Source of the DNA: Brevibacillus sp. DP1.3A
Lineage (GTDB): Bacteria; Bacillota; Bacilli; Brevibacillales; Brevibacillaceae
Assembly (NCBI RefSeq): GCF_013284245.2
Contig: NZ_CP085876.1
Span: 2,463,001 to 2,527,000 of the forward strand
Length of the DNA stretch: 64,000 nt
Direction of reading: 5' to 3'
This document shows positions 1 to 64,000 of the stretch, piece by piece (position 1 is the first letter of the stretch; each line of letters opens with the position of its first letter). The notes under the pieces were generated by a model, which saw nothing but the letters and a program-made list of their open reading frames with translations, did no database searches and was not told where the DNA came from. Both the position numbers and the translations under genes were made by a program.

Positions 1-1041
1 GAGCCTGTTTCGGTGCAAAAAGAGACATCGTCTATGTGGGGCGATACTTCGGCGACAACGGTTCAAATACAAATACCAGGTGCACCAAATGCCTGCGGCC
101 CTGCTACTGGAAATGTTACGATGGATGTGTTGATGAAGCAGAACGAGCAATCAACACCGAGGGTAGAAAAGATGAACCTGTATTCCTCTGATAATACAGT
201 CAAGCTGTATCAGAATCCTGTTCATGTGATCTGGCTGGCAACTGCTGCCGAGCACATCGAATATGGAAGTGAAGCGGATGATGATGAGGGGCCGGGTGTA
301 TGGGCGATCGATAACGTCATTGTCGACGAGAGCAAATTGAATTGGGATCACACGGCATTGCTGTTGTCCGGTTATAAGCCAGGTCGCTACAAAGTCAACT
401 ACTATAGCAAAAGAGACCCGGCGCAAGTATGGTGCGGCTACGTTCAAGTGATAGAAGATTTGCCTCCAATCAAGTCGTATCCGGCATGTGAGCCGGGTGA
501 TACAGGGGTAAGTCCGCCAAGCTCGCCACTTCTTCTTCGAAGCGAGAGCGGCAAGGAATACCGGGACGGACAAAAGATTACCGTGAACGCAGGCGATAAT
601 CTCGAAGAATGGGAAGACCTAAGGCTGATCGCTACTCATGCTGAGCTTGTCGGATCCAAAAAGATCAGGGATAAGAGCGAAAAGAAGGCCTACTATATGC
701 CGAAATTTGAATGGAAACATGGCGAGATCGGTATTGGTGCCAGTCGGAAGCACAGTAACGGTACCATTTCCTCAGAAAATCGGATCGAGATCTTTTCCGG
801 GGAGGAAGAGATCGCTAGCATCAAGCCTAGCAAAGGTGATGGCGACGATGGCGAGGGGCTTGAATCACTGAATTTGAAAAGGTATATCGATATGGATAAG
901 CCTGGAGAATACAAGATCAAGGTAACGAATACGCTCACAAACAAGACCTGCACGGTTATCAACTCCAAAAGAAAGTACACGAAGAAAACCGATGTAAATG
1001 AGCGCAATGAAACATTGACGATTACAATTGAAGTGAAGTAG
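1..1041 (+). CDS. C-terminal part of a surface-type protein, unknown function (partial)
   Basis: The reading frame is open from base 1 (a GTG at 13 has no ribosome binding site), so the gene begins to the left of the window; 346 residues and the stop are visible. The visible part is hydrophilic and acidic with no membrane segment. It has two stretches that look like beta-sandwich edges (PGRYKVNYYSK near residue 130 and PGEYKIKVTN near residue 305), as in Ig-like repeats of secreted or cell surface proteins. A few cysteines are scattered through it. I do not recognise the family. A hairpin terminator follows directly. An extracellular location is inferred only from composition. Confidence 0.6.
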   Translation, partial: EPVSVQKETSSMWGDTSATTVQIQIPGAPNACGPATGNVTMDVLMKQNEQSTPRVEKMNLYSSDNTVKLYQNPVHVIWLATAAEHIEYGSEADDDEGPGVWAIDNVIVDESKLNWDHTALLLSGYKPGRYKVNYYSKRDPAQVWCGYVQVIEDLPPIKSYPACEPGDTGVSPPSSPLLLRSESGKEYRDGQKITVNAGDNLEEWEDLRLIATHAELVGSKKIRDKSEKKAYYMPKFEWKHGEIGIGASRKHSNGTISSENRIEIFSGEEEIASIKPSKGDGDDGEGLESLNLKRYIDMDKPGEYKIKVTNTLTNKTCTVINSKRKYTKKTDVNERNETLTITIEVK

Positions 1042-1049
1042 GTAGGTAG

Positions 1050-1079
1050 ACCCCCTTGCATTTTGGCATGGGGGTTTTC
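1050..1079 (+). terminator. Rho-independent terminator after the first gene
   Basis: CCCCCTTGC and GCATGGGGG pair with one mismatch around a short loop and are followed by TTTT. It lies 9 bases after the stop of the preceding gene and just before the ribosome binding site of the next. Confidence 0.6.
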
Positions 1080-1101
1080 GACTACAAGGGGAGGAAGTCC
1101 T

Positions 1102-1296
1102 GTGACAAACGAGCAGAAGGCGATCTTGGAAAAGTTCGGGTTTCGAATCGAAGGAGAGCAAGTGAAACATTTGAAGCTGGGAATCGTAAGAAATAAAAAA
1201 GAATTCGTCTCTCACGCCACGTCAGAAGAGTTGCAGGACTACATCAAGTCTATCTTGCGCAACCAATGTCAGTGGAAGCGAGGAGAATCTGAATGA
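1102..1296 (+). CDS. Small protein of unknown function (64 aa)
   Basis: Starts at GTG 1102 with AGGGGAGGAAG about 5 bases upstream; an in-frame ATG at 1063 lies inside the terminator hairpin and has no ribosome binding site. The product is a soluble, basic 64-residue protein without cysteine motif, signal peptide or membrane segment, apart from one Cys near the C-terminus. It ends 22 bases before the next gene and could be co-transcribed with it. No family recognised. Confidence 0.5.
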   Translation: MTNEQKAILEKFGFRIEGEQVKHLKLGIVRNKKEFVSHATSEELQDYIKSILRNQCQWKRGESE

Positions 1297-1318
1297 GCAG
1301 CCAGGGAGGTTGTTGGGT

Positions 1319-2164
1319 TTGAGGGAGTCTAGGGAGACATTAGTTACGGCATTACGTGAAGTGGAGGCTTGGGAGAAGGACCAGAACGACTTGTGGTTCT
1401 GGGAAAAGCTTGGCAGACTTCCTTTTGTTCTATTAGATCGGATTACGCCTGCTTTCGTTCAAGAGAAGCTGGGAAAAGCCGTAGATGAAATGGCAGCCTT
1501 TCTTGAGACAGGTGGAACTTATTTGGTGCAGGATGAACCGATTTACAAACGGTTTGGCAAACGAGTAGAGGGACAGGGCACGTCTGTTATTGGCAAAGAG
1601 GAGATTGCCGCTGTACCGCTTACGATCATGAATGATGTCGCAATGGAGCTAAAGGATTCACGTGCGAATTTTGCAACGGTACAAGGTGCCACGACTGGCT
1701 TCGGAGGGATTTTTACCCTCGCGATCGATATCCCGTTGTTGATGGGGACATCCCTAAAAGTATTACAAGAGATGGCTCTTGCCTATGGTTATCGACCTGA
1801 AGAGAAGAGGGAGCGGCTGTTCGTCGTCAAATGCTTGCAGTTTGCTTCATCAGACATTGTAGGGAAAAAAGCGATACTCGCTGAGCTCTCCCGCTTTGAT
1901 GATCCAAATGCGCAGAGAGAGGTAATGGCGCAATTGCAGGGATGGCGTGAAGTCGTGGTAACGTACACTGAAAACTTTGGGTGGAAAAAGTTATTTCAAA
2001 TGGTGCCCATTGCAGGTATTTTGTTTGGGGCGTATTTGAACCGCTCAACCGTCCAGGATGTCGCCGAAGCGGGGATGATGCTGTACCGCAAACGGCGCAT
2101 CCTGGAGCGGCTACGTGAGAGCGAAAAGAGCGAGGAAATTACTGAGACCACTCCTCAACAGTAA
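1319..2164 (+). CDS. EcsC family protein
   Basis: A roughly 281-residue protein resembling the EcsC/DUF697-like family: an N-terminal helical region, a central hydrophobic glycine-rich stretch (TTGFGGIFTLAIDIPLLMG, about residues 130-150) and a second amphipathic segment (MVPIAGILFGAYLN) before a charged C-terminal tail. EcsC accompanies the Ecs ABC transporter in B. subtilis, but no transporter genes lie here, so the role is unknown; membrane association is inferred. The start is ambiguous among TTG codons at 1310, 1313 and 1319; 1319 gives the best spacing to GGGAGG at 1304-1309. The 3' end overlaps the convergent acetyltransferase gene by 26 bases. Confidence 0.75.
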   Translation: MRESRETLVTALREVEAWEKDQNDLWFWEKLGRLPFVLLDRITPAFVQEKLGKAVDEMAAFLETGGTYLVQDEPIYKRFGKRVEGQGTSVIGKEEIAAVPLTIMNDVAMELKDSRANFATVQGATTGFGGIFTLAIDIPLLMGTSLKVLQEMALAYGYRPEEKRERLFVVKCLQFASSDIVGKKAILAELSRFDDPNAQREVMAQLQGWREVVVTYTENFGWKKLFQMVPIAGILFGAYLNRSTVQDVAEAGMMLYRKRRILERLRESEKSEEITETTPQQ

Positions 2165-2687
2165 GAGCGTAGAGGAGATGGTCCTCCCATACACCGTTAA
2201 TTTGCAAATAGCGTAACGACAGTCCTTCTTGGCGAAAACGGTTTTTTTCCAAGACGCGAATGGAAGCTTGATTGCGAGGCATAACAGCAGCTTGTACCCT
2301 GTGCAGCCCAGCATCCATTAAAGCAAAGTGAAGGGCGAGATTTACTGCTGCTGTCGTATAGCCTTTGCCATTGCACTCCTGATCCATAAAGTAGCCAATC
2401 GTAGCATTTTGCCACGCGCCGCGTGCGACATTCGACAACGCTACACGTCCAATCATCTTTCCGGATTCTCGTGTGAATACGCCGAAAGCATAGGCTGTGC
2501 CACGTTCAAAATCATTCTGTGCTTGCGAAATCTGTTCTTGCTGTCCTGGAAGGGTCAGAAATGAAGCGGGGCGGATCGGTTCAAATGGTTGGAGAAAGTC
2601 ATGATTACGCAGCCGAAGCTCTAGGAGCTCGGCTGCGTCTTGTTGTTGGAGAGGCCGTAAGAGAATCTCGTCTGTATGTAGTGACAT
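2139..2687 (-). CDS. GNAT family N-acetyltransferase (RimJ/RimL type)
   Basis: 182 residues with the order expected of RimJ/RimL-like acetyltransferases: LRPLQQQDAAELLELR at the N-terminus, IGRVALSNV (beta4), the acetyl-CoA loop around IGYFMDQECNGKGYTTAA (about residues 98-115) and the C-terminal ASIRVLEKNRFRQEG. These enzymes transfer acetyl from acetyl-CoA to protein N-termini or small amines; the substrate cannot be read here. The start is ATG 2687 because AAGGAGG sits 9 bases upstream; an in-frame start at 2729 has no such site. Convergent with the EcsC gene. Confidence 0.85.
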   Translation of the reverse strand: MSLHTDEILLRPLQQQDAAELLELRLRNHDFLQPFEPIRPASFLTLPGQQEQISQAQNDFERGTAYAFGVFTRESGKMIGRVALSNVARGAWQNATIGYFMDQECNGKGYTTAAVNLALHFALMDAGLHRVQAAVMPRNQASIRVLEKNRFRQEGLSLRYLQINGVWEDHLLYALTVEEWSQ

Positions 2688-2755
2688 GAGATCAATCCTC
2701 CTTAAAAAGTTGGATTGATAGTATATCATGTGCCAGAGTATTTGGGAAACATCAA

Positions 2756-3196
2756 TTAGCCGAGCAATTCAGCAAACGATACCCCAAATGCTTTGCAAGT
2801 TTCCACTTCTTTTGCAGTAGGAGAAAGCTCGATTTTCAAACCTTCCAAAGGAGTTTCCGCACCACGCTCGCTCGCCTTTTTCAGCAAAATATCAACAGCT
2901 GCACCGACATGCTCGTAAGCGGAGTCGCAAGAGCCAAAAGCAACTACCTTTTTCCCGCTGAGGTCAATATCGTCCATTTCCTCATAAAAATCCAGGCATT
3001 CGTCTGGCAATTCGCCATCACCCCATGTGTAGGCACCAAGCAAGATTCCGTCGTAAGCTTCGAGTTCTTTTGCGTTCGCATCCATCACTTCTTTTATCTC
3101 CAGCTCAGCACCAGTTGAACGAATACCTTCTGCAATTGCTTCAGCAATTTCCTGTGTATTCCCTGTCATGCTCGCGTATACCATCAAAATGCTCAT
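2756..3196 (-). CDS. Flavodoxin, iron-regulated
   Basis: A 146-residue short-chain flavodoxin. The FMN phosphate loop is visible at the N-terminus (YASMTGNTQEIA, about residues 7-18), followed by the isoalloxazine-binding region ILLGAYTWGDGELPDE and FGSCDSAYEHVGAAVD. It would carry electrons in place of ferredoxin in the cytoplasm. The ATG at 3196 is preceded by GGAGG 11 bases away; a TTG at 3214 overlaps that site and is rejected. Two Fur-box-like sequences lie directly upstream, which fits the known switch from ferredoxin to flavodoxin under iron limitation. Stands alone, divergent from the lysine operon. Confidence 0.9.
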   Translation of the reverse strand: MSILMVYASMTGNTQEIAEAIAEGIRSTGAELEIKEVMDANAKELEAYDGILLGAYTWGDGELPDECLDFYEEMDDIDLSGKKVVAFGSCDSAYEHVGAAVDILLKKASERGAETPLEGLKIELSPTAKEVETCKAFGVSFAELLG

Positions 3197-3217
3197 AAAA
3201 CGTAAAACCTCCAATTA

Positions 3218-3271
3218 GATAATGAGTATCATTCTCACAAATAAAATTAATGAAAATGAGAATCGTTGTCA
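3218..3271 (-). promoter_or_regulatory. Two Fur-box-like operators over the flavodoxin promoter
   Basis: GATAATGAGTATCATTCTC at 3218-3236 is close to the 19-bp Fur consensus GATAATGATAATCATTATC; a second, weaker match (TGAAAATGAGAATCGTTGTCA) lies at 3251-3271. On the minus strand a TTGACA (3267-3272) is followed after 17 bases by TAATTT (3244-3249), so the weaker box covers the -35/spacer and the stronger one lies around the start site. This arrangement would allow Fur-Fe to block transcription of the flavodoxin gene. Confidence 0.7.
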
Positions 3272-3340
3272 ATAACTTTTTTCTTATTGCCACGTTTCAT
3301 TGATTTTGGTAGAGTTAAATAAAATTATAATAATATACTC

Positions 3341-3581
3341 TAAATAGAGGTGCGCCGAAGAAGAGTAAGTCTTTTCGCAATCTGCCAGGGGGCAGGAGAA
3401 GGAAGAAAGGCTAAAGCGCCGAAGCTTATGCTATGCCCCTACGTAGCACAGGCTGGGGTGTCTCATGAAAAATGAACATCCTGTCACAAGGGACCTCAAG
3501 TCTTTTTGTGGAGCGCTATTTATGATTTGCTTATGTAGTATCAAAAGCAATGAGATAGCGAATGCACTCATTGCTTTTTTT
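3341..3581 (+). promoter_or_regulatory. Lysine riboswitch (L box) with terminator switch
   Basis: The aptamer carries L-box landmarks: AGAGGTGCG at 3346, AGAGTA, and AAAGGCTAAAGCGCCGAAGC around 3406-3426. P1 is formed by TAAATAG (3341-3347) and CTATTTA (3516-3522). A terminator follows: AAAGCAATGAG (3544-3554) pairs with CTCATTGCTTT, then a T run to 3581. CGCTAT (3514-3519), which includes part of the P1 3' strand, can instead pair with ATAGCG (3555-3560), and TTGCTT with AAGCAA, forming an antiterminator. Lysine binding should hold P1 and let the terminator form, switching off dapH. Confidence 0.92.
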
Positions 3582-3617
3582 GATTTACCATGCTGTTATT
3601 TTGAGGAGGATGTAACT

Positions 3618-4328
3618 ATGAACATGATGGATGCTAACGAAATTATCGCGTTTATTCAAAAAAGCGAAAAGAAAACACCAGTGAAGGTATATGTGAAAGG
3701 GAACCTGGAGGGAATCGACTTCGGTGCGAGCTCCAAAGCTTTCATTACTGGTCCTACTGGTGTTGTTTTTGGTGAGTGGAAAGAGATTGAGCCAGTGCTC
3801 GCGGCTAACGCAGACAAAATTGAAGATTATGTGGTAGAAAGCGACCGTCGCAACTCCGCTATTCCATTGCTGGATACAAAAGGGATTCAAGCGCGTATTG
3901 AGCCAGGCGCAATTATCCGTGACCAAGTGACAATCGGTAATAATGCGGTCATCATGATGGGTGCTTCCATTAACATCGGTGCAGTCATCGGTGAAGGTAC
4001 GATGATCGACATGAATGTTGTAGTAGGTGGACGTGGAACCATCGGGAAAAACTGCCACATCGGCGCGGGATCGGTTATCGCGGGCGTTATCGAGCCGCCA
4101 TCTGCACAGCCAGTTGTTGTCGAGGACGATGTTGTCATCGGAGCAAATGCTGTCATTCTGGAAGGTGTACGCGTAGGAAAAGGTGCTGTCGTTGCAGCGG
4201 GTGCTGTCGTGATTGAAGATGTACCTCCATACGTAGTAGTTGCGGGAACGCCTGCACGTGTGATCAAGCAAATCGATGAAAAAACTCGTTCCAAGACAGA
4301 GATCAAGCAGGAGCTACGTCAGCTGTAA
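3618..4328 (+). CDS. dapH: 2,3,4,5-tetrahydropyridine-2,6-dicarboxylate N-acetyltransferase
   Basis: Catalyses acetyl-CoA-dependent acetylation and opening of tetrahydrodipicolinate in the acetylase branch of diaminopimelate/lysine synthesis. The 236-residue length equals that of the B. subtilis enzyme. Residues about 90-215 are left-handed beta-helix hexapeptide repeats ([54 protein letters not shown]), preceded by the DapH N-terminal domain ([12 protein letters not shown]). The start is ATG 3618 after GAGGAGGA; the open frame running back to 3465 lies inside the riboswitch and is not coding. First gene of a three-gene operon governed by the lysine riboswitch. Confidence 0.95.
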
Positions 4329-4342
4329 GGGAGAGAGTGCAC

Positions 4343-5557
4343 ATGGACTGGCGTTCGCTCGATGAACAATATATCGTCTCCTCTTACAAAAGACTTCCGA
4401 TTGCCATAGAAAAAGGCGAAGGAAATTACTTGTACGATACGAACGGGAAGAGCTATCTCGACTTGTTTACCGGCCTTGCTGTAAACGTTCTGGGGCATTC
4501 TCATCCGCGCATTGTACAGGCTTTGCGTGAGCAGGGAGAGCGCTTCTTGCATATATCCAATGTATTTTTAAACACACCGGCTATTCGTTTGGCCGAGCGT
4601 TTGGTTGCGAACAGCATTAGTGGGAAAGTGTTTTTCACCAACTCTGGTGCAGAGGCTACAGAGACTGCGATCAAGCTGATTCACAAATGGACGAAGAACG
4701 AGGGAGCAGGTCGTGAAGGCATTGTTGTCTTACGCAACAGCTTTCACGGGCGAACACTCGGAGCAGTGCGTTTGACGAGGCAGGCTCACGTCTATCAAGA
4801 CTTTCCTCAGCCGGCTTTTCCTGTTTATGAACTGGATGTGGAGGACACGGAAGGATTGCGAGCGATTTGCCAGGAAGCAAGGCCCGCTGCGGTCCTCATG
4901 GAGCCAGTCTTGGGTTCCGGTGGTGTCGTGCCGTTAACGGAAGCATTCTTGCGAGAGGTAGCTGCGATCTGTGAACAAGAAGGCATGCTCTTTGTCATGG
5001 ACGAGATCCAGACAGGAATGGGCAGAACAGGAAAGCTGTTTGCTTATGAGCATGCAGGCGTAATGCCAGACCTTATCCTTTTTGCCAAAGGCATAGGGGG
5101 AGGGCTTCCGCTCGGCGGTGTCATCGCTGGTCCAAAGCTGATGAACCAGTTCAAACCAGGGGATCACGGAACGACGTTCGCACCATCACCACTGTCTGCT
5201 GCTCTCGGGAATGTCGTGTTGGATGAATTGCTTGATCCAGCCTTCATCGCTCACGTAGAAGAAGTCATCGCATACCTGTGGTCGGGCTTGGAAGCGTTGC
5301 GAACACGTCTTCCAGATCAGCTGCAATCCCTTCGCGGAAAAGGCTTGATGGTTGGAATTCCGCTCTCTTCCACTCCGGAAGAGGTAAGCCACTTGCAGCA
5401 AGCGTTGCTTGACGAAGGAATTCTCGTTGACGTGACGCAGAAAACGATTGTTCGTCTGCTTCCGCCACTGACGTTGACAAAAGCCGATGTGGACCGTTTC
5501 CTTGCCGTGTTTGAGGAGCAATTAAAAGTAAGATCAGGTACGAAAAAGGAGGCGTAG
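4343..5557 (+). CDS. Class III PLP aminotransferase, probable N-acetyl-diaminopimelate aminotransferase
   Basis: 404 residues of the acetylornithine-aminotransferase (ArgD) type, fold class III: GTFTLAVNV-like entry (DLFTGLAVNVLGHSHP), FTNSGAEATETAIK binding the phosphate, FHGRTLGA, the PLP-contacting DEIQTGMGRTG and the Schiff-base lysine in LFAKGIGGGLPLGG. It sits 14 bases after dapH and 3 bases before dapL, so its substrate is inferred to be N-acetyl-2-amino-6-oxopimelate. B. subtilis uses PatA, a class I/II enzyme, for this step, so this would be a non-orthologous replacement. ATG 4343 (9 bases after AGGGAG) is preferred to GTG 4337. Confidence 0.85.
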   Translation: MDWRSLDEQYIVSSYKRLPIAIEKGEGNYLYDTNGKSYLDLFTGLAVNVLGHSHPRIVQALREQGERFLHISNVFLNTPAIRLAERLVANSISGKVFFTNSGAEATETAIKLIHKWTKNEGAGREGIVVLRNSFHGRTLGAVRLTRQAHVYQDFPQPAFPVYELDVEDTEGLRAICQEARPAAVLMEPVLGSGGVVPLTEAFLREVAAICEQEGMLFVMDEIQTGMGRTGKLFAYEHAGVMPDLILFAKGIGGGLPLGGVIAGPKLMNQFKPGDHGTTFAPSPLSAALGNVVLDELLDPAFIAHVEEVIAYLWSGLEALRTRLPDQLQSLRGKGLMVGIPLSSTPEEVSHLQQALLDEGILVDVTQKTIVRLLPPLTLTKADVDRFLAVFEEQLKVRSGTKKEA

Positions 5558-5560
5558 GGC

Positions 5561-6694
5561 ATGACGACTTCCTTGTTTACACAAATTCGCCGAGACCTGC
5601 ACCAAATACCGGAGCCAGGCTTCGCTGAAGTGAAGACGCAACAATACTTGCTCGATTATTTGAAAAAGCTTCCACAAGAGCGAATCGAGATCAAAACGTG
5701 GCGGACAGGCATTTTGGTCAAGCTGGCAGGAACAAAGCCTAAACGATTAATTGCCTGGCGGACGGATATGGATGGCCTGCCGATCGTAGAGGAAACGTCC
5801 TATCCGTTTCGCTCGATTCATGAAGGATACATGCATGCATGCGGGCATGACATGCATATGGCGATCGCTCTTGGCCTCCTGACGCATTTTACCGAGCATC
5901 CGATAGCAGATGATTTGCTGTTCCTCTTTCAGCCGGCAGAAGAAGGTCCTGGCGGTGCTGAGCCGATGATGGAAAGTGAAGAGTTTGCAGGGTGGCGACC
6001 AGACTACATTTTTGCCTTGCATATCGCGCCAGAATATCCAGTTGGCCATATTGCGACGAAGCCAGGAATTTTGTTTGCCAACACTTCTGAGTTGTACATT
6101 GATTTGGTTGGCAAAGGGGGGCATGCAGCCTTCCCGCACCAGGCGAATGACATGGTGGTTGCAGGAAGCCATCTTGTGACACAGCTTCAATCGATTATTT
6201 CGCGCAATATGGATCCATTGGATTCAGCTGTCGTAACGATTGGCAAGCTGGAGAGCGGGACGAAGCAGAACATCATCGCAGAGAAGTCCAGGCTAGAAGG
6301 GACCATCCGAACCTTTTCAATGGAATCGATGGCACTCGTCAAGAGCCGCATTGAATCTCTCGTAAAGGGAGTGGAAATAGGCTTTGATTGCCGGGCAGCG
6401 ATTGACTACGGAGTTGGCTACTGCCAGGTTTACAACGAGGAGCAGCTAACGACAGACTTCATGCAATGGGTACAGGAACAATGTGAAGATGTAACTCTCA
6501 TCACCTGCAAGGAAGCCATGACTGGAGAAGACTTCGGTTACTTTTTGAAAGAAATTCCCGGCTTTTTATTCTGGCTTGGGGTGCAAACGCCGTACGGCTT
6601 GCACCATTCCAAAATTGAGCCGAACGATGACGCGATCGAGGTGGCCATTCGACTGGTCTCCCGGTATTTTACATGGCTTTCGCAACAGGAGTAG
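5561..6694 (+). CDS. dapL: N-acetyldiaminopimelate deacetylase
   Basis: A 377-residue M20-family metallo-amidohydrolase that removes acetate from N-acetyl-LL-diaminopimelate, the last specific step of the acetylase branch. Visible metal and catalytic features: RTDMDGLP (residues 67-74), ACGHDMHMA (93-101), the catalytic glutamates in QPAEEGPGG (E127/E128) and a later TGEDFGYF segment holding a C-terminal ligand region. GGAGG lies 8 bases upstream of ATG 5561. It follows the aminotransferase by 3 bases and is closed by a strong terminator, so the riboswitch controls all three genes. Confidence 0.92.
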
Positions 6695-6708
6695 CAGGTG
6701 TCAGGAGC

Positions 6709-6741
6709 AAAAAAAGAGTGGCTGGATAGCCGCTCTTTTTT
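6709..6741 (+). terminator. Terminator of the dapH-aminotransferase-dapL operon
   Basis: AAAAAAAGAGTGGCT and AGCCGCTCTTTTTT pair (one G-T wobble) around GGAT, ending in a T run 15 bases after the dapL stop. Confidence 0.85.
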
Positions 6742-6797
6742 CTGTGTCATTCCCAACCGTATTCTGGTCAAGAGTAAGAAGTAGTTACTAACATCTC

Positions 6798-6850
6798 TGT
6801 GCATAAGTCTTTCTTCCTAAGGTTTTTGTGCTTGTGGATAATGTGGATAT
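6798..6850. promoter_or_regulatory. Cluster of three DnaA-box-like 9-mers
   Basis: TGTGCATAA (6798-6806), TGTGGATAA (6833-6841) and TGTGGATAT (6842-6850), all in the same orientation; the second is the reverse complement of the perfect box TTATCCACA, the first of TTATGCACA. The last two abut without a gap. They lie in a 273-base AT-rich gap between dapL and a secreted-protein gene. DnaA binding is inferred from sequence only. Confidence 0.45.
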
Positions 6851-6967
6851 TGTTGAAAAAACTTATCAGGGCAGCACAACTATTTCCTTTTCCAAACGTA
6901 TAAACTAGAGAGAAGAAATTCCGGAAAAACAAGCGCTGCCGCGCACACATACAGGAGGATTATTGAC

Positions 6968-7567
6968 ATGAAAAAAGCATGGTTATCGGCCTTGTTGGCG
7001 TTGACTGTAGCAGCAGGGGTGGGGAGCACTACTGCGCTGGGAGAGGGTGCGATGCGCGTATTTTTCGGTGCGGAAACCGTAGCGAGTGAAATGCCAGCAT
7101 CCAAGGCCGAATCGGTTGAAACAATAGTGAACAAGCTCGGTGGTTTCGCCGATTACGATCAGCAATCTGGCAAATTGCAAGTGATTAAGCCAAACGTAAA
7201 TATTATTGTGGTCGAAGGGATTCAGCAGACCCGCAATAAAAATGTTGTTTTCAGCAACCCTGTCAAAGGATACAGCGACAAAAATGTGCCTCGTACGTTT
7301 AACGTGTTCGTAGAGGTTGATGACGCGCCTGTAGCCAAAGACTTGCGGATGCAACTCGTGTTGGTCGGACCGGATGGAAAAGAAGTGTCCAAAGGGAAAG
7401 AGTGGAAATACTCCACACAAAATGCAAACAGCTTCTATTTTTCTGAGCCTTTTGTATCTACGAAACTCGAAGCATACGGCACTTATAAAGTACAAGTTCA
7501 AATGAAATCCGAGAAATTCACTTCTTATGTAACCGTCGGGGAAAATACATTTACAGTTGGGCGTTAA
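6968..7567 (+). CDS. Secreted protein of unknown function
   Basis: 199 residues starting at ATG 6968, preceded by AGGAGGATTATTGAC. The N-terminus is a typical Sec signal peptide (KK, then a hydrophobic core LSALLALTVAAGVGS to about residue 25). The mature part is a soluble domain rich in beta strand, with VVEGIQQTRNKNVVFSNPVKGYSDKN in two halves and a KVQVQMKS strand near the end, suggesting an Ig-like or lipoprotein-like beta sandwich. No lipobox cysteine. A TATAAA -10-like box lies at 6899-6904. Monocistronic; no family recognised. Confidence 0.7.
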   Translation: MKKAWLSALLALTVAAGVGSTTALGEGAMRVFFGAETVASEMPASKAESVETIVNKLGGFADYDQQSGKLQVIKPNVNIIVVEGIQQTRNKNVVFSNPVKGYSDKNVPRTFNVFVEVDDAPVAKDLRMQLVLVGPDGKEVSKGKEWKYSTQNANSFYFSEPFVSTKLEAYGTYKVQVQMKSEKFTSYVTVGENTFTVGR

Positions 7568-7607
7568 AAATTATGGCTTGGATGCGTTTCCACTTTGCAT
7601 GTCCCCG

Positions 7608-7616
7608 TGCTATAAT
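7608..7616 (+). promoter_or_regulatory. Extended -10 promoter (TGC-TATAAT) for the DUF4912 gene
   Basis: TGCTATAAT at 7608-7616 is an exact extended -10 element; no good -35 hexamer lies at 17 bases. It is about 64 bases upstream of the DUF4912 start. Confidence 0.5.
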
Positions 7617-7679
7617 ATACGGAAAAGCCAATATACTTGGTGATAGCAAGTACATGAAAGAAAGGAACGATGGGAGCGA

Positions 7680-8042
7680 ATGGAGACAAATCCCCCGCGA
7701 TCGTCCACGGATGTAGAAGGCCCGAGTATACGCATTGCCTGGAAAGATGAGCAATCCATTCAGGCAGAGTGGAGCATGACGAAGGAGTTCGAGCAAGAAA
7801 TAGAGCGAAAGTTTGCTATTCCGTTTGCTGAACTACCTTTTGTCCTACGCCTTTTTGATGTGACGTACCGCAAAGAGATCCGAAATGATGGCACTGACCT
7901 TTACACTGATTTTGATATCAACCACCGTTCTTCCGAATGGATTTTGTACGGAGTGACGCAAGGATTGGAATATTGCGTTGATCTGGGGATTCGGATGGTG
8001 GACGGAAGGTTTTATTCGCTGTCCAGGTCTCAAATGATTTGA
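7680..8042 (+). CDS. DUF4912 domain protein
   Basis: 120 residues showing the DUF4912 pattern: IRIAWKDEQSIQAEWSM, LPFVLRLFDVTY, DLYTDFDINHRSSEWILYG and the closing LGIRMVDGRFYSLSRSQ. Members of this family in Firmicutes are small soluble proteins without an established function. The ATG at 7680 follows GGGAG with short spacing. A strong terminator follows, so the gene is its own transcription unit behind the extended -10 promoter. Confidence 0.75.
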   Translation: METNPPRSSTDVEGPSIRIAWKDEQSIQAEWSMTKEFEQEIERKFAIPFAELPFVLRLFDVTYRKEIRNDGTDLYTDFDINHRSSEWILYGVTQGLEYCVDLGIRMVDGRFYSLSRSQMI

Positions 8043-8095
8043 TCAACGTGCTCAAGCAACGTACGACTGAGGCAACTGCATTTTTATACGGAACA

Positions 8096-8144
8096 GCCCC
8101 ATTATCCACGAGATTTGCTTGTGGCAATGGGGCTTTTGATTTTT
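8096..8144 (+). terminator. Terminator after the DUF4912 gene
   Basis: GCCCCATT and CCAC pair with GTGG and AATGGGGC around an 11-base loop; TTTTGATTTTT follows. Confidence 0.8.
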
Positions 8145-8153
8145 ATTTATGAC

Positions 8154-8533
8154 TCATGGCTTCTCTCGCTGTTTGTCCAGTAGTCGCAGGGCAACCGCTA
8201 AAACAGCCCATACTGGCATTGGTTCGTCTAACTTATTTAGCCATTCAGGCGAGGTTAGCAAGGCCTCCTGTAACGCTCGATTGCCCAGCTCCAATTTCCA
8301 GGGAGGAAACGCTTGTGACTCTTCTGAGGCAAATGGATCGTACTGAGACAAGTTGTGCGTCTGAATGAGGCGCGTCAGCTTTTCAGCGTACGCAGGATCG
8401 GTAGCGTAGCTGGCCTCTTCTAAAGCCTATGCGGCTTGTGCGGAAGTAGTGGCTGCCAGCACGTTTTTATATGCGGGCTTACGTAAAAACTGGGCATGGT
8501 CTTCCATGGATTGCTGGTAATTTTCATAAGCAC
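8154..8533 (-). pseudogene. Decayed glucosaminidase (GH73-type) 3' remnant
   Basis: Read on the minus strand, one frame from 8533 to 8154 encodes about 126 residues resembling the C-terminal part of phage/autolysin-type endo-beta-N-acetylglucosaminidases: AYENYQQSMEDHAQFL, then YKNVLAATTSAQAA, YATDPAYAEKLTRLIQ and the YD motif. It is interrupted by an in-frame TAG (complement of 8430-8432 region) between AQAA and ALEEASYATD, and the N-terminal catalytic part is missing. The intact 65-residue downstream piece would start at TTG 8351 without a ribosome binding site. I infer a 5'-truncated, nonsense-mutated pseudogene. Confidence 0.75.
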
Positions 8534-8596
8534 ACCCCTTTCTACTCTTTTTTATTCGTATGAAAAAAAGAGGTCAGGGGGAATAGGTCTGAACAT

Positions 8597-8628
8597 GAAA
8601 AAACAGTCGATATTGCTCGACTGTTTTT
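8597..8628. terminator. Bidirectional terminator between the pseudogene and DUF1885 gene
   Basis: AAAAACAGTCGA and TCGACTGTTTTT form a perfect 12-bp stem around TATTGC. It lies 10 bases beyond the stop of the minus-strand gene ending at 8639. Confidence 0.85.
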
Positions 8629-8638
8629 ACGTTTTTCT

Positions 8639-9067
8639 TTATGGCTTTCGAGGTTGGAAGTATTGAATGCGCTTGTTGAAGAGATGGAGCTCTGCTTTAA
8701 AATCGCGTGCCAAGTATCGACAGTACTCATTCGCCTTGTTTTTATCGCCATGTGTGGCCGATTCAGGGAGGGACACTTGTATGTAGTGCTTTTCGGAACC
8801 GTTTTCATTTTTGCTACCGACTCCAACAACGATAGCTTTATACATGTTTGGATCTTTTCCTTTGAGAAGGAACCACGAGTCTTTTCCTTCAGGGCGTTCT
8901 TCTAGGGTGTAAGGGAAAGCGGCGTCAGCATAGGTCCAGCCCAACTGCTTTCCTGTTTTTGAGGTCATGTCAACGTATCGAGTAAACTTGGCTTTCACGT
9001 CGTCAATACTTACAGATGCTGCGGTAGAACCATCAACGAAATAGATGTAGGCCGATTGAAGTTTCAC
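8639..9067 (-). CDS. DUF1885-like protein
   Basis: A 142-residue soluble protein that I match, with moderate certainty, to DUF1885 (small Bacillales proteins of about 140 residues): YIYFVDGSTAASVSIDDVK at the N-terminus, a central QLGWTYADAAFPYTL and a C-terminal NEYCRYLARDFKAELHLFN. The start chosen is GTG 9067, with AGGAGTGAG 10 bases upstream; an open frame extending to 9160 has no ribosome binding site. No signal peptide. Divergent from the MarR-type regulator gene; function unknown. Confidence 0.6.
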   Translation of the reverse strand: MKLQSAYIYFVDGSTAASVSIDDVKAKFTRYVDMTSKTGKQLGWTYADAAFPYTLEERPEGKDSWFLLKGKDPNMYKAIVVGVGSKNENGSEKHYIQVSLPESATHGDKNKANEYCRYLARDFKAELHLFNKRIQYFQPRKP

Positions 9068-9247
9068 GACTGCACTCACTCCTAGTACCGGTATTCTGTG
9101 CGTTAAGTGTAGCATTGTCTTCCACTCTTTGGCAATGAGGCAGTTGGCGACCGAAAACAATTGCGCGTTTTTTCTGAAAAGTGTAAAATATATATCATAT
9201 TTATATGCCGTTAGATGAACGATAAAGGATCATGGAGGAATATACGC

Positions 9248-9796
9248 ATGCAGGAGGCCTCAATTAGACACGTATTCGAAGCTTTAAACACCATGCGCGC
9301 CATCGATGTGGTGAACAAAGAAGACTGGGAGCGGGCAGCGAAGGAAGCCGAATTGGATTCCTCCGTACAGTTAAACATTCTCTGGATCATCTACTGTTAT
9401 GAAGGTGTACGCGTCACGCAAATTGCAGATTGGACCTTCTGGCATCCCTCATCGATTGTCATTCATATCAAGAAATTAATGGAGAAAGGCATGGTGACTA
9501 TCGAAAAGTCGGAGTTGGATGGGCGTGTAGTTCACGTATACCCCACTGAAAAAGGAAAAGAAGTATTGGAAGCCAGTCGAAGAAGTGTACCAGATATTTT
9601 TAGATTGACGTATGCATTGGAGAAAATGGAGGAACGATACAGTACAGCAGTAGTTGAACTGTTCTTTGAATGTCTCTCCTTTGTCGCGCAATCGTTGCAT
9701 GGTGCAGAAAAAGTGAGATGGATTCAAGAAGGGGAAGACAGGGTCATTAACCCAACGCGTCTGGTAAATGATGCTGTTTGGGTGGCAAAAACGTGA
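9248..9796 (+). CDS. MarR family transcriptional regulator (ScoC/Hpr-like)
   Basis: 182 residues with a winged helix at about residues 38-115: LNILWIIYCYEGVRVTQIADWT, the recognition helix HPSSIVIHIKKLMEKGMVTIEK and the wing DGRVVHVYPTEKGKEV. The arrangement resembles ScoC/Hpr, a repressor of protease and sporulation genes in B. subtilis, but the identity is too low to claim orthology. ATG 9248 has GGAGG 9 bases upstream and is preferred to 9215. Upstream sequence is AT rich (TATATATCATATTTATAT). Followed by the DUF3055 gene after 78 bases. Confidence 0.8.
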   Translation: MQEASIRHVFEALNTMRAIDVVNKEDWERAAKEAELDSSVQLNILWIIYCYEGVRVTQIADWTFWHPSSIVIHIKKLMEKGMVTIEKSELDGRVVHVYPTEKGKEVLEASRRSVPDIFRLTYALEKMEERYSTAVVELFFECLSFVAQSLHGAEKVRWIQEGEDRVINPTRLVNDAVWVAKT

Positions 9797-9874
9797 TTTT
9801 TCGCTTATACTAGTGAATAATCCGAATATTTTACGAAATTCGGAGGCCAAAATACTGTTGAGGAGGGATTGCTG

Positions 9875-10174
9875 ATGGAGCACTACGACCACTTATACGA
9901 CGTTTCGGAGAATGCTAATGTACGTTTCCTTGGATTTATTTCAGAGGGAACACGCTACGACTTTGGCATGGTATTTACACACAAGTTTTATGGGAAGCCG
10001 TTGGTGATCTGTATGCAGACAGGGCAATCGACTCTTCTCAGTTCTGAAGATGCGGTGAATCCAGGATACCTGCAAAAAATTTTCAGGCTGGATTCAGAGA
10101 ACGAGGCAGTCGCACTTGCTGAGTTTTTCCAGGAACATTTACCATCCATTCCATTTGAAGAAAATCAGTATTAG
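9875..10174 (+). CDS. DUF3055 domain protein
   Basis: 99 residues matching DUF3055 of Bacillales: YDVSENANVRFLGFIS, RYDFGMVFTHKFYGKPLVIC, QSTLLSSEDAVNPGYLQKIF and the C-terminal ALAEFFQEHLP. Soluble, no signal. ATG 9875 has GAGGAGGG 7 bases upstream; TTG 9869 overlaps that site. A long perfect terminator follows. Function unknown. Confidence 0.75.
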   Translation: MEHYDHLYDVSENANVRFLGFISEGTRYDFGMVFTHKFYGKPLVICMQTGQSTLLSSEDAVNPGYLQKIFRLDSENEAVALAEFFQEHLPSIPFEENQY

Positions 10175-10176
10175 CT

Positions 10177-10213
10177 AACGAGCAGAAGTTTATCTTCTGC
10201 TCGTTTTGGTTTT
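10177..10213 (+). terminator. Terminator after the DUF3055 gene
   Basis: AACGAGCAGAAG and CTTCTGCTCGTT make a perfect 12-bp stem with loop TTTAT, followed by TTGGTTTTT. Confidence 0.85.
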
Positions 10214-10282
10214 TCTGTAAAATACGGTCTTCCGTTTTTTAGTATAATCGAAAGAAATCAAGCAGTAGGAGGAACAGGGAGA

Positions 10283-11080
10283 ATGGGTGTACATAAATGG
10301 TCGGCCAAAGAGTCTCGGGGAGCGATTGTTCTCGTCCATGGAACGGGAGAACATCATGGGCGCTATGAGCATGTAGCGGCTTATTTCAATCAGGCAGGCT
10401 GGGACGTATATGCAGAAGACTTGCCCGGATGGGGGCGCTCTCCTGGGAGACGGGGACATATTCAATCATTCGAAGACTATTTGTCCCGTGTACGTGATTG
10501 GACGAGTATCGCTCTTGCTGATGCGTCAGGAGAGAAGCCGGTATTTTTAATGGGGCATAGTTTGGGGGGGCTCATTGCGACCCGCTTTATTCAGACGGAT
10601 GAGCGGAGTAAAGAGTTGGCTGGCTTAATTCTCACATCTCCATGCATAAAACTGAAACTGACTGTACCGGCGTGGAAAGAGCAATTGGCACAGTTTCTCG
10701 ATCAGGTCTGGCCAACACTTGTCATGCCTAATGGAATTACTCCCGACATGGTATCGCGTGACGAAGCTGTTCAGGCTGCTTATCAGAACGATCCGCTCAA
10801 TTATTCCAAGGTAAGTGTCAGATGGTTCACGGAATTGAACCGCTCTATGGAAAAGGCGTGGGAGGAAAGAAATCGGATCAAGCATCCTGTCCTTGTTTTG
10901 CAGGCTGGTGCTGATACATTGGTTGATGCGGATGCAGTGGAGCAGTTTACAGCGGGCCTTCCAGATGGACAAATGTTTGAACGTTTCGCGGGCTTGCGGC
11001 ACGAAATTTTGAATGAGCCTGAAAAGGAAGAAGTCGTGCAAAAAATCGTGAACTGGTTGAATGACAATATTCCGCATTAA
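10283..11080 (+). CDS. Alpha/beta hydrolase (lysophospholipase / monoacylglycerol lipase type)
   Basis: 265 residues with the serine aminopeptidase S33/hydrolase_4 pattern: oxyanion region VLVHGTGEHHGRYEH near residue 20, nucleophile elbow GHSLGG near residue 95, the acid in LQAGADTLVDAD and the catalytic histidine in GLRHEILNEPEK near residue 240. It likely cleaves monoacylglycerols or lysophospholipids in the cytoplasm; no signal peptide. ATG 10283 follows AGGAGGAACAGGGAGA. Monocistronic. Confidence 0.88.
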   Translation: MGVHKWSAKESRGAIVLVHGTGEHHGRYEHVAAYFNQAGWDVYAEDLPGWGRSPGRRGHIQSFEDYLSRVRDWTSIALADASGEKPVFLMGHSLGGLIATRFIQTDERSKELAGLILTSPCIKLKLTVPAWKEQLAQFLDQVWPTLVMPNGITPDMVSRDEAVQAAYQNDPLNYSKVSVRWFTELNRSMEKAWEERNRIKHPVLVLQAGADTLVDADAVEQFTAGLPDGQMFERFAGLRHEILNEPEKEEVVQKIVNWLNDNIPH

Positions 11081-11110
11081 TGTGACATACTAATTATCAA
11101 CAAATGCATC

Positions 11111-11361
11111 TTGACTCCGAATGAAGTGGCATATTAAGATGAATGTAACATAACATTTGTAGTAATATGTGAATCAATTGAATGCGGAGGGGACATAGAT
11201 GGGAACTATCGTATGTCAGACTTGCGGAACCATCATCGAGCATTTTGAATGTAATTCAGTGAAAACGCTTTATGCGGTGTGCAACTGTGACTGCCGACCT
11301 GGTGAAAGACAGGAAAAAGAATAATAAAATAGTCAACAGGCCTATGTTGAGGCCTGTTTTT
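11111..11361 (+). ncRNA. SR1-like dual-function RNA
   Basis: TTGACT (11111-11116) and, 18 bases on, TAAGAT (11135-11140) form a plausible promoter; a terminator, ACAGGCCT-ATGTTG-AGGCCTGT plus eight T, ends at about 11361. The predicted transcript is a little over 200 nt, close to the known 205-nt SR1 of B. subtilis, and encodes the SR1P peptide. In B. subtilis SR1 also base-pairs with ahrC mRNA; that function here is inferred. Confidence 0.7.
11199..11324 (+). CDS. sr1P: GapA-binding peptide SR1P
   Basis: A 41-residue peptide beginning MGTIVCQTCG, the hallmark of the SR1P family, with a second half EHFECNSVKTLYAVCNCDC; six cysteines in paired positions suggest metal binding. In B. subtilis SR1P binds GapA and promotes its interaction with RNase J1. 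GGAGG lies 8 bases upstream of ATG 11199. It is carried on a transcript with promoter and terminator like SR1. A cre-like sequence (TGAAAACGCTTTAT) lies inside the coding region at 11260. Confidence 0.85.
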   Translation: MGTIVCQTCGTIIEHFECNSVKTLYAVCNCDCRPGERQEKE

Positions 11362-11431
11362 TTTGACAACCTTTTCCGGATGGAGGATAATGGAGAAGTG
11401 TGAAAATCGTTGTAAAAGGAGGAATTGTTTC

Positions 11432-13330
11432 ATGAAGCGAAAACCGATGCAGGGAATGCTGGCCGCTGCACTTTTGGTCACATCTCTGTGGAGCGGGACA
11501 CCGGCGCTTGCCTACAGTATTGGTGATGAAGAAAAAATCGATGCAAGCAAGCCTGAAATTTCCGGAGCCGGATATGACATTTCCAAAAAATATGCCGTGT
11601 GGATGGTTGAAGGGGAAGAAACCGTAACCCTTTACAATCTTGATAAAGGTACGCAAACTCAAATTGGCGAAAAGGAATCTGAAAAGACGAATCCAAAAGT
11701 CGATGGTGAGTACGTCGTGTGGATCGATTCCCGTGACGGAGGTTCAGACGTCTACTTGTATGACATCGCAAAGAAAAAAGAAACCCGGTTGTCTGACGGG
11801 TCAGCTTCTGTCGATGGAGTGGAGATAGGAGATAAAAACGTTGTCTGGACAGATAACGGGGATGTGTATCTGTACAAAATTTCTACAGGAGATACAGAGG
11901 TCGTATCTGCGAGTGGAAAAGCAAGCAACCCAGTGGTAAGCGATGCATATGTCGCATGGGAAGATGATCGTGATGGCAACAGCGATGTTTACTATTACGA
12001 TATCAAGAAGAGAGAAGAAAAGGCAGCAGTCGTCCAAAAAGGCGATCAAGGGCGTCCTACTCTTTCCTCGAATAAAATTTTGTACGAGAATCGCTCCTAT
12101 AATCAAATCTACGTGCATACCATCAGTAATGGCAGAAATAAAGAATTGACGAACGGTTCGAGTGACAAAGAATTTGTACATATGTACAAAGACGATTATG
12201 TGTATGCTGAAGATAATAATCTGATGTATCGTACCGTCGATAAATCGTCCAAAAAGAAACTTGACTCCAACCTTTATGGAAATGTAGGGCCGAAAATTTA
12301 TGGCGACTATGTTATGTATGCCAAAAAGGACAGTAATAAAAGGCTCCAGCTTCACCTGTATGATCTGGACGAGAAAAAGCAAGTTCCGCTGGGGAGTGTA
12401 GGTGGCGATCCTATTAATCCAAGTGGTCACGATCGTTATGTCGCTTATGCATCAAAGTCTAAGAATAACAATTCCATCGTTCTTTACGATATGGTAAAAG
12501 GAACGAGCAAAGCCATCAGTGACCCAGATCACGATGCAGCTCGACCTGTCGTAAGTTCTCGTTTTGTTGTTTGGTATGATCAGCGGGAAGACGCACTCTT
12601 CTCCTACGATATTCGCAAAGGCGTACAAACGCAGATTACAAACGAAGATGATGATCAAAAGCCGAGTGAGAAGTTCTATGAAATCGACGGAGAGCGCCTA
12701 TTGTGGGTCAATGTCGATCGTAGAGCAGAAGTGATCATCACAAATCTGTCCACTGGAAAACATACTGAGGTAACAAGGTTGAAAAGTGAACCGTTAAGCG
12801 TTGATATTTATCAGGACTATGCAACCTGGGTAGTCGAAGAAGGCAAAAAGAATGCAACGATCGTTCTCTACGATATCGAGGAAGATAGAGAAAGAGAAAT
12901 TCGTAAAAACGTAAAAGTAGAGAAAGCAGAGATTGGCGATGATTTCGTGGTTTGGAGCGAAGATACTGGCAATTCCAAAACAGGTTGGGATTTGTATTAT
13001 TACAACATCGACCGTCAAAAAGTAAATCCGCTGTTACGCTATACGGAAGGCGACCAGAAAAATCCACAGGCTTCACGAAATATGATTTTGTTTGAAGACA
13101 ATCGTCTGTCCGGGAAAGGTAAACAGTTCTACTTTGAGCTGTATGATTTCGAAGAGGGGTCATTTAGCGATATCGAGTGGGATGATGAAGCGGAAGTGGA
13201 AAGCCCGCGCATGGGTGGAAATCGCATTGTCTGGGTAGATGATCGCGACAAAGATCCTTACGTTTACACGTTGGCTTTCGCTCCGGGTGATGATGACGAA
13301 GACGACGATGATGAAAAAGACGAGGACTGA
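11432..13330 (+). CDS. Secreted TolB-like beta-propeller protein
   Basis: 632 residues starting at ATG 11432 (AAAAGGAGG 8 bases upstream). An N-terminal signal peptide (KRKPMQ, then MLAAALLVTSLWSGTPALA) precedes many repeats of about 45 residues with the pattern 'YVVWxDxRDGxSDVYLYDIxxxxETRL', for example VDGEYVVWIDSRDGGSDVYL, SDAYVAWEDDRDGNSDVYYY and GNRIVWVDDRDKDPYVYT. This is the TolB/WD40-like propeller signature seen in surface proteins. The protein ends in an acidic tail (GDDDEDDDDEKDED), perhaps cation binding. Its ligand is unknown. Monocistronic, closed by a bidirectional terminator. Confidence 0.8.
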   Translation: MKRKPMQGMLAAALLVTSLWSGTPALAYSIGDEEKIDASKPEISGAGYDISKKYAVWMVEGEETVTLYNLDKGTQTQIGEKESEKTNPKVDGEYVVWIDSRDGGSDVYLYDIAKKKETRLSDGSASVDGVEIGDKNVVWTDNGDVYLYKISTGDTEVVSASGKASNPVVSDAYVAWEDDRDGNSDVYYYDIKKREEKAAVVQKGDQGRPTLSSNKILYENRSYNQIYVHTISNGRNKELTNGSSDKEFVHMYKDDYVYAEDNNLMYRTVDKSSKKKLDSNLYGNVGPKIYGDYVMYAKKDSNKRLQLHLYDLDEKKQVPLGSVGGDPINPSGHDRYVAYASKSKNNNSIVLYDMVKGTSKAISDPDHDAARPVVSSRFVVWYDQREDALFSYDIRKGVQTQITNEDDDQKPSEKFYEIDGERLLWVNVDRRAEVIITNLSTGKHTEVTRLKSEPLSVDIYQDYATWVVEEGKKNATIVLYDIEEDREREIRKNVKVEKAEIGDDFVVWSEDTGNSKTGWDLYYYNIDRQKVNPLLRYTEGDQKNPQASRNMILFEDNRLSGKGKQFYFELYDFEEGSFSDIEWDDEAEVESPRMGGNRIVWVDDRDKDPYVYTLAFAPGDDDEDDDDEKDED

Positions 13331-13363
13331 TTCTGAATAAATAGAGTCAGGCTCCATATGAGA

Positions 13364-13397
13364 AAAACAGACGAAAGAATTTCTTTCGTCTGTTTTC
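13364..13397. terminator. Bidirectional terminator between convergent genes
   Basis: AAAACAGACGAAAG and CTTTCGTCTGTTTT form a perfect 14-bp stem around AATTT, with A and T runs on either side. Serves the propeller gene and the minus-strand gene ending at 13400. Confidence 0.9.
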
Positions 13398-13399
13398 TT

Positions 13400-15337
13400 T
13401 TATGTCCGGCATAAATACGGCTTCAACAGTAAGAGTGCTACGAGAAAGAAAATGACTGCGACATAAGCGGGCAAGAGATGAATAAAATCGACATAGCCAA
13501 CAGTAAAATGTATGCCTATGCCAGAAACAAAGCCTGGAATGCCTGCTAAAAACAATGTCCACCAAATCCACGCTTCTCCTCGCCTGATACCCCAAAGGCT
13601 AATCAGCAAGACGGCCAGGCCATTCGAAACTAATGCCCCACCAAAGCCGGCACGGTCATGAGCAATGACCGGAATTAATCGTTCATTGTAAGACTGCAAG
13701 GTATCTGTAGACACACAGAGAAAGACGAGATCGGAAGGAACGAAGACACCTGTGACGCCGATGATCGAAATGATGATACCAGCCCCTGTCAAACCAAATC
13801 CGATGATGACAAAGAGCAATTGTCCCCATAGAGCCATTCGCCAATCCCGATCGTTGTGAAGCTGAGGAGGTAGGCGAGTCAAATGAACCTTTGCTGGTGT
13901 CCGTAAAGCGAGCAAAAACATGGGGAACAACACGAGCGCTAAAATCGCGTGCAAGTAATCGAAGTACCCGTATCCAATAAATAAAAAGATGCTGGAAAAT
14001 CCAACAGCACCGGAGACGAGCAAGACAGTCCGCGTCCAGTGAATATCTTTACGTAGGCCATGGTACGCAAGTTGGCTATACAAAATTCCTATAGATATCA
14101 TCGTTCCTGCCAGACTAATCCGATCGTGTGACATAAAAGAGAGGATTTGCGCATTTAAGAGCGCAAGCTGGTCGGCTGACATCCCGAGAAAGCGTTCGTC
14201 GTAGGGAAGGACGACGGTTGTTGCTGCGACCAGCCAAGCAAGTGCCCCACCGATCATCATGCCCACGCCCAACAAAATTCCCCATATCCAAGAAGGAAAT
14301 AAAAAAGTAGGTCGCTTTTCTTGAGGAGGGTCAGTGTCTGATTGTGTTTGCAAGATGGCTTCGTTAATTCGTTTTGGCAAGCCGGGGCCAGAATAGACCA
14401 AGCCGCTGTGCAACTGCACAAAATTGGCACCCGCTGCAAGAAAAGTCAGAGCATCTTGTGGCTCCAGAATGCCACCTGATCCAATGATAAGGGCATCTGA
14501 CCACTGTTCCCGTGCCCAGGAGACAAATTTGACGGCTTGCTCGTGTGAACTCCTCCCTGTGATGTAAACAGAGTTGTTCACGCATGGTGAATCTTCCTGA
14601 ATCGTGCCTCCAGCGACAACTAAGCCGTTGAGTCCTGCTTCTTTTGCCGAGGTAAGAATCGGGATTGCTTCCGCTTCTGTAAGGCTCGGAGGGATCGCCA
14701 GCAAGAGTGGCAGATCCGTTTGGTCACGCAAACAGGAAAAATGTTCCTTCCACGCTGTATGGCCCCATTCTGGCTGTCCCATAATCGCCCGCGTATCTAT
14801 TGTGAAAAACGAACAAAAACGCTCTAATTTGTCGATCAGCTCCTGAAGCTCTTCTGTGGCTTCTCTCAGGCTGGCTTCTGGTCGGCAGGCCAATCTGACT
14901 CCGATAGGGATTTTGATGCCAGAAGCCCCCTCCAGGCGTCTCTGAAGGGTATATATACCATTATTTACCAGTGGACTTGAATAGTGGATATTCATCGCGG
15001 CGATGTCACGTTGAACAGTGCCGTGGGAATCAATCGGTTCTTTGGACACAGGTCCCAGCTCTAGAAACCCGAAACCGAATTTGGACAGCGCCTGAATGGC
15101 GATGCATTCCGGGTCCAATCCGGCACCCAACCCGACTGGAGTAGGGAACGTGACGGGACCAATTGATTTGGAGAGCTGTGAGGGAGGCTCCATATGTCCC
15201 ATCCATTCGATGATGAACGAACCACCCGGTATTTTTGCCAAAGTGCCGATTGACTGCAAGGTAATAGAACGTGCCCGTTCGGGTGGCATGAGAAAGAGAA
15301 GTGGCCGAAACATCGTTTGATACGACCAGTCTGGCAT
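13400..15337 (-). CDS. Dihydroorotate dehydrogenase-like domain fused to an 8-TM membrane domain
   Basis: 645 residues. Residues about 1-340 resemble class 2 DHODH (MFRPLLFLMPPERARSITL, FPTPVGLGAGLD, VNNGI, and the FMN phosphate motif IIGSGGILEPQDALTFLAAGA). The class 2 catalytic motif NxSSPN is replaced by TIDTRA, and the orotate-binding NTT by AGGT, so it is probably not a true pyrD enzyme. Residues about 350-640 form eight predicted membrane helices in two four-helix halves sharing 'D..FL..S.D.L...N' , HDR, 'SxG' and GY.D..H motifs, an internal duplication. ATG 15337 follows AAAGGTGG. FMN-linked membrane redox role is inferred. Confidence 0.75.
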   Translation of the reverse strand: MPDWSYQTMFRPLLFLMPPERARSITLQSIGTLAKIPGGSFIIEWMGHMEPPSQLSKSIGPVTFPTPVGLGAGLDPECIAIQALSKFGFGFLELGPVSKEPIDSHGTVQRDIAAMNIHYSSPLVNNGIYTLQRRLEGASGIKIPIGVRLACRPEASLREATEELQELIDKLERFCSFFTIDTRAIMGQPEWGHTAWKEHFSCLRDQTDLPLLLAIPPSLTEAEAIPILTSAKEAGLNGLVVAGGTIQEDSPCVNNSVYITGRSSHEQAVKFVSWAREQWSDALIIGSGGILEPQDALTFLAAGANFVQLHSGLVYSGPGLPKRINEAILQTQSDTDPPQEKRPTFLFPSWIWGILLGVGMMIGGALAWLVAATTVVLPYDERFLGMSADQLALLNAQILSFMSHDRISLAGTMISIGILYSQLAYHGLRKDIHWTRTVLLVSGAVGFSSIFLFIGYGYFDYLHAILALVLFPMFLLALRTPAKVHLTRLPPQLHNDRDWRMALWGQLLFVIIGFGLTGAGIIISIIGVTGVFVPSDLVFLCVSTDTLQSYNERLIPVIAHDRAGFGGALVSNGLAVLLISLWGIRRGEAWIWWTLFLAGIPGFVSGIGIHFTVGYVDFIHLLPAYVAVIFFLVALLLLKPYLCRT

Positions 15338-15411
15338 GGTAGCATCGCCACCTTTCCTTATTTTTCCTAATCTCATCTTAACTCAAAAGGTTTGCATAAA
15401 AAATAAAAAAA

Positions 15412-15445
15412 GCTGCTCTCTCGTGAAAGAGGCAGCCGTTTCTCG
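15412..15445 (-). terminator. Terminator after speA (minus strand)
   Basis: On the minus strand GCTGCCTCT and AGAGAGCAGC pair imperfectly around TTCACG and are followed by TTTTTTTATTTTTT, 12 bases past the speA stop. Confidence 0.75.
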
Positions 15446-15456
15446 TATAGGATCGC

Positions 15457-16929
15457 TTAGCCAGAAATGGCGGTTTGTCTTTTTACGACTTTAATCGTTT
15501 TTAGTGTCTCATCTTCAGGACCTTGTACGGGTAATCCGACTCGAATGTTTTCCTGAATGTACGCGATATTTTCCTCAGTGATTACCTCCCCAGGAAGGAA
15601 AATCGGGATGCCTGGAGGATACACCATGATGAACTCAGTGATGACTCGACCTGCTGCTTCCACCAACGGAATCGTCTCTGTTTCTGCATAGAATGCATCT
15701 CGAGGGGTTGTGGACAGCACAGGGATATTCGGCAGTGAGATGGTAGGCTTCTCTTCTGCTTGTACGTGCGAAAATTCAACGGACAGATCACGCAAGCCAT
15801 TTACCAGCGTACGGATGGATTCTTCCGTATCTCCCGCAGTAACGAAGCAGAGGATGTTGTACAAATCGCTCATCTCTACTTCAATGTTGTACTTGTCACG
15901 CAGCCAGTTCTCGACTTCCCATCCAGTGATTCCGAGATCGCGTACGTGGATGAGGAGCTTGGTTGGGTCCATCGCATAAGTCGCAGGCTTTCCAAGAATC
16001 TCTTTGCCAACGCAGTAGATGCGCGGGATTTCGTTAATCATATCGCGTGCTTTTGCTGCCAGTTCCATCGCTTGGTCCGCGAGCATTTTCCCGTTGAGGG
16101 CCAAATGTTGACGCGCCATGTCCAACGACGCGAGGAAGATGTAAGAAGTCGAAGTCGTCGTGAGCATACTCATGACCGTTTTCACTCGATCGACATCGAT
16201 GAGGCCTTCCCGGACATTCAAGATCGATGTTTGGGTCAAAGAGCCACCCAGCTTGTGTACGCTAGTTGCTGCCATGTCGGCACCTGCTTGCATGGCCGAA
16301 ATCGGCAGTTCCTCATGAAAATGAATATGGACACCATGAGCCTCGTCTACCAATACAGGAATTTCATAGTTATGCGCAGCCCGCACGATCTCACGCAGGT
16401 CACCTGCAATACCGAAGTACGTTGGGTTAATCACCAACAAGGCAGCAGCATCAGGATGGGCTTCCAGTGCTTTTTGCACGGCCTTCACTGTGATCCCGTG
16501 AGAAATACCCAGACGCTCGTCCATGGCAGGGTGAATAAAGATTGGGATTGCTCCAGCGAAAATAACTGCCGACATAATCGATTTGTGTACGTTGCGCGGT
16601 ACGATAATTTTGTCGCCAGGACTGCATGTCGCCATAATCATCGCCATGATGGCGCCGCTTGTACCTTGCACGGAAAAAAATGTATGGTCAGCGCCGAATG
16701 CCTCGGCTGCCAAATCTTGTGCTTCTTTAATCATTGCCTTCGGGTGATGCAAGTCATCCAAAGGCGCAATGTTGATGAGGTCTATCGAAAGAGCGTTGTC
16801 CCCGATGAACTCGCGAAATGCCGGATGCATACCCATACCCTTCTTATGGCCCGGAATGTGAAATTGAATCGGGTTCCGGTTGGCGTGCTCCAACAACCCG
16901 CTGAACAAAGGAGTTTTCATTTGTCTCAC
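15457..16929 (-). CDS. speA: Arginine decarboxylase (Orn/Lys/Arg decarboxylase family)
   Basis: 490 residues, the same length as B. subtilis SpeA, and highly alike along its length: QFHIPGHKKGMGMHP, ADHTFFSVQGTSGAIM (PLP phosphate), VLVDEAHGVHIHFHEELP, the PLP lysine in ATSVHKLGGSLTQTS, and the C-terminal YPPGIPIFLPGE. It makes agmatine from arginine, the entry to putrescine/spermidine. GTG 16929 is 8 bases from GAGG; ATG 16920 is less well placed. Together with speD about 5 kb away it supplies spermidine precursors; speE and speB are not in the window. Monocistronic. Confidence 0.93.
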   Translation of the reverse strand: MRQMKTPLFSGLLEHANRNPIQFHIPGHKKGMGMHPAFREFIGDNALSIDLINIAPLDDLHHPKAMIKEAQDLAAEAFGADHTFFSVQGTSGAIMAMIMATCSPGDKIIVPRNVHKSIMSAVIFAGAIPIFIHPAMDERLGISHGITVKAVQKALEAHPDAAALLVINPTYFGIAGDLREIVRAAHNYEIPVLVDEAHGVHIHFHEELPISAMQAGADMAATSVHKLGGSLTQTSILNVREGLIDVDRVKTVMSMLTTTSTSYIFLASLDMARQHLALNGKMLADQAMELAAKARDMINEIPRIYCVGKEILGKPATYAMDPTKLLIHVRDLGITGWEVENWLRDKYNIEVEMSDLYNILCFVTAGDTEESIRTLVNGLRDLSVEFSHVQAEEKPTISLPNIPVLSTTPRDAFYAETETIPLVEAAGRVITEFIMVYPPGIPIFLPGEVITEENIAYIQENIRVGLPVQGPEDETLKTIKVVKRQTAISG

Positions 16930-17095
16930 TACGATCGCCTCACTTTACTAATCAAGAATAATAAGGGGAAAAACAAACAAATTGAGTATAGCAAAATAGG
17001 GGGGGAAAGCAAGCGAATTTTTATTCATGTTTGCGAGTGGTGGCAGGAGTTTGCCTTGTAAGCCGAGAAGGTCCTTTACACGAGGTGATAAATGG

Positions 17096-18055
17096 ATGAA
17101 AACGAGAGTAACCGAGCTACTTCAAATTACATATCCGGTAGTTCAAGGTGGCTTGGCTTATTTGGCTTACGCAGACTTGGCTGTGGCTGTGTCAAATGCC
17201 GGGGGACTCGGTCAAATTACGGCTATGTCCTTGCCATCGGCAGATGCACTGCGGGAGGAAATTCGCAAGGTCCGTGCATTGACGGATAAACCATTTGGTG
17301 TGAATTATGCCATTGGTCAACACGGTCGGCCGTATGAAGAAATGCTGGATGTGGCGATTGAAGAAGGTGTGGCAGCTGTTTCGGTAACTGGAGGCAATCC
17401 AGAACCGTTGCTGCGCAGACTCGATGGTCATCCCATCAAAAAGCTTGTCTTGGTTGCGTCTGCGCGCCAAGCACAAAAAGCAGAATCAATTGGCGCGGAT
17501 GCTGTGATGGCTGTCGGTCAAGAAGGTGGGGGTCACCTCGGAAGAGATGATATCGGGACGTTTGTTTTAATTCCGCGTGTGGTGGATTCCGTGAAAATTC
17601 CGGTATTGGCTAGCGGTGGCATCGGTGATGGTCGGGGAATTTTGGCAGCGCTTGCACTTGGTGCAGAGGGTGTGGAGATGGGGACGCGATTTATTGCGAC
17701 GAAGGAATGTGTCCATGCGCATTCTGCCTACAAAGAGGCGTTGGTTGCTGGAACGGAGCACGATACCGCAGTTATTAAGCGCACGCTGGGAACACCTGCG
17801 AGGGTCGTTCGTACACCAGGCTCAGATCATATTCTCCAATTGGAAAAAGAAGGGGCAGGCTACGAGCAGTTAAAGAGCTTCATCAGTGGAGCGAACAATT
17901 GCACATTTATTTATGAGGGCGACAGCCAGCATGGCTTTGGTTGGGCTGGTCAGGTTATTGGATTGATTGATGATGTACCAAGTGTCCAACAATTGTTTGA
18001 CCGCATGTTTACCGATGTGAACAAGTCGTTGGATCGACTTGGGTCTTTTTCCTAA
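17096..18055 (+). CDS. NAD(P)H-dependent flavin oxidoreductase (nitronate monooxygenase / FabK-like)
   Basis: 319 residues of the 2-nitropropane dioxygenase-like TIM-barrel family: N-terminal YPVVQGGLAYLAYADLA, SNAGGLGQI, GVNYAI, the family signature VGQEGGGHLGRDD and the FMN phosphate-binding VLASGGIGDGRGILAALALGAEGVEMGTRF. FMN enzyme that oxidises alkyl nitronates or, in FabK relatives, reduces enoyl-ACP; no fatty-acid genes are adjacent, so nitronate monooxygenase is the safer call. ATG 17096 has GAGGTGAT about 7 bases upstream. Monocistronic with its own terminator. Confidence 0.85.
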   Translation: MKTRVTELLQITYPVVQGGLAYLAYADLAVAVSNAGGLGQITAMSLPSADALREEIRKVRALTDKPFGVNYAIGQHGRPYEEMLDVAIEEGVAAVSVTGGNPEPLLRRLDGHPIKKLVLVASARQAQKAESIGADAVMAVGQEGGGHLGRDDIGTFVLIPRVVDSVKIPVLASGGIGDGRGILAALALGAEGVEMGTRFIATKECVHAHSAYKEALVAGTEHDTAVIKRTLGTPARVVRTPGSDHILQLEKEGAGYEQLKSFISGANNCTFIYEGDSQHGFGWAGQVIGLIDDVPSVQQLFDRMFTDVNKSLDRLGSFS

Positions 18056-18058
18056 AAC

Positions 18059-18107
18059 AAAAGAACAGGCCTGCGTTTTTCAAATGAAAGCGGACCTGTT
18101 CTTTTGC
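18059..18107 (+). terminator. Terminator after the flavin oxidoreductase gene
   Basis: CAAAAGAACAGG and CCTGTTCTTTTG form a 12-bp stem with a long loop. Confidence 0.7.
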
Positions 18108-18139
18108 ATATAACTTAACTAAAGAAAGCGGGAGGCGGT

Positions 18140-18775
18140 CTATCCACGAGAATTTCCTAATGTATAGAGCTTACTCAACACGCCAAATGTTTCTTCGAGA
18201 CGACTCACCAATGCTTCTCCGTCTGCTAAGATTGGATCATGACGGTCAATGGTAATTCCACAGAGCAACTCCGCTTTTTTTACCTGTGCCAGCCTGTCCA
18301 CCAACTTTTTCACGCCAGCCGTGCCCAGCTCTTTTTGAGACGTGCTTGCTGGTTGCATATGATCTGGAGACCAGTGAAAATGCTCCGGAACCATCGCGAT
18401 GACCTCATCTAAACGCTTGTTAAACGCATGACTGATGATCTCTTTGGAAGGAGACTCGTAGATTACCGCGTACCAAACGAACAAATGTGTTCCCCACAAG
18501 CCGATTTGAAAGTGCGGATGCTTTTTGTAACCGCGTTTATCATTAGCCCAGGCAACCCACGTATCAGCTGGTGGGTTCACTGTACGGCGTGCATGTTTTG
18601 CTATGTGCGTAAACATTTCATCCCCGGTTGCAACGGAGAGAAAAGGCGCAAAGTGTTGGCTGAGTACTTCGAATTTGGGACGGATATTGGTTTTGATCGC
18701 GTCCATCCGAGCATCCAGTCCATCAATGGCAAAAACATCAAAATCTTCTTGACGAAAGCCTGGAAACGTTGTCAT
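18140..18775 (-). CDS. yktB: YktB family protein (DUF1054)
   Basis: 211 residues closely resembling B. subtilis YktB along the length: FDVFAIDGLDARMDAIKT, FLSVATGDEMFTHIAKHARR, DTWVAWANDKRGYKKHPHF, LWGTHLFVWYAVIYESP and VKKAELLCGI. The family is known only as DUF1054; a soluble cytoplasmic protein of unproven function. ATG 18775 has GAGGTG 8 bases upstream, whereas the frame runs on to 18805 without a site. Monocistronic. Confidence 0.9.
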   Translation of the reverse strand: MTTFPGFRQEDFDVFAIDGLDARMDAIKTNIRPKFEVLSQHFAPFLSVATGDEMFTHIAKHARRTVNPPADTWVAWANDKRGYKKHPHFQIGLWGTHLFVWYAVIYESPSKEIISHAFNKRLDEVIAMVPEHFHWSPDHMQPASTSQKELGTAGVKKLVDRLAQVKKAELLCGITIDRHDPILADGEALVSRLEETFGVLSKLYTLGNSRG

Positions 18776-19005
18776 GTAACAAACACCTCTTTTAAGCATC
18801 ATCAAACCCCAGTGGAAAGAAAAGGGCGATCGTCCCCGTCAAGGGAGCTTGGAATCCTCATATGATATCATACCATCCAGGAAAAAAATACATGCCGAGT
18901 TTTATGAATAGCAAAACCAAAGCCTGAATAATATGATATACCACTCACTCCCTTGCGGCTAAAGTGATATCTGAGTATTCTGTCAACGGGAGGGGCCTGT
19001 AGAAG

Positions 19006-19605
19006 ATGAATCTCGGCATGGAGTTGGAGTATTTTCATTTGGCAGTTTGGTTTGACCGCAAAACATTGCACGCGATGGTGCAGGCCCTGGTGGGAGCAGG
19101 GGTGAGCGTCACGTGGAAAGAATCTCCCGAGCAGTTTCACCTCCTCGTGAACACCACAGATGGCCGATCCGACTGGAAAATGCAGCGTTTAAACGGGTCC
19201 TATAAGCTGCACATTACCGGCATTCCTGTCAATGATTCTCGAGTGGCACTCGTATTGTACCACTTCGTAGAGCGGGCAAAAGGGCATGCCATGATCAAGG
19301 TCACTTTTGAAGAGTGCGTCTTGCTGAAGCAAATCCAGTACGGAGAAGTTATCAGAATAGTGGAATTAAAAGGAGCTGAGAAAAAAGTGATCTATGAAAA
19401 ATTTTGCAATGTAACGATGGATCAGGTAATTGCCGCGATGAAACGACGTGACTCGGAAGAACGAATCCCGGTGCTGCGTCTGGAGTTGGATTATGAACTG
19501 GCAACGTTGTATGACGCCATGCAGGCCAAAGACCAAAGTCAAATGAAGCAGTCTACAGAGCGATTAAAACAGCTCCGTCGGGAAATGTTGCTTTTGGAAG
19601 CGTAG
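19006..19605 (+). CDS. Hypothetical protein, paralogue of the protein at 20685
   Basis: 199 residues, soluble, with an N-terminal alpha/beta part, a middle segment GHAMIKVTFEECVLLKQIQY followed by GEVIRIVELKG, and a C-terminal helix ERLKQLRREMLLLEA. The middle and end can be aligned by eye with the 198-residue protein encoded at 20685 (GYGIVHRIYDGF, GSVVSIQELTGDEEV, VRLVTLSRRLFELEV), so the two are probably paralogues of one small family. GGGAGGGG lies 10 bases before ATG 19006. No function can be assigned. Own terminator follows. Confidence 0.65.
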   Translation: MNLGMELEYFHLAVWFDRKTLHAMVQALVGAGVSVTWKESPEQFHLLVNTTDGRSDWKMQRLNGSYKLHITGIPVNDSRVALVLYHFVERAKGHAMIKVTFEECVLLKQIQYGEVIRIVELKGAEKKVIYEKFCNVTMDQVIAAMKRRDSEERIPVLRLELDYELATLYDAMQAKDQSQMKQSTERLKQLRREMLLLEA

Positions 19606-19660
19606 GCAGACTGGAGGATAGCCAAAGGACGATGAGTTTGACACAAACCAATACGGAATG

Positions 19661-19702
19661 AAAAAGCGACATCTCAAACAAATGAGGGTGTCGCTTTTTT
19701 TG
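19661..19702 (+). terminator. Terminator after the 19006 gene
   Basis: AAAAAGCGACA and TGTCGCTTTTTTT make an 11-bp stem with inner TC/GA pairing and a T run. Confidence 0.8.
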
Positions 19703-19831
19703 GTTGCAAGTCGCTTATTTAGTAATTGTTGTTTTTATAAAAGACTTGTTTGAATGGGAGGCCCGGCGGTTGTACAATAAAGAAGGTTTTTGACAGCATA
19801 TTTACGCACACGCCGGAAAGGAAGAAAAGTT

Positions 19832-20338
19832 TTGGAAGCATTCCTATCACAAATCCCCAATGTAGCGATCCTGCTTTTAGCCGTCATCGCATTGACACTG
19901 ATCCTGATATGGATCGTGATTATGCAGTCCGTCCGGATTAGTAGATTGAGGAAATCAATCAACCGGATTATGACAGGGACGGGAGGAGCGAATCTCGAGG
20001 AGGGCTTGCACAGACTGCTGGATCAGGTAGAGGAAATGAAAAAGCAGCATAGCGATCAGCAGTTTGCCATCAATCGTCTGTCACAAAGAATGGCAGCGCA
20101 ATGCGGCAAGGTAGCGATTATCCGTTACAATGCCTTCGGGGATGTCGGCAGTGATCTTAGCTTTTCGCTGGCGGTAACAGATGACGCTGGGAATGGCGTC
20201 GTGATCACCAGCATTTTTGGACGAGAAGAATCTCGCGTGTACGCCAAGCCGCTTGAGCAGGGGACATCGAGCTACCATTTGTCTGAAGAAGAACAGGCTG
20301 CGATTAAAAAAGCGATGACCTCAACCGCAGGGATATAA
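19832..20338 (+). CDS. DUF4446 family membrane-anchored protein
   Basis: 168 residues: an N-terminal membrane helix (NVAILLLAVIALTLILIWIVIM, split here by its length), a coiled-coil-prone linker (LHRLLDQVEEMKKQHSDQQ) and the DUF4446 core VAIIRYNAFGDVGSDLSFSL ... VVITSIFGREESRVYAKPL ... YHLSEEEQAAI. Single-pass protein with a cytoplasmic C-terminal domain; function unknown. TTG 19832 with GGAAAGGAAG 7 bases upstream is preferred to the more distant 19790 start. It stands between two paralogous hypothetical genes. Confidence 0.78.
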   Translation: MEAFLSQIPNVAILLLAVIALTLILIWIVIMQSVRISRLRKSINRIMTGTGGANLEEGLHRLLDQVEEMKKQHSDQQFAINRLSQRMAAQCGKVAIIRYNAFGDVGSDLSFSLAVTDDAGNGVVITSIFGREESRVYAKPLEQGTSSYHLSEEEQAAIKKAMTSTAGI

Positions 20339-20684
20339 GTCCCTCTGAATTTCAATGAAACAGCAAGCATATGAATGAATCAGGGAGTTCTTTTCGTTTC
20401 CCTGCCTCTGATTGCGGATATTCCGGTTTTTTGCTAAAATTCATCGTCATTTTGCTCAAGACTTTTGAGGGCATCTGAGGTATAATAAAGATGTCAAAAA
20501 TGGCTTTTTTGCGAAAAACAAAAAGTAGGTGATCCGCCTTCATTACCCAAATCGATTTTCGATTCCCGGGGCAAGGCCAGGTTCTACAGCGTTCTTTTGT
20601 TGATACTTAGCGTATCTCCTCTGTTTTGGATAACTGTTCGGTCGTACTCGGCCCATGCAAACCAAAAGAATTGAGGAGATATTT
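20339..20684 (+). promoter_or_regulatory. Intergenic stretch with a -10 box and long 5' leader
   Basis: No credible gene: an open frame of 63 codons on the minus strand (20352-20543) has no ribosome binding site and poor composition. A TATAAT at 20481-20486 (no convincing -35) would give the downstream gene a leader of about 190 bases. I see no riboswitch landmarks in it. Confidence 0.4.
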
Positions 20685-21281
20685 ATGGCACAGCGTTTAG
20701 CAACTAATTACGCCAAGGCCTATTTCACGGTGAATGAAGAAGAGCTGAACCAGTTCGTTTCGCTTTTCACCAATGAACACATTTCAGTCCAAGTCAAAGT
20801 GTGTGACAATGGCGATCGTGACGTAATCTTGAATGACAAGAACGGCGAAATTCAATTGAGTTTTTGCCGGGTTGGCAGCCGCTACTCATGCGACAGCTCA
20901 TATCTGATCCGAGATCGGCAGCTGGCAAATGCAATGAGAAAAGCAATGAAAGCGTTCCGAGGCTATGGAATTGTCCACCGGATTTATGACGGCTTCACAA
21001 TGGTGTATCACTACGATCAAGGATCAGTCGTGAGCATTCAGGAGCTTACCGGAGACGAAGAAGTGTCCATCTTTGAAAATAACTCTCTGCACATGGCCAA
21101 TGAGCTGGAGGCATTGTTCCAGCAGGATGGCAGTGAGCAGGAGATTGAGTCCTTACGTCAAGAAACGGACCGATGGCTGGATTTGCGTAATTGGGCAAAG
21201 AGAACTGCCCCGGAAAAACTTCCAGCAATTGATGTTCGATTAGTAACGTTATCGCGACGTCTATTTGAATTAGAAGTGTAG
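20685..21281 (+). CDS. Hypothetical protein, paralogue of the protein at 19006
   Basis: 198 residues, soluble. N-terminal TNYAKAYFTVNEEELNQFVS, a strand-rich middle (DRDVILNDKNGEIQLSF), then GSVVSIQELTGDEEVSIFE and a C-terminal helix DVRLVTLSRRLFELEV. The C-terminal half resembles that of the gene at 19006. GAGGAG lies about 8 bases upstream of ATG 20685; an upstream in-frame ATG at 20655 has no site. Terminator directly after the stop. Function unknown. Confidence 0.65.
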   Translation: MAQRLATNYAKAYFTVNEEELNQFVSLFTNEHISVQVKVCDNGDRDVILNDKNGEIQLSFCRVGSRYSCDSSYLIRDRQLANAMRKAMKAFRGYGIVHRIYDGFTMVYHYDQGSVVSIQELTGDEEVSIFENNSLHMANELEALFQQDGSEQEIESLRQETDRWLDLRNWAKRTAPEKLPAIDVRLVTLSRRLFELEV

Positions 21282-21284
21282 TGA

Positions 21285-21313
21285 AAAAAGGGTGCCTGGG
21301 GCGCCCTTTTTTA
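21285..21313 (+). terminator. Terminator after the 20685 gene
   Basis: AAAAAAGGGTGC and GGCGCCCTTTTTT pair with one bulge around a short loop. Confidence 0.8.
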
Positions 21314-21339
21314 TGTATGTGATCAGGCAGCGATTAACA

Positions 21340-21380
21340 AAAAGCGGGTTTCCTCCTAACAAGAGGTGCCCGCTTTTGCT
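21340..21380 (-). terminator. Terminator of the acetyltransferase gene (minus strand)
   Basis: AAAAGCGGG and CCCGCTTTTT pair, with inner CCTC/GAGG; lies just beyond the stop at 21394 on the minus strand. Confidence 0.7.
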
Positions 21381-21393
21381 TTTTGCCCTTCAC

Positions 21394-21888
21394 TTAGCGC
21401 AATTGTAATGGTTTGCTCATATTGTACCAAATTTCTCCAGCGTGATCTGAGCTGGAAACACCGTTGTTGAGGTATCCATGACTTTCATAGTAGCCGATCA
21501 AATTTTCCTTACACGTTAGCGTGATCGTTTCACGGGCGGACTCTCTTGCTGATGCTTCTAGGTGCAATAGGAGCATGGAGGCAATGCCGCGATTTTGAAA
21601 AGCGGGAGAAACCGCTAATCCCAAAATGGTTTGATGTCCGCCAGATGCTGGATTTTCTTTAATTGTTTGAAATAGATCATCGGTAATGAAGGTGGATTCG
21701 ATGACGGGTCCATTGACCAAACCCGCAATCACCCCATCTGCTTCCGCTACAAAAAAGCTGTCAGGAATCAAACGAATACGCTTCTCAAATGCTTCCTGTG
21801 TCGCAGCCTCATCTGGTGAGAAGCAAAGGTGCTCGATGGCGATCAATGCAGGCAAATCTTTTGCTTTGGCATTACGGATAGTAATCAT
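21394..21888 (-). CDS. GNAT family N-acetyltransferase (arylalkylamine type)
   Basis: 164 residues with the GNAT layout: ITIRNAKAKDLPALIAIEHLCF, an acceptor loop with PDEAATQEAFEKRI, the beta4-acetyl-CoA segment LGLAVSPAFQNRGIASMLLLHL (Q/R-x-x-G-I/A at about residues 108-118) and LTCKENLIGYYESHGYLN. The wide 'FITDDLFQTIKE' insert resembles serotonin/arylalkylamine N-acetyltransferase relatives. Substrate unknown. ATG 21888 with GGAGAGG 11 bases upstream. Monocistronic, divergent from speD. Confidence 0.82.
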   Translation of the reverse strand: MITIRNAKAKDLPALIAIEHLCFSPDEAATQEAFEKRIRLIPDSFFVAEADGVIAGLVNGPVIESTFITDDLFQTIKENPASGGHQTILGLAVSPAFQNRGIASMLLLHLEASARESARETITLTCKENLIGYYESHGYLNNGVSSSDHAGEIWYNMSKPLQLR

Positions 21889-22042
21889 TTGTTTGCGATC
21901 CTCTCCATTCTGGTTCATTTCTGAAAGTGTAGCATATCTCACACCATGTGAAATCCACTTGTAGCAGGTGGTTACTCTCCATCCTGTAGAGATAGCCGTC
22001 AGCCTATTTATAGTGTTCTTAATAGATTATTGAAAAAGGGTA

Positions 22043-22072
22043 TTGTCAAACTAGGCCAAAGCATGGTATTGT
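22043..22072 (+). promoter_or_regulatory. speD promoter
   Basis: TTGTCA (22043-22048), 18-base spacer, TATTGT (22067-22072). The predicted start near 22079 gives a leader of about 130 bases before speD. Confidence 0.5.
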
Positions 22073-22093
22073 TGTTTTCGTTGGAAACAGGAT

Positions 22094-22166
22094 TAGGAAC
22101 CAGGATTCACTTTAAAGGGTGGATAACAACGGAAACCGCCCCCGTTAGTGAATGACGCAGGTCCTA
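22094..22166 (+). promoter_or_regulatory. Nested hairpin leader of speD
   Basis: Three nested stems: TAGGAACC (22094-22101) with GGTCCTA (22160-22166, one bulged A), ATTCACT (22105-22111) with AGTGAAT (22147-22153), and GGGTGG (22117-22122) with CCGCCC (22136-22141, one G-T). It begins about 15 bases after the predicted transcription start and ends 43 bases before speD. There is no T run, so it is not a terminator. I do not recognise it as a named riboswitch class. Confidence 0.55.
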
Positions 22167-22209
22167 GCGATGTTTAACATTACACTCGTTAGGAAGGGGG
22201 AACCGAAAG

Positions 22210-22611
22210 ATGGAATATTCGACTTTCGGAAGACACGTTGCTGTTGACACATGGGGAGTTCAGTTTGATTTGTTGAACGACGCAGAATTTTTGAAAAAGG
22301 AAATGATTGAGGCTGCTGAGGCATGCGGTGCTACGGTACTGAGTGTGCAAGCGAAGCAGTTTTCTCCTCAGGGTGCTACCGTACTGGTTCTTCTCTCGGA
22401 AAGCCACCTGTCCATTCATACGTATCCTGAGCGCGGCTTTGCTGCTCTGGATTGCTACACGTGTGGGGAAACCGTTGATCCGCAAATCGCCATCGACTAC
22501 TTGGTATCCGTGCTGAAGCCGGAAAAAACTTACGCGAAGAAATTAGTTCGTGGTTTGGGTGAACTGCAAGTTGTTGAGCCAGAAATGAAGCTGGTTGAAG
22601 CGGCAAAGTAA
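22210..22611 (+). CDS. speD: S-adenosylmethionine decarboxylase proenzyme
   Basis: 133 residues of the prokaryotic short SpeD type. The self-cleavage site is visible: SESHLSIHTYPE, with Glu64-Ser65 the bond processed so that Ser65 becomes the pyruvoyl group; His70 and the later Cys82 (LDCYTCGE) fit the processing and catalytic residues of the family. It provides decarboxylated SAM as aminopropyl donor for spermidine synthesis. AGGAAGGGGG is about 10 bases before ATG 22210. Its neighbour in pathway, speA, is at 15457. Preceded by a structured leader; monocistronic. Confidence 0.95.
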   Translation: MEYSTFGRHVAVDTWGVQFDLLNDAEFLKKEMIEAAEACGATVLSVQAKQFSPQGATVLVLLSESHLSIHTYPERGFAALDCYTCGETVDPQIAIDYLVSVLKPEKTYAKKLVRGLGELQVVEPEMKLVEAAK

Positions 22612-22690
22612 GTCACAAATGGAAAAGTTTTCAAGAGGTGCGGGCTAATTCCGCACCTCTTTTATATGGAGCTTCGATTCATATAGGTCA

Positions 22691-23302
22691 TCATGGAGTG
22701 ACAGTAGGAATTCTGCGGCCAATATCGTGGAGCAGAGAACGAAATTCTGTGGATGTATTGGTGATCTGGCTTTTCATGTCGGGTCTCACATCAACTTGAT
22801 TGGTCCGATGCGTCGCTTCTTCATAAATATCTGCATGGATGGCACGAATCCGGTCAAATGTGGCTGCGTCGGAGGCTACTTGGATCGAGAAGTTGGGAAC
22901 ACGTGAACGAACAGCTGAGTGGACTTGCTGTTCGATTATGCGCGTTTGCTCAGGGCCAAAATTTTTCCGAACACGAATTCCGATGACGGCATCTGTGCCG
23001 CTCACGAGAACAGTAGCACGTTCCACACCAGGTACGTCATCTGCGACCATGGTGAGCTGTTCAGCCAAATCCTGATTAAAACCGTTAACTGTATATCCGT
23101 TTCGATAATTGCGGGCATTGATTCCGCCAGTGTAGGCATGATAATCATGAGCGAGGCTTGTCCGTGCACCTGGGGCCTGCTGATAGGTGGTACTTTGTGT
23201 GTGAGCTTGATTTTTGGGATGGCTGCTCGAGCTTGCGCATCCGGTGATCATGGTTGCAATCGTAAGCAAGCCAACCAAACATTTCGGGCCGTACCGTTTC
23301 AT
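22691..23302 (-). CDS. YhcN/YlaJ family sporulation lipoprotein
   Basis: 203 residues with a lipoprotein signal peptide: KRYGPKCLVGLLTIATMITGC, lipobox ITGC with the lipidated Cys at residue 22. After a Ser/Gln-rich linker comes the YhcN/YlaJ domain: LAEQLTMVADDVPGVERATVLVSGTDAVIGI and VHSAVRSRVPNFSIQVASDAATFDRIRAI. Members are spore membrane lipoproteins affecting germination in Bacillus. A second member lies at 31849. Divergent from typA. Confidence 0.85.
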   Translation of the reverse strand: MKRYGPKCLVGLLTIATMITGCASSSSHPKNQAHTQSTTYQQAPGARTSLAHDYHAYTGGINARNYRNGYTVNGFNQDLAEQLTMVADDVPGVERATVLVSGTDAVIGIRVRKNFGPEQTRIIEQQVHSAVRSRVPNFSIQVASDAATFDRIRAIHADIYEEATHRTNQVDVRPDMKSQITNTSTEFRSLLHDIGRRIPTVTP

Positions 23303-23383
23303 ACGTATGCCACCTCCATTTTCCTTAGTATGACGAAAATAAAGTCCCTTACTCAGGAAGTGGCTCCCGTAAAAAACTGCCCA

Positions 23384-23412
23384 TTGTGCCGCGTTTCACT
23401 ACCTGTTAATAT
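23384..23412 (+). promoter_or_regulatory. typA promoter
   Basis: TTGTGC (23384-23389), 17-base spacer, TAATAT (23407-23412), 29 bases before the typA start. Confidence 0.5.
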
Positions 23413-23441
23413 GGAAGGTATGCATAATAGAGGAGGTTCAC

Positions 23442-25283
23442 ATGAAGCGTCTTGACATACGCAACATTGCAATTATTGCCCACGTTGACCACGGAAAAAC
23501 AACGCTGGTTGACAAACTTTTGATCCAATCGGGCACATTTCGCTCGAACCAACAGGTAGAAGAGAGAATGATGGACTCTAACGACCTGGAGCGCGAGCGT
23601 GGAATTACGATCCTGGCGAAAACAACTTCGGTCAAATACAATGATTTCACGATTAACATCTTGGATACACCAGGCCATGCTGACTTCGGTGGCGAGGTTG
23701 AGCGTATCATGAGCATGGTGGATGGCGTTCTGTTGATCGTCGACGCCTTCGAAGGCTGTATGCCACAAACGCGCTTTGTATTGAAAAAAGCGCTGGAAGC
23801 AAAAGTTACCCCTATCGTTGTCGTGAACAAAGTAGACCGCGACAATGCACGTCCTCAAGAAGTTATCAACGAAGTGTACGACCTGTTCATTGATCTGGAT
23901 GCGACGGAAGACCAGCTGGAATTCCCAATCGTATATGCTTCCGGTCTGCAAGGGATTGCAGGACTTGAGCCAGATAAGCTGGAAGGCGACCTTCGCCCAC
24001 TGTTTGACACCATCGTAGAGCATATGCCTGCTCCTGACGCAGACGAATCTGCTCCGCTCCAAATGCAAGTAACCATGCTGGATTACAACGACTTTTTGGG
24101 TCGTATCGGGATTGGCCGCATCTATCGCGGAACCATGAACCTGAATGAAATGGTATCTGTCACTACGCGTGAAGGCGAAGTGAAAAAAGCACGGATTCAA
24201 AAGCTGTTCGGTTTCTCCGGTTTGCAACGTGTTGAGCAAAAAACAGCAAGAGCAGGAGATATCGTAGCGATTTCTGGTATTGACGATATCAACGTAGGGG
24301 AAACCGTTTGCCACGTTGATCATCCAGAGGCATTGCCACTCTTGAAAATTGACGAGCCTACTCTGCAAATGACGTTCCTCGTGAATAACAGCCCGTTTGC
24401 TGGTCGCGAAGGTAAGCACGTGACTTCCCGCAAGCTGCGTGATCGTCTGATGTCTGAGCTGGAGACAGATGTATCTCTGCGTGTAGATGAAACAGATTCG
24501 CCAGATGCGTATGTGGTTTCTGGACGTGGTGAATTGCACTTGTCCATCTTGGTAGAGAACATGCGTCGTGAAGGCTTTGAGCTGGGTGTGTCCAAGCCTG
24601 AGGTTATCATTCGTATGATCGATGGACAAAAAATGGAACCGGCTGAGCTGTTGATCATTGATGTACCTGAGGAATACACAGGGCCGGTTATGGAGACATT
24701 GGGTCAACGTAAAGCCGAGATGGTTAACATGATCAACAACGGCTTCGGACAAGTTCGTCTGGAATTCATTATTCCATCCCGTGGTTTGATCGGATATCGT
24801 ACAGAGTTCTTGACGATTACACGCGGTTACGGTATTCTCAACCACTCCTTTGACAGCTATCGTCCACTTGTACCAGGAGCGGTAGGAGGACGTCACGCAG
24901 GGGTACTTATTTCCCACGAGACAGGAACAGCTACCACGTACGGCTTGATGTCCGTAGAGGATCGCGGAACGATGTTCATTCACCCAGGTACAGAAGTATA
25001 CGAGGGCATGATCGTGGGCGAGCATAACCGTGACAACGATCTTGTTGTTAACGTATGTAAAGAAAAGCATGCGACCAACGTACGTTCTGCGACCAAGGAT
25101 GAGACTGTCAAAATGAAGGCTCCTCGCATGTTGTCTTTGGAAGAGGCATTGGAATATCTGAACGACGATGAGCTGTGCGAAGTAACACCTCAATCCGTTC
25201 GTCTGCGCAAAAAATATCTGAACAAATCAGATCGTGAGCGCTATGAGAAGCAAAGACGCTATGAAGCACAACCGCAAGCGTAA
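23442..25283 (+). CDS. typA: Translational GTPase TypA/BipA
   Basis: 613 residues, the normal length. G1 AHVDHGKTT (residues 12-20), G2 ERGITI, G3 DTPGHADF, G4 NKVD and G5 SGLQG are all present, followed by EF-G-like domains II, III and V and the BipA-specific C-terminal domain ([26 protein letters not shown]). It binds ribosomes and helps 50S assembly and stress adaptation. GAGGAGG precedes ATG 23442. This is the ylaG position of B. subtilis, with ylaH just downstream after an inverted glutathione peroxidase gene. Codon use suggests high expression. Confidence 0.97.
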
Positions 25284-25298
25284 GATAGAAAAGAAAAG

Positions 25299-25337
25299 AA
25301 CGCCACTTGATCCTGTTTGGGATGAAGTGGCGTTTTT
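25299..25337. terminator. Bidirectional terminator between typA and the peroxidase gene
   Basis: AACGCCACTT and AAGTGGCGTT pair perfectly around a 16-base loop, followed by TTTTT; A-rich on the other side. Confidence 0.85.
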
Positions 25338-25350
25338 GTTTGGGCTGTCC

Positions 25351-25824
25351 TTACAACAGACTTTCAATATCAGAGACGAGCTCTTCAGGTTGAGTACGAG
25401 CACTGATGCGTTTTACGACATGACCGTCTTTATCCACGAGGAATTTGGCGAAGTTCCATTCGATATCTGGATTTTCTTCGCTCGGGGCATGTTCCTTCAA
25501 GTACTGATACAACGGGTGAGTATCAGGACCATTGACATCGATCTTTGCAAACAGCGGGAACGTCACGCCGTAATTTCGATCGCAAAACGTTGCGATTTCT
25601 TCTTCTGTTCCTGGCTCTTGTCCAGCGAACTGGTTGCAAGGGAAGCCGAGAACGACGAGACCCTTATCCTGATAGCGCTCATGCAGCTCCTGTAGCCCTT
25701 TGTATTGAGGGGTAAGGCCGCATTGGCTAGCGACGTTCACGATTAGCAGGACATGCCCTTTGAAGGCGGCCAATGTCTTCTCTTCACCGGAAATCGTTTT
25801 GACGGCAATATCATACAAGCTCAT
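25351..25824 (-). CDS. bsaA: Glutathione peroxidase-family thiol peroxidase (BsaA-like)
   Basis: 157 residues. Peroxidatic cysteine in NVASQCGLTPQY (about residue 37), where animals have selenocysteine; GFPCNQFAGQEPGTEEEI carries the Gln of the catalytic tetrad and the second Cys; WNFAKFLVDKDG holds the conserved Trp and Asn. Reduces hydroperoxides, in bacteria usually with thioredoxin. ATG 25824 has AAAGGTGGG upstream; in-frame 25851 lacks a site. Lies between typA and ylaH on the opposite strand. Confidence 0.9.
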   Translation of the reverse strand: MSLYDIAVKTISGEEKTLAAFKGHVLLIVNVASQCGLTPQYKGLQELHERYQDKGLVVLGFPCNQFAGQEPGTEEEIATFCDRNYGVTFPLFAKIDVNGPDTHPLYQYLKEHAPSEENPDIEWNFAKFLVDKDGHVVKRISARTQPEELVSDIESLL

Positions 25825-25912
25825 CTTATTCCCACCTTTTTCTACTGACATATCCTCATCATAGCATGTACGGTGAAATTCATGCCAGCAACCTGGAAGG
25901 GCCTACCGTTTT

Positions 25913-25941
25913 TTGACACAGAATCCACCACCTGATAAAGT
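25913..25941 (+). promoter_or_regulatory. Promoter of the ylaH operon
   Basis: TTGACA (25913-25918), 17-base spacer, TAAAGT (25936-25941). The leader then contains the hairpin AAGCGGT-9-ACCGCTT ending shortly before the ylaH ribosome binding site. Confidence 0.6.
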
Positions 25942-26052
25942 AAGAAAGATAGCGTTTTCCTAAGAAAAAAGGAGTGACTATTCGCTTCATTCCGCCTATG
26001 AGGCATGTGAAGCGGTAGGAGTTTCACCGCTTGAAGACAGGAGAGATAAGTG

Positions 26053-26379
26053 ATGGACTGGATACAAATCGCATCAACCTATGTGCCAACTAATCCAGAT
26101 CAGCTCACAGCATATGACAGCTTTCGCATATGGGCTGATAAATATCGGGCTTGGATTTTGTTTGTGGAATTAATTATTGTCTATTATCTCGGCTTTGCTA
26201 CCCGTATCCGTATGCCTATTTTGAAAACCTTACTCTTGTACATCCTTTTATTTGCTGGAGCTCTCATATTCGCTATTTTGGATGTGCAGCTACCTGTGAA
26301 AAGTGCAATGCTGGTGGCGATCGCGATTCTCGTGATTGTAAAGGTACGGATCAAGCCGGAGCAAACTGGGCGAAAGTGA
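26053..26379 (+). CDS. ylaH: YlaH-like membrane protein
   Basis: 108 residues with three predicted membrane helices: AWILFVELIIVYYLGFAT, ILKTLLLYILLFAGALIFAI and SAMLVAIAILVIVKVRI. The pattern and its place after typA match YlaH of Bacillus. Function unknown. AGGAGAG precedes; GTG 26050 and ATG 26053 are both possible. The stop overlaps the ribosome binding site of the next gene, implying coupled translation. Confidence 0.8.
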   Translation: MDWIQIASTYVPTNPDQLTAYDSFRIWADKYRAWILFVELIIVYYLGFATRIRMPILKTLLLYILLFAGALIFAILDVQLPVKSAMLVAIAILVIVKVRIKPEQTGRK

Positions 26380-26389
26380 GGAGAACCGC

Positions 26390-26665
26390 GTGAAGCGTGA
26401 AGATGCACTTTTTAACTGGCTCCAAATTCAAGTGGTTGCCGATGCGCGACCAGAAGATCGCTCTGCTTTGGAGACAGCTGCTTTTTTCTTGCAATTGCTG
26501 CAAGAGGATCATCAAATGAGCGATATCGGCTATCGTCAGGAAGGCAGCTGGTACGTGCTATTTGGGAACGCTGATTCACAGTCCATGGAAGTGCGATACC
26601 CTGCTGAATCAGTCGAAGCTTTATTGGCCGCGATTGAAAGTGAACCGAAGTACAACTGCAACTAA
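26390..26665 (+). CDS. Small soluble protein in the ylaH operon, unknown function
   Basis: 91 residues from GTG 26390, with GAGGAG 7 bases upstream and 10 bases after ylaH. The sequence has an N-terminal helical half (ALFNWLQIQVVADARPED) and a strand-rich second half (GSWYVLFGNADSQSMEVRYP), no signal or motif. It takes the place where B. subtilis has ylaI but does not show the cysteine pairs of YlaI. Followed by a terminator. Confidence 0.65.
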   Translation: MKREDALFNWLQIQVVADARPEDRSALETAAFFLQLLQEDHQMSDIGYRQEGSWYVLFGNADSQSMEVRYPAESVEALLAAIESEPKYNCN

Positions 26666-26677
26666 CGGGACAAAGAC

Positions 26678-26725
26678 TCTTCTCCACTTACCGAAATGAT
26701 TCGGAAGTTAGGGGGAGTTTTTTTG
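26678..26725 (+). terminator. Terminator after the ylaH operon
   Basis: ACTC..CTCC pairs with GGGGGAGT, with an inner CCGAA-ATGA-TTCGG hairpin; seven T follow. Confidence 0.75.
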
Positions 26726-26855
26726 TATCAAGGGCATTTCATAGGTAATAAGATGCGGTTTCGTGGGTGATGCAACTTTTGAAAATGATTTCCCGTCAAT
26801 ATTCATGCCCCAAGCAACCAGGGGGATTTTGGCAGACTAGAAGGGGGAACTACCA

Positions 26856-28241
26856 TTGAAAAAGTACATGACCAAGCCCGTATTAGCGGTGGTGACAGCT
26901 GCAGGTATTCTTGGCTGCTTGACGCCAATTTTTGCCGATGCAAGCTCGATTGCTAGTCCAAGTGCCACAAAGGTAGTCATGAATGACGAGGGCAAGCAAG
27001 TCACACGCTACAATCTGAAAGAACTTGCTCAAAATGATCCAACCACGTTGAACATGCTCTTGAAAAATCAAGCGGACCACTTGTACATCATTGTAGAAGA
27101 AATCAACTTGAACACGAAGCTCCAAACGTTTATGGAAGAAAACAAAGCGGAGTGGGAGCGTATCTACAATGAGTACTACAGCGATATTTGGCTGGAAGTG
27201 CGCCTAACAGACAATGATGAAGAAATCGTGAGTGTAAATGCCAAGACTGAAAATAACAAGGTGTACATAAAGGGGATTGTGACTTCGGATGTCACCAAAG
27301 TGGTTGTGAAAAAGCCGAATTCCGACATCATTGAAGTCGTGCCGACCAACGAGCACTCTTTTACGGTCAGCTTTGAAGCTCCTGATGCATCCTATGAACC
27401 GTATGTAACCGTAAGTGCCTATGCAGGCAGCAAGTTGGTTGATAGCGAAAAGGTAAAGATCGTTCCAAAAGCAGAAGAAGATAAGGAAATGATCATCCAT
27501 ACCATGTCTGTATTGGACGCGAAGAAAAAGGAACTAAAAGTAAAAGGAATTGTCAAGCAGGGGGCAGACAAAGTAACTGTCACCTATAATGGCGTGAAAA
27601 AAGACGCAAACGTGAAAAAGCTGTGGGATGGTGTAGGGAGCTTTACCGTTTCACTAAAGGATGTACAAGCAGCAAAAGATCAAAAAGCCTTGATCGAGGT
27701 TTACGAGGATGGCAAGAAGGTTGATTCCGAATCCGTTCAGGTAGAAATCGTTAACGCTCCTGACAAGGATCAAGCGACCGTATATGCCATCAAGGCGACT
27801 GCTGTAAACAATCCTGCCGCCAAGTCCATTCAAGTGAAGGGGACAGTAAGCGGCTGGAATAAAAAGGACGATACGGAATTGTTTGTGATCGCTCCTGACG
27901 GGAAGAAAAAAGAGATTAAACCGAATGACAAAGGTGAGTTTTCTTTGACGTTGTCGTACAAGAACCATTCCTTTAGCGCTAAATCGATTCAATTCGCATT
28001 GTATGAAGACGATAAGCTGGTTAAGAAAGCTGACGTTGCATTAAGCACAAAAGTCATTGTAGAGCCTGTGAAGCCAACAGACGAGGATAAAGACGATGAT
28101 GATGACAAAAAGAAAAAAGAAAAAGGGAAGCAGAAAGATAAGCATCCCAACGGCAACGCGTATGGCTATTGGAAAAAGCACGACAAACATCATGTTGACG
28201 ATAATGACCAGGACGATGATGATCGTGACGACAGAGACTAG
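26856..28241 (+). CDS. Secreted protein with three Ig-like repeats and a charged tail
   Basis: 461 residues from TTG 26856 (AAGGGGG 8 bases upstream). A signal peptide (MKKYMTKP, then VLAVVTAAGILGCLTPIFA) is followed by an N-terminal helical region and three tandem modules of about 85 residues with the shared pattern 'K.(V/I)(K/Y)(V/I)KG(I/T)V' near their start and a valine-rich strand at their end (residues about 125-210, 212-305, 308-405). The C-terminal 60 residues are Asp/Lys/His-rich (DEDKDDDDDKKKKEKGK; HDKHHVDDNDQDDDD), possibly cation binding or wall interacting. A Cys in the signal peptide is not in a clear lipobox. No family recognised. Confidence 0.7.
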   Translation: MKKYMTKPVLAVVTAAGILGCLTPIFADASSIASPSATKVVMNDEGKQVTRYNLKELAQNDPTTLNMLLKNQADHLYIIVEEINLNTKLQTFMEENKAEWERIYNEYYSDIWLEVRLTDNDEEIVSVNAKTENNKVYIKGIVTSDVTKVVVKKPNSDIIEVVPTNEHSFTVSFEAPDASYEPYVTVSAYAGSKLVDSEKVKIVPKAEEDKEMIIHTMSVLDAKKKELKVKGIVKQGADKVTVTYNGVKKDANVKKLWDGVGSFTVSLKDVQAAKDQKALIEVYEDGKKVDSESVQVEIVNAPDKDQATVYAIKATAVNNPAAKSIQVKGTVSGWNKKDDTELFVIAPDGKKKEIKPNDKGEFSLTLSYKNHSFSAKSIQFALYEDDKLVKKADVALSTKVIVEPVKPTDEDKDDDDDKKKKEKGKQKDKHPNGNAYGYWKKHDKHHVDDNDQDDDDRDDRD

Positions 28242-28250
28242 TCTCTAGCG

Positions 28251-28592
28251 TTAAGGTCGCTGCTTGTACGTCTCGACGTACTCCACCAATTGTCTGATGT
28301 AATCCCCCAGAATGGGGATGGAAAGAAATTGCGTCAAGAGGGAGCCGAGGAAAGCCAAAACGATAGCAGTACCAATCGTCAACCCCAGACCCCGGGCAAG
28401 ACCTGCGAGGAAATTGATCCAGAGCAGCTTGCGCGGGGCTGTGTAATTTTGGATCACATCTGCTAGTCGAATATCTTCCAGGAACATCGCAATTTTATGC
28501 ATCCGCTCATTTACCTTCCGAACTTCCTGAAGCTCTTCAAGTACTTGGTCAATCTGCTGCATGAGGCGGTCTGTAGGCGACAAGCTGTCCAT
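28251..28592 (-). CDS. DUF5665 domain membrane protein
   Basis: 113 residues: an N-terminal coiled-coil part (LMQQIDQVLEELQEVRKVNERM), then FLEDIRLADVIQNYTAPRKLLWINFLAGLARGLG and a membrane helix TIGTAIVLAFLGSLLTQFL, ending IPILGDYIRQLVEYVE. This is the DUF5665 layout. Function unknown; single-pass inner membrane protein. GAAGGGG precedes ATG 28592. Confidence 0.75.
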   Translation of the reverse strand: MDSLSPTDRLMQQIDQVLEELQEVRKVNERMHKIAMFLEDIRLADVIQNYTAPRKLLWINFLAGLARGLGLTIGTAIVLAFLGSLLTQFLSIPILGDYIRQLVEYVETYKQRP

Positions 28593-28730
28593 CCCCTTCC
28601 ATCATTCGGTATCGTTACCTACCAGTCTAGGGAAAAAGACAACCAGAATCAAGGTGAAGAGGAAACGTTTGCCTATCAGCTAAGCGAAGGGTAAAATGAA
28701 CGTACAAAACGTTTGTTAGGAGGCTTTGAA

Positions 28731-29189
28731 ATGGCTGAAACTGTTTCCCAATCTCTTTCCGAAGATTTATTCAAGCTCTTGCAAAAGGAGCGTTTTGTTA
28801 CCTTGGGCACAGTAGACCATGAGTCAGGGGCACCATCGCTCAGCTCTTTGTCCTGGACGTATGCTGTCAGCGCCGATATGATTCGTTTTGCCGTGGATAA
28901 TCGCTCACGTATTCTGGCTAATATTGCGAAGGAACCGCAAGTTGTCCTGCATTTGATCGGTGCCGGCTCGTCTTTCGCCATTAATGGTCGTGCTGTCGTC
29001 AAAACAGACCGACTGGAAGGTGTTCCGCTCAAGCTGGCCATGGCAGAAATCAAGATTGAGGCTGTTCGTGATATTATGTTTTACGGTTCCCGTATTTCCG
29101 TAGAACCACAATATGAAAAGACGTATGACAAAAACGCGGCAGCGAAGCTGGACAATCAAGTTATGACCGCCTTGAAAGATGCAAATTAA
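28731..29189 (+). CDS. Pyridoxamine 5'-phosphate oxidase-family protein
   Basis: 152 residues with a split-barrel FMN-binding fold: FVTLGTVDHESGAPSLSSLSW, MIRFAVDNRSRILANI and VVLHLIGAGSSFAINGRAVV. Family members bind FMN or related cofactors; few are true PNPOx, and the short length argues for a general flavoprotein. ATG 28731 has GGAGG 10 bases upstream; a TTG at 28713 overlaps that site. Just upstream of the metI SAM riboswitch but separately transcribed. Confidence 0.8.
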   Translation: MAETVSQSLSEDLFKLLQKERFVTLGTVDHESGAPSLSSLSWTYAVSADMIRFAVDNRSRILANIAKEPQVVLHLIGAGSSFAINGRAVVKTDRLEGVPLKLAMAEIKIEAVRDIMFYGSRISVEPQYEKTYDKNAAAKLDNQVMTALKDAN

Positions 29190-29206
29190 CGGGTGGAAAT
29201 AAATTG

Positions 29207-29236
29207 TTGACAAGAATCCTGCCGATCCTTTAGTAT
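29207..29236 (+). promoter_or_regulatory. metI-metC promoter
   Basis: TTGACA (29207-29212), 18-base spacer, TAGTAT (29231-29236), about 25 bases before the SAM aptamer. Confidence 0.6.
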
Positions 29237-29260
29237 TAGGGTCAATCAAATTGAATAGCA

Positions 29261-29440
29261 ATCTTCTTATCCAGAGCGGCGGAGGGACTGGCCCGATGAT
29301 GCCCGGCAACCAATCACCTGTATTTTAACAGGGAGATAATGGTGCTAATTCCTGCAGAGTTATCAAACTCTGAAAGATGAGAAGGATTTGCTTACGGTGA
29401 CGTAAACAAAGCCTTCTTTCAGAGGAAAGGGGGCTTTTTT
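29261..29440 (+). promoter_or_regulatory. SAM-I riboswitch (S box) with terminator switch
   Basis: The conserved S-box core is plain: CTTATCCAGAG, GGCGGAGGGACTGGCCC, GATGATGCCCGGCAACC, GGTGCTAATTCCTGC and the closing GATGAGAAGG. P1 pairs ATCTTCTTATC (29261) with GATGAGAAGGAT. Downstream, AAAGCC..CTTTC pairs with GAAAG..GGCTTTTTT as terminator (29408-29440), while AGAAGG (29380-29385) of P1 can pair with CCTTCT (29412-29417) as antiterminator. SAM should stop transcription of metI-metC. Confidence 0.97.
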
Positions 29441-29477
29441 GATGCCCTCGTACACAATTGGAGGGAGAGAAACAGAC

Positions 29478-30641
29478 ATGAAAATGGAAACGAAATTGAT
29501 TCAGGCGGGCGTAGGCAGAGACGAAAAAACAGGGGCGGTGAGCTTTCCTGTTTACTATGCAACGGCTTATCGCCATCCTGCCTTGGGTCAGAGCACTGGA
29601 TATGATTATACACGCACAGCTAATCCTACTCGCACCATTTTGGAGGAGACTATCGCTGAAGCGGAATCAGGGGATGCAGGATTTGCTTGCGCCTCAGGAA
29701 TGGCTGCTGTTCATACTGTCATGGGTTTGTTTTCCCAAGGGGATCATCTGATCGTTTCACTCGATCTGTACGGGGGAACCTATCGATTGTTCGAGCAAGT
29801 GCTCTCTCGTTACGGTCTGACGTTTTCGTACGTGGATTTGCGTGACATTCGTGCACTCAATGATGCGATTCGCCCGGATACAAAGGCCATCTTCGTCGAG
29901 ACGCCAACCAATCCGCTCATGCAGATTACTGATATTCGAGCAGTAACACAATTGGCGAAACAGCACGGGCTCCTAACGATTGTAGACAACACATTCTTAA
30001 CCCCGTATTGTCAACGCCCACTAGAGCTTGGTGCAGATATCGTCCTACATAGTGCAACCAAGTATTTGGCAGGACATAACGATGTGCTGGCGGGACTCAT
30101 CGTAACAAAAGGAGAAGAGTTGTCGGAAAAAATCCGGTTTTTGCACAATTCAATCGGTGCTGTACTTGGACCGCAAGATTGTTGGCTTCTCGTTCGCGGG
30201 ATGAAAACATTGGCATTGCGGATGGAGCGCCACCAATCCAATGCCTTGATTGTAGCGGAAAAGTTGCGTGAGCATCCGGCAGTGGCGGAGGTATTTTATC
30301 CAGGTCTGCCAGAGCATCCGGGACATGAGATCCAGGTGAATCAAGCGACTGGGCATAGTGGGATGGTATCGTTCCGCGTACGTGATGCAGAGCAGGTGGG
30401 ATTGTTCCTGCAAAATCTGCAAATCGTGTCCTTTGCAGAAAGTCTGGGTGGTGTCGAGTCATTGTGTACGTATCCGGCGACGCAGACTCACGCCGATATC
30501 CCGCAAGAAGTCAGAGAGCATGTCGGTGTTTGTGATCGATTGTTGCGACTGTCGGTTGGCATCGAGCATCCAGATGATGTCGTAGCCGATTTGTTTCAGG
30601 CCTTGAATGCTAGTTTGGTCGTAGGGGGGAGTGTACGATGA
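29478..30641 (+). CDS. metI: Cystathionine gamma-synthase / O-acetylhomoserine thiolyase
   Basis: 387 residues of the Cys/Met PLP enzyme family: YDYTRTANPTRTILEETIAEAE, SGMAAVHTVMGLFSQGDH, DLYGGTYRLFEQ, VETPTNPLMQITDI, IVDNTFLTPYCQRPLELGAD and the PLP lysine in HSATKYLAGHNDVLAG. B. subtilis MetI acts on O-acetylhomoserine with cysteine or sulfide. ATG 29478 after GGAGGGAGAG; the open frame before it lies in the riboswitch expression platform. Overlaps metC by four bases (ATGA). Confidence 0.93.
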   Translation: MKMETKLIQAGVGRDEKTGAVSFPVYYATAYRHPALGQSTGYDYTRTANPTRTILEETIAEAESGDAGFACASGMAAVHTVMGLFSQGDHLIVSLDLYGGTYRLFEQVLSRYGLTFSYVDLRDIRALNDAIRPDTKAIFVETPTNPLMQITDIRAVTQLAKQHGLLTIVDNTFLTPYCQRPLELGADIVLHSATKYLAGHNDVLAGLIVTKGEELSEKIRFLHNSIGAVLGPQDCWLLVRGMKTLALRMERHQSNALIVAEKLREHPAVAEVFYPGLPEHPGHEIQVNQATGHSGMVSFRVRDAEQVGLFLQNLQIVSFAESLGGVESLCTYPATQTHADIPQEVREHVGVCDRLLRLSVGIEHPDDVVADLFQALNASLVVGGSVR

Positions 30642-31825
30642 ATTTTGCAACCAAGCTCCTCCACGGTTCGACTTGCATTGACCCGTTCACAGGTGCGTCG
30701 TCGGTTCCAATTTATCAGGCTTCCACGTTTCATCAGGCTGATATCGATCAGCCAGGTACATTCGATTATGCCAGATCAGGCAATCCGACCAGGCAGGCTT
30801 TGGAGGAAGCCATTGCGTCTCTGGAGGGAGGCGCACGTGGTTTCGCGTTCTCATCTGGCATGGCTGCCATTTCCAGCGTGTTCATGTTGTTTTCAGCTGG
30901 AGACCATGTAGTAGTGGCGGAAGATGTATACGGTGGCACGTTTCGGTTTTTGACCAAGGTATTGTCGAGAATGGGCATCTCCGTTACGTTCGTGGATGCA
31001 ACAGATACAGAAGCCGTTCGTGCGGCCATTACACCGGCAACGAAAGGGGTTTACCTGGAGACCCCCTCCAATCCCACCTTAAAGGTGACAGATATTGCAG
31101 CGGTTTCTCGTATCGCGAAGGAGCACGGCTTGCTCGTCATTGTCGATAATACATTCCTTACACCGTATTACCAGCGGCCATTGGAGCTTGGCGCAGATGT
31201 GGTCATTCATAGTGCAACGAAGTTTATCGGAGGGCATAGCGACGTCGTGGCAGGTCTGGCTGTGACCAGAGAAGCTGCGTTAGGGGAGCAGCTCTACTTT
31301 ATCCAGAATGGCATGGGAGCGATTTTGGGTGTGCAGGACTGCTGGCTCGTGATGCGTGGGCTCAAAACATTGAAGGCCCGATTGGATGTCAGTACGAAAA
31401 CAGCCGCGAGCTTGGCTGACTGGTTGTCTTCGCATCCAGAGGTAAGCCGAGTCTACTATACAGGACTGGAGGATCATCCTGGTCACCTGATTCAAACACA
31501 ACAAGCGACTGGTCATGGGGCTGTTCTTTCTTTTGATGTAGGGAGCCGCGAGCGAGCAAAAGCGTTGTTTGATCGCGTAAAATTGCCGATTGTGGCTGTT
31601 AGCCTCGGGGCAGTGGAAACGATTCTCTCCTACCCAGCTACGATGTCACATGCAGCGATGCCTGTTGAGGAAAGAGCTGCAAGGGGAATTACAGATGGTT
31701 TGATCAGGCTGTCAGCTGGTTTGGAGGATTTCGATGACTTGGTGGCAGATTTGAAGCAAGCTTTGGATCATTTGCCATCTGAAGCACCCGTCCATAAAGA
31801 AAAAGAGGTATTCTCCCGGGCTTAA
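30638..31825 (+). CDS. metC: Cystathionine beta-lyase
   Basis: 395 residues, a paralogue of the preceding gene product: YARSGNPTRQALEEAIASLE, SSGMAAISSVFMLFSAGDH, VYGGTFRFLTKVLSRMG, LETPSNPTLKVTDI and the PLP lysine in HSATKFIGGHSDVVAG. Cleaves cystathionine to homocysteine, pyruvate and ammonia. The ATG overlaps the metI stop, so it is translated in one operon under the SAM riboswitch, as in B. subtilis metI-metC. Confidence 0.92.
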   Translation: MNFATKLLHGSTCIDPFTGASSVPIYQASTFHQADIDQPGTFDYARSGNPTRQALEEAIASLEGGARGFAFSSGMAAISSVFMLFSAGDHVVVAEDVYGGTFRFLTKVLSRMGISVTFVDATDTEAVRAAITPATKGVYLETPSNPTLKVTDIAAVSRIAKEHGLLVIVDNTFLTPYYQRPLELGADVVIHSATKFIGGHSDVVAGLAVTREAALGEQLYFIQNGMGAILGVQDCWLVMRGLKTLKARLDVSTKTAASLADWLSSHPEVSRVYYTGLEDHPGHLIQTQQATGHGAVLSFDVGSRERAKALFDRVKLPIVAVSLGAVETILSYPATMSHAAMPVEERAARGITDGLIRLSAGLEDFDDLVADLKQALDHLPSEAPVHKEKEVFSRA

Positions 31826-31849
31826 ATTCGGGGGATACCTCTTTTCTTT
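31800..31849. terminator. Terminator of metI-metC
   Basis: AAAGAGGTAT and ATACCTCTTT with inner CCCG/CGGG form a long stem that includes the metC stop; TTCTTTT follows. It also abuts the convergent ylaJ gene. Confidence 0.8.
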
Positions 31850-32445
31850 TAAGGTGTTCCTGTACGATTTGCGTTGATCTTGTTTTGTCCTTGCGGCTCT
31901 TTGTGCATGCGTTTTTCTTTTACTTGAGCAGGTGTTTCTTCGCGAGGCTGCACACTGCGCGGTAGTTGCGGTATGATCCGACCTACGATATCCGCTAACT
32001 CTTCCGTAATTCCGGCAACAGGATGACCGCGGCGAATATCATCTCTCATCTCCCGTAACCGTTGTACGACGGCGGGGTCTGCGGTTACGACAGCGTTCGC
32101 TCCTTGAGGGTCTTCTTTCAGTGCCTCCGCAACCGTATACTTAATGACGCCAACTTCTGGGCGATCCAGATTCGGGTCCACAGTAATACCAACTACGGCA
32201 TATTTGCCCAAGACCACAGCAGTCGCGCTGTGTACTCTTTTCACACGTGTTGCCAGTTGGACCAGACGATCAGCGGTAGCTTGCGAAGATTGATTATAAG
32301 CAGGCTTAGGAGCTGTTTGCTGAACGCGTTGAGTATGAGTGGCATGCTTCGGCTGTGCAGCCTGATTCGCCGGTGGTTTATTGCCCGACATGCATGCTGT
32401 AAGCAACAAGCTAAAACCGAGGCAGAAGATCATGATCCGTTTCAC
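31849..32445 (-). CDS. ylaJ: Sporulation lipoprotein YlaJ
   Basis: 198 residues. Signal peptide KRIMIFCLGFSLLLTAC with lipobox LTAC, a Gln/Pro/Thr-rich linker, then the YhcN/YlaJ domain (ADRLVQLATRVKRVHSATAVVLGKYAVVGI and MRDDIRRGHPVAGITEELADIVGRIIPQ) and a basic tail. The next gene is ylaK/phoH-like as in B. subtilis, which supports YlaJ rather than YhcN. GTG 32445 is 7 bases from GGGAG; the ATG at 32451 is too close. Spore membrane protein linked to germination in the family. Confidence 0.85.
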   Translation of the reverse strand: MKRIMIFCLGFSLLLTACMSGNKPPANQAAQPKHATHTQRVQQTAPKPAYNQSSQATADRLVQLATRVKRVHSATAVVLGKYAVVGITVDPNLDRPEVGVIKYTVAEALKEDPQGANAVVTADPAVVQRLREMRDDIRRGHPVAGITEELADIVGRIIPQLPRSVQPREETPAQVKEKRMHKEPQGQNKINANRTGTP

Positions 32446-32653
32446 AGGCATTCTCCCTTTCCCAGTATTGCCTTCCTTCGTGAGGAGGGCAGGGTTACAA
32501 GTATTTTGTTCTGGGCTGCCCATTTTCATTCTGCCAATGGGTCGTCTATCTCTGTCTACCTGAACATAGACTGTAGTACATCACGTCGCCGCATTTGAGC
32601 ATCCCTCCAAAAATTGCATAAGGTATTTAAGAAGGGGAATAGGAGGCGAGATT

Positions 32654-33988
32654 TTGAAGAAAATCTACGTACTGGACACAAACGTACTCCTGCAAGATCC
32701 TAGGGCGATGTTTTCTTTCGCTGACAATGAAATTGTCATACCAGCTGTCGTATTAGAAGAAATCGATTCCAAAAAGCGGTACATGGATGAAATTGGCCGC
32801 AATGCTCGGTACGTATCTCGGCTCTTTGACAGTTTTCGTGAGCTGGGGCAATTGCACACTGGCATTACCCTAGAAACAGGTGGGTTGTTTCGGGTGGAAC
32901 TGAATCATTCCTCTTTCCACCGCCTTCAGAAACAATTCACGGAAATGAGCAATGACAACCGCATTTTGGCGGTCGCACTAAACTTACAGGAGGAGGAAAA
33001 CGGAAAACCACAGCCAAGGCCAGTCATTTTGGTAAGTAAGGATGCTCTTATGAGGGTCAAGGCGGATGCATTGAATATTTCCGCAGAGGATTTTCTTTCG
33101 GATCGAGTTGTGGGGGAGTTCTCCAGTATTTACCCGGGGTATCAGAAGATGATGGTAGCGTCCGACATCATCAAGGCTTACTACGCGACAAGAAAGCTGC
33201 AGCTGGCCTCCTGCTTTCCACGCTATCGCTTTTACCCTCATCAATTTTTAGTGCTGAAGGATGAATGTAACCCATCTATTTCAGCGATTGGAAAAGTCGA
33301 CTCGGACGGAAAAATGTTAGAAATGCTTGTGTCAGATGATGATCCGATTTGGGGCATCCGAGCCCGTAACGTGCAGCAACGGATGGCAACCGAATTGCTG
33401 CTGCGAGATGATATTCCTTTAGTAACCATGACCGGGAAGGCCGGTACAGGAAAAACCTTGCTGGCATTAGCAGCGGGCCTGCTGCAAATCGAGGACCAGC
33501 AAAAATACAAAAAACTGTTAGTGGCAAGACCTATCGTTCCGCTTGGAAAAGACATCGGTTATTTACCCGGCGAAAAAGAAGAAAAGCTTCGACCGTGGAT
33601 GCAGCCGATTTATGATAATTTGGAATATTTATTTAACACAAAGCGCCCAGGTGATCTCGATAAAATTTTGGCAGGCATGGGTAGTTTGCAGGTGGAAGCT
33701 TTGACGTATATTCGTGGGCGCTCCATCCCAGAACAATTTATTATCATTGATGAAGCCCAAAACTTGACAAAGCATGAAGTGAAGACGATCCTGACGAGGG
33801 TGGGGGACGGTTCGAAAATTGTGCTAATGGGTGATCCTGAGCAGATCGATCATCCGTATCTGGATGAGAGCAACAACGGTTTAACCTACGTGGTAGAAGT
33901 ATTTAAAGATCAAAAGCTAGCAGGACATATCCAGTTGGAAAAAGGCGAACGGAGTGTGCTCGCACAGCTGGCCGCAGATTTATTGTAA
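32654..33988 (+). CDS. ylaK: PIN-PhoH family ATPase (YlaK)
   Basis: 444 residues: an N-terminal PIN nuclease domain (YVLDTNVLLQDPRAMFSF with the first acidic residues, then DNRILAVAL and VSKDALMRVKA) and a C-terminal PhoH ATPase with Walker A GKAGTGKT (residues 261-268), RPIVPLGKDIGYLPGEKEEK, Walker B FIIIDEAQNL and LMGDPEQIDHPYLDE. PIN-PhoH proteins act as RNA helicase/nucleases in vitro. TTG 32654 follows GGAGGCGAG. Divergent from ylaJ, same pairing as in B. subtilis. Confidence 0.92.
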   Translation: MKKIYVLDTNVLLQDPRAMFSFADNEIVIPAVVLEEIDSKKRYMDEIGRNARYVSRLFDSFRELGQLHTGITLETGGLFRVELNHSSFHRLQKQFTEMSNDNRILAVALNLQEEENGKPQPRPVILVSKDALMRVKADALNISAEDFLSDRVVGEFSSIYPGYQKMMVASDIIKAYYATRKLQLASCFPRYRFYPHQFLVLKDECNPSISAIGKVDSDGKMLEMLVSDDDPIWGIRARNVQQRMATELLLRDDIPLVTMTGKAGTGKTLLALAAGLLQIEDQQKYKKLLVARPIVPLGKDIGYLPGEKEEKLRPWMQPIYDNLEYLFNTKRPGDLDKILAGMGSLQVEALTYIRGRSIPEQFIIIDEAQNLTKHEVKTILTRVGDGSKIVLMGDPEQIDHPYLDESNNGLTYVVEVFKDQKLAGHIQLEKGERSVLAQLAADLL

Positions 33989-34228
33989 AGAAGATGTATG
34001 AAAAACTGCGAGGAGGTCATACTATATTTGTCGAGCCCGATGATTCATGTAAGTAAACGGCGAAATGCCTTGCAGGAGGCGAAGATCCGTGGATAATCAT
34101 GATCAAGCAATCGACGAAAGTCGTATGGAAATACACCGATTCCTTTAGCTACTTTTCTCTACGATGGAGGTTGAAGAGCCAAAGAGAATAACCGGTAGAA
34201 CCCCATAAGCAATTCGGGCTCGACAAGG
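33989..34228 (+). other. Gap holding tandem short reading frames with ribosome binding sites
   Basis: Two overlapping mini-frames are each preceded by a good site: TTG 34028 (GAGGAGG at 34010-34016; 22 codons ending at 34096) and GTG 34089 (AGGAGG upstream; 19 codons ending in TAG at 34148). In the second frame reading would continue after the TAG for 18 more codons to 34207. The products resemble nothing I know. They may be tiny genes, leader peptides or the relic of a gene with a nonsense mutation. Confidence 0.3.
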
Positions 34229-34262
34229 ACCGCTCCTCATTGGAGCGGTTTTCATTTTTTGC
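34229..34262 (+). terminator. Terminator before the DinB gene
   Basis: GGACCGCTCC and GGAGCGGTTTTC pair around TCATT; T-rich tail. Confidence 0.75.
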
Positions 34263-34323
34263 ATATTCGGAGGCAAAAAGAAAAACGCGGATAAAAAATA
34301 CCCGCGTCTTTGTTCGATTTTCC

Positions 34324-34800
34324 TTATTTAGCAGCTGCGACCGCATTTCGCAATGACGAAATACATCCGATGTGCATTCCTTCATGGAAAAGATTGAAAA
34401 CCATCATTTCCCCATAAGTATGCATAGTGCCTTTGTCGCCTAGTTCAAACGGTTTTGGCAATGGATCATTCAATCGGGAATGCAATTCTTCTTTGATTCG
34501 CACATGCTGTTCCTTTAGCTCGGTAGCTAAGGCTTCGAGGGAAGGCCCTTCTTTTTGCCAATCAGCAGGCTTGGTTCCTGGAGCGAACATGGCTGCGTAA
34601 TGCGGAGGACATTTCATTCCTTCTGGTCCGAAGAGCAAGTAATCTTGTGTCAGAAGAATATGACCAATATTCCAGCGAATGTTGTTTTTAAAGCCAACTG
34701 GAACCACCTCTGCTTCTTCCTCGGTTATTTCCGTCAATCTCGCCAAAAACATTCCGCGAATCAAGTCGTACTGATTCCATACAAAAGAAAAGTCCTGCAT
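34324..34800 (-). CDS. DinB family protein
   Basis: 158 residues, a four-helix bundle of the DinB/YfiT-like type. The metal-binding histidines are visible: WNIGHILLTQDY near residue 47 and the pair in FHEGMHIGCISSLR near residues 138-142. Members may use bacillithiol or mycothiol in thiol-transfer reactions; bshC elsewhere in the window shows that bacillithiol is probably made, but a link is inference. ATG 34800 follows GGAAGGGCAGGG. Monocistronic. Confidence 0.82.
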   Translation of the reverse strand: MQDFSFVWNQYDLIRGMFLARLTEITEEEAEVVPVGFKNNIRWNIGHILLTQDYLLFGPEGMKCPPHYAAMFAPGTKPADWQKEGPSLEALATELKEQHVRIKEELHSRLNDPLPKPFELGDKGTMHTYGEMMVFNLFHEGMHIGCISSLRNAVAAAK

Positions 34801-34935
34801 AGCAATCCCTGCCCTTCCTCATATTTACATGCAACAACATGTTACCGCATAAACGGCAAAGGGGAAATATACAAACTGCAAAAAAATTTGCAAGTTGTCC
34901 CTCCAACTCCATACATATGTACAAAGGAGGGAAGC

Positions 34936-35385
34936 ATGATGGTTACGTTGGATTCATCTATTTCTTTTTTGATTTATATAACAGCGGTGTCCAGCGCGGC
35001 AGCAGGTGTAACGGAAGCATTTAAATCAGTCATTCCCTTTTTGGCGACGGACTATGAGGCGAAAGAAAATTGCTGGGAGGATCAGTATCACGCTGCTCGA
35101 TTGATGCATTACAAGCGCTTTTTCAATTTGGTAATTTCCGTATTGGCTGCTGGTGTCATTTTTGGCATGCTTGGTCTGGATCCGGCTCTCATTTTAACTG
35201 GTTCTGAATCCGCTTATGTAAAAAATTCGTGGCAGTTAGGAACCTGGATGTGGGGAATTGTTGCGGTGTTTGGCTCACCGTTTTTCGCATCACTCCTCAA
35301 AATACTAGAGAGCTTCAAACAATCGGTGGATAGCAATCTGCCGCCTAATCGACCGCGCCGCAAAGTCAGCGGCACACGAGAATAA
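34936..35385 (+). CDS. Membrane protein of unknown function
   Basis: 149 residues from ATG 34936 (AAAGGAGGGAAGC upstream). Three predicted membrane helices: SISFLIYITAVSSAAAGVT, FFNLVISVLAAGVIFGMLGL and LGTWMWGIVAVFGSPFFASLL, and a basic cytoplasmic tail (NRPRRKVSGTRE). The loop after helix 1 is acidic. No family recognised. Codons upstream of 34936 in the same frame belong to the antisense of the DinB gene. Confidence 0.65.
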   Translation: MMVTLDSSISFLIYITAVSSAAAGVTEAFKSVIPFLATDYEAKENCWEDQYHAARLMHYKRFFNLVISVLAAGVIFGMLGLDPALILTGSESAYVKNSWQLGTWMWGIVAVFGSPFFASLLKILESFKQSVDSNLPPNRPRRKVSGTRE

Positions 35386-35467
35386 CCTCGTCTCCCTATG
35401 GTTGCCCGATGCTTGCCGGATACGCTAAGATAACCAAAAGAGCGGTAGCAAAGGTGGGCACAACTGA

Positions 35468-36007
35468 ATGATGTGGAAATGCTTGCGAATGACTGCGTTT
35501 TGGATGTTAACAGTAGTTGTCTTGGTGGCATGTTCGGCCCAGTCGGAACCAACTGCTACATTTGACCCCGAAAATCAAAAGGAATATGGAGTAAACGGCA
35601 TTTATCTCGGACAGAACATAAAAGAAGCGATAGATATTTTGAAGCCGACAAAAGCTGATTTTATGGATATGGTGACAAGACAAAGCTACACAGTAGAGCA
35701 GATGGCGCAGGGTGCGGGAGATGCAGTGATGGGCATGCTGCTAATTAACCAGACCCAGATGATGATCAAAGTCCACAAAGGTGAATTAACATCGATCATG
35801 CTGGGAGGAGTTCCCCGTGAGGACGCGCAAAAATTCAAAACATATCGAGGACTCGCCATGTTTGATAGTGCTGAGCAGCTAGAGAAGCTGTACGGCATAG
35901 GAAAAGGCGAACAAGAAGTGGTATATGAAGGCAGCAAATACACCGCCAATTTTGGTCTTGTGGACAATCAAGTGGTGTGGTTCCGATTTGATCGTAAATC
36001 ATCGTAA
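35468..36007 (+). CDS. Lipoprotein of unknown function
   Basis: 179 residues with a lipoprotein signal peptide ending LVVVLVAC (Cys at residue 22). The mature domain has YGVNGIYLGQNIKEAIDIL and, near the end, KYTANFGLVDNQVVWFRFD, a pattern like DUF4309/BLIP-type small beta-alpha modules, offered tentatively. AAAGGTGG precedes ATG 35468 (an ATG at 35471 is equally possible). A terminator follows directly. Confidence 0.6.
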   Translation: MMWKCLRMTAFWMLTVVVLVACSAQSEPTATFDPENQKEYGVNGIYLGQNIKEAIDILKPTKADFMDMVTRQSYTVEQMAQGAGDAVMGMLLINQTQMMIKVHKGELTSIMLGGVPREDAQKFKTYRGLAMFDSAEQLEKLYGIGKGEQEVVYEGSKYTANFGLVDNQVVWFRFDRKSS

Positions 36008-36048
36008 AAAGGAGAAGGGAGTCCTCTTATCAGGAACTCCCTTTTTGC
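36007..36048 (+). terminator. Terminator after the 35468 lipoprotein gene
   Basis: AAAAAGG..GGGAGT pairs with ACTCCCTTTTT around a loop of about 12 bases. Confidence 0.7.
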
Positions 36049-36059
36049 ATGGAAAGGAT

Positions 36060-36560
36060 TCATTTAGTCGGATGGTGCCAAACGAGTTTCACTTGATAAG
36101 CCTTCGCGATTCCTTCTGCCAGTGGAATCAAGCTCTGATCGATCAGGTAGGCTTCGGGTTGGTGTGTATTTTCGGGTATCACGCCTAGAACATGCTCGCG
36201 GAGTTGCTCCATAGCAGCCCACTGATCTTCTGATTGGGATGGAGCTCCGAGCGTTACGATGGCAACTTGATCTGCATATACATACAAATGTTCATTTTGG
36301 GATAAAAAACCGATATCATCGAGTTGATCAATTGTGGTTGCAGACGGGAGAAGCAATAGGGAAAAGGCATCGCCTAACATGTTGGACTTCTCCAAAATGG
36401 TTTCCAGCTTCTCCTGTTCAGCTTGATTCTCTACAATAAAAAGCAGTTTGTCCCGATCAAAGACATTGACATGATCTCCGATTTTATGTATGACTTGAGC
36501 ATAGAAGCCAGGGAGCTTCCCGGCTGGTACATTCAGTTCAATTCCGTACATATGGCGCAT
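36060..36560 (-). CDS. Hypothetical protein (166 aa)
   Basis: Soluble protein starting at ATG 36560 after GGGGGT. It begins RHMYGIELNVPAGKLPGFYAQ, has KLLFIVENQAEQEKLETILEK and ends VKLVWHHPTK; the two halves look like an alpha/beta fold. No signal peptide or known motif. Divergent from the MBL hydrolase gene, with about 60 bases between them. No family recognised. Confidence 0.6.
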   Translation of the reverse strand: MRHMYGIELNVPAGKLPGFYAQVIHKIGDHVNVFDRDKLLFIVENQAEQEKLETILEKSNMLGDAFSLLLLPSATTIDQLDDIGFLSQNEHLYVYADQVAIVTLGAPSQSEDQWAAMEQLREHVLGVIPENTHQPEAYLIDQSLIPLAEGIAKAYQVKLVWHHPTK

Positions 36561-36623
36561 GTCATACCCCCATGTTTGCAAGCGTGTTTTTTCTATCGTA
36601 TCAAAAAATCAAGGAGGTTTCCT

Positions 36624-37271
36624 ATGACGAATCAAAATCTTACCATTGAATCTTATGCGTTGGGAGCATTTCAAACCAATGCGTATGTGGTGACAAACAC
36701 CGATACCAACCAAACCATTGTGATTGACCCGGGCATGGAGCCAGATCAGTTGCTCCGCGCACTCGAGAATAAAAATGTTGTTGCCATTCTTCTGACCCAT
36801 GCCCACTTGGATCATATTGGTGGTCTCAACCAAGTAAGAGAATTGACAAAAGCATCGGTTTACATTCATCCACTGGAGCAGGACTGGCTCACGAACCCTG
36901 ATCTCAACGGATCTCGACGCTGGAATCTGCCTGAACTCATCGTATGTGAGCGGGCCGAGCACGAGTTGGAGGATGGTCAGACGCTGGAATTGGCAGGTTT
37001 TCACATTCAGGTTTTGCATACGCCAGGTCATTCACCAGGCAGCTGTTCCTTTGTAATTGGCCAGCACTGCTTCGGTGGTGACGTTCTGTTTAACCAGAGC
37101 ATCGGGCGTACGGATCTCTTCGGAGGAGATTACGAGACACTGATGATCAGTATCCAGGATCAACTGTTTGAGCTCGATGATGAAACCATTGTTTATCCAG
37201 GACATGGACCGAAGACGACGATCGACTATGAGAAAACGTACAACCCGTTTGTCACAGGCATGCTTCGTTAA
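36624..37271 (+). CDS. yqgX: MBL-fold metallo-hydrolase (YqgX/glyoxalase II-like)
   Basis: 215 residues. The metal motif is clear: LTHAHLDHIGG (about residues 58-68), further ligands in HTPGHSPGS and GGDVLF, and the last histidine in YPGHGPKTTIDYE. Family members hydrolyse thioesters such as hydroxyacyl-glutathione or bacillithiol adducts. AAGGAGG lies 6 bases before ATG 36624; the frame continues upstream without a site. YqgX in B. subtilis is next to yqgY and yqgZ, whose likely counterparts lie at 40954 and 42521. Confidence 0.85.
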   Translation: MTNQNLTIESYALGAFQTNAYVVTNTDTNQTIVIDPGMEPDQLLRALENKNVVAILLTHAHLDHIGGLNQVRELTKASVYIHPLEQDWLTNPDLNGSRRWNLPELIVCERAEHELEDGQTLELAGFHIQVLHTPGHSPGSCSFVIGQHCFGGDVLFNQSIGRTDLFGGDYETLMISIQDQLFELDDETIVYPGHGPKTTIDYEKTYNPFVTGMLR

Positions 37272-37366
37272 ATCACTTCATCATTCTTTATAAAGGTTGG
37301 GAGAGGATTTTGTCAGCTGGTGGAGAAAAGGAAGGGGGTTACCATTTACTAAAGGAGCTATTCATT

Positions 37367-38623
37367 ATGAAGCGAACATGGAAATGGGCACTCATTCTCG
37401 TTATCGCCTGCACGAGTCTGGTTGGGTGTGCGGCACCCATCGCCCAAGCAGATAAGACGAACCAAGCTCCCAACGTGAAAGCGCCTGATCCCGAAACACC
37501 ACCGCAGACAGCGCCCAATCATCAGGAGACACAACCTCCGCCTTTGCCATCAAGATTTCCGGAACAGCGCATCTCCCTTCTTGCCGTTGGTGATATCATG
37601 ATGCATCAGGAGCAGTTGGATGCCGTTTGGGACCCAGCGACGAAAAGCTATGATTTTAAACGATTCTTCCCGAATGTCATCCCGATGTTCCGCGAGGCAG
37701 ACTGGGTCATCGGCAATCTTGAGACAACGATGAGCGGTAGCAAGGAAAAATACTCAGGCTATCCGATGTTTAATTCTCCTGAGTCGCTTGCACATACGTT
37801 GAAGGAAATTGGATTTACTGCGGTATCGACAGCGAATAACCATTCGATGGACCGCAAAGAACAAGGGGTTCTGCAAACCATCAAATATCTCGATGAAGCC
37901 GGTCTTCCGCACACGGGAACGTTCGCAAGTTCCGAGGATCGAGATGAGCCCTTGTTGTTGACCAAGGACGGATTCACACTAGCCTTGCTATCGTATACGT
38001 ACGGAACGAATGGAATCGCGATTCCAGAAGGCAAGCCGTATCTGGTCAATCTGATTTCGCCTGCGCTGATGAAAAAAGACATCGCACGGGCAAGAGAAAA
38101 AGGAGCCGATCTGGTTGCAGTAGCGCTTCATTTCGGAAATGAGTATCAACGCATGCCCAGTCCTGAACAAATCAAGAGCGCCGAGCAAGCTCTAACATTT
38201 GGAGCGGATTTGATTTTGGGTGCGCATCCACATGTGGTACAACCTTATGAATGGAAGACGGTTACCCTCGAAGATGGACGTCAACACAAAGGACTGATCA
38301 CCTACTCTTTGGGTAATTTCATCTCTGCGCAGCGTTGGGACTACAAGGATGTTGGCGCTATCCTGAAGCTCGTGCTGTACAAAAATGAATCAGGAGAGGC
38401 CAGCATCGAAAGTGCTGAAATGATTCCGACTTACGTTCATTTTTATCGGAAAAATAACAAGCGCAACTATGTCATTTACCCGGTGTCAGAAACATTGGAA
38501 AAGCTGAAGCAGGGACAGAAATACCCTACGCTGACGAAAGAAGCTATCCAGTACATGACACAATTGCAGAAGGAAATGCCGGCTCATGTCAATAAGGTTG
38601 TCTCCAAGAAAAAAGCCAGCTAA
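37367..38623 (+). CDS. CapA family lipoprotein (poly-gamma-glutamate synthesis-type metallophosphatase)
   Basis: 418 residues. Lipoprotein signal KRTWKWALILVIACTSLVGC with lipobox LVGC, a Pro/Thr-rich linker of about 45 residues, then the PGA_cap domain: LLAVGDIMMHQ, VIGNLETTMSG, STANNHSMDR, VALHFGNEY, GAHPHVVQPYE and TYSLGNFISAQ carrying the His/Asp metal ligands. CapA relatives are extracellular; no capBC genes are near, so polyglutamate synthesis cannot be claimed. ATG 37367 after AAAGGAGC. Terminator overlaps the stop. Confidence 0.88.
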   Translation: MKRTWKWALILVIACTSLVGCAAPIAQADKTNQAPNVKAPDPETPPQTAPNHQETQPPPLPSRFPEQRISLLAVGDIMMHQEQLDAVWDPATKSYDFKRFFPNVIPMFREADWVIGNLETTMSGSKEKYSGYPMFNSPESLAHTLKEIGFTAVSTANNHSMDRKEQGVLQTIKYLDEAGLPHTGTFASSEDRDEPLLLTKDGFTLALLSYTYGTNGIAIPEGKPYLVNLISPALMKKDIARAREKGADLVAVALHFGNEYQRMPSPEQIKSAEQALTFGADLILGAHPHVVQPYEWKTVTLEDGRQHKGLITYSLGNFISAQRWDYKDVGAILKLVLYKNESGEASIESAEMIPTYVHFYRKNNKRNYVIYPVSETLEKLKQGQKYPTLTKEAIQYMTQLQKEMPAHVNKVVSKKKAS

Positions 38624-38643
38624 TGAATAGCTGGCTTTATTTC
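38611..38643. terminator. Bidirectional terminator between capA-like and coiled-coil genes
   Basis: AAAGCCAGCTA and TAGCTGGCTTT pair perfectly around ATGAA and contain the stop codon of the plus-strand gene. Confidence 0.85.
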
Positions 38644-39713
38644 TTTCCGAATCCAAATGGAAGATTGAATTGTAACTGGAGTTTTAATTCTTCGTCCATC
38701 AGCGTGATGCCTTGCACTTGGATATTGGGGGAGATCAGCTCCGGATAAAATCCGAGATCGTACGCTTCCTCCATTTCCTCCACGGTCGATTGAGGCAAGG
38801 CAAAGCCGTCAAAGTACAGCTCGGTAATGTGGAATTTGAGTTGGGTAGGAGAGACGAGCTCATAGTTACCAACGAGCTTTAGCTCCATCTGATCATAGGT
38901 GCCTTCCACGGTCAGCTTGTTATCCTCAAAAGAGAAATGGGATTGTTTGAACAAGGCGTCTTTCTCTATCAAAAAATTGTTGAAGTCAGTCTGGTTGATG
39001 GTTAACGTATGCTTGAGGAGCCCTTCCGACTGAATTCGATCGGGCGTCGCCAACTCGGGAACTTGAACCATGACCTGCGCGAGCATTCCGAAGAAGGTCT
39101 GGAAAGCGGGCAAACCACGTTTTTCCCAGTCTAAAATCAAGTGATTCATCATGGATTCCACAACCGTCGGGTCATCCAGTTTTTGTACGTTTTTTTCTTT
39201 TTCAGCGGCGACGGCGAGCATCTCTGCTAATTGAAGCTCGTATTTTTTTCGCAGCGTTTGAAGTTGGTCCAATCGATTCTTTTTGTCGGTTTGCATCGCG
39301 GTGAGCTTGGTGCGCTCAGTATGATAGGACTCTAGTCGAGACATGTCACGCTCGTACAAGATCTCGTAGAAGTCGTACATCAATAAGAACTGATTGAAAT
39401 TTTCCGCATTTAATAGTAACGTCAGAAGATTAGTACGCTCGCCCATGTAATAGGCCCGCGCTACCTCACCGGCCCGGCGTTGTGTCGCTTCCATCACCAG
39501 CTTTTGCCGTTGCAAATCGAGATCCATTTGAGCGATTTCCCCGTATGTCCGCGTCTCTTCTTCCTTGAGTAAGATGAGGGTTCGCTCCAGCTCTTTTTGT
39601 GTAAAATGCTGCTGCAGGATGAGCTGCTCCAAAGGAGTAGAGGTCTCTTCCTGGGCGAACACCGTCGTCAGTGGACATACAAGTAGGAACAAGACGAGAA
39701 GAAATTTGCGCAT
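38637..39713 (-). CDS. Secreted coiled-coil protein (CwlO/PcsB N-terminal-like)
   Basis: 358 residues. Signal peptide KFLLVLFLLVCPLTTVFAQ, then a long coiled coil of about residues 25-180 (LEQLILQQHFTQKELERTL, YGEIAQMDLDLQRQKLV, ARAYYMGERTNLLTLLL), the arrangement seen in the N-terminal halves of PcsB and CwlO-type cell-wall hydrolases and FtsEX partners. The C-terminal half (residues 185-358) is a beta-rich domain without an NlpC/P60 or LytM catalytic motif, so hydrolase activity is not supported. AAAGGTGAAATC precedes ATG 39713. Confidence 0.7.
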   Translation of the reverse strand: MRKFLLVLFLLVCPLTTVFAQEETSTPLEQLILQQHFTQKELERTLILLKEEETRTYGEIAQMDLDLQRQKLVMEATQRRAGEVARAYYMGERTNLLTLLLNAENFNQFLLMYDFYEILYERDMSRLESYHTERTKLTAMQTDKKNRLDQLQTLRKKYELQLAEMLAVAAEKEKNVQKLDDPTVVESMMNHLILDWEKRGLPAFQTFFGMLAQVMVQVPELATPDRIQSEGLLKHTLTINQTDFNNFLIEKDALFKQSHFSFEDNKLTVEGTYDQMELKLVGNYELVSPTQLKFHITELYFDGFALPQSTVEEMEEAYDLGFYPELISPNIQVQGITLMDEELKLQLQFNLPFGFGKK

Positions 39714-39806
39714 GATTTCACCTTTTGCTTTTGCCTTTCCATATTGTATGCTTCTTTTCGTATTATAGCCTTATCTAGTTGAATTTGGATAGCAGGAGAA
39801 GAGCTT

Positions 39807-40904
39807 ATGACGATGATTGAACTGATTCGCGAGGAAATAGCAAGCCAACCAGGGAAAGCGATTACGTTCGCGCGCTTTATGGAGTTGGCCCTCTATCATG
39901 ACACTTTTGGATATTATATGGTCGAACAACCCAAAGTAGGTAAAGCGGGAGATTTTTATACGAGTGCATCGGTGCATCCTGTCTTTGCGGAAACAATCGC
40001 AGATGCAGTCTTGGCATTATGGGAGAAGGCGGATATCACTTCGCCTGTGCTCGTTGAGATCGGTGGGGGAACCGGAGCTGTTTGCCGTCACCTGCTGGAG
40101 CGCGTCCGTGAGAGCAGGCCAGAGGTATACAAAGAGCTGACGGTCATTTTGATAGAGGCGAGTCCGTATCACCGGAAAATGCAGCAGGAGGCGCTCCAGT
40201 GGCACGAGGGTCCGAAGCGTTGGTACTCTTCCGTGAATGAAGCTGCCAAGCATGAAAAAATAGAAGGGGTTATTTTCTCGAATGAATGGCTGGACGCATT
40301 TCCGGTACATATAGTGGAGAAAACCAGATCCGGCTGGCAGGAAGTGTGGGTGCGTGTTGGTGAGGACGGGCTGGAAGAGTATCTAGGGGAGATGACACCA
40401 GCTCTAGGGGAATATTTGCGTGAGCTGAACTTGAAGCTGCCAATCGGAATGCGGATCGAGATAAATATGGCGATGGAGCAAGCTGCACAAGAAGTTTCCG
40501 GCCTATTGAAAAAAGGGTTCGTCATCACGATTGATTACGGTGATCTGCAAGAAGAGCTTTACCATCCCAGTCGGAAAAACGGAACACTGATGTGCTACCA
40601 TCGTCATCAGGCTCATACGAATCCGTATATCAACATAGGTGAACAAGACTTGACGACACATGTGAATTTTTCTGCGTGGAAGCAGCATGGAGAAAAGGCG
40701 GGTTTACGGGAAATAGACTATATGAGACAGGATCGGTTTTTGATGCGGAATGGCTTGCTTCATAAAGCGGTCGCGCATATGGATACAGACCCTTTCACGA
40801 GCGTTGCGATGAAACGGAATCGAGCGATCCAGCAGTTGATTGATCCTGCTGGCTTGGGTGGGCGTTTTTGGGTCATGGTCCAAGAGAAAGGCACCCGGGA
40901 GTAA
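39807..40904 (+). CDS. SAM-dependent methyltransferase, MidA/NDUFAF7 family (DUF185)
   Basis: 365 residues with family motifs in order: ITFARFMELALYHDTFGYY, GDFYTSASVHPVF, the SAM-binding EIGGGTGAVCRHLL, FSNEWLDAFPVH and VITIDYGDLQEE. In mitochondria this family methylates an arginine of complex I; the bacterial target is unknown. ATG 39807 follows GAAGAG. Monocistronic. Confidence 0.88.
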   Translation: MTMIELIREEIASQPGKAITFARFMELALYHDTFGYYMVEQPKVGKAGDFYTSASVHPVFAETIADAVLALWEKADITSPVLVEIGGGTGAVCRHLLERVRESRPEVYKELTVILIEASPYHRKMQQEALQWHEGPKRWYSSVNEAAKHEKIEGVIFSNEWLDAFPVHIVEKTRSGWQEVWVRVGEDGLEEYLGEMTPALGEYLRELNLKLPIGMRIEINMAMEQAAQEVSGLLKKGFVITIDYGDLQEELYHPSRKNGTLMCYHRHQAHTNPYINIGEQDLTTHVNFSAWKQHGEKAGLREIDYMRQDRFLMRNGLLHKAVAHMDTDPFTSVAMKRNRAIQQLIDPAGLGGRFWVMVQEKGTRE

Positions 40905-40920
40905 AAGAAGAGGAGAACAC

Positions 40921-40953
40921 AAAAAAAGATGCTCATGGCGAGCATCTTTTTTC
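40921..40953. terminator. Bidirectional terminator between MidA-like and yqgY genes
   Basis: AAAAAAAGATGCTC and GAGCATCTTTTTT pair around ATGGC. Confidence 0.88.
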
Positions 40954-41220
40954 TTACATGATCAATTGTAGAAAAGCGTGTTCTTGTGGGCCAACAGGCA
41001 TCACGAAGAATGTGTAATACGTGAATCCAACAAAAGACAGGAACATGAAGCCGAAGAAAATGTTTAGGTATACTCGTTCAGTCAGGTTCATATAGCTCAG
41101 CGCTACAAAGAAAGCAGTCAAACTGAAGAAGATGAGCGCCATCGGGTACAATTCTGCCCAAAACGCCATCAACGCGATCACGATGGTCCAGAAACCAAGA
41201 ACGCGATACATACGATCCAT
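40954..41220 (-). CDS. yqgY: DUF2626 membrane protein YqgY
   Basis: 88 residues with three closely packed membrane helices (VLGFWTIVIALMAFWAELY, MALIFFSLTAFFVALSYM, YLNIFFGFMFLSFVGFTYYTFF) and conserved NLTERVY in the loop, as in DUF2626/YqgY of Bacillales. Function unknown. GGGGGG lies 8 bases before ATG 41220. Lies between counterparts of yqgX and yqgZ, keeping the B. subtilis neighbourhood though with insertions. Confidence 0.85.
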   Translation of the reverse strand: MDRMYRVLGFWTIVIALMAFWAELYPMALIFFSLTAFFVALSYMNLTERVYLNIFFGFMFLSFVGFTYYTFFVMPVGPQEHAFLQLIM

Positions 41221-41358
41221 TTTTTGTCCCCCCTTTTTGCCTCGATCGGTAAGATTTACAAGATTCCTCCCCCATTATATAGGACAGGTGAACACGTGTA
41301 AACGATAAAGGTATGACGGATTGTTGTCACCCGGGGAGGAGAGACTGGACTTGCGGTG

Positions 41359-42057
41359 CTAATACTGAATCACCGTATAGTTGCAGGATTGGCATCCGCG
41401 AATTTTGGAATCATCCTCACGTAATTCAATGTTCCCCAAGTACGTTTCGAATATTCCCATCAACAGAGCGTTGTGCATCTGGCATACGGCATTCGGATAT
41501 TTTTGGGCGCTGTCAGAGAAGGTGCAATTATTTACGCGAAAACGCAGCTTTCCTTCGTCCATTGCTTCGATGTCTGGTTTCAATCCCTGAGCCACGACAA
41601 TCCGATGGACCAGGTCCAATTTTTCTTCCATAGAGGCTATTTCTAGATTGATTCCGCTTTGGACAACCGCCCGTTTTGCCATCTCTGTTCCAATGCGATG
41701 TCCCATTTTAATTAGAGCGGCTTCGCCAGCTTCGCCGAGCGAGAGCAGGCTTTCAATCGCGATATCGGCCAACAGCTGATAATCACGAGGAGGGAATTGC
41801 AGACTCACAACCTGTTCAGACAGTGAGTACAACCGACTGGGACGTCCTCCCTTACCACTTTTGTCTGTAACAGCAGTGAGTAAATTCACGTCCTCTAACT
41901 TCGTCAAATGCAAGCGTGCCACATTAGGGTGGATAGAGAAGTGATCAGCTATATCCTGAACCGTGATGGGATCTTTACTGTAGGCGACAAATTGGTAAAT
42001 GGAAAAACGGGTGGGGTCAGCTAAAGCACTGGTTAACTTTTGCGCATCGTGGTCCAT
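41359..42057 (-). CDS. ArsR/DeoR-like winged-helix regulator with C-terminal cysteines
   Basis: 232 residues. N-terminal winged helix: ADPTRFSIYQFVAY, ITVQDIADHF, recognition helix HPNVARLHLTKLE and wing GGRPSRLYSLSE. The C-terminal half carries four cysteines in the pattern NNCTF ... VCQMH ... GCQSCNY, which resembles iron-sulfur or metal-sensing regulators such as SufR. Metal or redox sensing is therefore inferred. AAGGGGT precedes the ATG at 42057. The repeat element at 42098 begins just upstream of the gene and separates it from the MgsR-like gene. Confidence 0.78.
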   Translation of the reverse strand: MDHDAQKLTSALADPTRFSIYQFVAYSKDPITVQDIADHFSIHPNVARLHLTKLEDVNLLTAVTDKSGKGGRPSRLYSLSEQVVSLQFPPRDYQLLADIAIESLLSLGEAGEAALIKMGHRIGTEMAKRAVVQSGINLEIASMEEKLDLVHRIVVAQGLKPDIEAMDEGKLRFRVNNCTFSDSAQKYPNAVCQMHNALLMGIFETYLGNIELREDDSKIRGCQSCNYTVIQY

Positions 42058-42076
42058 GCCGATACCCCTTTCTCAA

Positions 42077-42274
42077 AACAATCTCCATAAGATCAAATTC
42101 AAAAAGTCGTCTTTTTAGCACCGAGAAAGTGGTGAGAACCTGAAAAAGGAGGAGCGGAGTGTAGGGGACCTACATGAGCACCGGACTTTGAAGGTGAACG
42201 CCTCTTTCGATGTTGCCCAAGCTTTCGGGACTCCTTCGTGATCAAAAGACGACTTTTTGAACAATCTCCATAAG
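42077..42274. mobile_element. MITE-like palindromic element with 15-bp flanking direct repeats
   Basis: TTCAAAAAGTCGTCTTTT (from 42098) is inverted at the other end as AAAAGACGACTTTTTGAA (to 42261), giving terminal inverted repeats matching at 18 of 18 bases and about 21 of 24. The element is 164 bp and is flanked by the identical 15-mer AACAATCTCCATAAG at 42077-42091 and 42260-42274. Inside lies a small palindrome TGTAGG-GGA-CCTACA and no open frame of any length. This is the build of a non-autonomous miniature transposon or a palindromic repeat family. Confidence 0.6.
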
Positions 42275-42364
42275 TGTATCCCATTTTGTGTTACTTGTTA
42301 AGGTAGCAGTGTGCTACAACAGCATATCACACGAATTTTCATCTAGTTTTTAAATTAACTACTA

Positions 42365-42393
42365 TTGACATAGTGTTAATGAAGCAGTAAAAT
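42365..42393 (+). promoter_or_regulatory. Promoter of the MgsR-like gene
   Basis: TTGACA (42365-42370), 17-base spacer, TAAAAT (42388-42393): near-consensus sigma-A promoter about 128 bases before the start codon. The rest of the 42275-42520 gap shows nothing else recognisable. Confidence 0.7.
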
Positions 42394-42520
42394 CCAAAGT
42401 AAGGAAAGAAAATTTATTGACTAACTTTTTGTAAGAGATTAAACGAAACATCAAGAACTACAAATGGTAAGACTTTTATAGATGAAATCACTCGTGATAG
42501 ATGAGATGGAGGGGTAACAA

Positions 42521-42898
42521 ATGGCCGTTGCTGAACGTACACAAACACAAAAATTAACGTTTTTCACTTATCCTAGCTGCACATCCTGTCGCAAAGCGAA
42601 GGCATGGCTGGCAGAAAACGGAGTGAATTACGAAGAGCGTCACTTGTTCAAAAATCCACCGACAGCGGAAGAACTGTTGGATATTATCAAAATGACTTCA
42701 AATGGATTGGATGAGATCCTGTCGATGAGAAGTCAGCGTTTTAAAAACCTGGATGTCGATGTTAATGATATGTCTGTGAAGGAACTGCTCGAAATGCTTA
42801 GTGAAGAGCCTCAGCTTTTGAAGCGTCCGATCCTGACTGACGGTGAAAACCTGATCGTCGGATTCAATTCTTCCGCCATGAAAAATCTGCTGTCCTAA
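42521..42898 (+). CDS. Spx/MgsR-like ArsC-family regulator
   Basis: 125 residues of the ArsC/Spx thioredoxin-like fold: FFTYPSCTSCRKAKAWL carries the redox CxxC (Cys-Thr-Ser-Cys, residues about 20-23), then YEERHLFKNPPTAEELLDIIKM, SMRSQRFKNL and KRPILTDGENLIVGF. The CxxC and its length match Spx and MgsR (YqgZ), which act through RNA polymerase in stress; conservation of the yqgX-yqgY surroundings favours the MgsR/YqgZ position. A plain arsenate reductase is less likely. ATG 42521 after GGAGGGG. Confidence 0.82.
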   Translation: MAVAERTQTQKLTFFTYPSCTSCRKAKAWLAENGVNYEERHLFKNPPTAEELLDIIKMTSNGLDEILSMRSQRFKNLDVDVNDMSVKELLEMLSEEPQLLKRPILTDGENLIVGFNSSAMKNLLS

Positions 42899-42931
42899 TG
42901 AAGAGGGGGGGAAAGACCTCCTCTTTTTTGT
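42899..42931 (+). terminator. Terminator after the MgsR-like gene
   Basis: AAGAGGGGGG pairs with CCTCCTCTT around a short loop; TTTTT follows. Confidence 0.75.
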
Positions 42932-42985
42932 TTGTCCATCGAAAGGTAAAATAAAGCCACAAGCTGATAAAAGGTGGGTGTTTTT

Positions 42986-43753
42986 ATGGAGACCTTGCTT
43001 TTGCAAAAACAGGACGGTATCGTAACGATCACATTAAATCGGCAGCATGTACATAATGCGATCAGCGTGGAGCTGGTTGACGAACTGCATCAGGTCTTAC
43101 GAGATTGCCAAGCCGATCCTGAGGTAAAGGTTCTGATTGTGACGGGGACAGGCAGAAGCTTTGTTTCCGGAGGCGATCTGAATCAGTTTATTGCAGCGCG
43201 CGGTTTTGAACAGGCGCATCCTTTGCTCAGTAAAGTAACAGGGCTTTTGTCCGCCATTGATCAGTATTCGAAACCGGTGATTGCCATGATTAACGGTGCA
43301 GCGGTCGGAGGTGGCTGTGAGTTTGCGGGCGCGTGTCATTTTCGTTTTGCCAGTGACCGGGCGACCTTCGGGTTTGTACAAATCAGCATGCATATTACGA
43401 CAGGCTGGGGTGGAGGAAGTCGGGTGTTGGACTTGCTGCCAGAGTCAAAAGCACTCGCTCTCCTGTTGACTGGTGACAGATTGCGTGCAGAGGAAGCCAA
43501 GTCCTACGGCTTTGTTGACGAGGTATATACAGAAGAGAAGCTGCATGAGGAAGTATATCGTTTTGCTCGAAAAATCGCTGCCCAGCCGCTAACTGGCATT
43601 GAGGCGTACATGAAGGTTTTGCAGTGGAAGCGTATGGGCATTCCACAAGAAGAACGAATCCGGCGCGAAGTGAGTCAATGTGCGCATCTTTGGGGTAGCC
43701 CTGAACACGTCACCGTAGTGGAAAGCTTCCTGACAAAGCGCCCCACGTCCTGA
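42986..43753 (+). CDS. Enoyl-CoA hydratase/isomerase family protein
   Basis: 255 residues of the crotonase family: IVTITLNRQHVHNAIS, GRSFVSGGDLNQF (oxyanion hole 1), VIAMINGAAVGGGCEFAGACHFRFAS (oxyanion hole 2), FGFVQISMHITTGWGGGSRV and EAKSYGFVDEVY. In the second oxyanion region the two glutamates of classical hydratases are not both present (the second site reads HITTGW), so hydratase activity is uncertain. ATG 42986 after AAAGGTGG. Separate from the leucine operon. Confidence 0.82.
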   Translation: METLLLQKQDGIVTITLNRQHVHNAISVELVDELHQVLRDCQADPEVKVLIVTGTGRSFVSGGDLNQFIAARGFEQAHPLLSKVTGLLSAIDQYSKPVIAMINGAAVGGGCEFAGACHFRFASDRATFGFVQISMHITTGWGGGSRVLDLLPESKALALLLTGDRLRAEEAKSYGFVDEVYTEEKLHEEVYRFARKIAAQPLTGIEAYMKVLQWKRMGIPQEERIRREVSQCAHLWGSPEHVTVVESFLTKRPTS

Positions 43754-43887
43754 TCGATGTCGTCCTTTTCGTTTAAACATTTATTTGCTTGGACATACTT
43801 TTTCTAGTAGAAAGCGATTCTACAAGAGTAGGGAAAAGCATAGGATGAATTACATCATCCTTTTTAAAGGTAACGGGAGGGACTCAT

Positions 43888-44529
43888 ATGGTAGCTTCCA
43901 GACAAGACGCATGGACCGAAGATGACGATCTAGTGTTGGCGGAAGTCACCTTGCGCCACATACGCGAAGGCGGCACACAGCTTGCTGCATTTGAAGAAGT
44001 GGGTCAAAGGTTAGGAAGGACAGCAGCTGCGTGCGGCTTCCGCTGGAACAGTTGCGTGCGCAAACGGTACGATGCGGCTATTTCGATTGCGAAAAGCCAA
44101 AGGCAGCAGCTGAAAAAGCTCGGGAGGATTCAAGCACCGCCTCCTGTGGTGGCTGAGGTCGAGGTCGTCACATTGCACACAAAACGATCTGAAACACCAG
44201 TAGCAGAGGTACAAAAGTACGCGGATGTAGAGGAGCAGCAGATTGAAGCAGTCATTCGCATGCTCGGCAATCAAAAAGAAATGACTCGTCGCTTGCGACA
44301 ATTGGAACAAGAGTTGGAAGGAAAAGAGTTGGAGTTAAAAGAATTGAAAGAAGCCCACGAACGCGCTAGAAAAGAGCTGGATCAGGTTCAGGGTGTCAAT
44401 GATGACTACCGTGCCTTGGTACAGATCATGGAACGTGCACGCAAGCTTGCTTTTTTACAGGAAGAGGATTCCAACAAAGCGATCTTCAAAATGGATGAAA
44501 ACGGAAATTTAGAGCGTGTGGAAAAATAA
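43888..44529 (+). CDS. ylbO: RsfA/YlbO family prespore-specific transcription factor
   Basis: 213 residues: an N-terminal Myb/SANT-like DNA-binding domain (AWTEDDDLVLAEVTLRHIRE, AFEEVGQRLGRTAAACGFRW), a linker with Pro/Val, and a long C-terminal coiled coil (KEMTRRLRQLEQELEGKEL, HERARKELDQV). RsfA and YlbO act in the forespore with sigma-F/sigma-G in B. subtilis. Its place next to ylbP supports YlbO. ATG 43888 after GGGAGGG. Terminator follows. Confidence 0.85.
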   Translation: MVASRQDAWTEDDDLVLAEVTLRHIREGGTQLAAFEEVGQRLGRTAAACGFRWNSCVRKRYDAAISIAKSQRQQLKKLGRIQAPPPVVAEVEVVTLHTKRSETPVAEVQKYADVEEQQIEAVIRMLGNQKEMTRRLRQLEQELEGKELELKELKEAHERARKELDQVQGVNDDYRALVQIMERARKLAFLQEEDSNKAIFKMDENGNLERVEK

Positions 44530-44540
44530 GCGCAAGGCAT

Positions 44541-44575
44541 GAAAAAAGAAGCGGTCATTGATCCGCTTCTTTTTG
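44541..44575 (+). terminator. Terminator after ylbO
   Basis: AAAAAGAAGCGG and CCGCTTCTTTTT pair around TCATTGAT. Confidence 0.85.
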
Positions 44576-44615
44576 TTTACGCATTCATTTGTCGTTCATG
44601 TTGGGAAAGGGAGAG

Positions 44616-45083
44616 CTAGTCTTGCAGCTCTACGCTCTCTGGCAACCATACGTACGGGTTTTCACCACGGTCACGCATGAGGTTGTATTTCACAGGCGTG
44701 AAGCCCATTTTCAACCAAAAATCGTCTGCGCGACAGCGGGAGTTGGTTTTAATAGGAGCTCCAAAGCTCTTCGCGTGGTTGACCAAAGCAGTTCCGTAAT
44801 CTTTGTGACGGTAGTCGGGCAGGACTTCGAGCTTCCACAGCTCGTAATAGTCTTGCGCAGGTTGGAAGTAACGATCGTATTTCCCGTCAATTTTGTAGAG
44901 GCTCATACGTGCTACCATAAGATCGTTGTCATAAATACCGTAAAATGGAGATTCCGAATCGTTTTCCACGATGTTCGCCTCCAGGTCTTCCTTCATAGAA
45001 AGCTCCTCCAGGCCAAATTCGCGAAACTTCTGGAATTCCTCCAGTGTCTTATAGTTGATTTGCAAACGTCTTACTTCAAACAT
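44616..45083 (-). CDS. ylbP: N-acetyltransferase YlbP
   Basis: 155 residues matching YlbP of Bacillus: INYKTLEEFQKFREFGLEEL, LEANIVENDSESPFYGIYDN, LVARMSLYKIDGKYDRYF, LWKLEVLPDYRHKDYGTALV (acetyl-CoA loop) and FWLKMGFTPVKYNL. Substrate unknown. ATG 45083 after GAGAGGAG. Adjacent to ylbO as in B. subtilis; panE (ylbQ) comes next there but here the leucine operon lies in between. Confidence 0.88.
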   Translation of the reverse strand: MFEVRRLQINYKTLEEFQKFREFGLEELSMKEDLEANIVENDSESPFYGIYDNDLMVARMSLYKIDGKYDRYFQPAQDYYELWKLEVLPDYRHKDYGTALVNHAKSFGAPIKTNSRCRADDFWLKMGFTPVKYNLMRDRGENPYVWLPESVELQD

Positions 45084-45310
45084 GGTTAGCCACTCCTCTC
45101 ACAGCTCTTTGCCTTGGCCACCTTTTGGCCCCGCCCCTTTATTATACACGATGATTGGCTTTTCCGAAGTGTTTTTCTTTTTTTATTGGAGGGATTGTCA
45201 GGCAATGATTTCGCTTCCTTGGAAAAATTTAAAATTTCATCCTAGAACTATGATCATTCTCGTGGCAAAATAGAAAGTAGCATCACATGATACAAACCAG
45301 GCAAACAATT

Positions 45311-45324
45311 TGGAAGCGCTTACG
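45311..45324 (+). promoter_or_regulatory. cre site (CcpA operator) of the leucine degradation operon
   Basis: TGGAAGCGCTTACG agrees at 12 of 14 positions with the cre consensus TGWAANCGNTNWCA, including the central CG. It sits 36 bases before the accC start, where bound CcpA would block elongation or initiation. Confidence 0.6.
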
Positions 45325-45359
45325 GTTGTAGTCGGTTTGTCAAAGAGGGGAGCGTTGCC

Positions 45360-46715
45360 ATGAACAAGGTATTAATCGCAAACCGTGGTGAGATTGCCAG
45401 ACGAATTATCCGTACATGCAAGGCAAGAGGAGTGGCTACGGTTGCTGTCTATTCGGATGCAGACAAGGATCTGCCGTTTGTTCGTGAAGCAGATGAGTCA
45501 GTCCATATTGGTCCACCACCTGTACCACACAGCTACCTGAACGTAGAGGCCATTCTTGCAGCAGCAAAAAGCACCGGTGCCGATGCCATTCATCCAGGCT
45601 ACGGTCTTTTGTCAGAAAACGAATCTTTTGCCCGTCGCGTTCTGGAGGAAGGTCTTCATTTCATTGGTCCAACCCCAGAGGTCATCGGTCAAATGGGTGA
45701 CAAGCTGACTGCCCGCCATATTATGGAGGCTGCGGGAGTACCAGTCGTTCCAGGGTGCGAACAGGCTATCGATTCTCCAGATGAAGCAGCTGTCATCGCG
45801 ATGTCCATCGGATATCCCGTGATGCTCAAAGCCAGTGCTGGCGGCGGAGGAATCGGAATGCACATTTGTCGAGACGAGGCCGAGCTGCGTCAAGCCTACC
45901 AATCGGCGAAAGGTCGCGCAAAAGCGTATTTTGGTAACGATGCGATGTACATGGAGAAGTACGTGGAACGTCCGCGTCACATCGAAGTACAGGTCGTTGC
46001 CGATCAGCATGGAAACGTCATCCACTTATTAGAACGGGAATGCTCCATACAGCGCAGACATCAAAAGGTGCTCGAAGAAAGCCCTTCGCCCTTTTTGGAC
46101 ACAGCAACGAGAGAGCTTCTGTGCGATGCAGCGGTAACAGCAGCGAAAGCAGTGGGCTATTCGGGTGTTGGAACGGTTGAATTTATCGTAGATGAACAGA
46201 AAAACTTTTACTTCTTGGAAATGAATACACGCTTGCAAGTGGAGCATCCCGTGACGGAAGAAATGACGGGCATTGACCTCGTGTCTCTCCAACTGGACAT
46301 TGCTGATGGTCACCCGCTGTCGATCAAGCAAGAGGACGTAAAGGCTCTGCGCCACGCGATTGAGCTGCGTGTCTATGCGGAAGACCCTGTCACCTTCCTG
46401 CCATCGCCAGGGACGATTACGTTGTACCAACCACCTTCATTCGAACATGTACGAATTGATGATGGGGTAGAGACAGGTACACAGGTGACTCCTTTTTACG
46501 ACCCGATGATTGCAAAGGTCATTGTATCGGGGGAGACAAGAGAAGAGGCTGTGCAACAAGCGCAGAAAGCTATGGATCATTTTCTGATTACTGGCATTAA
46601 AACGAACATTCCGTTTTTGCAACAAGTATTACAGGACGAACAATTCCGAGCTGGTAACTATACGACATGGTTCGTTACTGAGCGTGGAGCAGCGTCAAGC
46701 ACGGAAAAACGCTAA
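45360..46715 (+). CDS. yngH: Acyl-CoA carboxylase biotin carboxylase subunit
   Basis: 451 residues of the AccC type: VLIANRGEIARRIIRTC, HPGYGLLSEN, the ATP-grasp glycine loop KASAGGGGIGMH, EKYVERPRHIEVQV, ECSIQRRHQKVLEE and FLEMNTRLQVEHPVTE. It carboxylates biotin on the small carrier encoded next. In the order biotin carboxylase, BCCP, HMG-CoA lyase, hydratase, carboxyltransferase it corresponds to YngH of B. subtilis, so 3-methylcrotonyl-CoA is the inferred substrate. GAGGGGAG precedes ATG 45360. Confidence 0.92.
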   Translation: MNKVLIANRGEIARRIIRTCKARGVATVAVYSDADKDLPFVREADESVHIGPPPVPHSYLNVEAILAAAKSTGADAIHPGYGLLSENESFARRVLEEGLHFIGPTPEVIGQMGDKLTARHIMEAAGVPVVPGCEQAIDSPDEAAVIAMSIGYPVMLKASAGGGGIGMHICRDEAELRQAYQSAKGRAKAYFGNDAMYMEKYVERPRHIEVQVVADQHGNVIHLLERECSIQRRHQKVLEESPSPFLDTATRELLCDAAVTAAKAVGYSGVGTVEFIVDEQKNFYFLEMNTRLQVEHPVTEEMTGIDLVSLQLDIADGHPLSIKQEDVKALRHAIELRVYAEDPVTFLPSPGTITLYQPPSFEHVRIDDGVETGTQVTPFYDPMIAKVIVSGETREEAVQQAQKAMDHFLITGIKTNIPFLQQVLQDEQFRAGNYTTWFVTERGAASSTEKR

Positions 46716-46751
46716 GCTAATAAAAATGATATGCAAGGGAGAGGACCATCC

Positions 46752-46964
46752 ATGAAACAAGTAGCAGCCAATATGGCAGGAACCGTTATTAATGTCCTGG
46801 TGCAGCCAGGTGATGAGATCAATGAAGGACAAGACGTTCTTGTACTGGAATCGATGAAAATGGAAGTTCCTGTACAGGCTCAAGCCTCAGGCAAGGTTGT
46901 GGAAGTAAAAGCGAATATTGGCGATTTTGTCAACGATGGCGATATCATTGTCGTTTTGGAATAG
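46752..46964 (+). CDS. yngHB: Biotinyl carrier protein (YngHB-type)
   Basis: A complete 70-residue biotinyl/lipoyl attachment domain with the biotinylation motif ESMKME (the lysine at about residue 36) and the flanking glycine turns NMAGTVINVLVQPGDEI and IGDFVNDGDIIVV. It carries carboxybiotin between the carboxylase upstream and the carboxyltransferase downstream. ATG 46752 after GGGAGAGG. Second gene of the operon. Confidence 0.92.
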   Translation: MKQVAANMAGTVINVLVQPGDEINEGQDVLVLESMKMEVPVQAQASGKVVEVKANIGDFVNDGDIIVVLE

Positions 46965-47015
46965 GATTAGAATACTTCTAAACTGAGCGACCGCTAGGCA
47001 AGGAGGTGACTTGTT

Positions 47016-47915
47016 GTGCGTGTGCAAATCGTGGAGGTCGGTCCTCGTGACGGGCTGCAAAATGAGAGTGTGATCGTTCCGGCAGCAGCAAAAATCGCGC
47101 TGATTCATAAGCTGATGGCAGCAGGCTTGAAGCGAATAGAAGCAAGTTCGTTTGTGAATCCGAAATGGATACCGCAATTGGCGGATGCAGATGAGGTCTT
47201 GCAGGGAATCAATCGCAGCCAAGAGGTAACGCTTAGCGCATTGGTTCCAAATATTCGCGGCCTGGAGCGGGCGCGTCAATGCGGACTGACAGAGATTGCC
47301 CTGTTCATGTCTGCTTCTGAAACGCATAATCAAAAAAATATCAATAAACGGATAGAAGACACGTTTCCGATCCTGCGGGAGGCTGCCCAGGAAGCACTGG
47401 CTCTCGGGATGAAAGTTCGCGGATATATCTCAACGGTGTTCGGTTGTCCGTACGAGGGAAACGTTCCGTTGGACAATAGCCGCAGGGTGACAGAGGCGCT
47501 ATTGGAAATGGGAGTGTACGAGATTTCTCTAGGGGATACGATAGGGGTTGCAACACCGAAGCAGGTTCATGAGGTTTTTGGAGAACTTGTGAAAGATGTT
47601 ACGAACGAGCGCTTAGCCGCCCATTTCCACGATACGAGAGGAACTGGATTGGCGAACGTAGCAGCAGCGCTGGATGAAGGAATCCGGATCTTTGACAGCT
47701 CAATCGGCGGCCTCGGTGGATGCCCGTATGCCCCAGGAGCTGCCGGCAACATTTCGACTGAAGATTTGGTCTACATGTTACATGGAATGGACTATGAAAC
47801 GGGTGTCGATCTAGAGAAGTTGATTGAGGCTGGTGCGTATATTGGGCAGCAGTTGGACAAAGAGCTCCCCTCAAAAGTGCTGCGGGCATCGCTCGCAAGC
47901 AAACCAGCTGGATGA
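47016..47915 (+). CDS. yngG: Hydroxymethylglutaryl-CoA lyase
   Basis: 299 residues, the same length as YngG. TIM-barrel HMGL-like motifs: VEVGPRDGLQNE with the catalytic Arg and Asp, ASSFVNPKWIPQLAD, ISLGDTIGVATP, AAHFHDTRGTGLAN with metal histidines, and the signature GGLGGCPYAPGAAGN containing the active-site cysteine. Splits HMG-CoA to acetoacetate and acetyl-CoA, the last step of leucine degradation. GTG 47016 follows AGGAGGTGA. Confidence 0.93.
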   Translation: MRVQIVEVGPRDGLQNESVIVPAAAKIALIHKLMAAGLKRIEASSFVNPKWIPQLADADEVLQGINRSQEVTLSALVPNIRGLERARQCGLTEIALFMSASETHNQKNINKRIEDTFPILREAAQEALALGMKVRGYISTVFGCPYEGNVPLDNSRRVTEALLEMGVYEISLGDTIGVATPKQVHEVFGELVKDVTNERLAAHFHDTRGTGLANVAAALDEGIRIFDSSIGGLGGCPYAPGAAGNISTEDLVYMLHGMDYETGVDLEKLIEAGAYIGQQLDKELPSKVLRASLASKPAG

Positions 47916-47953
47916 TCTGTATTTTCCACACATTCGCAAAGAGGGGATAGAAT

Positions 47954-48727
47954 ATGACGGTTTCCCTGCAAAGAGAGGGCGCAATCGGCGTACTAACGCT
48001 GCAACGGCCAGAAGTTTTTAACTGCCTCAATCTTGAAACGCTCGTGACACTCCGCGGCTTGATCAGTGAAATCAGCCATGATCGTGACATCCGGACAGTC
48101 ATTGTGACAGGTGCTGGCGACAAGGCGTTTTGCTCCGGTGCAGATTTAAGAGAGCGGCGCTCAATGTCACCACAACAAGTCGAAGTATATATCCAAACGA
48201 TTCGAGATACGTTCACAGAGCTGGAAAAGCTACCGAAACCAGTCATCGCGGCGATTAACGGGCTGGCACTGGGGGGCGGTACAGAATTGGCGTTGGCGTG
48301 CGATCTGCGGATCATGAGTGAACATGCCCAGATGGGTTTAACGGAGACATCGCTCGGGATCATCCCGGGTGCTGGCGGAACACAGCGTTTACCTCGGTTG
48401 GTTGGAAAGGGCGTCGCCAAGGAACTGATTTTTACGGCAAGGCGTGTATTTCCAGAGGAGGCACTGTCCATTGGGTTGATCAATCGGATTGTTCCCGCTG
48501 ATCAACTCATGGCGACAGCGATTTCTTTGGCCGAGCAAATTTCAGAGAATGCTCCACTTGCCTTAGCCCAAGCCAAGTTTGCCATCGATTGTGGAGTGGA
48601 GGTCGAGTTAGCTAGCGGACTTCAGATTGAGAGCAATGCGTACAAGCTGCTCGTCCCGACGAAAGACCGCCTAGAAGGACTCGTAGCCTTTCAAGAAAAA
48701 CGAAAACCGATATACCGCGGAGAGTGA
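47954..48727 (+). CDS. yngF: Enoyl-CoA hydratase, probable methylglutaconyl-CoA hydratase
   Basis: 257 residues of the crotonase family: IGVLTLQRPEVFNCLNLE, DKAFCSGADLRERR, VIAAINGLALGGGTELALACDLRI and LTETSLGIIPGAGGTQRLPRLVG, with both catalytic glutamates of true hydratases (GGGTELA and TETSLG). Between HMG-CoA lyase and the carboxyltransferase, so it likely hydrates 3-methylglutaconyl-CoA. ATG 47954 after GAGGGG. Confidence 0.9.
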   Translation: MTVSLQREGAIGVLTLQRPEVFNCLNLETLVTLRGLISEISHDRDIRTVIVTGAGDKAFCSGADLRERRSMSPQQVEVYIQTIRDTFTELEKLPKPVIAAINGLALGGGTELALACDLRIMSEHAQMGLTETSLGIIPGAGGTQRLPRLVGKGVAKELIFTARRVFPEEALSIGLINRIVPADQLMATAISLAEQISENAPLALAQAKFAIDCGVEVELASGLQIESNAYKLLVPTKDRLEGLVAFQEKRKPIYRGE

Positions 48728-48744
48728 CGAGGGGGATTACGCTG

Positions 48745-50283
48745 ATGACCAAACATTTGGAAGACACATTGCATGGAAAAATCGCCCAAGTAGTGCAAGG
48801 GGGCGATGCCAAGTATCATGACAAGCTCAAGGAGCAAAACAAGCTGTTCGTCCGCGATCGCCTCAAGCTATTGTTCGATGACGAGTTCATGGTCGAGGAT
48901 GGGCTGTTCGCGAATGTTATGGCAGGTGATCTGCCGGCGGATGGAGTTGTAACCGCAATCGGCAAGGTAAATGGTCAAACTGTATGCGTGATGGCCAATG
49001 ATTCGACAGTGAAAGCAGGGTCTTGGGGATCGCGGACCGTCGAAAAAATTATCCGCATTCAAGAGACAGCTGAAAAAATGCGTGTTCCTCTTCTCTATCT
49101 CGTCGATTCAGCAGGAGCGCGTATCACTGACCAATTGGAGATGTTCCCAGGCCGACGGGGTGCTGGGCGAATCTTTTACAACCAAGTGAAGCTATCCGGC
49201 AAAATTCCACAAGTGTGCATTTTGTTTGGACCTTCTGCTGCTGGTGGCGCTTATATCCCAGCTTTTTGTGACATTGTCATCATGGTCGACAAAAACGCGA
49301 GCATGTACTTGGGCTCCCCGCGTATGGCGGAAATGGTGATTGGAGAAAAGGTGAGCTTGGAAGAGTTGGGCGGCGCACGCATGCATTGCTCCGTCAGCGG
49401 ATGCGGCGACGTACTGGCTGCCAATGAAGAAGAAGCGATTCAAGCAGCGCGCAGCTATCTGCGTTTCTTCCCGGCGAACTATACGTTGACGCCGCCGACT
49501 GCACTGGCGAGAGCACCTGTGCCTACAGCGAAGGAAATCACGAGTATCGTGCCGGAGAACCAGAATGCAGCTTTCAATATGCATGATGTCATTACAGCAT
49601 TGGTCGACGAGGATTCGTTCTTTGAAATCAAAAAGTTATTTGCCCAAGAGCTGATTACCGGATTGGCGAGACTAGATGGCAAGCCGGTTGGAATCATTGC
49701 TAACCAACCGCGAGTGAAGGGAGGAGTCCTGTTTGTCGATTCGGCTGACAAGGCGGCTCGATTCATCACGTTGTGCGATGCGTTTTCGATCCCACTCCTG
49801 TTCTTGGCGGATGTTCCTGGCTTTATGATCGGGACAGCAGTAGAGCGGGCAGGCATTATCAGACACGGGGCCAAAATGATCTCCGCCATGGCGGAAGCCA
49901 CCGTACCGAAAATATCAGTCATTGTACGCAAAGCGTATGGTGCCGGCTTGTATGCAATGGCCAGCGCTGCGTTTGAACCAGATGCTTGCCTTGCACTTCC
50001 AGGTGCCCAAATCGCTGTGATGGGACCAGAAGCGGCGGTCAATGCCGTGTACAGTAACAAAATTCAGGCGATTGAGGACCCGGCAGAGCGTCAAGCGTTT
50101 ATTCAGGAAAAACGCAGAGAGTATCAGGAAGACATCGATCTGTACTTACTGGCATCCAACTTGATTGTTGATGCTGTTGTGCCTCCAAGCGAACTGAGAC
50201 GAGAATTAATCCAGCGCTACGAGGTTTACAAGGAAAAGCGTCACGTTTTTTCGGACAGAAAGCATGCAGTTTATCCCGTATAA
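48745..50283 (+). CDS. yngE: Acyl-CoA carboxylase carboxyltransferase subunit (methylcrotonyl/propionyl-CoA type)
   Basis: 512 residues. YngE-type beta subunit: VAGDLPADGVVTAIGKVNGQ, LVDSAGARITDQLEMFPGRRGAG, GPSAAGGAYIPAFCD, MYLGSPRMAEM, and in the C-terminal half LADVPGFMIGTAVERAGIIRHGAK and AYGAGLYAMASAAFEPD with oxyanion glycines. Transfers CO2 from carboxybiotin to the acyl-CoA. ATG 48745 after GAGGGGG is favoured over GTG 48724, which overlaps the hydratase stop. Acyl-CoA dehydrogenase and synthetase genes (yngJ/yngI) are absent here. Confidence 0.92.
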   Translation: MTKHLEDTLHGKIAQVVQGGDAKYHDKLKEQNKLFVRDRLKLLFDDEFMVEDGLFANVMAGDLPADGVVTAIGKVNGQTVCVMANDSTVKAGSWGSRTVEKIIRIQETAEKMRVPLLYLVDSAGARITDQLEMFPGRRGAGRIFYNQVKLSGKIPQVCILFGPSAAGGAYIPAFCDIVIMVDKNASMYLGSPRMAEMVIGEKVSLEELGGARMHCSVSGCGDVLAANEEEAIQAARSYLRFFPANYTLTPPTALARAPVPTAKEITSIVPENQNAAFNMHDVITALVDEDSFFEIKKLFAQELITGLARLDGKPVGIIANQPRVKGGVLFVDSADKAARFITLCDAFSIPLLFLADVPGFMIGTAVERAGIIRHGAKMISAMAEATVPKISVIVRKAYGAGLYAMASAAFEPDACLALPGAQIAVMGPEAAVNAVYSNKIQAIEDPAERQAFIQEKRREYQEDIDLYLLASNLIVDAVVPPSELRRELIQRYEVYKEKRHVFSDRKHAVYPV

Positions 50284-50292
50284 ATCAAGGTT

Positions 50293-50332
50293 CAGGCTGT
50301 CGTCAAAAGGCGATAGCCTGATTTTTTTTACA
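50293..50332 (+). terminator. Terminator of the leucine degradation operon
   Basis: TCAGGCTGTCG and CGATAGCCTGA pair with one mismatch; eight T follow. Confidence 0.85.
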
Positions 50333-50455
50333 GAAAATGTGTAATAACCTAGGAATATTTCGATAATTTCGATCTTTTTTTGTGGCAATCAATTGAACAA
50401 TCCCGAAAACTCTGTTATTCTTGAAAAATAAGCATTGATTAATGTGGGTGAACAA

Positions 50456-51421
50456 ATGCTGCTAGAACCAAGGAAGTATCAGGTGGTAGTCATAGGTGGA
50501 GGGTCTGTCGGGCTGCTGTATGCAGCAAGGCTCGCACTTGCTGGACAACCTGTTACGATTGTTACACGCAGTTCACTCCAGGCGAATCAGCTAAATGAAC
50601 GCGGGCTCAGCTTTCAAAAGCTTAATGGCGAAACAGTCACTGTTCCCGTCACCGCCAGCCCCATTGAAAAAGGATTGCCTGAAGGGAAGCTGTATCTGTT
50701 AACTGTAAAGCAGCCAGATTTGCACAACGTGCTTCCAGCCTTACAAGGGGTAGACCTTGAGGCAAGAGTGATCGCTTTGCAAAATGGCATGGGTCATTAC
50801 GAATTGCTTCGAACCGTTTTAACGGAGACGCAGTGCTTCTTTGCGATTAATACGGAAGGAGCTAGGAGATTGTCGCCTACAGAAGTCGTGCATACCGGTA
50901 CAGGTACTTTGCGCGTAGGTTCTTGGGAGACTTCTGATTGCAATGATCCACTGATTCGCATATTTGTCGACTGGGCGATATCAACAGGCATGGAGGCTGT
51001 CTATGAAAAGGCAATACAGCCCTTCGCTTGGCGCAAGCTCATCGCAAATGCGCTGATCAATCCGTTAACCGCGCTTTTTGAAATCCCAAATGGTGCTCTC
51101 CTCGAAAATTCACATACGCAACAGCTCATGCGTGCTTTATTTATGGAAGCAGCTGCAGTGGCTGCGTATGCCGGACAAAAAATCGAGGATGCAGACTTGC
51201 AGGAAATTGTCTCCATTTGCCGAAATACTTCCCGTAATCTTTCCTCCATGCTGCAGGATATAAAGAAGCGCAGACCGACGGAAGTGCAGTCTATCAACGG
51301 CTATCTCGTCCAAGTAGGAAAAGAGGCAGGGATTCCGACTCCGCTGCACGAAACCTTGCTTCGCGTTATCCTTCTGAAGTCAGACATGGGAATACGGAAG
51401 GAGGGAGGCGACAGTAGATGA
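50456..51421 (+). CDS. panE: 2-dehydropantoate 2-reductase
   Basis: About 321 residues. Rossmann NADPH site VVVIGGGSVGLLYAARLALAG, then LLTVKQPDLHNVLPAL, ALQNGMGHYE and the catalytic region FAWRKLIANALINPLTAL (Lys and Asn), ending in PTEVQSINGYLVQVGKEAGIPTP, typical of PanE/ApbA. It reduces ketopantoate to pantoate in coenzyme A synthesis; it corresponds to YlbQ. The ribosome binding site (GTGGGTGA before ATG 50456) is weak; TTG 50435 is an alternative. Overlaps the next gene by four bases. Confidence 0.88.
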   Translation: MLLEPRKYQVVVIGGGSVGLLYAARLALAGQPVTIVTRSSLQANQLNERGLSFQKLNGETVTVPVTASPIEKGLPEGKLYLLTVKQPDLHNVLPALQGVDLEARVIALQNGMGHYELLRTVLTETQCFFAINTEGARRLSPTEVVHTGTGTLRVGSWETSDCNDPLIRIFVDWAISTGMEAVYEKAIQPFAWRKLIANALINPLTALFEIPNGALLENSHTQQLMRALFMEAAAVAAYAGQKIEDADLQEIVSICRNTSRNLSSMLQDIKKRRPTEVQSINGYLVQVGKEAGIPTPLHETLLRVILLKSDMGIRKEGGDSR

Positions 51422-51816
51422 CCTTTTTGGCGAATGTCTGGGCCTATTTGTGGGGTACGCTGACGGTTGTGCCGTTTCTCGGGTTTCCGCTCGTTTATTT
51501 CATCTTGTATGTGACGACGCGGAACAAGAAATTGGCAGGCCGCTTCGCGATAAATATCACGAATCTTTTGGTGATTCGTTCTGCCGTTTCCGCATACGAA
51601 CTGATCTGGCCCGAGGCTTTTTCCGCTTGGTGGTGGGTATTCTGCTTTTACCTGGTGGTAACCGTGCTCCTTGGGTGGGTACAAATGAAGTGGAAGGGAC
51701 GGCTCTCCCTCAAAAAGGTAGGATTTTCGGCTTGGCGTTTGTCGTTTCTCTGGTTTGGATTCGTCTACATAGTGCTGTTTACGACCGGAATTATCAAAAC
51801 GATGGGTGTCGTGTAA
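51418..51816 (+). CDS. DUF3397 membrane protein
   Basis: 132 residues with four hydrophobic segments (WAYLWGTLTVVPFLGFPLVY, ITNLLVIRSAVSAYELIW, WWWVFCFYLVVTVLLGW, SFLWFGFVYIVLFTTGII) and the family pattern NKKLAGRFAINITN. DUF3397 proteins are small membrane proteins of Bacillales near bshC/panE. ATGA overlap with panE implies translational coupling. Function unknown. Confidence 0.75.
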   Translation: MTFLANVWAYLWGTLTVVPFLGFPLVYFILYVTTRNKKLAGRFAINITNLLVIRSAVSAYELIWPEAFSAWWWVFCFYLVVTVLLGWVQMKWKGRLSLKKVGFSAWRLSFLWFGFVYIVLFTTGIIKTMGVV

Positions 51817-51868
51817 AGCACTGTTGATACATATCGTATTTATTCCGATAAGAAAGAAGGTTGGAAAT

Positions 51869-52426
51869 ATGCGACTTCCCATCGAGACCATCGGTCACAA
51901 GATTCGAATGATTCGGAAAGAACGCGGCTTTACCTTGGAAATTATGGCAGGTAAGACAGGGTTAAGCAAAGGTTTGCTGAGTCAAGTAGAGCGTGGAATT
52001 TCGCAGCCGTCGCTTGATTCGCTGTGGAAAATCACCAAAGCTCTGGAGTCACCCATCATTCATTTTTTCGAAGATATTGATCAAAAGCAGGTGCATGTGA
52101 CTCGCTTGCAAAAACGCAGACAACTGGTCTTTCCTGAATCGACGGGCACTTATTCGCTGCTCTCGATGGGAGGTAGTGCCAAGCTGGGGATGCTGGAAGT
52201 GCGACTGATGCCTGGAGAAATGGTTGTCGACAAGTTCGTACAGTCAGAGGGAGAAGAGTGCTTCACGGTCATTACTGGTAGTGTGACAGCGCGCTTCAAC
52301 GATGAAGAGCATGTATTGGAAGCAGGAGACAGTATTTCATTTGACAGCAGCAAAACACACTCAATCGAAAATACAGGAGAAACGGAAGCGTTGTTAATCT
52401 GGTCCGTCACCCCTCCGCAATTTTAA
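51869..52426 (+). CDS. XRE-family regulator with C-terminal cupin domain
   Basis: 185 residues. Helix-turn-helix at residues 8-62 (IGHKIRMIRKERGFTLEIMA, GLSKGLLSQVERGISQPSLDSLWKI), cupin_2 domain at about 105-180 (VRLMPGEMVVDKFVQSEGEE, FTVITGSVTARFNDEEHVL, SKTHSIENTG). Such regulators sense small molecules in amino acid or polyamine catabolism. ATG 51869 after AAGAAGG. Own terminator follows; probably read with panE-DUF3397 or alone. Confidence 0.85.
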   Translation: MRLPIETIGHKIRMIRKERGFTLEIMAGKTGLSKGLLSQVERGISQPSLDSLWKITKALESPIIHFFEDIDQKQVHVTRLQKRRQLVFPESTGTYSLLSMGGSAKLGMLEVRLMPGEMVVDKFVQSEGEECFTVITGSVTARFNDEEHVLEAGDSISFDSSKTHSIENTGETEALLIWSVTPPQF

Positions 52427-52456
52427 TACAAGCGCAATCGAGCCTGTATTACACTT

Positions 52457-52488
52457 TGACAACCCATTAAAGTGGGTTGTCTTGTTTT
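52457..52488 (+). terminator. Terminator after the XRE-cupin gene
   Basis: GACAACCCA and TGGGTTGTC pair perfectly around TTAAAG; TTGTTTTTT follows. Confidence 0.85.
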
Positions 52489-52549
52489 TTGTGGCTGTGG
52501 AGCATGGTATAATTTTGGATGACCATGGCCCTAAGAAAGGTGAGCTAGC

Positions 52550-54172
52550 ATGAATGTTGAATGTCTCGCGCTTCCATTGGCGAATCCGCTGGCACAGGAG
52601 TACCAGCAGCAAAATGCCTCTGCATTACAGTTTTTTGCGCATAATCCCTACCGTGAACAGTCCTACCGAGAACGCGTGGAATGGCTTCAAAGTCAATCCT
52701 ATCCTCACCGGAACCAGCTCGTGGAAGGCTTATATCATTTTAATAAAGAGATGGGTACTCACCCTGAAGCACTGAAAAATATCGAGTTGCTCAAACAGCC
52801 AGACACCTATGTGGTCATTGGCGGTCAGCAAGCAGGAGTTCTGGGTGGACCACTCTATACGGTCAACAAAGCTGTTCATCTGATCCAGGCAGCGAAGAGG
52901 CTGTCTGCCGAGCTTCAGGCGAACGTCATTCCGGTGTTTTGGATTGCTGGCGAAGACCATGACATCGATGAGATCGATCATGTGTACTGGGGAGCGGACG
53001 ATGGGAAGCGCCTACACAAAGAGCGACTAGCTCTGAACAAAAAGGGCCGCCAATCGGCAAGTACGCTATCCTTGGACCCTGAACTGTGTACGCAGTTCCT
53101 GGAAAAGTTTTTCCAGGGACAGACAGAGACAGCCGAAACCAAACAGATTCGTGAGTTGCTGACGCAGACTGCAGCAGATTCGCGTACAATCGCAGAGTGG
53201 TTTGCCCGCTTGATGGCAAAACTGTTTGGCAGGCACGGTCTTGTTCTGGTTGAATCTTCGTTGCCGATTGTTCGTGAACTGCAGCAACCCATCTTTTCAC
53301 AGATCATTGAGAACAATGAGCAATTGACGAAGGTGTTGCTACGGGCAGCGGATCGGATTTCAACCGCTGGCTATCCGCTTCAATTGCAAGTGGAAGAGCA
53401 TCAAGCCAATCTATTCGTCTATGAGAGCGATGATCGATTGCTGCTAGAACGTCACGGGGAGCGCTTTATCAATCGGAGACGTTCTTACAGTCGCGATGAA
53501 TTGCTCAAGCAGGTTGCAGATTCACCGGAGCGTTTCAGCACAAATGTTGTTACCCGCGGGTTGATGCAGGAGCATCTGTTTCCTACGCTTGCCTTCATTG
53601 GAGGTCCGGGCGAGATTGCTTATTGGGCATATTATCGGGAGGTATTCGAGCTATTCGGGATGCAGATGCCGATCGTATTGCCTCGTATGTCCATTACCCT
53701 TGTGGAAGGTGCTCAACTGAGACTGCTGGATAGCTTAGGGCTTTCTATTGAACAAGTCTTGACTGATTTCACTGCTTGGAAAACCGAGTGGTCCAAAAAC
53801 CAGCCGCCACATCCGTTGGAGCAGCAATTCGCATCGGCACGGGAGTCGATCATGTCGATCTATCGTCCGCTGGTAGAGGAGGTTATTTCTCTGGATGGCG
53901 GATTGCGTGGTCTGGCTGAGAAAAATAGTAAGCTGTTGTTAGAGCAAGTATCCTTTTTGGAAGAGCGTCTGATTCGCTCGCTACAGCAAAAAGATGACGT
54001 GGAGCATGTGCGCGTCCAACGAATTGAGACCGCATTGTTGCCCGAAGGTGGGCTGCAAGAAAGAAAGCATTCGTTTTTCCCGTTCGCGAATAAATATGGT
54101 CTTGGCTTGGTTGACCGATTAGTAGATGCGCCATTCGCGCATGATGGTACTCATCAACTTTATTACCTGTAA
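52550..54172 (+). CDS. bshC: Putative cysteine ligase BshC (bacillithiol biosynthesis)
   Basis: 540 residues, the normal length. Characteristic stretches: NRQLVEGLYHF-like entry (HRNQLVEGLYHFNKEMG), YVVIGGQQAGVLGGPLYTVNKA, PVFWIAGEDHDIDEIDHVYW with the HDxDE motif, and LFPTLAFIGGPGEIAYWAYYREVF. It adds cysteine to GlcN-malate to give bacillithiol. It is YllA of B. subtilis, where it stands directly before mraZ; here about 5 kb of other genes intervene. AAAGGTGAG precedes ATG 52550. Confidence 0.94.
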   Translation: MNVECLALPLANPLAQEYQQQNASALQFFAHNPYREQSYRERVEWLQSQSYPHRNQLVEGLYHFNKEMGTHPEALKNIELLKQPDTYVVIGGQQAGVLGGPLYTVNKAVHLIQAAKRLSAELQANVIPVFWIAGEDHDIDEIDHVYWGADDGKRLHKERLALNKKGRQSASTLSLDPELCTQFLEKFFQGQTETAETKQIRELLTQTAADSRTIAEWFARLMAKLFGRHGLVLVESSLPIVRELQQPIFSQIIENNEQLTKVLLRAADRISTAGYPLQLQVEEHQANLFVYESDDRLLLERHGERFINRRRSYSRDELLKQVADSPERFSTNVVTRGLMQEHLFPTLAFIGGPGEIAYWAYYREVFELFGMQMPIVLPRMSITLVEGAQLRLLDSLGLSIEQVLTDFTAWKTEWSKNQPPHPLEQQFASARESIMSIYRPLVEEVISLDGGLRGLAEKNSKLLLEQVSFLEERLIRSLQQKDDVEHVRVQRIETALLPEGGLQERKHSFFPFANKYGLGLVDRLVDAPFAHDGTHQLYYL

Positions 54173-54182
54173 AATGCAGTGC

Positions 54183-54226
54183 AAAAATAGTCGGATCGTC
54201 CTAGAGGTGGACCCGGCTATTTTTTG
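54183..54226 (+). terminator. Terminator after bshC
   Basis: AAAAATAG..CGG..TCC pairs with GGA..CCG..CTATTTTTT, an interrupted stem with T run. Confidence 0.75.
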
Positions 54227-54333
54227 TTGTTTAAGCAGATGGAAAACTTTTCTTCAAATTATGCCGAAACTTTTCCGACAAATTCTGCGTATTAGTAGTA
54301 ATGGATTGTTTTTGGGGAAAGGTGGTACTCGGG

Positions 54334-55386
54334 ATGCAGATTACATTACAACAAATCGGGAAAAAAGCCACTCTACTAGTTGTAAGCTTGTCGGTTTTAT
54401 TGACGGGCATCGCAACCGCAGGATTGAAAAAGGCCGACGCACGGGAAGCATACGTGGCCAATTCCCCTGCATTTATCGACACAAATGGACATTGGGCAGC
54501 AAAAGAAATAGGGATTGCTACCAAAAAAGGATTGATTAAAGGCTTTCCCGACGGAACCTTTAAGCCAGAGCAAACAGTGACGCAAGAACAGTTTTTATCC
54601 CTGATTGAACGCGTCATTCCTTCCTTTACAGGTCATGAGCCGGAGAGCTTTATCAAAGAGACCTACTTGCAAGCTGCTGTGGGACGTTGGTCGGAAAAAA
54701 CCTATCACCATTTGGCTTCAGCGGGTATCATGCCATCGGGGAAACCGACGGATAGCATGACGCGGTTAGAAGCAGCAAGAACCTTGCTTGCAGCCATCGG
54801 GCATCAATCAGAAGGAGAAAAATATCGGGGAACGACAGCGAAATTTTTCACGGATCTTTCGGTCGAAAATGAAACACAGGTGATGACGGTCTACCCTGCC
54901 TACAAAATGGGGATTTTGGCTGGCTTTCCAGATGGAAGCTTTCGTCCTGATGACAAAATCAACAGAGCACAGGCAGTCGTTCTGTTAAATCGTTTGGAAA
55001 CAAAAATCGACGAGCTGTACCCTGGCAATGTAACAGAGAGCGAGAAAAAGGCAATGACACAAGCTGTCTCGTCATTTGTAGGTGACGTGATGGATAAGCA
55101 AAAGATTCGTCGCTTTGATGACTTGGTCGCGTATGTAAAGAAAAACAATCTGCCTGTGAGCGAATCGTTTTTACGCGAGCATTTTTCGTTTATGCAGTAT
55201 GAAGTGTATGATTATGTCCGGTTTCCGCAGTTTAATGAGCTGATGTACTTTGCAAAAATCGGAATGAATAAATATAGAATGACGGTTCAATATTACGCAG
55301 GAGATTTGGGTGGAAGCGTCGATCGCACGTTTTACCTTTACTCAAGCGATGGCAAAACGTTTCGACTGATTGGAAAAGATGAATAA
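54334..55386 (+). CDS. S-layer homology (SLH) domain protein
   Basis: 350 residues from ATG 54334 (AAAGGTGG upstream). Signal peptide TLLVVSLSVLLTGIATAG, then SLH modules: FIDTNGHWAAKEIGIATKKG with IKGFPDGTFKPEQTVTQEQF; a diverged second copy with LASAGIMPSGKPTDSMTRLEA; and FFTDLSV ... YPAYKMGILAGFPDGSFRPDDKINRAQ. SLH domains bind pyruvylated wall polymer. The C-terminal 130 residues (YPGNVTESEKK ... ) form a small domain of unknown type. A surface-anchored protein; its specific role is unknown. Confidence 0.88.
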   Translation: MQITLQQIGKKATLLVVSLSVLLTGIATAGLKKADAREAYVANSPAFIDTNGHWAAKEIGIATKKGLIKGFPDGTFKPEQTVTQEQFLSLIERVIPSFTGHEPESFIKETYLQAAVGRWSEKTYHHLASAGIMPSGKPTDSMTRLEAARTLLAAIGHQSEGEKYRGTTAKFFTDLSVENETQVMTVYPAYKMGILAGFPDGSFRPDDKINRAQAVVLLNRLETKIDELYPGNVTESEKKAMTQAVSSFVGDVMDKQKIRRFDDLVAYVKKNNLPVSESFLREHFSFMQYEVYDYVRFPQFNELMYFAKIGMNKYRMTVQYYAGDLGGSVDRTFYLYSSDGKTFRLIGKDE

Positions 55387-55392
55387 GAAAAG

Positions 55393-55422
55393 AAGGCTGG
55401 GACATGATCCCAGCCTTTTTTC
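55393..55422. terminator. Bidirectional terminator between SLH and APC genes
   Basis: AAGGCTGGGA and TCCCAGCCTT pair perfectly around CATGA, T run after. Confidence 0.88.
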
Positions 55423-55425
55423 GTG

Positions 55426-56688
55426 TCAGGCATGACGTTTTTGCCAGATAAAAAGGACGAGTGCAATCACGAGTGGATAGAGAGCGGACCACCCCAAAAA
55501 AGGATAGAGTCCTACTGTACAGATGAGAGAAGTCCAGGAAGCGATTCGGCCTACGCGACTATTGCGCAAGAGTCGGACCCCAGCAAGACATCCACCGATG
55601 TAAGTCGCAAAAAAGGTTGCATTGGGTAGCTCGATGAGTCTGGACAAGTCGATTACGTCGAAATAGAGTACGCCGAGAACGAGGACAAAACAAAGAGAGA
55701 GAAACAGAAGCCCGCCGGTTGGAGTCCGGTACTTGGCGTGGAGGGTGCCAAACCAGCGAGGAGCGATCTTTTCTTGCGCCAACGAATAGGCGATGCGTGA
55801 CGCAGCTCCAATGTAAGCGTTGGCTGTTGCGATACAAATGAACAAGGCGGTTACGGCTACAATCCATCCGCCGATCGGACCCAGGGAGAGTTGAACCATG
55901 ACACTGAGCGAGGCAGCAGAGATGCCGACCCCGTAGCTATGCGTAGCCACAGTCATAAAGGCCACGGCAAAATACAAGAGAGCAACGATTCCCGCACTCC
56001 ACAAAACACCGCGAATCGCGTTTTTCGCAGGATCGACGAATTCCTCTGAGAGATGCGTCACGGCTTCCCACCCAATGAAGCACCAGAACATCAGACCTGC
56101 TGCTTGCACGACACTCAACCAACCGTTTGGCATAAAAGGGGAAAAGTGAGTGACAGATGCATGCGGAATGCTTGCGACAACGGCCAAAATCAAAATCGTG
56201 ATAATCAGCGAAACAACAATCGTTTGGACACGTGCAGCTACATGCAAGCCTACAACATTCATCATAAGGACAGCGAGAAGAAGCAGAGCAGCTGCTGCAT
56301 ATACTTGCGAGTCATTCCAGTTCAGCAGGATCGCAATATAGTTGGCCCCTGTAACACTCAGGATCGGTGCGCCAATCGGGACAGACAAGAGAAAGAACCA
56401 GCCTACCATGTTTCCGAATCGATCTCCATACGCTGTCCGTACAAATGTAGAGACTCCACCTGAGCTTGGATAACGAGCAGATAACAGCCCCATCGTAATG
56501 GCCATAGGTAGGACGAGAATAGACATGACGAGCCAAGCTAAAATGGAAGCAGGGCCAGCCTTTTGCGCGGCGAGTCCGGGGATGAGCAGTACGCCGGAAC
56601 CGATCACCGCCCCGATGTATAAGGCGACGATCTGCGGAAGTCGCAGTGTTTTGGCTAGTCCGGGGGCTTGCGTGGATAAATTCCCCAT
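55426..56688 (-). CDS. APC superfamily amino acid permease
   Basis: 420 residues with about 12 membrane helices. The APC signature near the N-terminus is clear: LPQIVALYIGAVIGSGVLLIPG, then SARYPSSGGVSTFVRTAYGD; later GLMFWCFIGWEAVTHLSEEFVDP and YIGAASRIAYSLAQE. It resembles the YjeH/MtrB-like branch. Import or export and substrate cannot be read. ATG 56688 after GAGGG. Divergent from a LysR regulator that probably controls it. Confidence 0.87.
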   Translation of the reverse strand: MGNLSTQAPGLAKTLRLPQIVALYIGAVIGSGVLLIPGLAAQKAGPASILAWLVMSILVLPMAITMGLLSARYPSSGGVSTFVRTAYGDRFGNMVGWFFLLSVPIGAPILSVTGANYIAILLNWNDSQVYAAAALLLLAVLMMNVVGLHVAARVQTIVVSLIITILILAVVASIPHASVTHFSPFMPNGWLSVVQAAGLMFWCFIGWEAVTHLSEEFVDPAKNAIRGVLWSAGIVALLYFAVAFMTVATHSYGVGISAASLSVMVQLSLGPIGGWIVAVTALFICIATANAYIGAASRIAYSLAQEKIAPRWFGTLHAKYRTPTGGLLFLSLCFVLVLGVLYFDVIDLSRLIELPNATFFATYIGGCLAGVRLLRNSRVGRIASWTSLICTVGLYPFLGWSALYPLVIALVLFIWQKRHA

Positions 56689-56712
56689 AGGTAGATCCCT
56701 CACTTTTTTTAC

Positions 56713-56781
56713 TTACCATCTCGTTGGTAACTGAAGTGTAGCATAGACATAATCATCGGAGTTATCTATAATATTAGATAA
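56713..56781. promoter_or_regulatory. Divergent control region with two palindromes and the LysR-gene promoter
   Basis: TAGACA (56744-56749), 17 bases, TATAAT (56767-56772) form a strong promoter for the LysR gene. The palindrome TTATCTA-6-TAGATAA (56762-56781) overlaps its -10, and a second, TTACCA-6-TGGTAA (56713-56730), lies at the permease side. Both have the dyad form of LysR operators, fitting autorepression and control of the permease. Confidence 0.6.
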
Positions 56782-56799
56782 TTCGAATCGATTTTTCCG

Positions 56800-57729
56800 A
56801 TGAAAAGAGGGGGAAATCTGGATACTCGTTATTTGCAAACATTCCGTGAAGTAGCAAAATGCCAGAGCTTTACACGTGCAGCAGAAATTTTAGGCTACGC
56901 GCAGTCAAGTGTGACGGCCCAAATTCAAAATCTGGAATCGGAGTTCGGTGTCAGCCTATTCGAGCGTTGGGGCAAAAAAATCAGGCTTACCCACGCAGGC
57001 GAAGTGCTTCTCGGCTACAGCGAGCAGCTGCAAGCCGTATTAGAGGAGGCAAAAGCGAATCTGTCGGAGCAGGCACATTTGGCGGGAACGTTGAGTATTG
57101 GAACAGTGGAGTCACTGGCAGCCTTTTATTTACCACCTTTTTTGCAAAAATTTCGCTTGGAGCAACCACGTATGCGGATCATGCTTGCACCGGGCATCTG
57201 CCAAGACTTGAGACAGGGAGTAAAGGAAGGGAAGTTCGATTTCGCCTTTGTGCTCGATTGGCTCCAAGATCAATCTGAGCTGACAAATGTCGTTTTAGGT
57301 GAGGAAAAACTAGTTGTTGTGGCTGCACCTACCCATCCACTTGTAAAAAAAGAAAAGGTAGAAACTCACGATTTTAACGGGGAAACCTGGATTTTTACAG
57401 AAAAGGGATGCAGTTACCGAGGGATGATGGAATCGGTGTTGCGTGAAGAAGGAGCCACCGTGGAATCTTCTTTTGAATTTGGCAGTTTGGAAGCGATAAA
57501 ACAATGTGTTGCCTATGATTTAGGAATTGCGTTACTTCCGAAAATTGTCGTACAAGAAGAAGTGAAAAATGGTACACTAGTGATACTCACGTTTTCCCAT
57601 CCGGATATCCGTGTTTTCCGACAGTTGGTCTACCATAAAAAGAAATGGATGCCTCAGGCTTTGTTACGCTTTTTGGAGCTGCTTACGGTAGAAACCGCAG
57701 AGCGTAAATTGCCGATAATAGGAAAATAA
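56800..57729 (+). CDS. LysR family transcriptional regulator
   Basis: 309 residues. N-terminal winged HTH (LQTFREVAKCQSFTRAAEIL, YAQSSVTAQIQNLESEFGVSLFER) and a LysR substrate domain from about residue 95 (LSIGTVESLAAFYLPPFL, FDFAFVLDWLQDQ, LVVVAAPTHPLV, IALLPKIVVQEE). The start is unusual: ATG 56800 has no ribosome binding site, while AGAGGGGG stands 4-5 bases before CTG 56818, giving a start LDTRYLQTF that matches common LysR N-termini. Divergent from the permease, which it likely regulates. Confidence 0.86.
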   Translation: MKRGGNLDTRYLQTFREVAKCQSFTRAAEILGYAQSSVTAQIQNLESEFGVSLFERWGKKIRLTHAGEVLLGYSEQLQAVLEEAKANLSEQAHLAGTLSIGTVESLAAFYLPPFLQKFRLEQPRMRIMLAPGICQDLRQGVKEGKFDFAFVLDWLQDQSELTNVVLGEEKLVVVAAPTHPLVKKEKVETHDFNGETWIFTEKGCSYRGMMESVLREEGATVESSFEFGSLEAIKQCVAYDLGIALLPKIVVQEEVKNGTLVILTFSHPDIRVFRQLVYHKKKWMPQALLRFLELLTVETAERKLPIIGK

Positions 57730-57761
57730 TTGGAAAAACTGATGATGGTTGAACTTGCGTA

Positions 57762-57770
57762 TGATATGAT
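57762..57770 (+). promoter_or_regulatory. Extended -10 promoter of ahcY
   Basis: TGATATGAT (57762-57770) is an extended -10 element, 43 bases before the ahcY start; no good -35. Confidence 0.4.
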
Positions 57771-57812
57771 AGACAAGGTTGCTTTATGAGATAAAAGGAG
57801 GTCCATCCGTAC

Positions 57813-59072
57813 ATGAACACAGTATCTGAAAGCATCGTAAAAGATATGGCGTTGGCGCACAACGGCCATCTGAAAATTGATTGGGTAAAAGAACATATGC
57901 CTGTTCTTAACCGCATTCGTGAGCGCTTTGAAAAAGAGCAGCCGTTTGCAGGCCTGAAAGTTGCGATCTCCTTGCACTTGGAAGCAAAAACGGCTTATCT
58001 GGCAAAAGTAGTTCAAGCTGGTGGCGCTGAAGTAACCATTACTGGTTCCAACCCGCTGTCCACGCAAGATGATATTTGCGCAGCTTTGGTGGAAGACGGT
58101 ATTCGCGTATTTGCGAAATACAACCCAGATCCTGCGGAATACAAAGATCATCTGATCAAAACACTGGAAACTCGTCCTGACCTGATCATTGACGACGGTG
58201 GCGACCTGATCACTATTTTGCACAGCGAGCGCCGTGATCTGTTGTCTCAAGTACGTGGTGGTGCAGAAGAAACGACAACAGGTATTCTGCGTCTGAAAGC
58301 GTTGGAGAAAGAAGGCAAGCTGGAGTTCCCGATGGTTGCCGTAAACGATGCATTCTGCAAATACTTGTTCGATAACCGCTATGGTACGGGTCAATCCGTA
58401 TGGGATGGTATCAACCGTACAACGAACCTCGTAGTAGCTGGTAAAACTGTTGTGGTAGCTGGCTATGGCTGGTGCGGTAAAGGTGTAGCGATGCGTGCAA
58501 AAGGTTTGGGCGCAAAAGTAATCGTAACCGAAATCGACCCAATCAAAGCGGTAGAAGCTTACATGGATGGATTTGAAGTAATGCCAATGCTCGAAGCTGC
58601 GAAGCATGGTGACTACTTCGTAACAGTGACAGGTAACCGCGATATCATCAGCAAAGAGCATTTTGCAGTGATGAAAGATGGCGCAATCTTGTCCAACGCG
58701 GGTCACTTCGATGTCGAAGTAAACAAGGTCGATCTGAATGCAATGTCGACATCTTCCCGTATTGTGCGTAAAGATATTGAAGAATTTGTCTTGACTGATG
58801 GTCGAAAAGTGTACCTGCTCGCAGAAGGCCGCCTCGTGAACTTGGCTGCTGGCGACGGACATCCGGCTGAAATCATGGATATGACCTTTGCTCTGCAAGC
58901 GGTATCCTTGGCTTATGTCAATGAACAGTACAAAAACATTGGCAAAAAAGTGCTGAACGTACCATTCGAGTTGGATCAAATGGTTGCTCAGTACAAGCTG
59001 GAAGCTCTGAACATCGGAATCGACAAATTGACAGATGAGCAAAAATCCTACCTGGAAAGCTGGGTCGAATAG
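57813..59072 (+). CDS. ahcY: S-adenosylhomocysteinase
   Basis: 419 residues. Short bacterial/archaeal type: ISLHLEAKTAYLAKVVQAGGAEV, STQDDICAAL, DDGGDLI, EETTTGILRLKALE, the NAD-binding VVVAGYGWCGKGVAMRAKGLG and SNAGHFDVEV. Hydrolyses S-adenosylhomocysteine to adenosine and homocysteine, whereas B. subtilis uses the Pfs/LuxS-type route. AAAGGAGG precedes ATG 57813. Sits with, but is separately transcribed from, the LysR/permease pair; codon use suggests strong expression. Confidence 0.94.
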   Translation: MNTVSESIVKDMALAHNGHLKIDWVKEHMPVLNRIRERFEKEQPFAGLKVAISLHLEAKTAYLAKVVQAGGAEVTITGSNPLSTQDDICAALVEDGIRVFAKYNPDPAEYKDHLIKTLETRPDLIIDDGGDLITILHSERRDLLSQVRGGAEETTTGILRLKALEKEGKLEFPMVAVNDAFCKYLFDNRYGTGQSVWDGINRTTNLVVAGKTVVVAGYGWCGKGVAMRAKGLGAKVIVTEIDPIKAVEAYMDGFEVMPMLEAAKHGDYFVTVTGNRDIISKEHFAVMKDGAILSNAGHFDVEVNKVDLNAMSTSSRIVRKDIEEFVLTDGRKVYLLAEGRLVNLAAGDGHPAEIMDMTFALQAVSLAYVNEQYKNIGKKVLNVPFELDQMVAQYKLEALNIGIDKLTDEQKSYLESWVE

Positions 59073-59111
59073 TCCCTCGAATCCCGTCTTTTCCCGGCAA
59101 AAAAATATGCG

Positions 59112-59147
59112 AAAAAATCCTGCATACAAACGCAGGATTTTTTTTTA
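59112..59147 (+). terminator. Terminator after ahcY
   Basis: AAAAAATCCTGC and GCAGGATTTTTTTT pair around ATACAAAC. Confidence 0.88.
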
Positions 59148-59167
59148 TAATAACAAATAGGTACTAG

Positions 59168-59214
59168 GTGGGGAAAAGTGGGGGAAAGTGGAGCCAACCG
59201 ACAGGAAAGTGGGG
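59168..59214 (+). promoter_or_regulatory. MraZ-box-like direct repeats before mraZ
   Basis: GTGGGG, GTGGGGG and GTGGAG begin at 59168, 59178 and 59188, exactly 10 bases apart, with another GTGGGGG at 59209. MraZ binds TGGG-type direct repeats with 10-base spacing in front of its own operon in E. coli and Mycoplasma, so this is the expected autorepression site. Confidence 0.65.
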
Positions 59215-59223
59215 GACTAGGGC

Positions 59224-59655
59224 GTGTTCATGGGGGAATATCAACACAGCATCGACGAAAAAGGCCGCCTGACGATCCCAGCCAAATTCCGTGAAGGGCT
59301 AGGCACTTCCTTTGTTATTACCCGCGGTCTGGACCAATGTTTGTTTGCTTATCCGCAAGATGAGTGGAAACAACTAGAGGAAAGACTCAAGTCTCTCCCA
59401 TTTACAAAAGCAGATGCTCGCGCATTTACACGATTTTTCTTTTCAGGTGCCACCGAATGCGAGTGGGACAAGCAGGGAAGGGTAAACATACCACCCAATT
59501 TACGTGAGCATGCAGGCATGCAAAAAGAATGTGTGATCATCGGGGTGTCAAACCGTGTAGAGGTATGGAGCAAGGAACGCTGGGAAGATTACTTTGCCCA
59601 GTCAGAAGGCTCTTTTGGAGAAATTGCCGAAAAACTGGTTGATTTTAATTTGTAG
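59224..59655 (+). CDS. mraZ: Transcriptional regulator MraZ
   Basis: 143 residues, normal length, two SpoVT-AbrB-like repeats each with the DxxGR pattern: [22 protein letters not shown] and [20 protein letters not shown]. Start GTG 59224 gives MFMGEYQ as in B. subtilis; GGGGGAC lies 9 bases upstream. First gene of the division and cell wall (dcw) cluster and probable repressor of it. Confidence 0.95.
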
Positions 59656-59681
59656 CAGCGAGAAGAACAGGAGTGACGACA

Positions 59682-60617
59682 TTGTCGTTTCATCACGTAA
59701 CCGTTTTAATGGATGAGGCTGTCCAAGGGCTGAATATTCGTCCTGGAGGCATTTATGTAGACTGTACGCTCGGTGGAGCAGGGCATAGCAGTTTGATTGC
59801 TTCCAAGCTGACGGAGGGCGGTCGACTTATCGCCATCGATCAGGATGACTGGGCGCTGGATAATGCCCGCGAAAGACTCTCTTCCTATATGGACAGAGTC
59901 ACGCTGGTAAAGAGCAACTTCCGCCATATCAAAGACATTGTAAGCGATTTAGGTTTGACTGGCGTAGACGGAATTTTGTTTGACCTTGGGGTATCCTCTC
60001 CACAGTTGGATGAGGGAGAGCGTGGCTTCAGCTACAATGCTGATGCGCCTCTGGATATGAGAATGGACCAACAAGCGCCATTGTCAGCCTATGACATTAT
60101 CAATGAGTGGGAAGAAGAAGAGATTGCCAAGATCATTTGGCTGTACGGAGAAGAGAAATTTTCCCGCCGAATTGCCCGGCAAATCGTTCAACAACGAAAG
60201 AAGCAGCCGATCCAAACAACAGGCGAGCTGGTTGAATTGATTAAGGAAGGAATTCCTGCCGCTGCGCGCCGTACCGGACCCCATCCGGCGAAGCGCACAT
60301 TTCAGGCGATTCGGATCGCAGTCAATGATGAGCTGGATGCATTCAAAGAGGCCGTCGTCGATGCTATTACTGTCTTGAATCCAGAAGGTCGGGTAAGCGT
60401 CATCACGTTTCATTCCTTAGAGGACAGAATCTGCAAGCAAATTTATCAAGACTTTGCAAAAGGGTGCACGTGCCCGCCAGCCTTTCCGATTTGCACATGT
60501 GGGAATAAAGCAGTCGTAAAAGTCATTACAAAGAAGCCGATTTTGCCATCTGAAGAAGAATTGGAAGCGAATAAGCGTGCACGATCAGCTAAGCTACGGG
60601 TAGCGGAGAAGCTGTAG
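59682..60617 (+). CDS. rsmH: 16S rRNA (cytosine(1402)-N(4))-methyltransferase
   Basis: 311 residues. RsmH/MraW motifs: [16 protein letters not shown], the SAM loop [47 protein letters not shown], and [25 protein letters not shown]. Methylates C1402 of 16S rRNA in the P site. TTG 59682 lies 9 bases after GGAG (59669-59672) and is the likely start; GTG 59673 overlaps that site. Confidence 0.95.
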
Positions 60618-60650
60618 AACGGAAACAACGAGAAAGGAGAGGGAGAAGCG

Positions 60651-61064
60651 ATGAGTTATTACTACCGAGGAAATTTAGCTATGGAGTTGGAACAACAATC
60701 CAAATCTGTAACGAAGACAACAAAGCGAACGGTTCGGATCAAGCCAACGATTCCGACCGGAGAAAAATTGCTGTATCTCTTATTTATCTCGTTAACCGTC
60801 GTCGGCTTGGGTCTAGTGGGTGTCCGCTACTCGCAAATTTCCCAGTTGAATTACGAAATCCAAAGCACTAAACATGAAAATCGTGTGATGACAGAAAAAA
60901 ATGCAACGATGAAATTGCAAATTGAGCAAATGACTAACCGGGATCGCCTGCAAAAAGAAGCAGAGAAGCAGGGGATGGTATACAATCCAGGAGCTGTACA
61001 TACGATTGGGAAATCAGAAGTACGGGCAAGTTCTCTGCCACAAACACAACCCAAAAAACCTTAA
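60651..61064 (+). CDS. ftsL: Cell division protein FtsL
   Basis: 137 residues: basic cytoplasmic N-terminus, one membrane helix (KLLYLLFISLTVVGLGLVGV, about residues 43-62) and an extracytoplasmic coiled coil (ISQLNYEIQSTKHENRVMTE). The bitopic layout, length and place between rsmH and pbpB identify FtsL, which recruits the septal synthase with DivIC. Start ATG 60651 after AAAGGAGAGGGAG. A terminator-like hairpin begins at its stop. Confidence 0.9.
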   Translation: MSYYYRGNLAMELEQQSKSVTKTTKRTVRIKPTIPTGEKLLYLLFISLTVVGLGLVGVRYSQISQLNYEIQSTKHENRVMTEKNATMKLQIEQMTNRDRLQKEAEKQGMVYNPGAVHTIGKSEVRASSLPQTQPKKP

Positions 61065-61129
61065 ATGTTACTGCTCCTTATGTGCGGTAACATTTTTTCT
61101 TAGCTGGGCCAGAGTTTCTGACTCGGCTA
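61063..61129 (+). promoter_or_regulatory. Two hairpins between ftsL and pbpB, the first terminator-like
   Basis: AAATGTTAC (61063-61071) and GTAACATTT (61087-61095) form a perfect 9-bp stem with a 15-base loop followed by TTT; then TAGCTG..CAGA (61101-61113) pairs with TCTG..CGGCTA (61117-61129). The 141-base gap has no open frame. Position inside the dcw operon suggests attenuation or an RNA-processing site. Confidence 0.5.
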
Positions 61130-61205
61130 TTATGTGTTCGTCTCCCAAGAAGGGATACATTCTCGTGGCTTAAGGAGCGGGCGATCTTTGATGCGATGGA
61201 GTTGA

Positions 61206-63683
61206 ATGGAGATGGAATGGAAGCGAAAAGTAAATTGGCGAATTCTCATGGTAGCCTTATGTACGATTTTGATTTTTTCGACGTTGAGCTTTCGAATCTA
61301 CTGGCTTCAGACCGTCAAAGCTACCGATATCATGGGAACGGCTCAAGAACAGTGGGACAGGCAGCAAGTCTTGAAGCCGAAGCGCGGAGCGATCTATGAT
61401 CGAAACGGCGAGATTTTGGCGTATGATGGTAAGGCATACACGGTAAACGCAAAACTGAAGCCGCGCAATGAAAGAGACGAAGATGTGGTGAAAGATCCTT
61501 ACTACACAGCGAATATGCTGGCTCCTATTTTGAATGCGCCTGTTCCAGAATTGGTGAAGAATTTGACCAAGCCGAACAAAGTCGTGGAATTGGGACGCTA
61601 CGGGCAAAAGATCAGTGAAGAGCAAAGGAACCGAATTCTGAATTTGCAATATCCGACCCTGCCAAGTGGTGAGAAGCTCAAAAAGAATCAGCTCCCAGGA
61701 ATCTATTTGACTGAAACGACTCGCCGGGTTTATCCGAATAACGCCTTCGCTTCCCATGTGATTGGTTATCTTGATTTGTATGATGAACCGAAAATGGGGA
61801 TCGAGCTGCAATTGAACGAAGAATTGGCTGGTAAAAAGGGACATATTGCCTACCAAAAGGATCGCGCAGGCTACCAGCTGCCGGACGGAGAAGGGGAGTA
61901 CATTCCGGCAAAGGATGGTTTAGATGTTTACCTGACAATTGACCGGCAAATCCAGAATTATGTAGAGCAAGCGCTTGACAAGGTGGAACAGCAGTACAAG
62001 CCGCAGGGCATGACGGTCATTGTGGCTGACCCGCAAACGGGTGAGGTATTGGCGATGGGCAACCGCTCGCAGTTTAATCCGAATACATACTACAACGGGA
62101 TTGATAATTACAATAACCATGCTGTCACCACAATGTTTGAGCCGGGCTCTACGTTTAAGATTATTACTCTTGCGGCAGCGATTGAAGAAAAAATGTTTAA
62201 TCAGAATGAAACCTATCAATCAGGTGCTTATACCATCAAGGGGCAGATTCCGATCCGTGACCACAACAATGGTGCCGGTTGGGGAACCATCACCTTTTTG
62301 GAAGGGGTTCAGCGATCCAGTAACGTATTGTTCGCGAAGTTGGGGTATGAACGTTTGAAGCTGGAAGGTCTGAAGAAATACTTCAAAAAATTCGGGATGG
62401 GTGAAAAAACCGGAATTGAGCTTCCTTACGAGAAAAAAGGAAGTCTGATCAACCTGGAAAAACCTCGCTCACCACGTGACTGGGCTGCAACAACGTATGG
62501 ACAAGCAGCGACGGTCACGGCGATCCAGCAGATTGCCGCTGTAGGGGCAATCGCGAATGGAGGAGAGCTTCTAAAACCTCATATTGTAAAAGAAAAGCGT
62601 GATCCTCACACTGGAGCAGTCGTCAATCGCACGCAACGTGAGGTTGTGGAGCGGGTTGTAAGTGAAGCGACTGCGCAACAAACACGAGACATTTTGGGTA
62701 AGGTTGTCTCAGAGAAGCCCGGGACTGGTACACTATATCAGATCGAAGGGTACCAAGTAGCAGGAAAGACGGGAACTGCACAAAAATATGATCCCAACAC
62801 AGGGAAAATCATGGATGGCCGTTACGTTGTTTCTTTCATCGGTTTTGCGCCAAAAGACAACCCGAAGCTGTTGGTTTATGTCGTCATTGACGATCCGCAA
62901 ACAGATGCATGGTATGCATTGTGGGGCCAGATGATGCTCGCTCCCATGTTTACAACCATCATGGAACGCAGCCTGCAATATTTGCAGCAGCAGCCTGATT
63001 TGTCGGTAGGCAAGAATAAACAGAATGAAAAGCCGACGTCGAAAAAAGAAGCCCAGGCAGCACTGGCATCCTCACCTGCTACACCGAAGACATTGCCTAA
63101 GTTTGAAGGGATGTCCACGACAGCCGCGCAATTGCGAGCGAAGCAGGACAATTTGACGGTCACAGTAGCCGGGACAGGTACGAAAATCGTTAAACAGTAC
63201 CCGGAAGCGTATGATCAGGTCGTTCCAGGTGAACAGATCATCCTTGTAACAGACAGGGTCAAAGGAACAAAGATGCCTGACTTCAAAGGAAAATCATTGC
63301 GGGACGTCATGGAGTTCAGCTCTTTGATCAATCTCGCAATGAAATCGACTGGAACTGGCTTCGTCACCCAACAAAGCATTCCTCCGGGAACGGTGCTCCA
63401 GGGTACAGAGTTGCTTCAGGTGACGCTGCAATCCGTGTCGGAACCATCTGTACCGACAACACCTCCTCCAGGTCAGGAGGGCAGCACAGTGCCTGCTACA
63501 ACGACGCCAAGCAATACGGCGCCGGATGCTACTACAAATCCAACAGGTGGAAATAATCCGGCTCCGCCATCTTCCGGTCAGCAAACTGGGCAAGGCGGTG
63601 CAGCACAGCCGCCAGCATCTGGACAGACACCTCCTCCTGACAATCCAGGAGACCAATCAACACAAACACCGACAACTCCATAG
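61206..63683 (+). CDS. pbpB: Penicillin-binding protein 2B (septal transpeptidase, class B) with PASTA domains
   Basis: 825 residues, about 110 more than B. subtilis PBP2B. Short cytoplasmic start, membrane anchor (ILMVALCTILIFSTLSFRIYW), pedestal domain, and transpeptidase with SxxK STFK (residues 315-318), SxN SSN (371-373) and KTG (521-523). Two PASTA domains follow (about 625-690 and 690-745). The last 80 residues are a Pro/Thr/Gly/Gln-rich tail (TPPPGQEGST, NPTGGNNPAPPSSG), absent from the B. subtilis protein. Cross-links septal peptidoglycan. ATG 61206 after GGAG at 61197-61200. Confidence 0.94.
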   Translation: MEMEWKRKVNWRILMVALCTILIFSTLSFRIYWLQTVKATDIMGTAQEQWDRQQVLKPKRGAIYDRNGEILAYDGKAYTVNAKLKPRNERDEDVVKDPYYTANMLAPILNAPVPELVKNLTKPNKVVELGRYGQKISEEQRNRILNLQYPTLPSGEKLKKNQLPGIYLTETTRRVYPNNAFASHVIGYLDLYDEPKMGIELQLNEELAGKKGHIAYQKDRAGYQLPDGEGEYIPAKDGLDVYLTIDRQIQNYVEQALDKVEQQYKPQGMTVIVADPQTGEVLAMGNRSQFNPNTYYNGIDNYNNHAVTTMFEPGSTFKIITLAAAIEEKMFNQNETYQSGAYTIKGQIPIRDHNNGAGWGTITFLEGVQRSSNVLFAKLGYERLKLEGLKKYFKKFGMGEKTGIELPYEKKGSLINLEKPRSPRDWAATTYGQAATVTAIQQIAAVGAIANGGELLKPHIVKEKRDPHTGAVVNRTQREVVERVVSEATAQQTRDILGKVVSEKPGTGTLYQIEGYQVAGKTGTAQKYDPNTGKIMDGRYVVSFIGFAPKDNPKLLVYVVIDDPQTDAWYALWGQMMLAPMFTTIMERSLQYLQQQPDLSVGKNKQNEKPTSKKEAQAALASSPATPKTLPKFEGMSTTAAQLRAKQDNLTVTVAGTGTKIVKQYPEAYDQVVPGEQIILVTDRVKGTKMPDFKGKSLRDVMEFSSLINLAMKSTGTGFVTQQSIPPGTVLQGTELLQVTLQSVSEPSVPTTPPPGQEGSTVPATTTPSNTAPDATTNPTGGNNPAPPSSGQQTGQGGAAQPPASGQTPPPDNPGDQSTQTPTTP

Positions 63684-63691
63684 TTCTAACT

Positions 63692-63743
63692 AGTCCCCCC
63701 TGCGAATAAGGTTAAGAAGAGACAACCTATTTGAGGGGGGACT
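63692..63743 (+). promoter_or_regulatory. Hairpin sequestering the spoVD ribosome binding site
   Basis: AGTCCCCCCT (63692-63701) is the perfect complement of AGGGGGGACT (63734-63743), which contains the spoVD Shine-Dalgarno. Above it AATAAGGTT (63705-63713) pairs with AACCTATT (63724-63731) with one bulge. No T run follows, so it is not an ordinary terminator. On a transcript from pbpB the spoVD start would be occluded. Confidence 0.7.
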
Positions 63744-63747
63744 CGCT

Positions 63748-64000
63748 TTGCGGGTATCCAATGCTACTGTACGCCGTCGCATTTTTATCATCTTGATTGT
63801 AGGAGTTGTTTTGTATTCGGCACTTGTCACCCGTTTGGGTTATGTTCAATTGATAGAAGGACCGAAACTCTCGCAAATGTCTGATGAACTGCTCAAGCGG
63901 GAAATTAAGTTTCAACCCAATCGCGGTCGCATTCTAGACAGAAGCGGCAATGAGCTCGTGACGAATATGACCGTCCCCACACTGGTATCGGTAGGGGCGC
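63748..64000 (+). CDS. spoVD: Sporulation-specific penicillin-binding protein SpoVD (partial, N-terminus)
   Basis: The first 84 codons are present and the gene runs off the right edge. The N-terminus RVSNATVRRRIFIILIVGVV, membrane helix, TRLGYVQLIEG and FQPNRGRILDRSGNEL match SpoVD, the spore-cortex class B PBP that follows pbpB in B. subtilis. TTG 63748 with GAGGGGGG 7 bases upstream; that site lies inside a stable hairpin. Expressed under sigma-E in the mother cell in B. subtilis. Confidence 0.92.
   Translation, partial: MRVSNATVRRRIFIILIVGVVLYSALVTRLGYVQLIEGPKLSQMSDELLKREIKFQPNRGRILDRSGNELVTNMTVPTLVSVGA

Follow-up and report, generated by a model that had tools for sequence, protein, structure and literature searches.

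A conserved hairpin overlapping the predicted spoVD promoter of Brevibacillus probably closes the spoVD ribosome-binding site in RNA reading in from pbpB

In Brevibacillus sp. DP1.3A, the sporulation gene spoVD follows the growth gene pbpB, and the junction between them carries an inverted repeat with compensatory conservation and no detectable terminator. The hairpin formed by this repeat is real, exceptional, and conserved. We consider it probable that the repeat folds in RNA reading in from pbpB, keeping the ribosome-binding site of spoVD closed, and that RNA from the predicted sigma-E promoter of spoVD itself, which would start in the loop and lack the left arm, carries an open Shine-Dalgarno (SD) sequence. 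Because the left arm lies inside this predicted promoter, messages begun there are likely to lack it and to be readable. The likely purpose would be insulation of a gene that stands behind a division gene without a terminator, with its sporulation promoter doubling as the anti-SD arm. Positions at the junction refer to the forward strand of the whole stretch of DNA analyzed (the window), which comprises 64,000 nucleotides of contig NZ_CP085876.1 (positions 2,463,001 to 2,527,000).

Two open reading frames define the junction. pbpB, the gene of a division transpeptidase, occupies positions 61206..63683 (825 aa, stop codon TAG at 63681-63683), and spoVD begins with a TTG start codon at 63748 and runs to 64000, continuing past the window end. 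A TIGR02214 search of the genome (6.66 Mb in total) gave spoVD 767.8 bits, the sole one of 11 matches above the family cut-off; the second-best match, under the cut-off, was pbpB, which lies directly 5′ of spoVD. Relatives of PbpB occur in 11 named Brevibacillus records, the nearest being those of B. formosus, B. fortis, and B. porteri (93%, best segment), and the open reading frames further 5′ of pbpB are ones that we take to resemble mraZ, mraW, and ftsL. A terminator search of the forward strand called no terminator-like site at the pbpB-spoVD junction, and the stem before spoVD is followed by CGCTTTGCGG and not by the T run of an intrinsic terminator. On the reading proposed here, transcripts of pbpB would reach spoVD during growth. 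A covariance search of positions 55000-64000 returned no Rfam family at or above its gathering score; its sole match, away from the junction, was a weak one to Thr_leader at 59088-59146, 5′ of the mraZ-like gene (26.2 bits versus a gathering score of 55). An identity of the spoVD hairpin with a known riboswitch or leader was rejected, as no Rfam match fell at the locus. With regard to start codons, the spoVD genes of 39 Brevibacillaceae use TTG (24), GTG (10), or ATG (5), and the non-ATG majority may represent a further brake on expression in this family.

The entire hairpin spans positions 63692-63743. Its lower stem is a perfect 10-bp inverted repeat, in which the left (anti-SD) arm AGTCCCCCCT at 63692-63701, recognized by sequence, fold, and covariation, faces the right arm AGGGGGGACT at 63734-63743, recognized by sequence and fold. 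The upper stem-loop (63703..63733) pairs 63703-63713 with 63724-63733 in the predicted fold, giving 10 pairs and one bulged A at 63709. The original prediction had described the 10-bp stem exactly as it reads in the sequence, topped by a further stem of 8 bp; this upper stem appears in the predicted fold, and its length is to be corrected to 10 pairs with a bulge. The prediction that the hairpin encloses the SD of spoVD also held, since the SD core GGGGGG (63735-63740), placed as the best six-base match to what we take to be the anti-SD sequence, lies wholly within the right arm. The minimum free energy fold of positions 63684-63790 contains the hairpin (-36.6 kcal/mol, z = -3.41), and none of 200 dinucleotide shuffles equaled it. 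Opening the SD of spoVD in the read-through context is predicted to cost 19.5 kcal/mol, versus a median of 4.3, a 90th percentile of 8.4, and a maximum of 11.6 kcal/mol for 61 other open reading frames of the window, which were chosen mechanically and include some that are not certain genes. Burial of the SD in the long form is thus indicated by the predicted fold, the opening energy, and covariation, and the closed form would probably be poorly translated. The loop contains GAGACAAC (63719..63726), a possible SpoIIID-like site by its likeness to what we take to be the SpoIIID motif, and it includes the GACAA conserved in Brevibacillaceae leaders.

SpoVD was detected in all 39 Brevibacillaceae genomes searched, which belong to seven genera, and an order-level search gave the same 39. 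The hairpin element is present in every one of them (28 distinct leaders once identical ones are merged), and all 39 leaders share one plan, consisting of GTTCTA, a spacer, GAATA with a GT-ending block, a GACAA loop, a partner strand, the SD, and the start codon. The distance between the two blocks is constant in 38 of the 39, that of G003 being one base shorter, and the sequence of the spacer varies. Pairing between spacer and SD is predicted in each of the 28 distinct leaders, with mean pair probabilities of 0.66-1.00. The arms have changed in a compensatory manner, reading GTCCCCCC/GGGGGGAC in most of genus g1, CACTCCTC/GAGGAGTG in genus g2, CCCTTCCC/GGGAGGG in genus g5, and GCCCCTCCC/GGGAGGGG in genome G032. 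In alignment A2, two-sided changes affect seven of the nine lower-stem pairs, and 20 cells are changed on both sides versus 9.8 in shuffles (reached by 0 of 500), counts that lean toward the structure because A2 was fitted to it; sliding by +1 column still leaves 14 two-sided cells versus the 20. In the upper stem, two-sided change was found at none of seven pairs, so that its support as RNA is weak and its conservation may reflect a role as promoter DNA. In the MAFFT alignment A1 the right arm of genus g2 is out of place, and the unguided fold of A1 has only five pairs, two of them two-sided. Because of these limits of A1 and A2, a spacer-anchored table and alignment-free permutation tests were used. 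Among 13 diverse Brevibacillaceae leaders, duplexes between spacer and own leader average -19.6 kcal/mol versus -15.7 kcal/mol for permuted partners (0 of 2000 permutations). In the three g5 leaders (L055, L053, and L054), an insert of about 10-25 bases separates the loop from the SD arm, with block spacing unchanged.

A conserved two-block element with fixed spacing has the left arm in its spacer. The first block, GTTCTA (63683..63688), is the predicted -35 element and occurs in all 39 Brevibacillaceae leaders; at the DP1.3A locus its G doubles as the final base of the pbpB stop codon. It is followed by the 16-nt spacer that holds the left arm (63689..63704), whose sequence varies with complementarity to its own leader kept, and by the second block, AATAAGGT (63705..63712), the predicted -10 element, which was recognized by class-wide comparison of leaders. 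Given this position of the second block, transcription would start at about 63719, the seventh base after it by promoter geometry (plus or minus a few bases), which is in the loop and downstream of the left strands of both the lower and the upper stem.

For the class-wide comparison, another 80 spoVD leaders from a range of families and genera were taken without motif selection (one locus was unusable because of a masked stretch); they were drawn among the matches listed, where families with lower-scoring SpoVD, such as f3, f7, f25, and f48, are absent. With a threshold of at least 8.5 of 10 points for GTTCTA plus the NATANNNT block, 116 of the 132 leaders scored among the matches listed carried the element, versus 6 of 396 shuffled sequences. 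Again among the matches listed, both blocks are present in 63 of 79 unselected spoVD leaders from other families of Bacilli, and sampling of 39 families showed the element in 35. Of the 116 leaders with the element (among the matches listed), 113 have a 16-nt gap and 31 have a second block of the CATA type (17 of them CATATATT or CATATAGT). The CATA-type block is close to what we take to be the sigma-E -10 consensus, and the block spacing presumably fits the sigma-E consensus as well. In Brevibacillaceae the second block is AATARGGT or AATANNGT-like, and we do not take AATARGGT and GTTCTA for textbook sigma-E elements. The CATA-type -10 sequences, together with sigma-E control of spoVD in B. 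subtilis, led us to read the two blocks as the spoVD sigma-E promoter, an assignment of sigma factor made from sequence and to be taken as putative. In the accessible portion of the literature, B. subtilis spoVD is described as controlled by sigma-E and repressed by SpoIIID (PMC517825), its promoter being a sigma-E promoter with two SpoIIID sites (Zhang et al. 1997, cited in PMC517825). Counting against the sigma-E reading, spoVD of C. difficile is listed with sigma-H promoters in the accessible part of another report (PMC7438776). The original prediction had staked its case on a stem kept in relatives and on a sigma-E start not upstream of 63692. The pairing of left arm and SD in 39 of 39 Brevibacillaceae, with two-sided changes at seven of nine lower-stem pairs, agrees with the former, and the only conserved promoter-like element found predicts a start near 63719, past the left arm; its interpretation is thus supported as to anatomy and evolution.

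Complementarity between spacer and leader extends beyond Brevibacillaceae. When one leader was taken from each of 33 families, own spacer-leader pairs averaged -11.4 versus -8.9 kcal/mol for permuted ones (0 of 2000), and the 32 families without Brevibacillaceae averaged -11.1 versus -8.8 kcal/mol (0 of 2000); five redraws of the 33 representatives had the same outcome, and the test scores complementarity to the whole leader and not to the SD alone. With the short form modeled to start at the seventh base after the -10 block, the mean cost of opening the SD in the 28 Brevibacillaceae leaders is predicted to fall from 14.2 kcal/mol in read-through RNA to 5.1 kcal/mol. Corresponding values are 9.7 and 2.4 kcal/mol in f12 (n = 11), 11.9 and 2.9 in f4 (n = 6), 13.5 and 2.4 in f2, and 15.4 and 6.3 in f21 (n = 1 each). 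Counting against an open short form, most g1 leaders still hold approximately 5-6 kcal/mol of SD structure in it. Spacer-SD pairing is near nil in f20, f32, f33, f37, and f41 (mean 0.00-0.10; n = 3, 2, 2, 6, and 4, respectively). When only the spacer was shuffled, the opening cost fell significantly (p <= 0.05) for no more than 20 of the 28 Brevibacillaceae leaders and 2 of the 11 from f12, since the spacers are C- or T-rich. By a strict rule for sequestering, which demands a pair probability of 0.5 or higher and a gain of 3 kcal/mol or more, the SD counts as sequestered in 53 of 102 distinct leaders, including 25 of the 28 from Brevibacillaceae; the other three (G022, G034, and G038) gain less than 3 kcal/mol.

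A terminator search before the promoter detected none in the 28 distinct Brevibacillaceae leaders. Across the class, fewer of the sequestering leaders have a terminator (5 of 53, versus 18 of 49 among the others; Fisher p = 0.0017), in a contrast that omits 19 of 121 distinct leaders for lack of a scored promoter or usable geometry, 11 of these 19 carrying a terminator. With Brevibacillaceae removed, the contrast is 5 of 28 sequestering versus 18 of 46 other leaders (p = 0.07), and by family it is 3 of 12 versus 11 of 21 (p = 0.16, not significant). The notion of either a hairpin or a terminator is therefore a lead or trend and not a result. The f15 leaders, three in number, combine a terminator with a lack of sequestering under the strict rule. 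We offer only as a tentative suggestion, to which we give somewhat less than an even chance, that an old device is shared across the Bacilli, in which the sigma-E promoter of spoVD is shaped so that its spacer supplies the anti-SD arm to whatever RNA traverses it, and in which the junction is insulated by a hairpin or a terminator, one replacing the other.

Copies of the element elsewhere were sought with a model of the spoVD leader (R1) in a class scan of 398 genomes (E <= 0.1). Outside Brevibacillaceae, 20 genomes matched, and of 18 places read, 14 lay directly before spoVD and four did not. The genome of DP1.3A itself has one strong match (E 1e-18) and a second, weak place on both strands (E 0.003 and 0.09; L231, C1 465218-465276), which was rejected as a copy because it reads as the terminator hairpin of an unrelated leader. 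The latter sits before an oxidoreductase-like gene and looks to us like a purine riboswitch. Further weak matches occur in 6 of 36 matching Brevibacillaceae genomes (E 8e-4 to 0.06), and the weak extra places in G010 and G014, when read, showed no spoVD there. A place before an uppP-like gene (L098 in G393, at about 600-680; E 0.034) is similar by eye and was set aside, chance being a likely source of such a match among 398 genomes. A repeat pattern run on the DP1.3A genome gave 19 matches versus 18 for its reversed control and misses the locus itself, the loop of the pattern being one base too short; for these reasons it was not used. The other sporulation gene of the cluster, spoVE, has in its leader (L188, about 6250-6349, in the same genome past the window) a stem CGTCCC/GGGACG that starts in the predicted sigma-E -10 element CATAACGT. 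Of 13 genomes whose spoVE leaders were read, 7 have a similar stem in the promoter region, and by visual inspection both of its sides have changed. spoVE was rejected as a second case, the SD-like AAAGGATG lying 3′ of the stem.

Other readings of the same conservation must be weighed. Strongly conserved blocks and loop, with a covarying lower stem, are what a structured RNA would display, and the blocks might be an RNA motif that a ligand, a protein, or a small RNA recognizes, with transcription starting further upstream and the factor opening the anti-SD stem during sporulation in the manner of a riboswitch. We find this unlikely, because a single block spacing holds in 113 of 116 leaders among the matches listed while the lengths of the loop and right side vary, the CATA-type second block of 31 leaders (among the matches listed) fits a promoter, the upper stem lacks two-sided change, no Rfam family matches, and the blocks are retained in families without spacer-SD pairing.

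It is also conceivable, if quite improbable in our estimation, that the hairpin acts as a constant (or temperature-dependent) damper on spoVD translation, the sporulation transcript included, and that the true start lies 5′ of the left arm. A parallel is B. subtilis sigG, for which the accessible part of one report describes a small local hairpin at the ribosome-binding site that dampens translation 2-4-fold in the gene's own transcript (PMC5942855). However, no other conserved promoter-like element was found upstream of the spoVD left arm, where the tail of pbpB is not conserved, and a penalty above 14 kcal/mol would all but silence a gene that the spore needs. The position of the hairpin directly 3′ of the pbpB stop codon and the putatively SpoIIID-like GACAA in its loop would suit a DNA operator or a processing or 3′-end stability hairpin of the pbpB mRNA, with SD burial incidental. 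Such an origin is very hard to credit: the arms change in sequence with complementarity kept and their distance varies, unlike an operator, and in all 28 distinct Brevibacillaceae leaders the left arm pairs with the SD, a partner for which a stability hairpin has no need.

If the sequestering of the SD in read-through RNA is as proposed, it would explain how the gene of a spore-cortex enzyme can lie among division and cell-wall genes, lacking a terminator on its upstream side, and be silent in growth. One short stretch of DNA would be under two selections, for promoter spacing and for RNA pairing, and this dual selection makes the idea traceable by sequence alone in many species. Since different Bacilli seem to solve the junction differently, they offer a natural setting in which to compare how growth genes are insulated from developmental genes at the transcriptional and at the translational level. 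It would also be a reminder that RNA reads across a bacterial gene need not equal protein.

No description of a hairpin in the spoVD mRNA leader was found in the open-licence literature, judged by titles and the starts of abstracts, and the accessible portion of PMC517825 makes no mention of an RNA hairpin at B. subtilis spoVD, the same gene with, by our reading, the same promoter. The principle itself is already known. According to the accessible part of PMC3014915, the SD of phage T4 gene e is buried in a long early RNA, late promoters lie within the DNA of the 5′ strand of the hairpin, and the late RNA is open, synthesis being repressed approximately 100-fold. The leaders of T4 gene e, soc, 49, and I-TevI resemble that of spoVD in having an SD buried in the long RNA and, as predicted for spoVD, an own promoter in the DNA of the 5′ strand (PMC3014915, same portion); they differ in serving phage timing and not the alternation of growth and sporulation, in having no homology to it, and in that the spoVD case is known from predicted energies. 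Closer to spoVD, the available part of PMC5942855 proposes for B. subtilis sigG (spoIIIG), located behind the spoIIGA-sigE operon, that a hairpin of 20 or more pairs blocks read-through translation and cannot form in RNA from sigG's own promoter. As described there, sigG is like spoVD a sporulation gene behind another operon, with a hairpin excluded from own-promoter RNA (by prediction in the case of spoVD), whereas it depends on sigma-F/G and its upstream operon is itself a sporulation operon, in contrast to the growth gene pbpB. sigG leaders were obtained from 30 of 38 Brevibacillaceae genomes searched, and their SD closure is only moderate (2.8-8.7 kcal/mol). spoVD would thus be a further case of a principle known from T4 gene e and proposed at sigG, possibly an old one within the Bacilli. 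New in it are the junction of a growth gene and a sporulation gene, an anti-SD arm provided by a promoter spacer, and arms that have evolved in a compensatory manner throughout a bacterial class.
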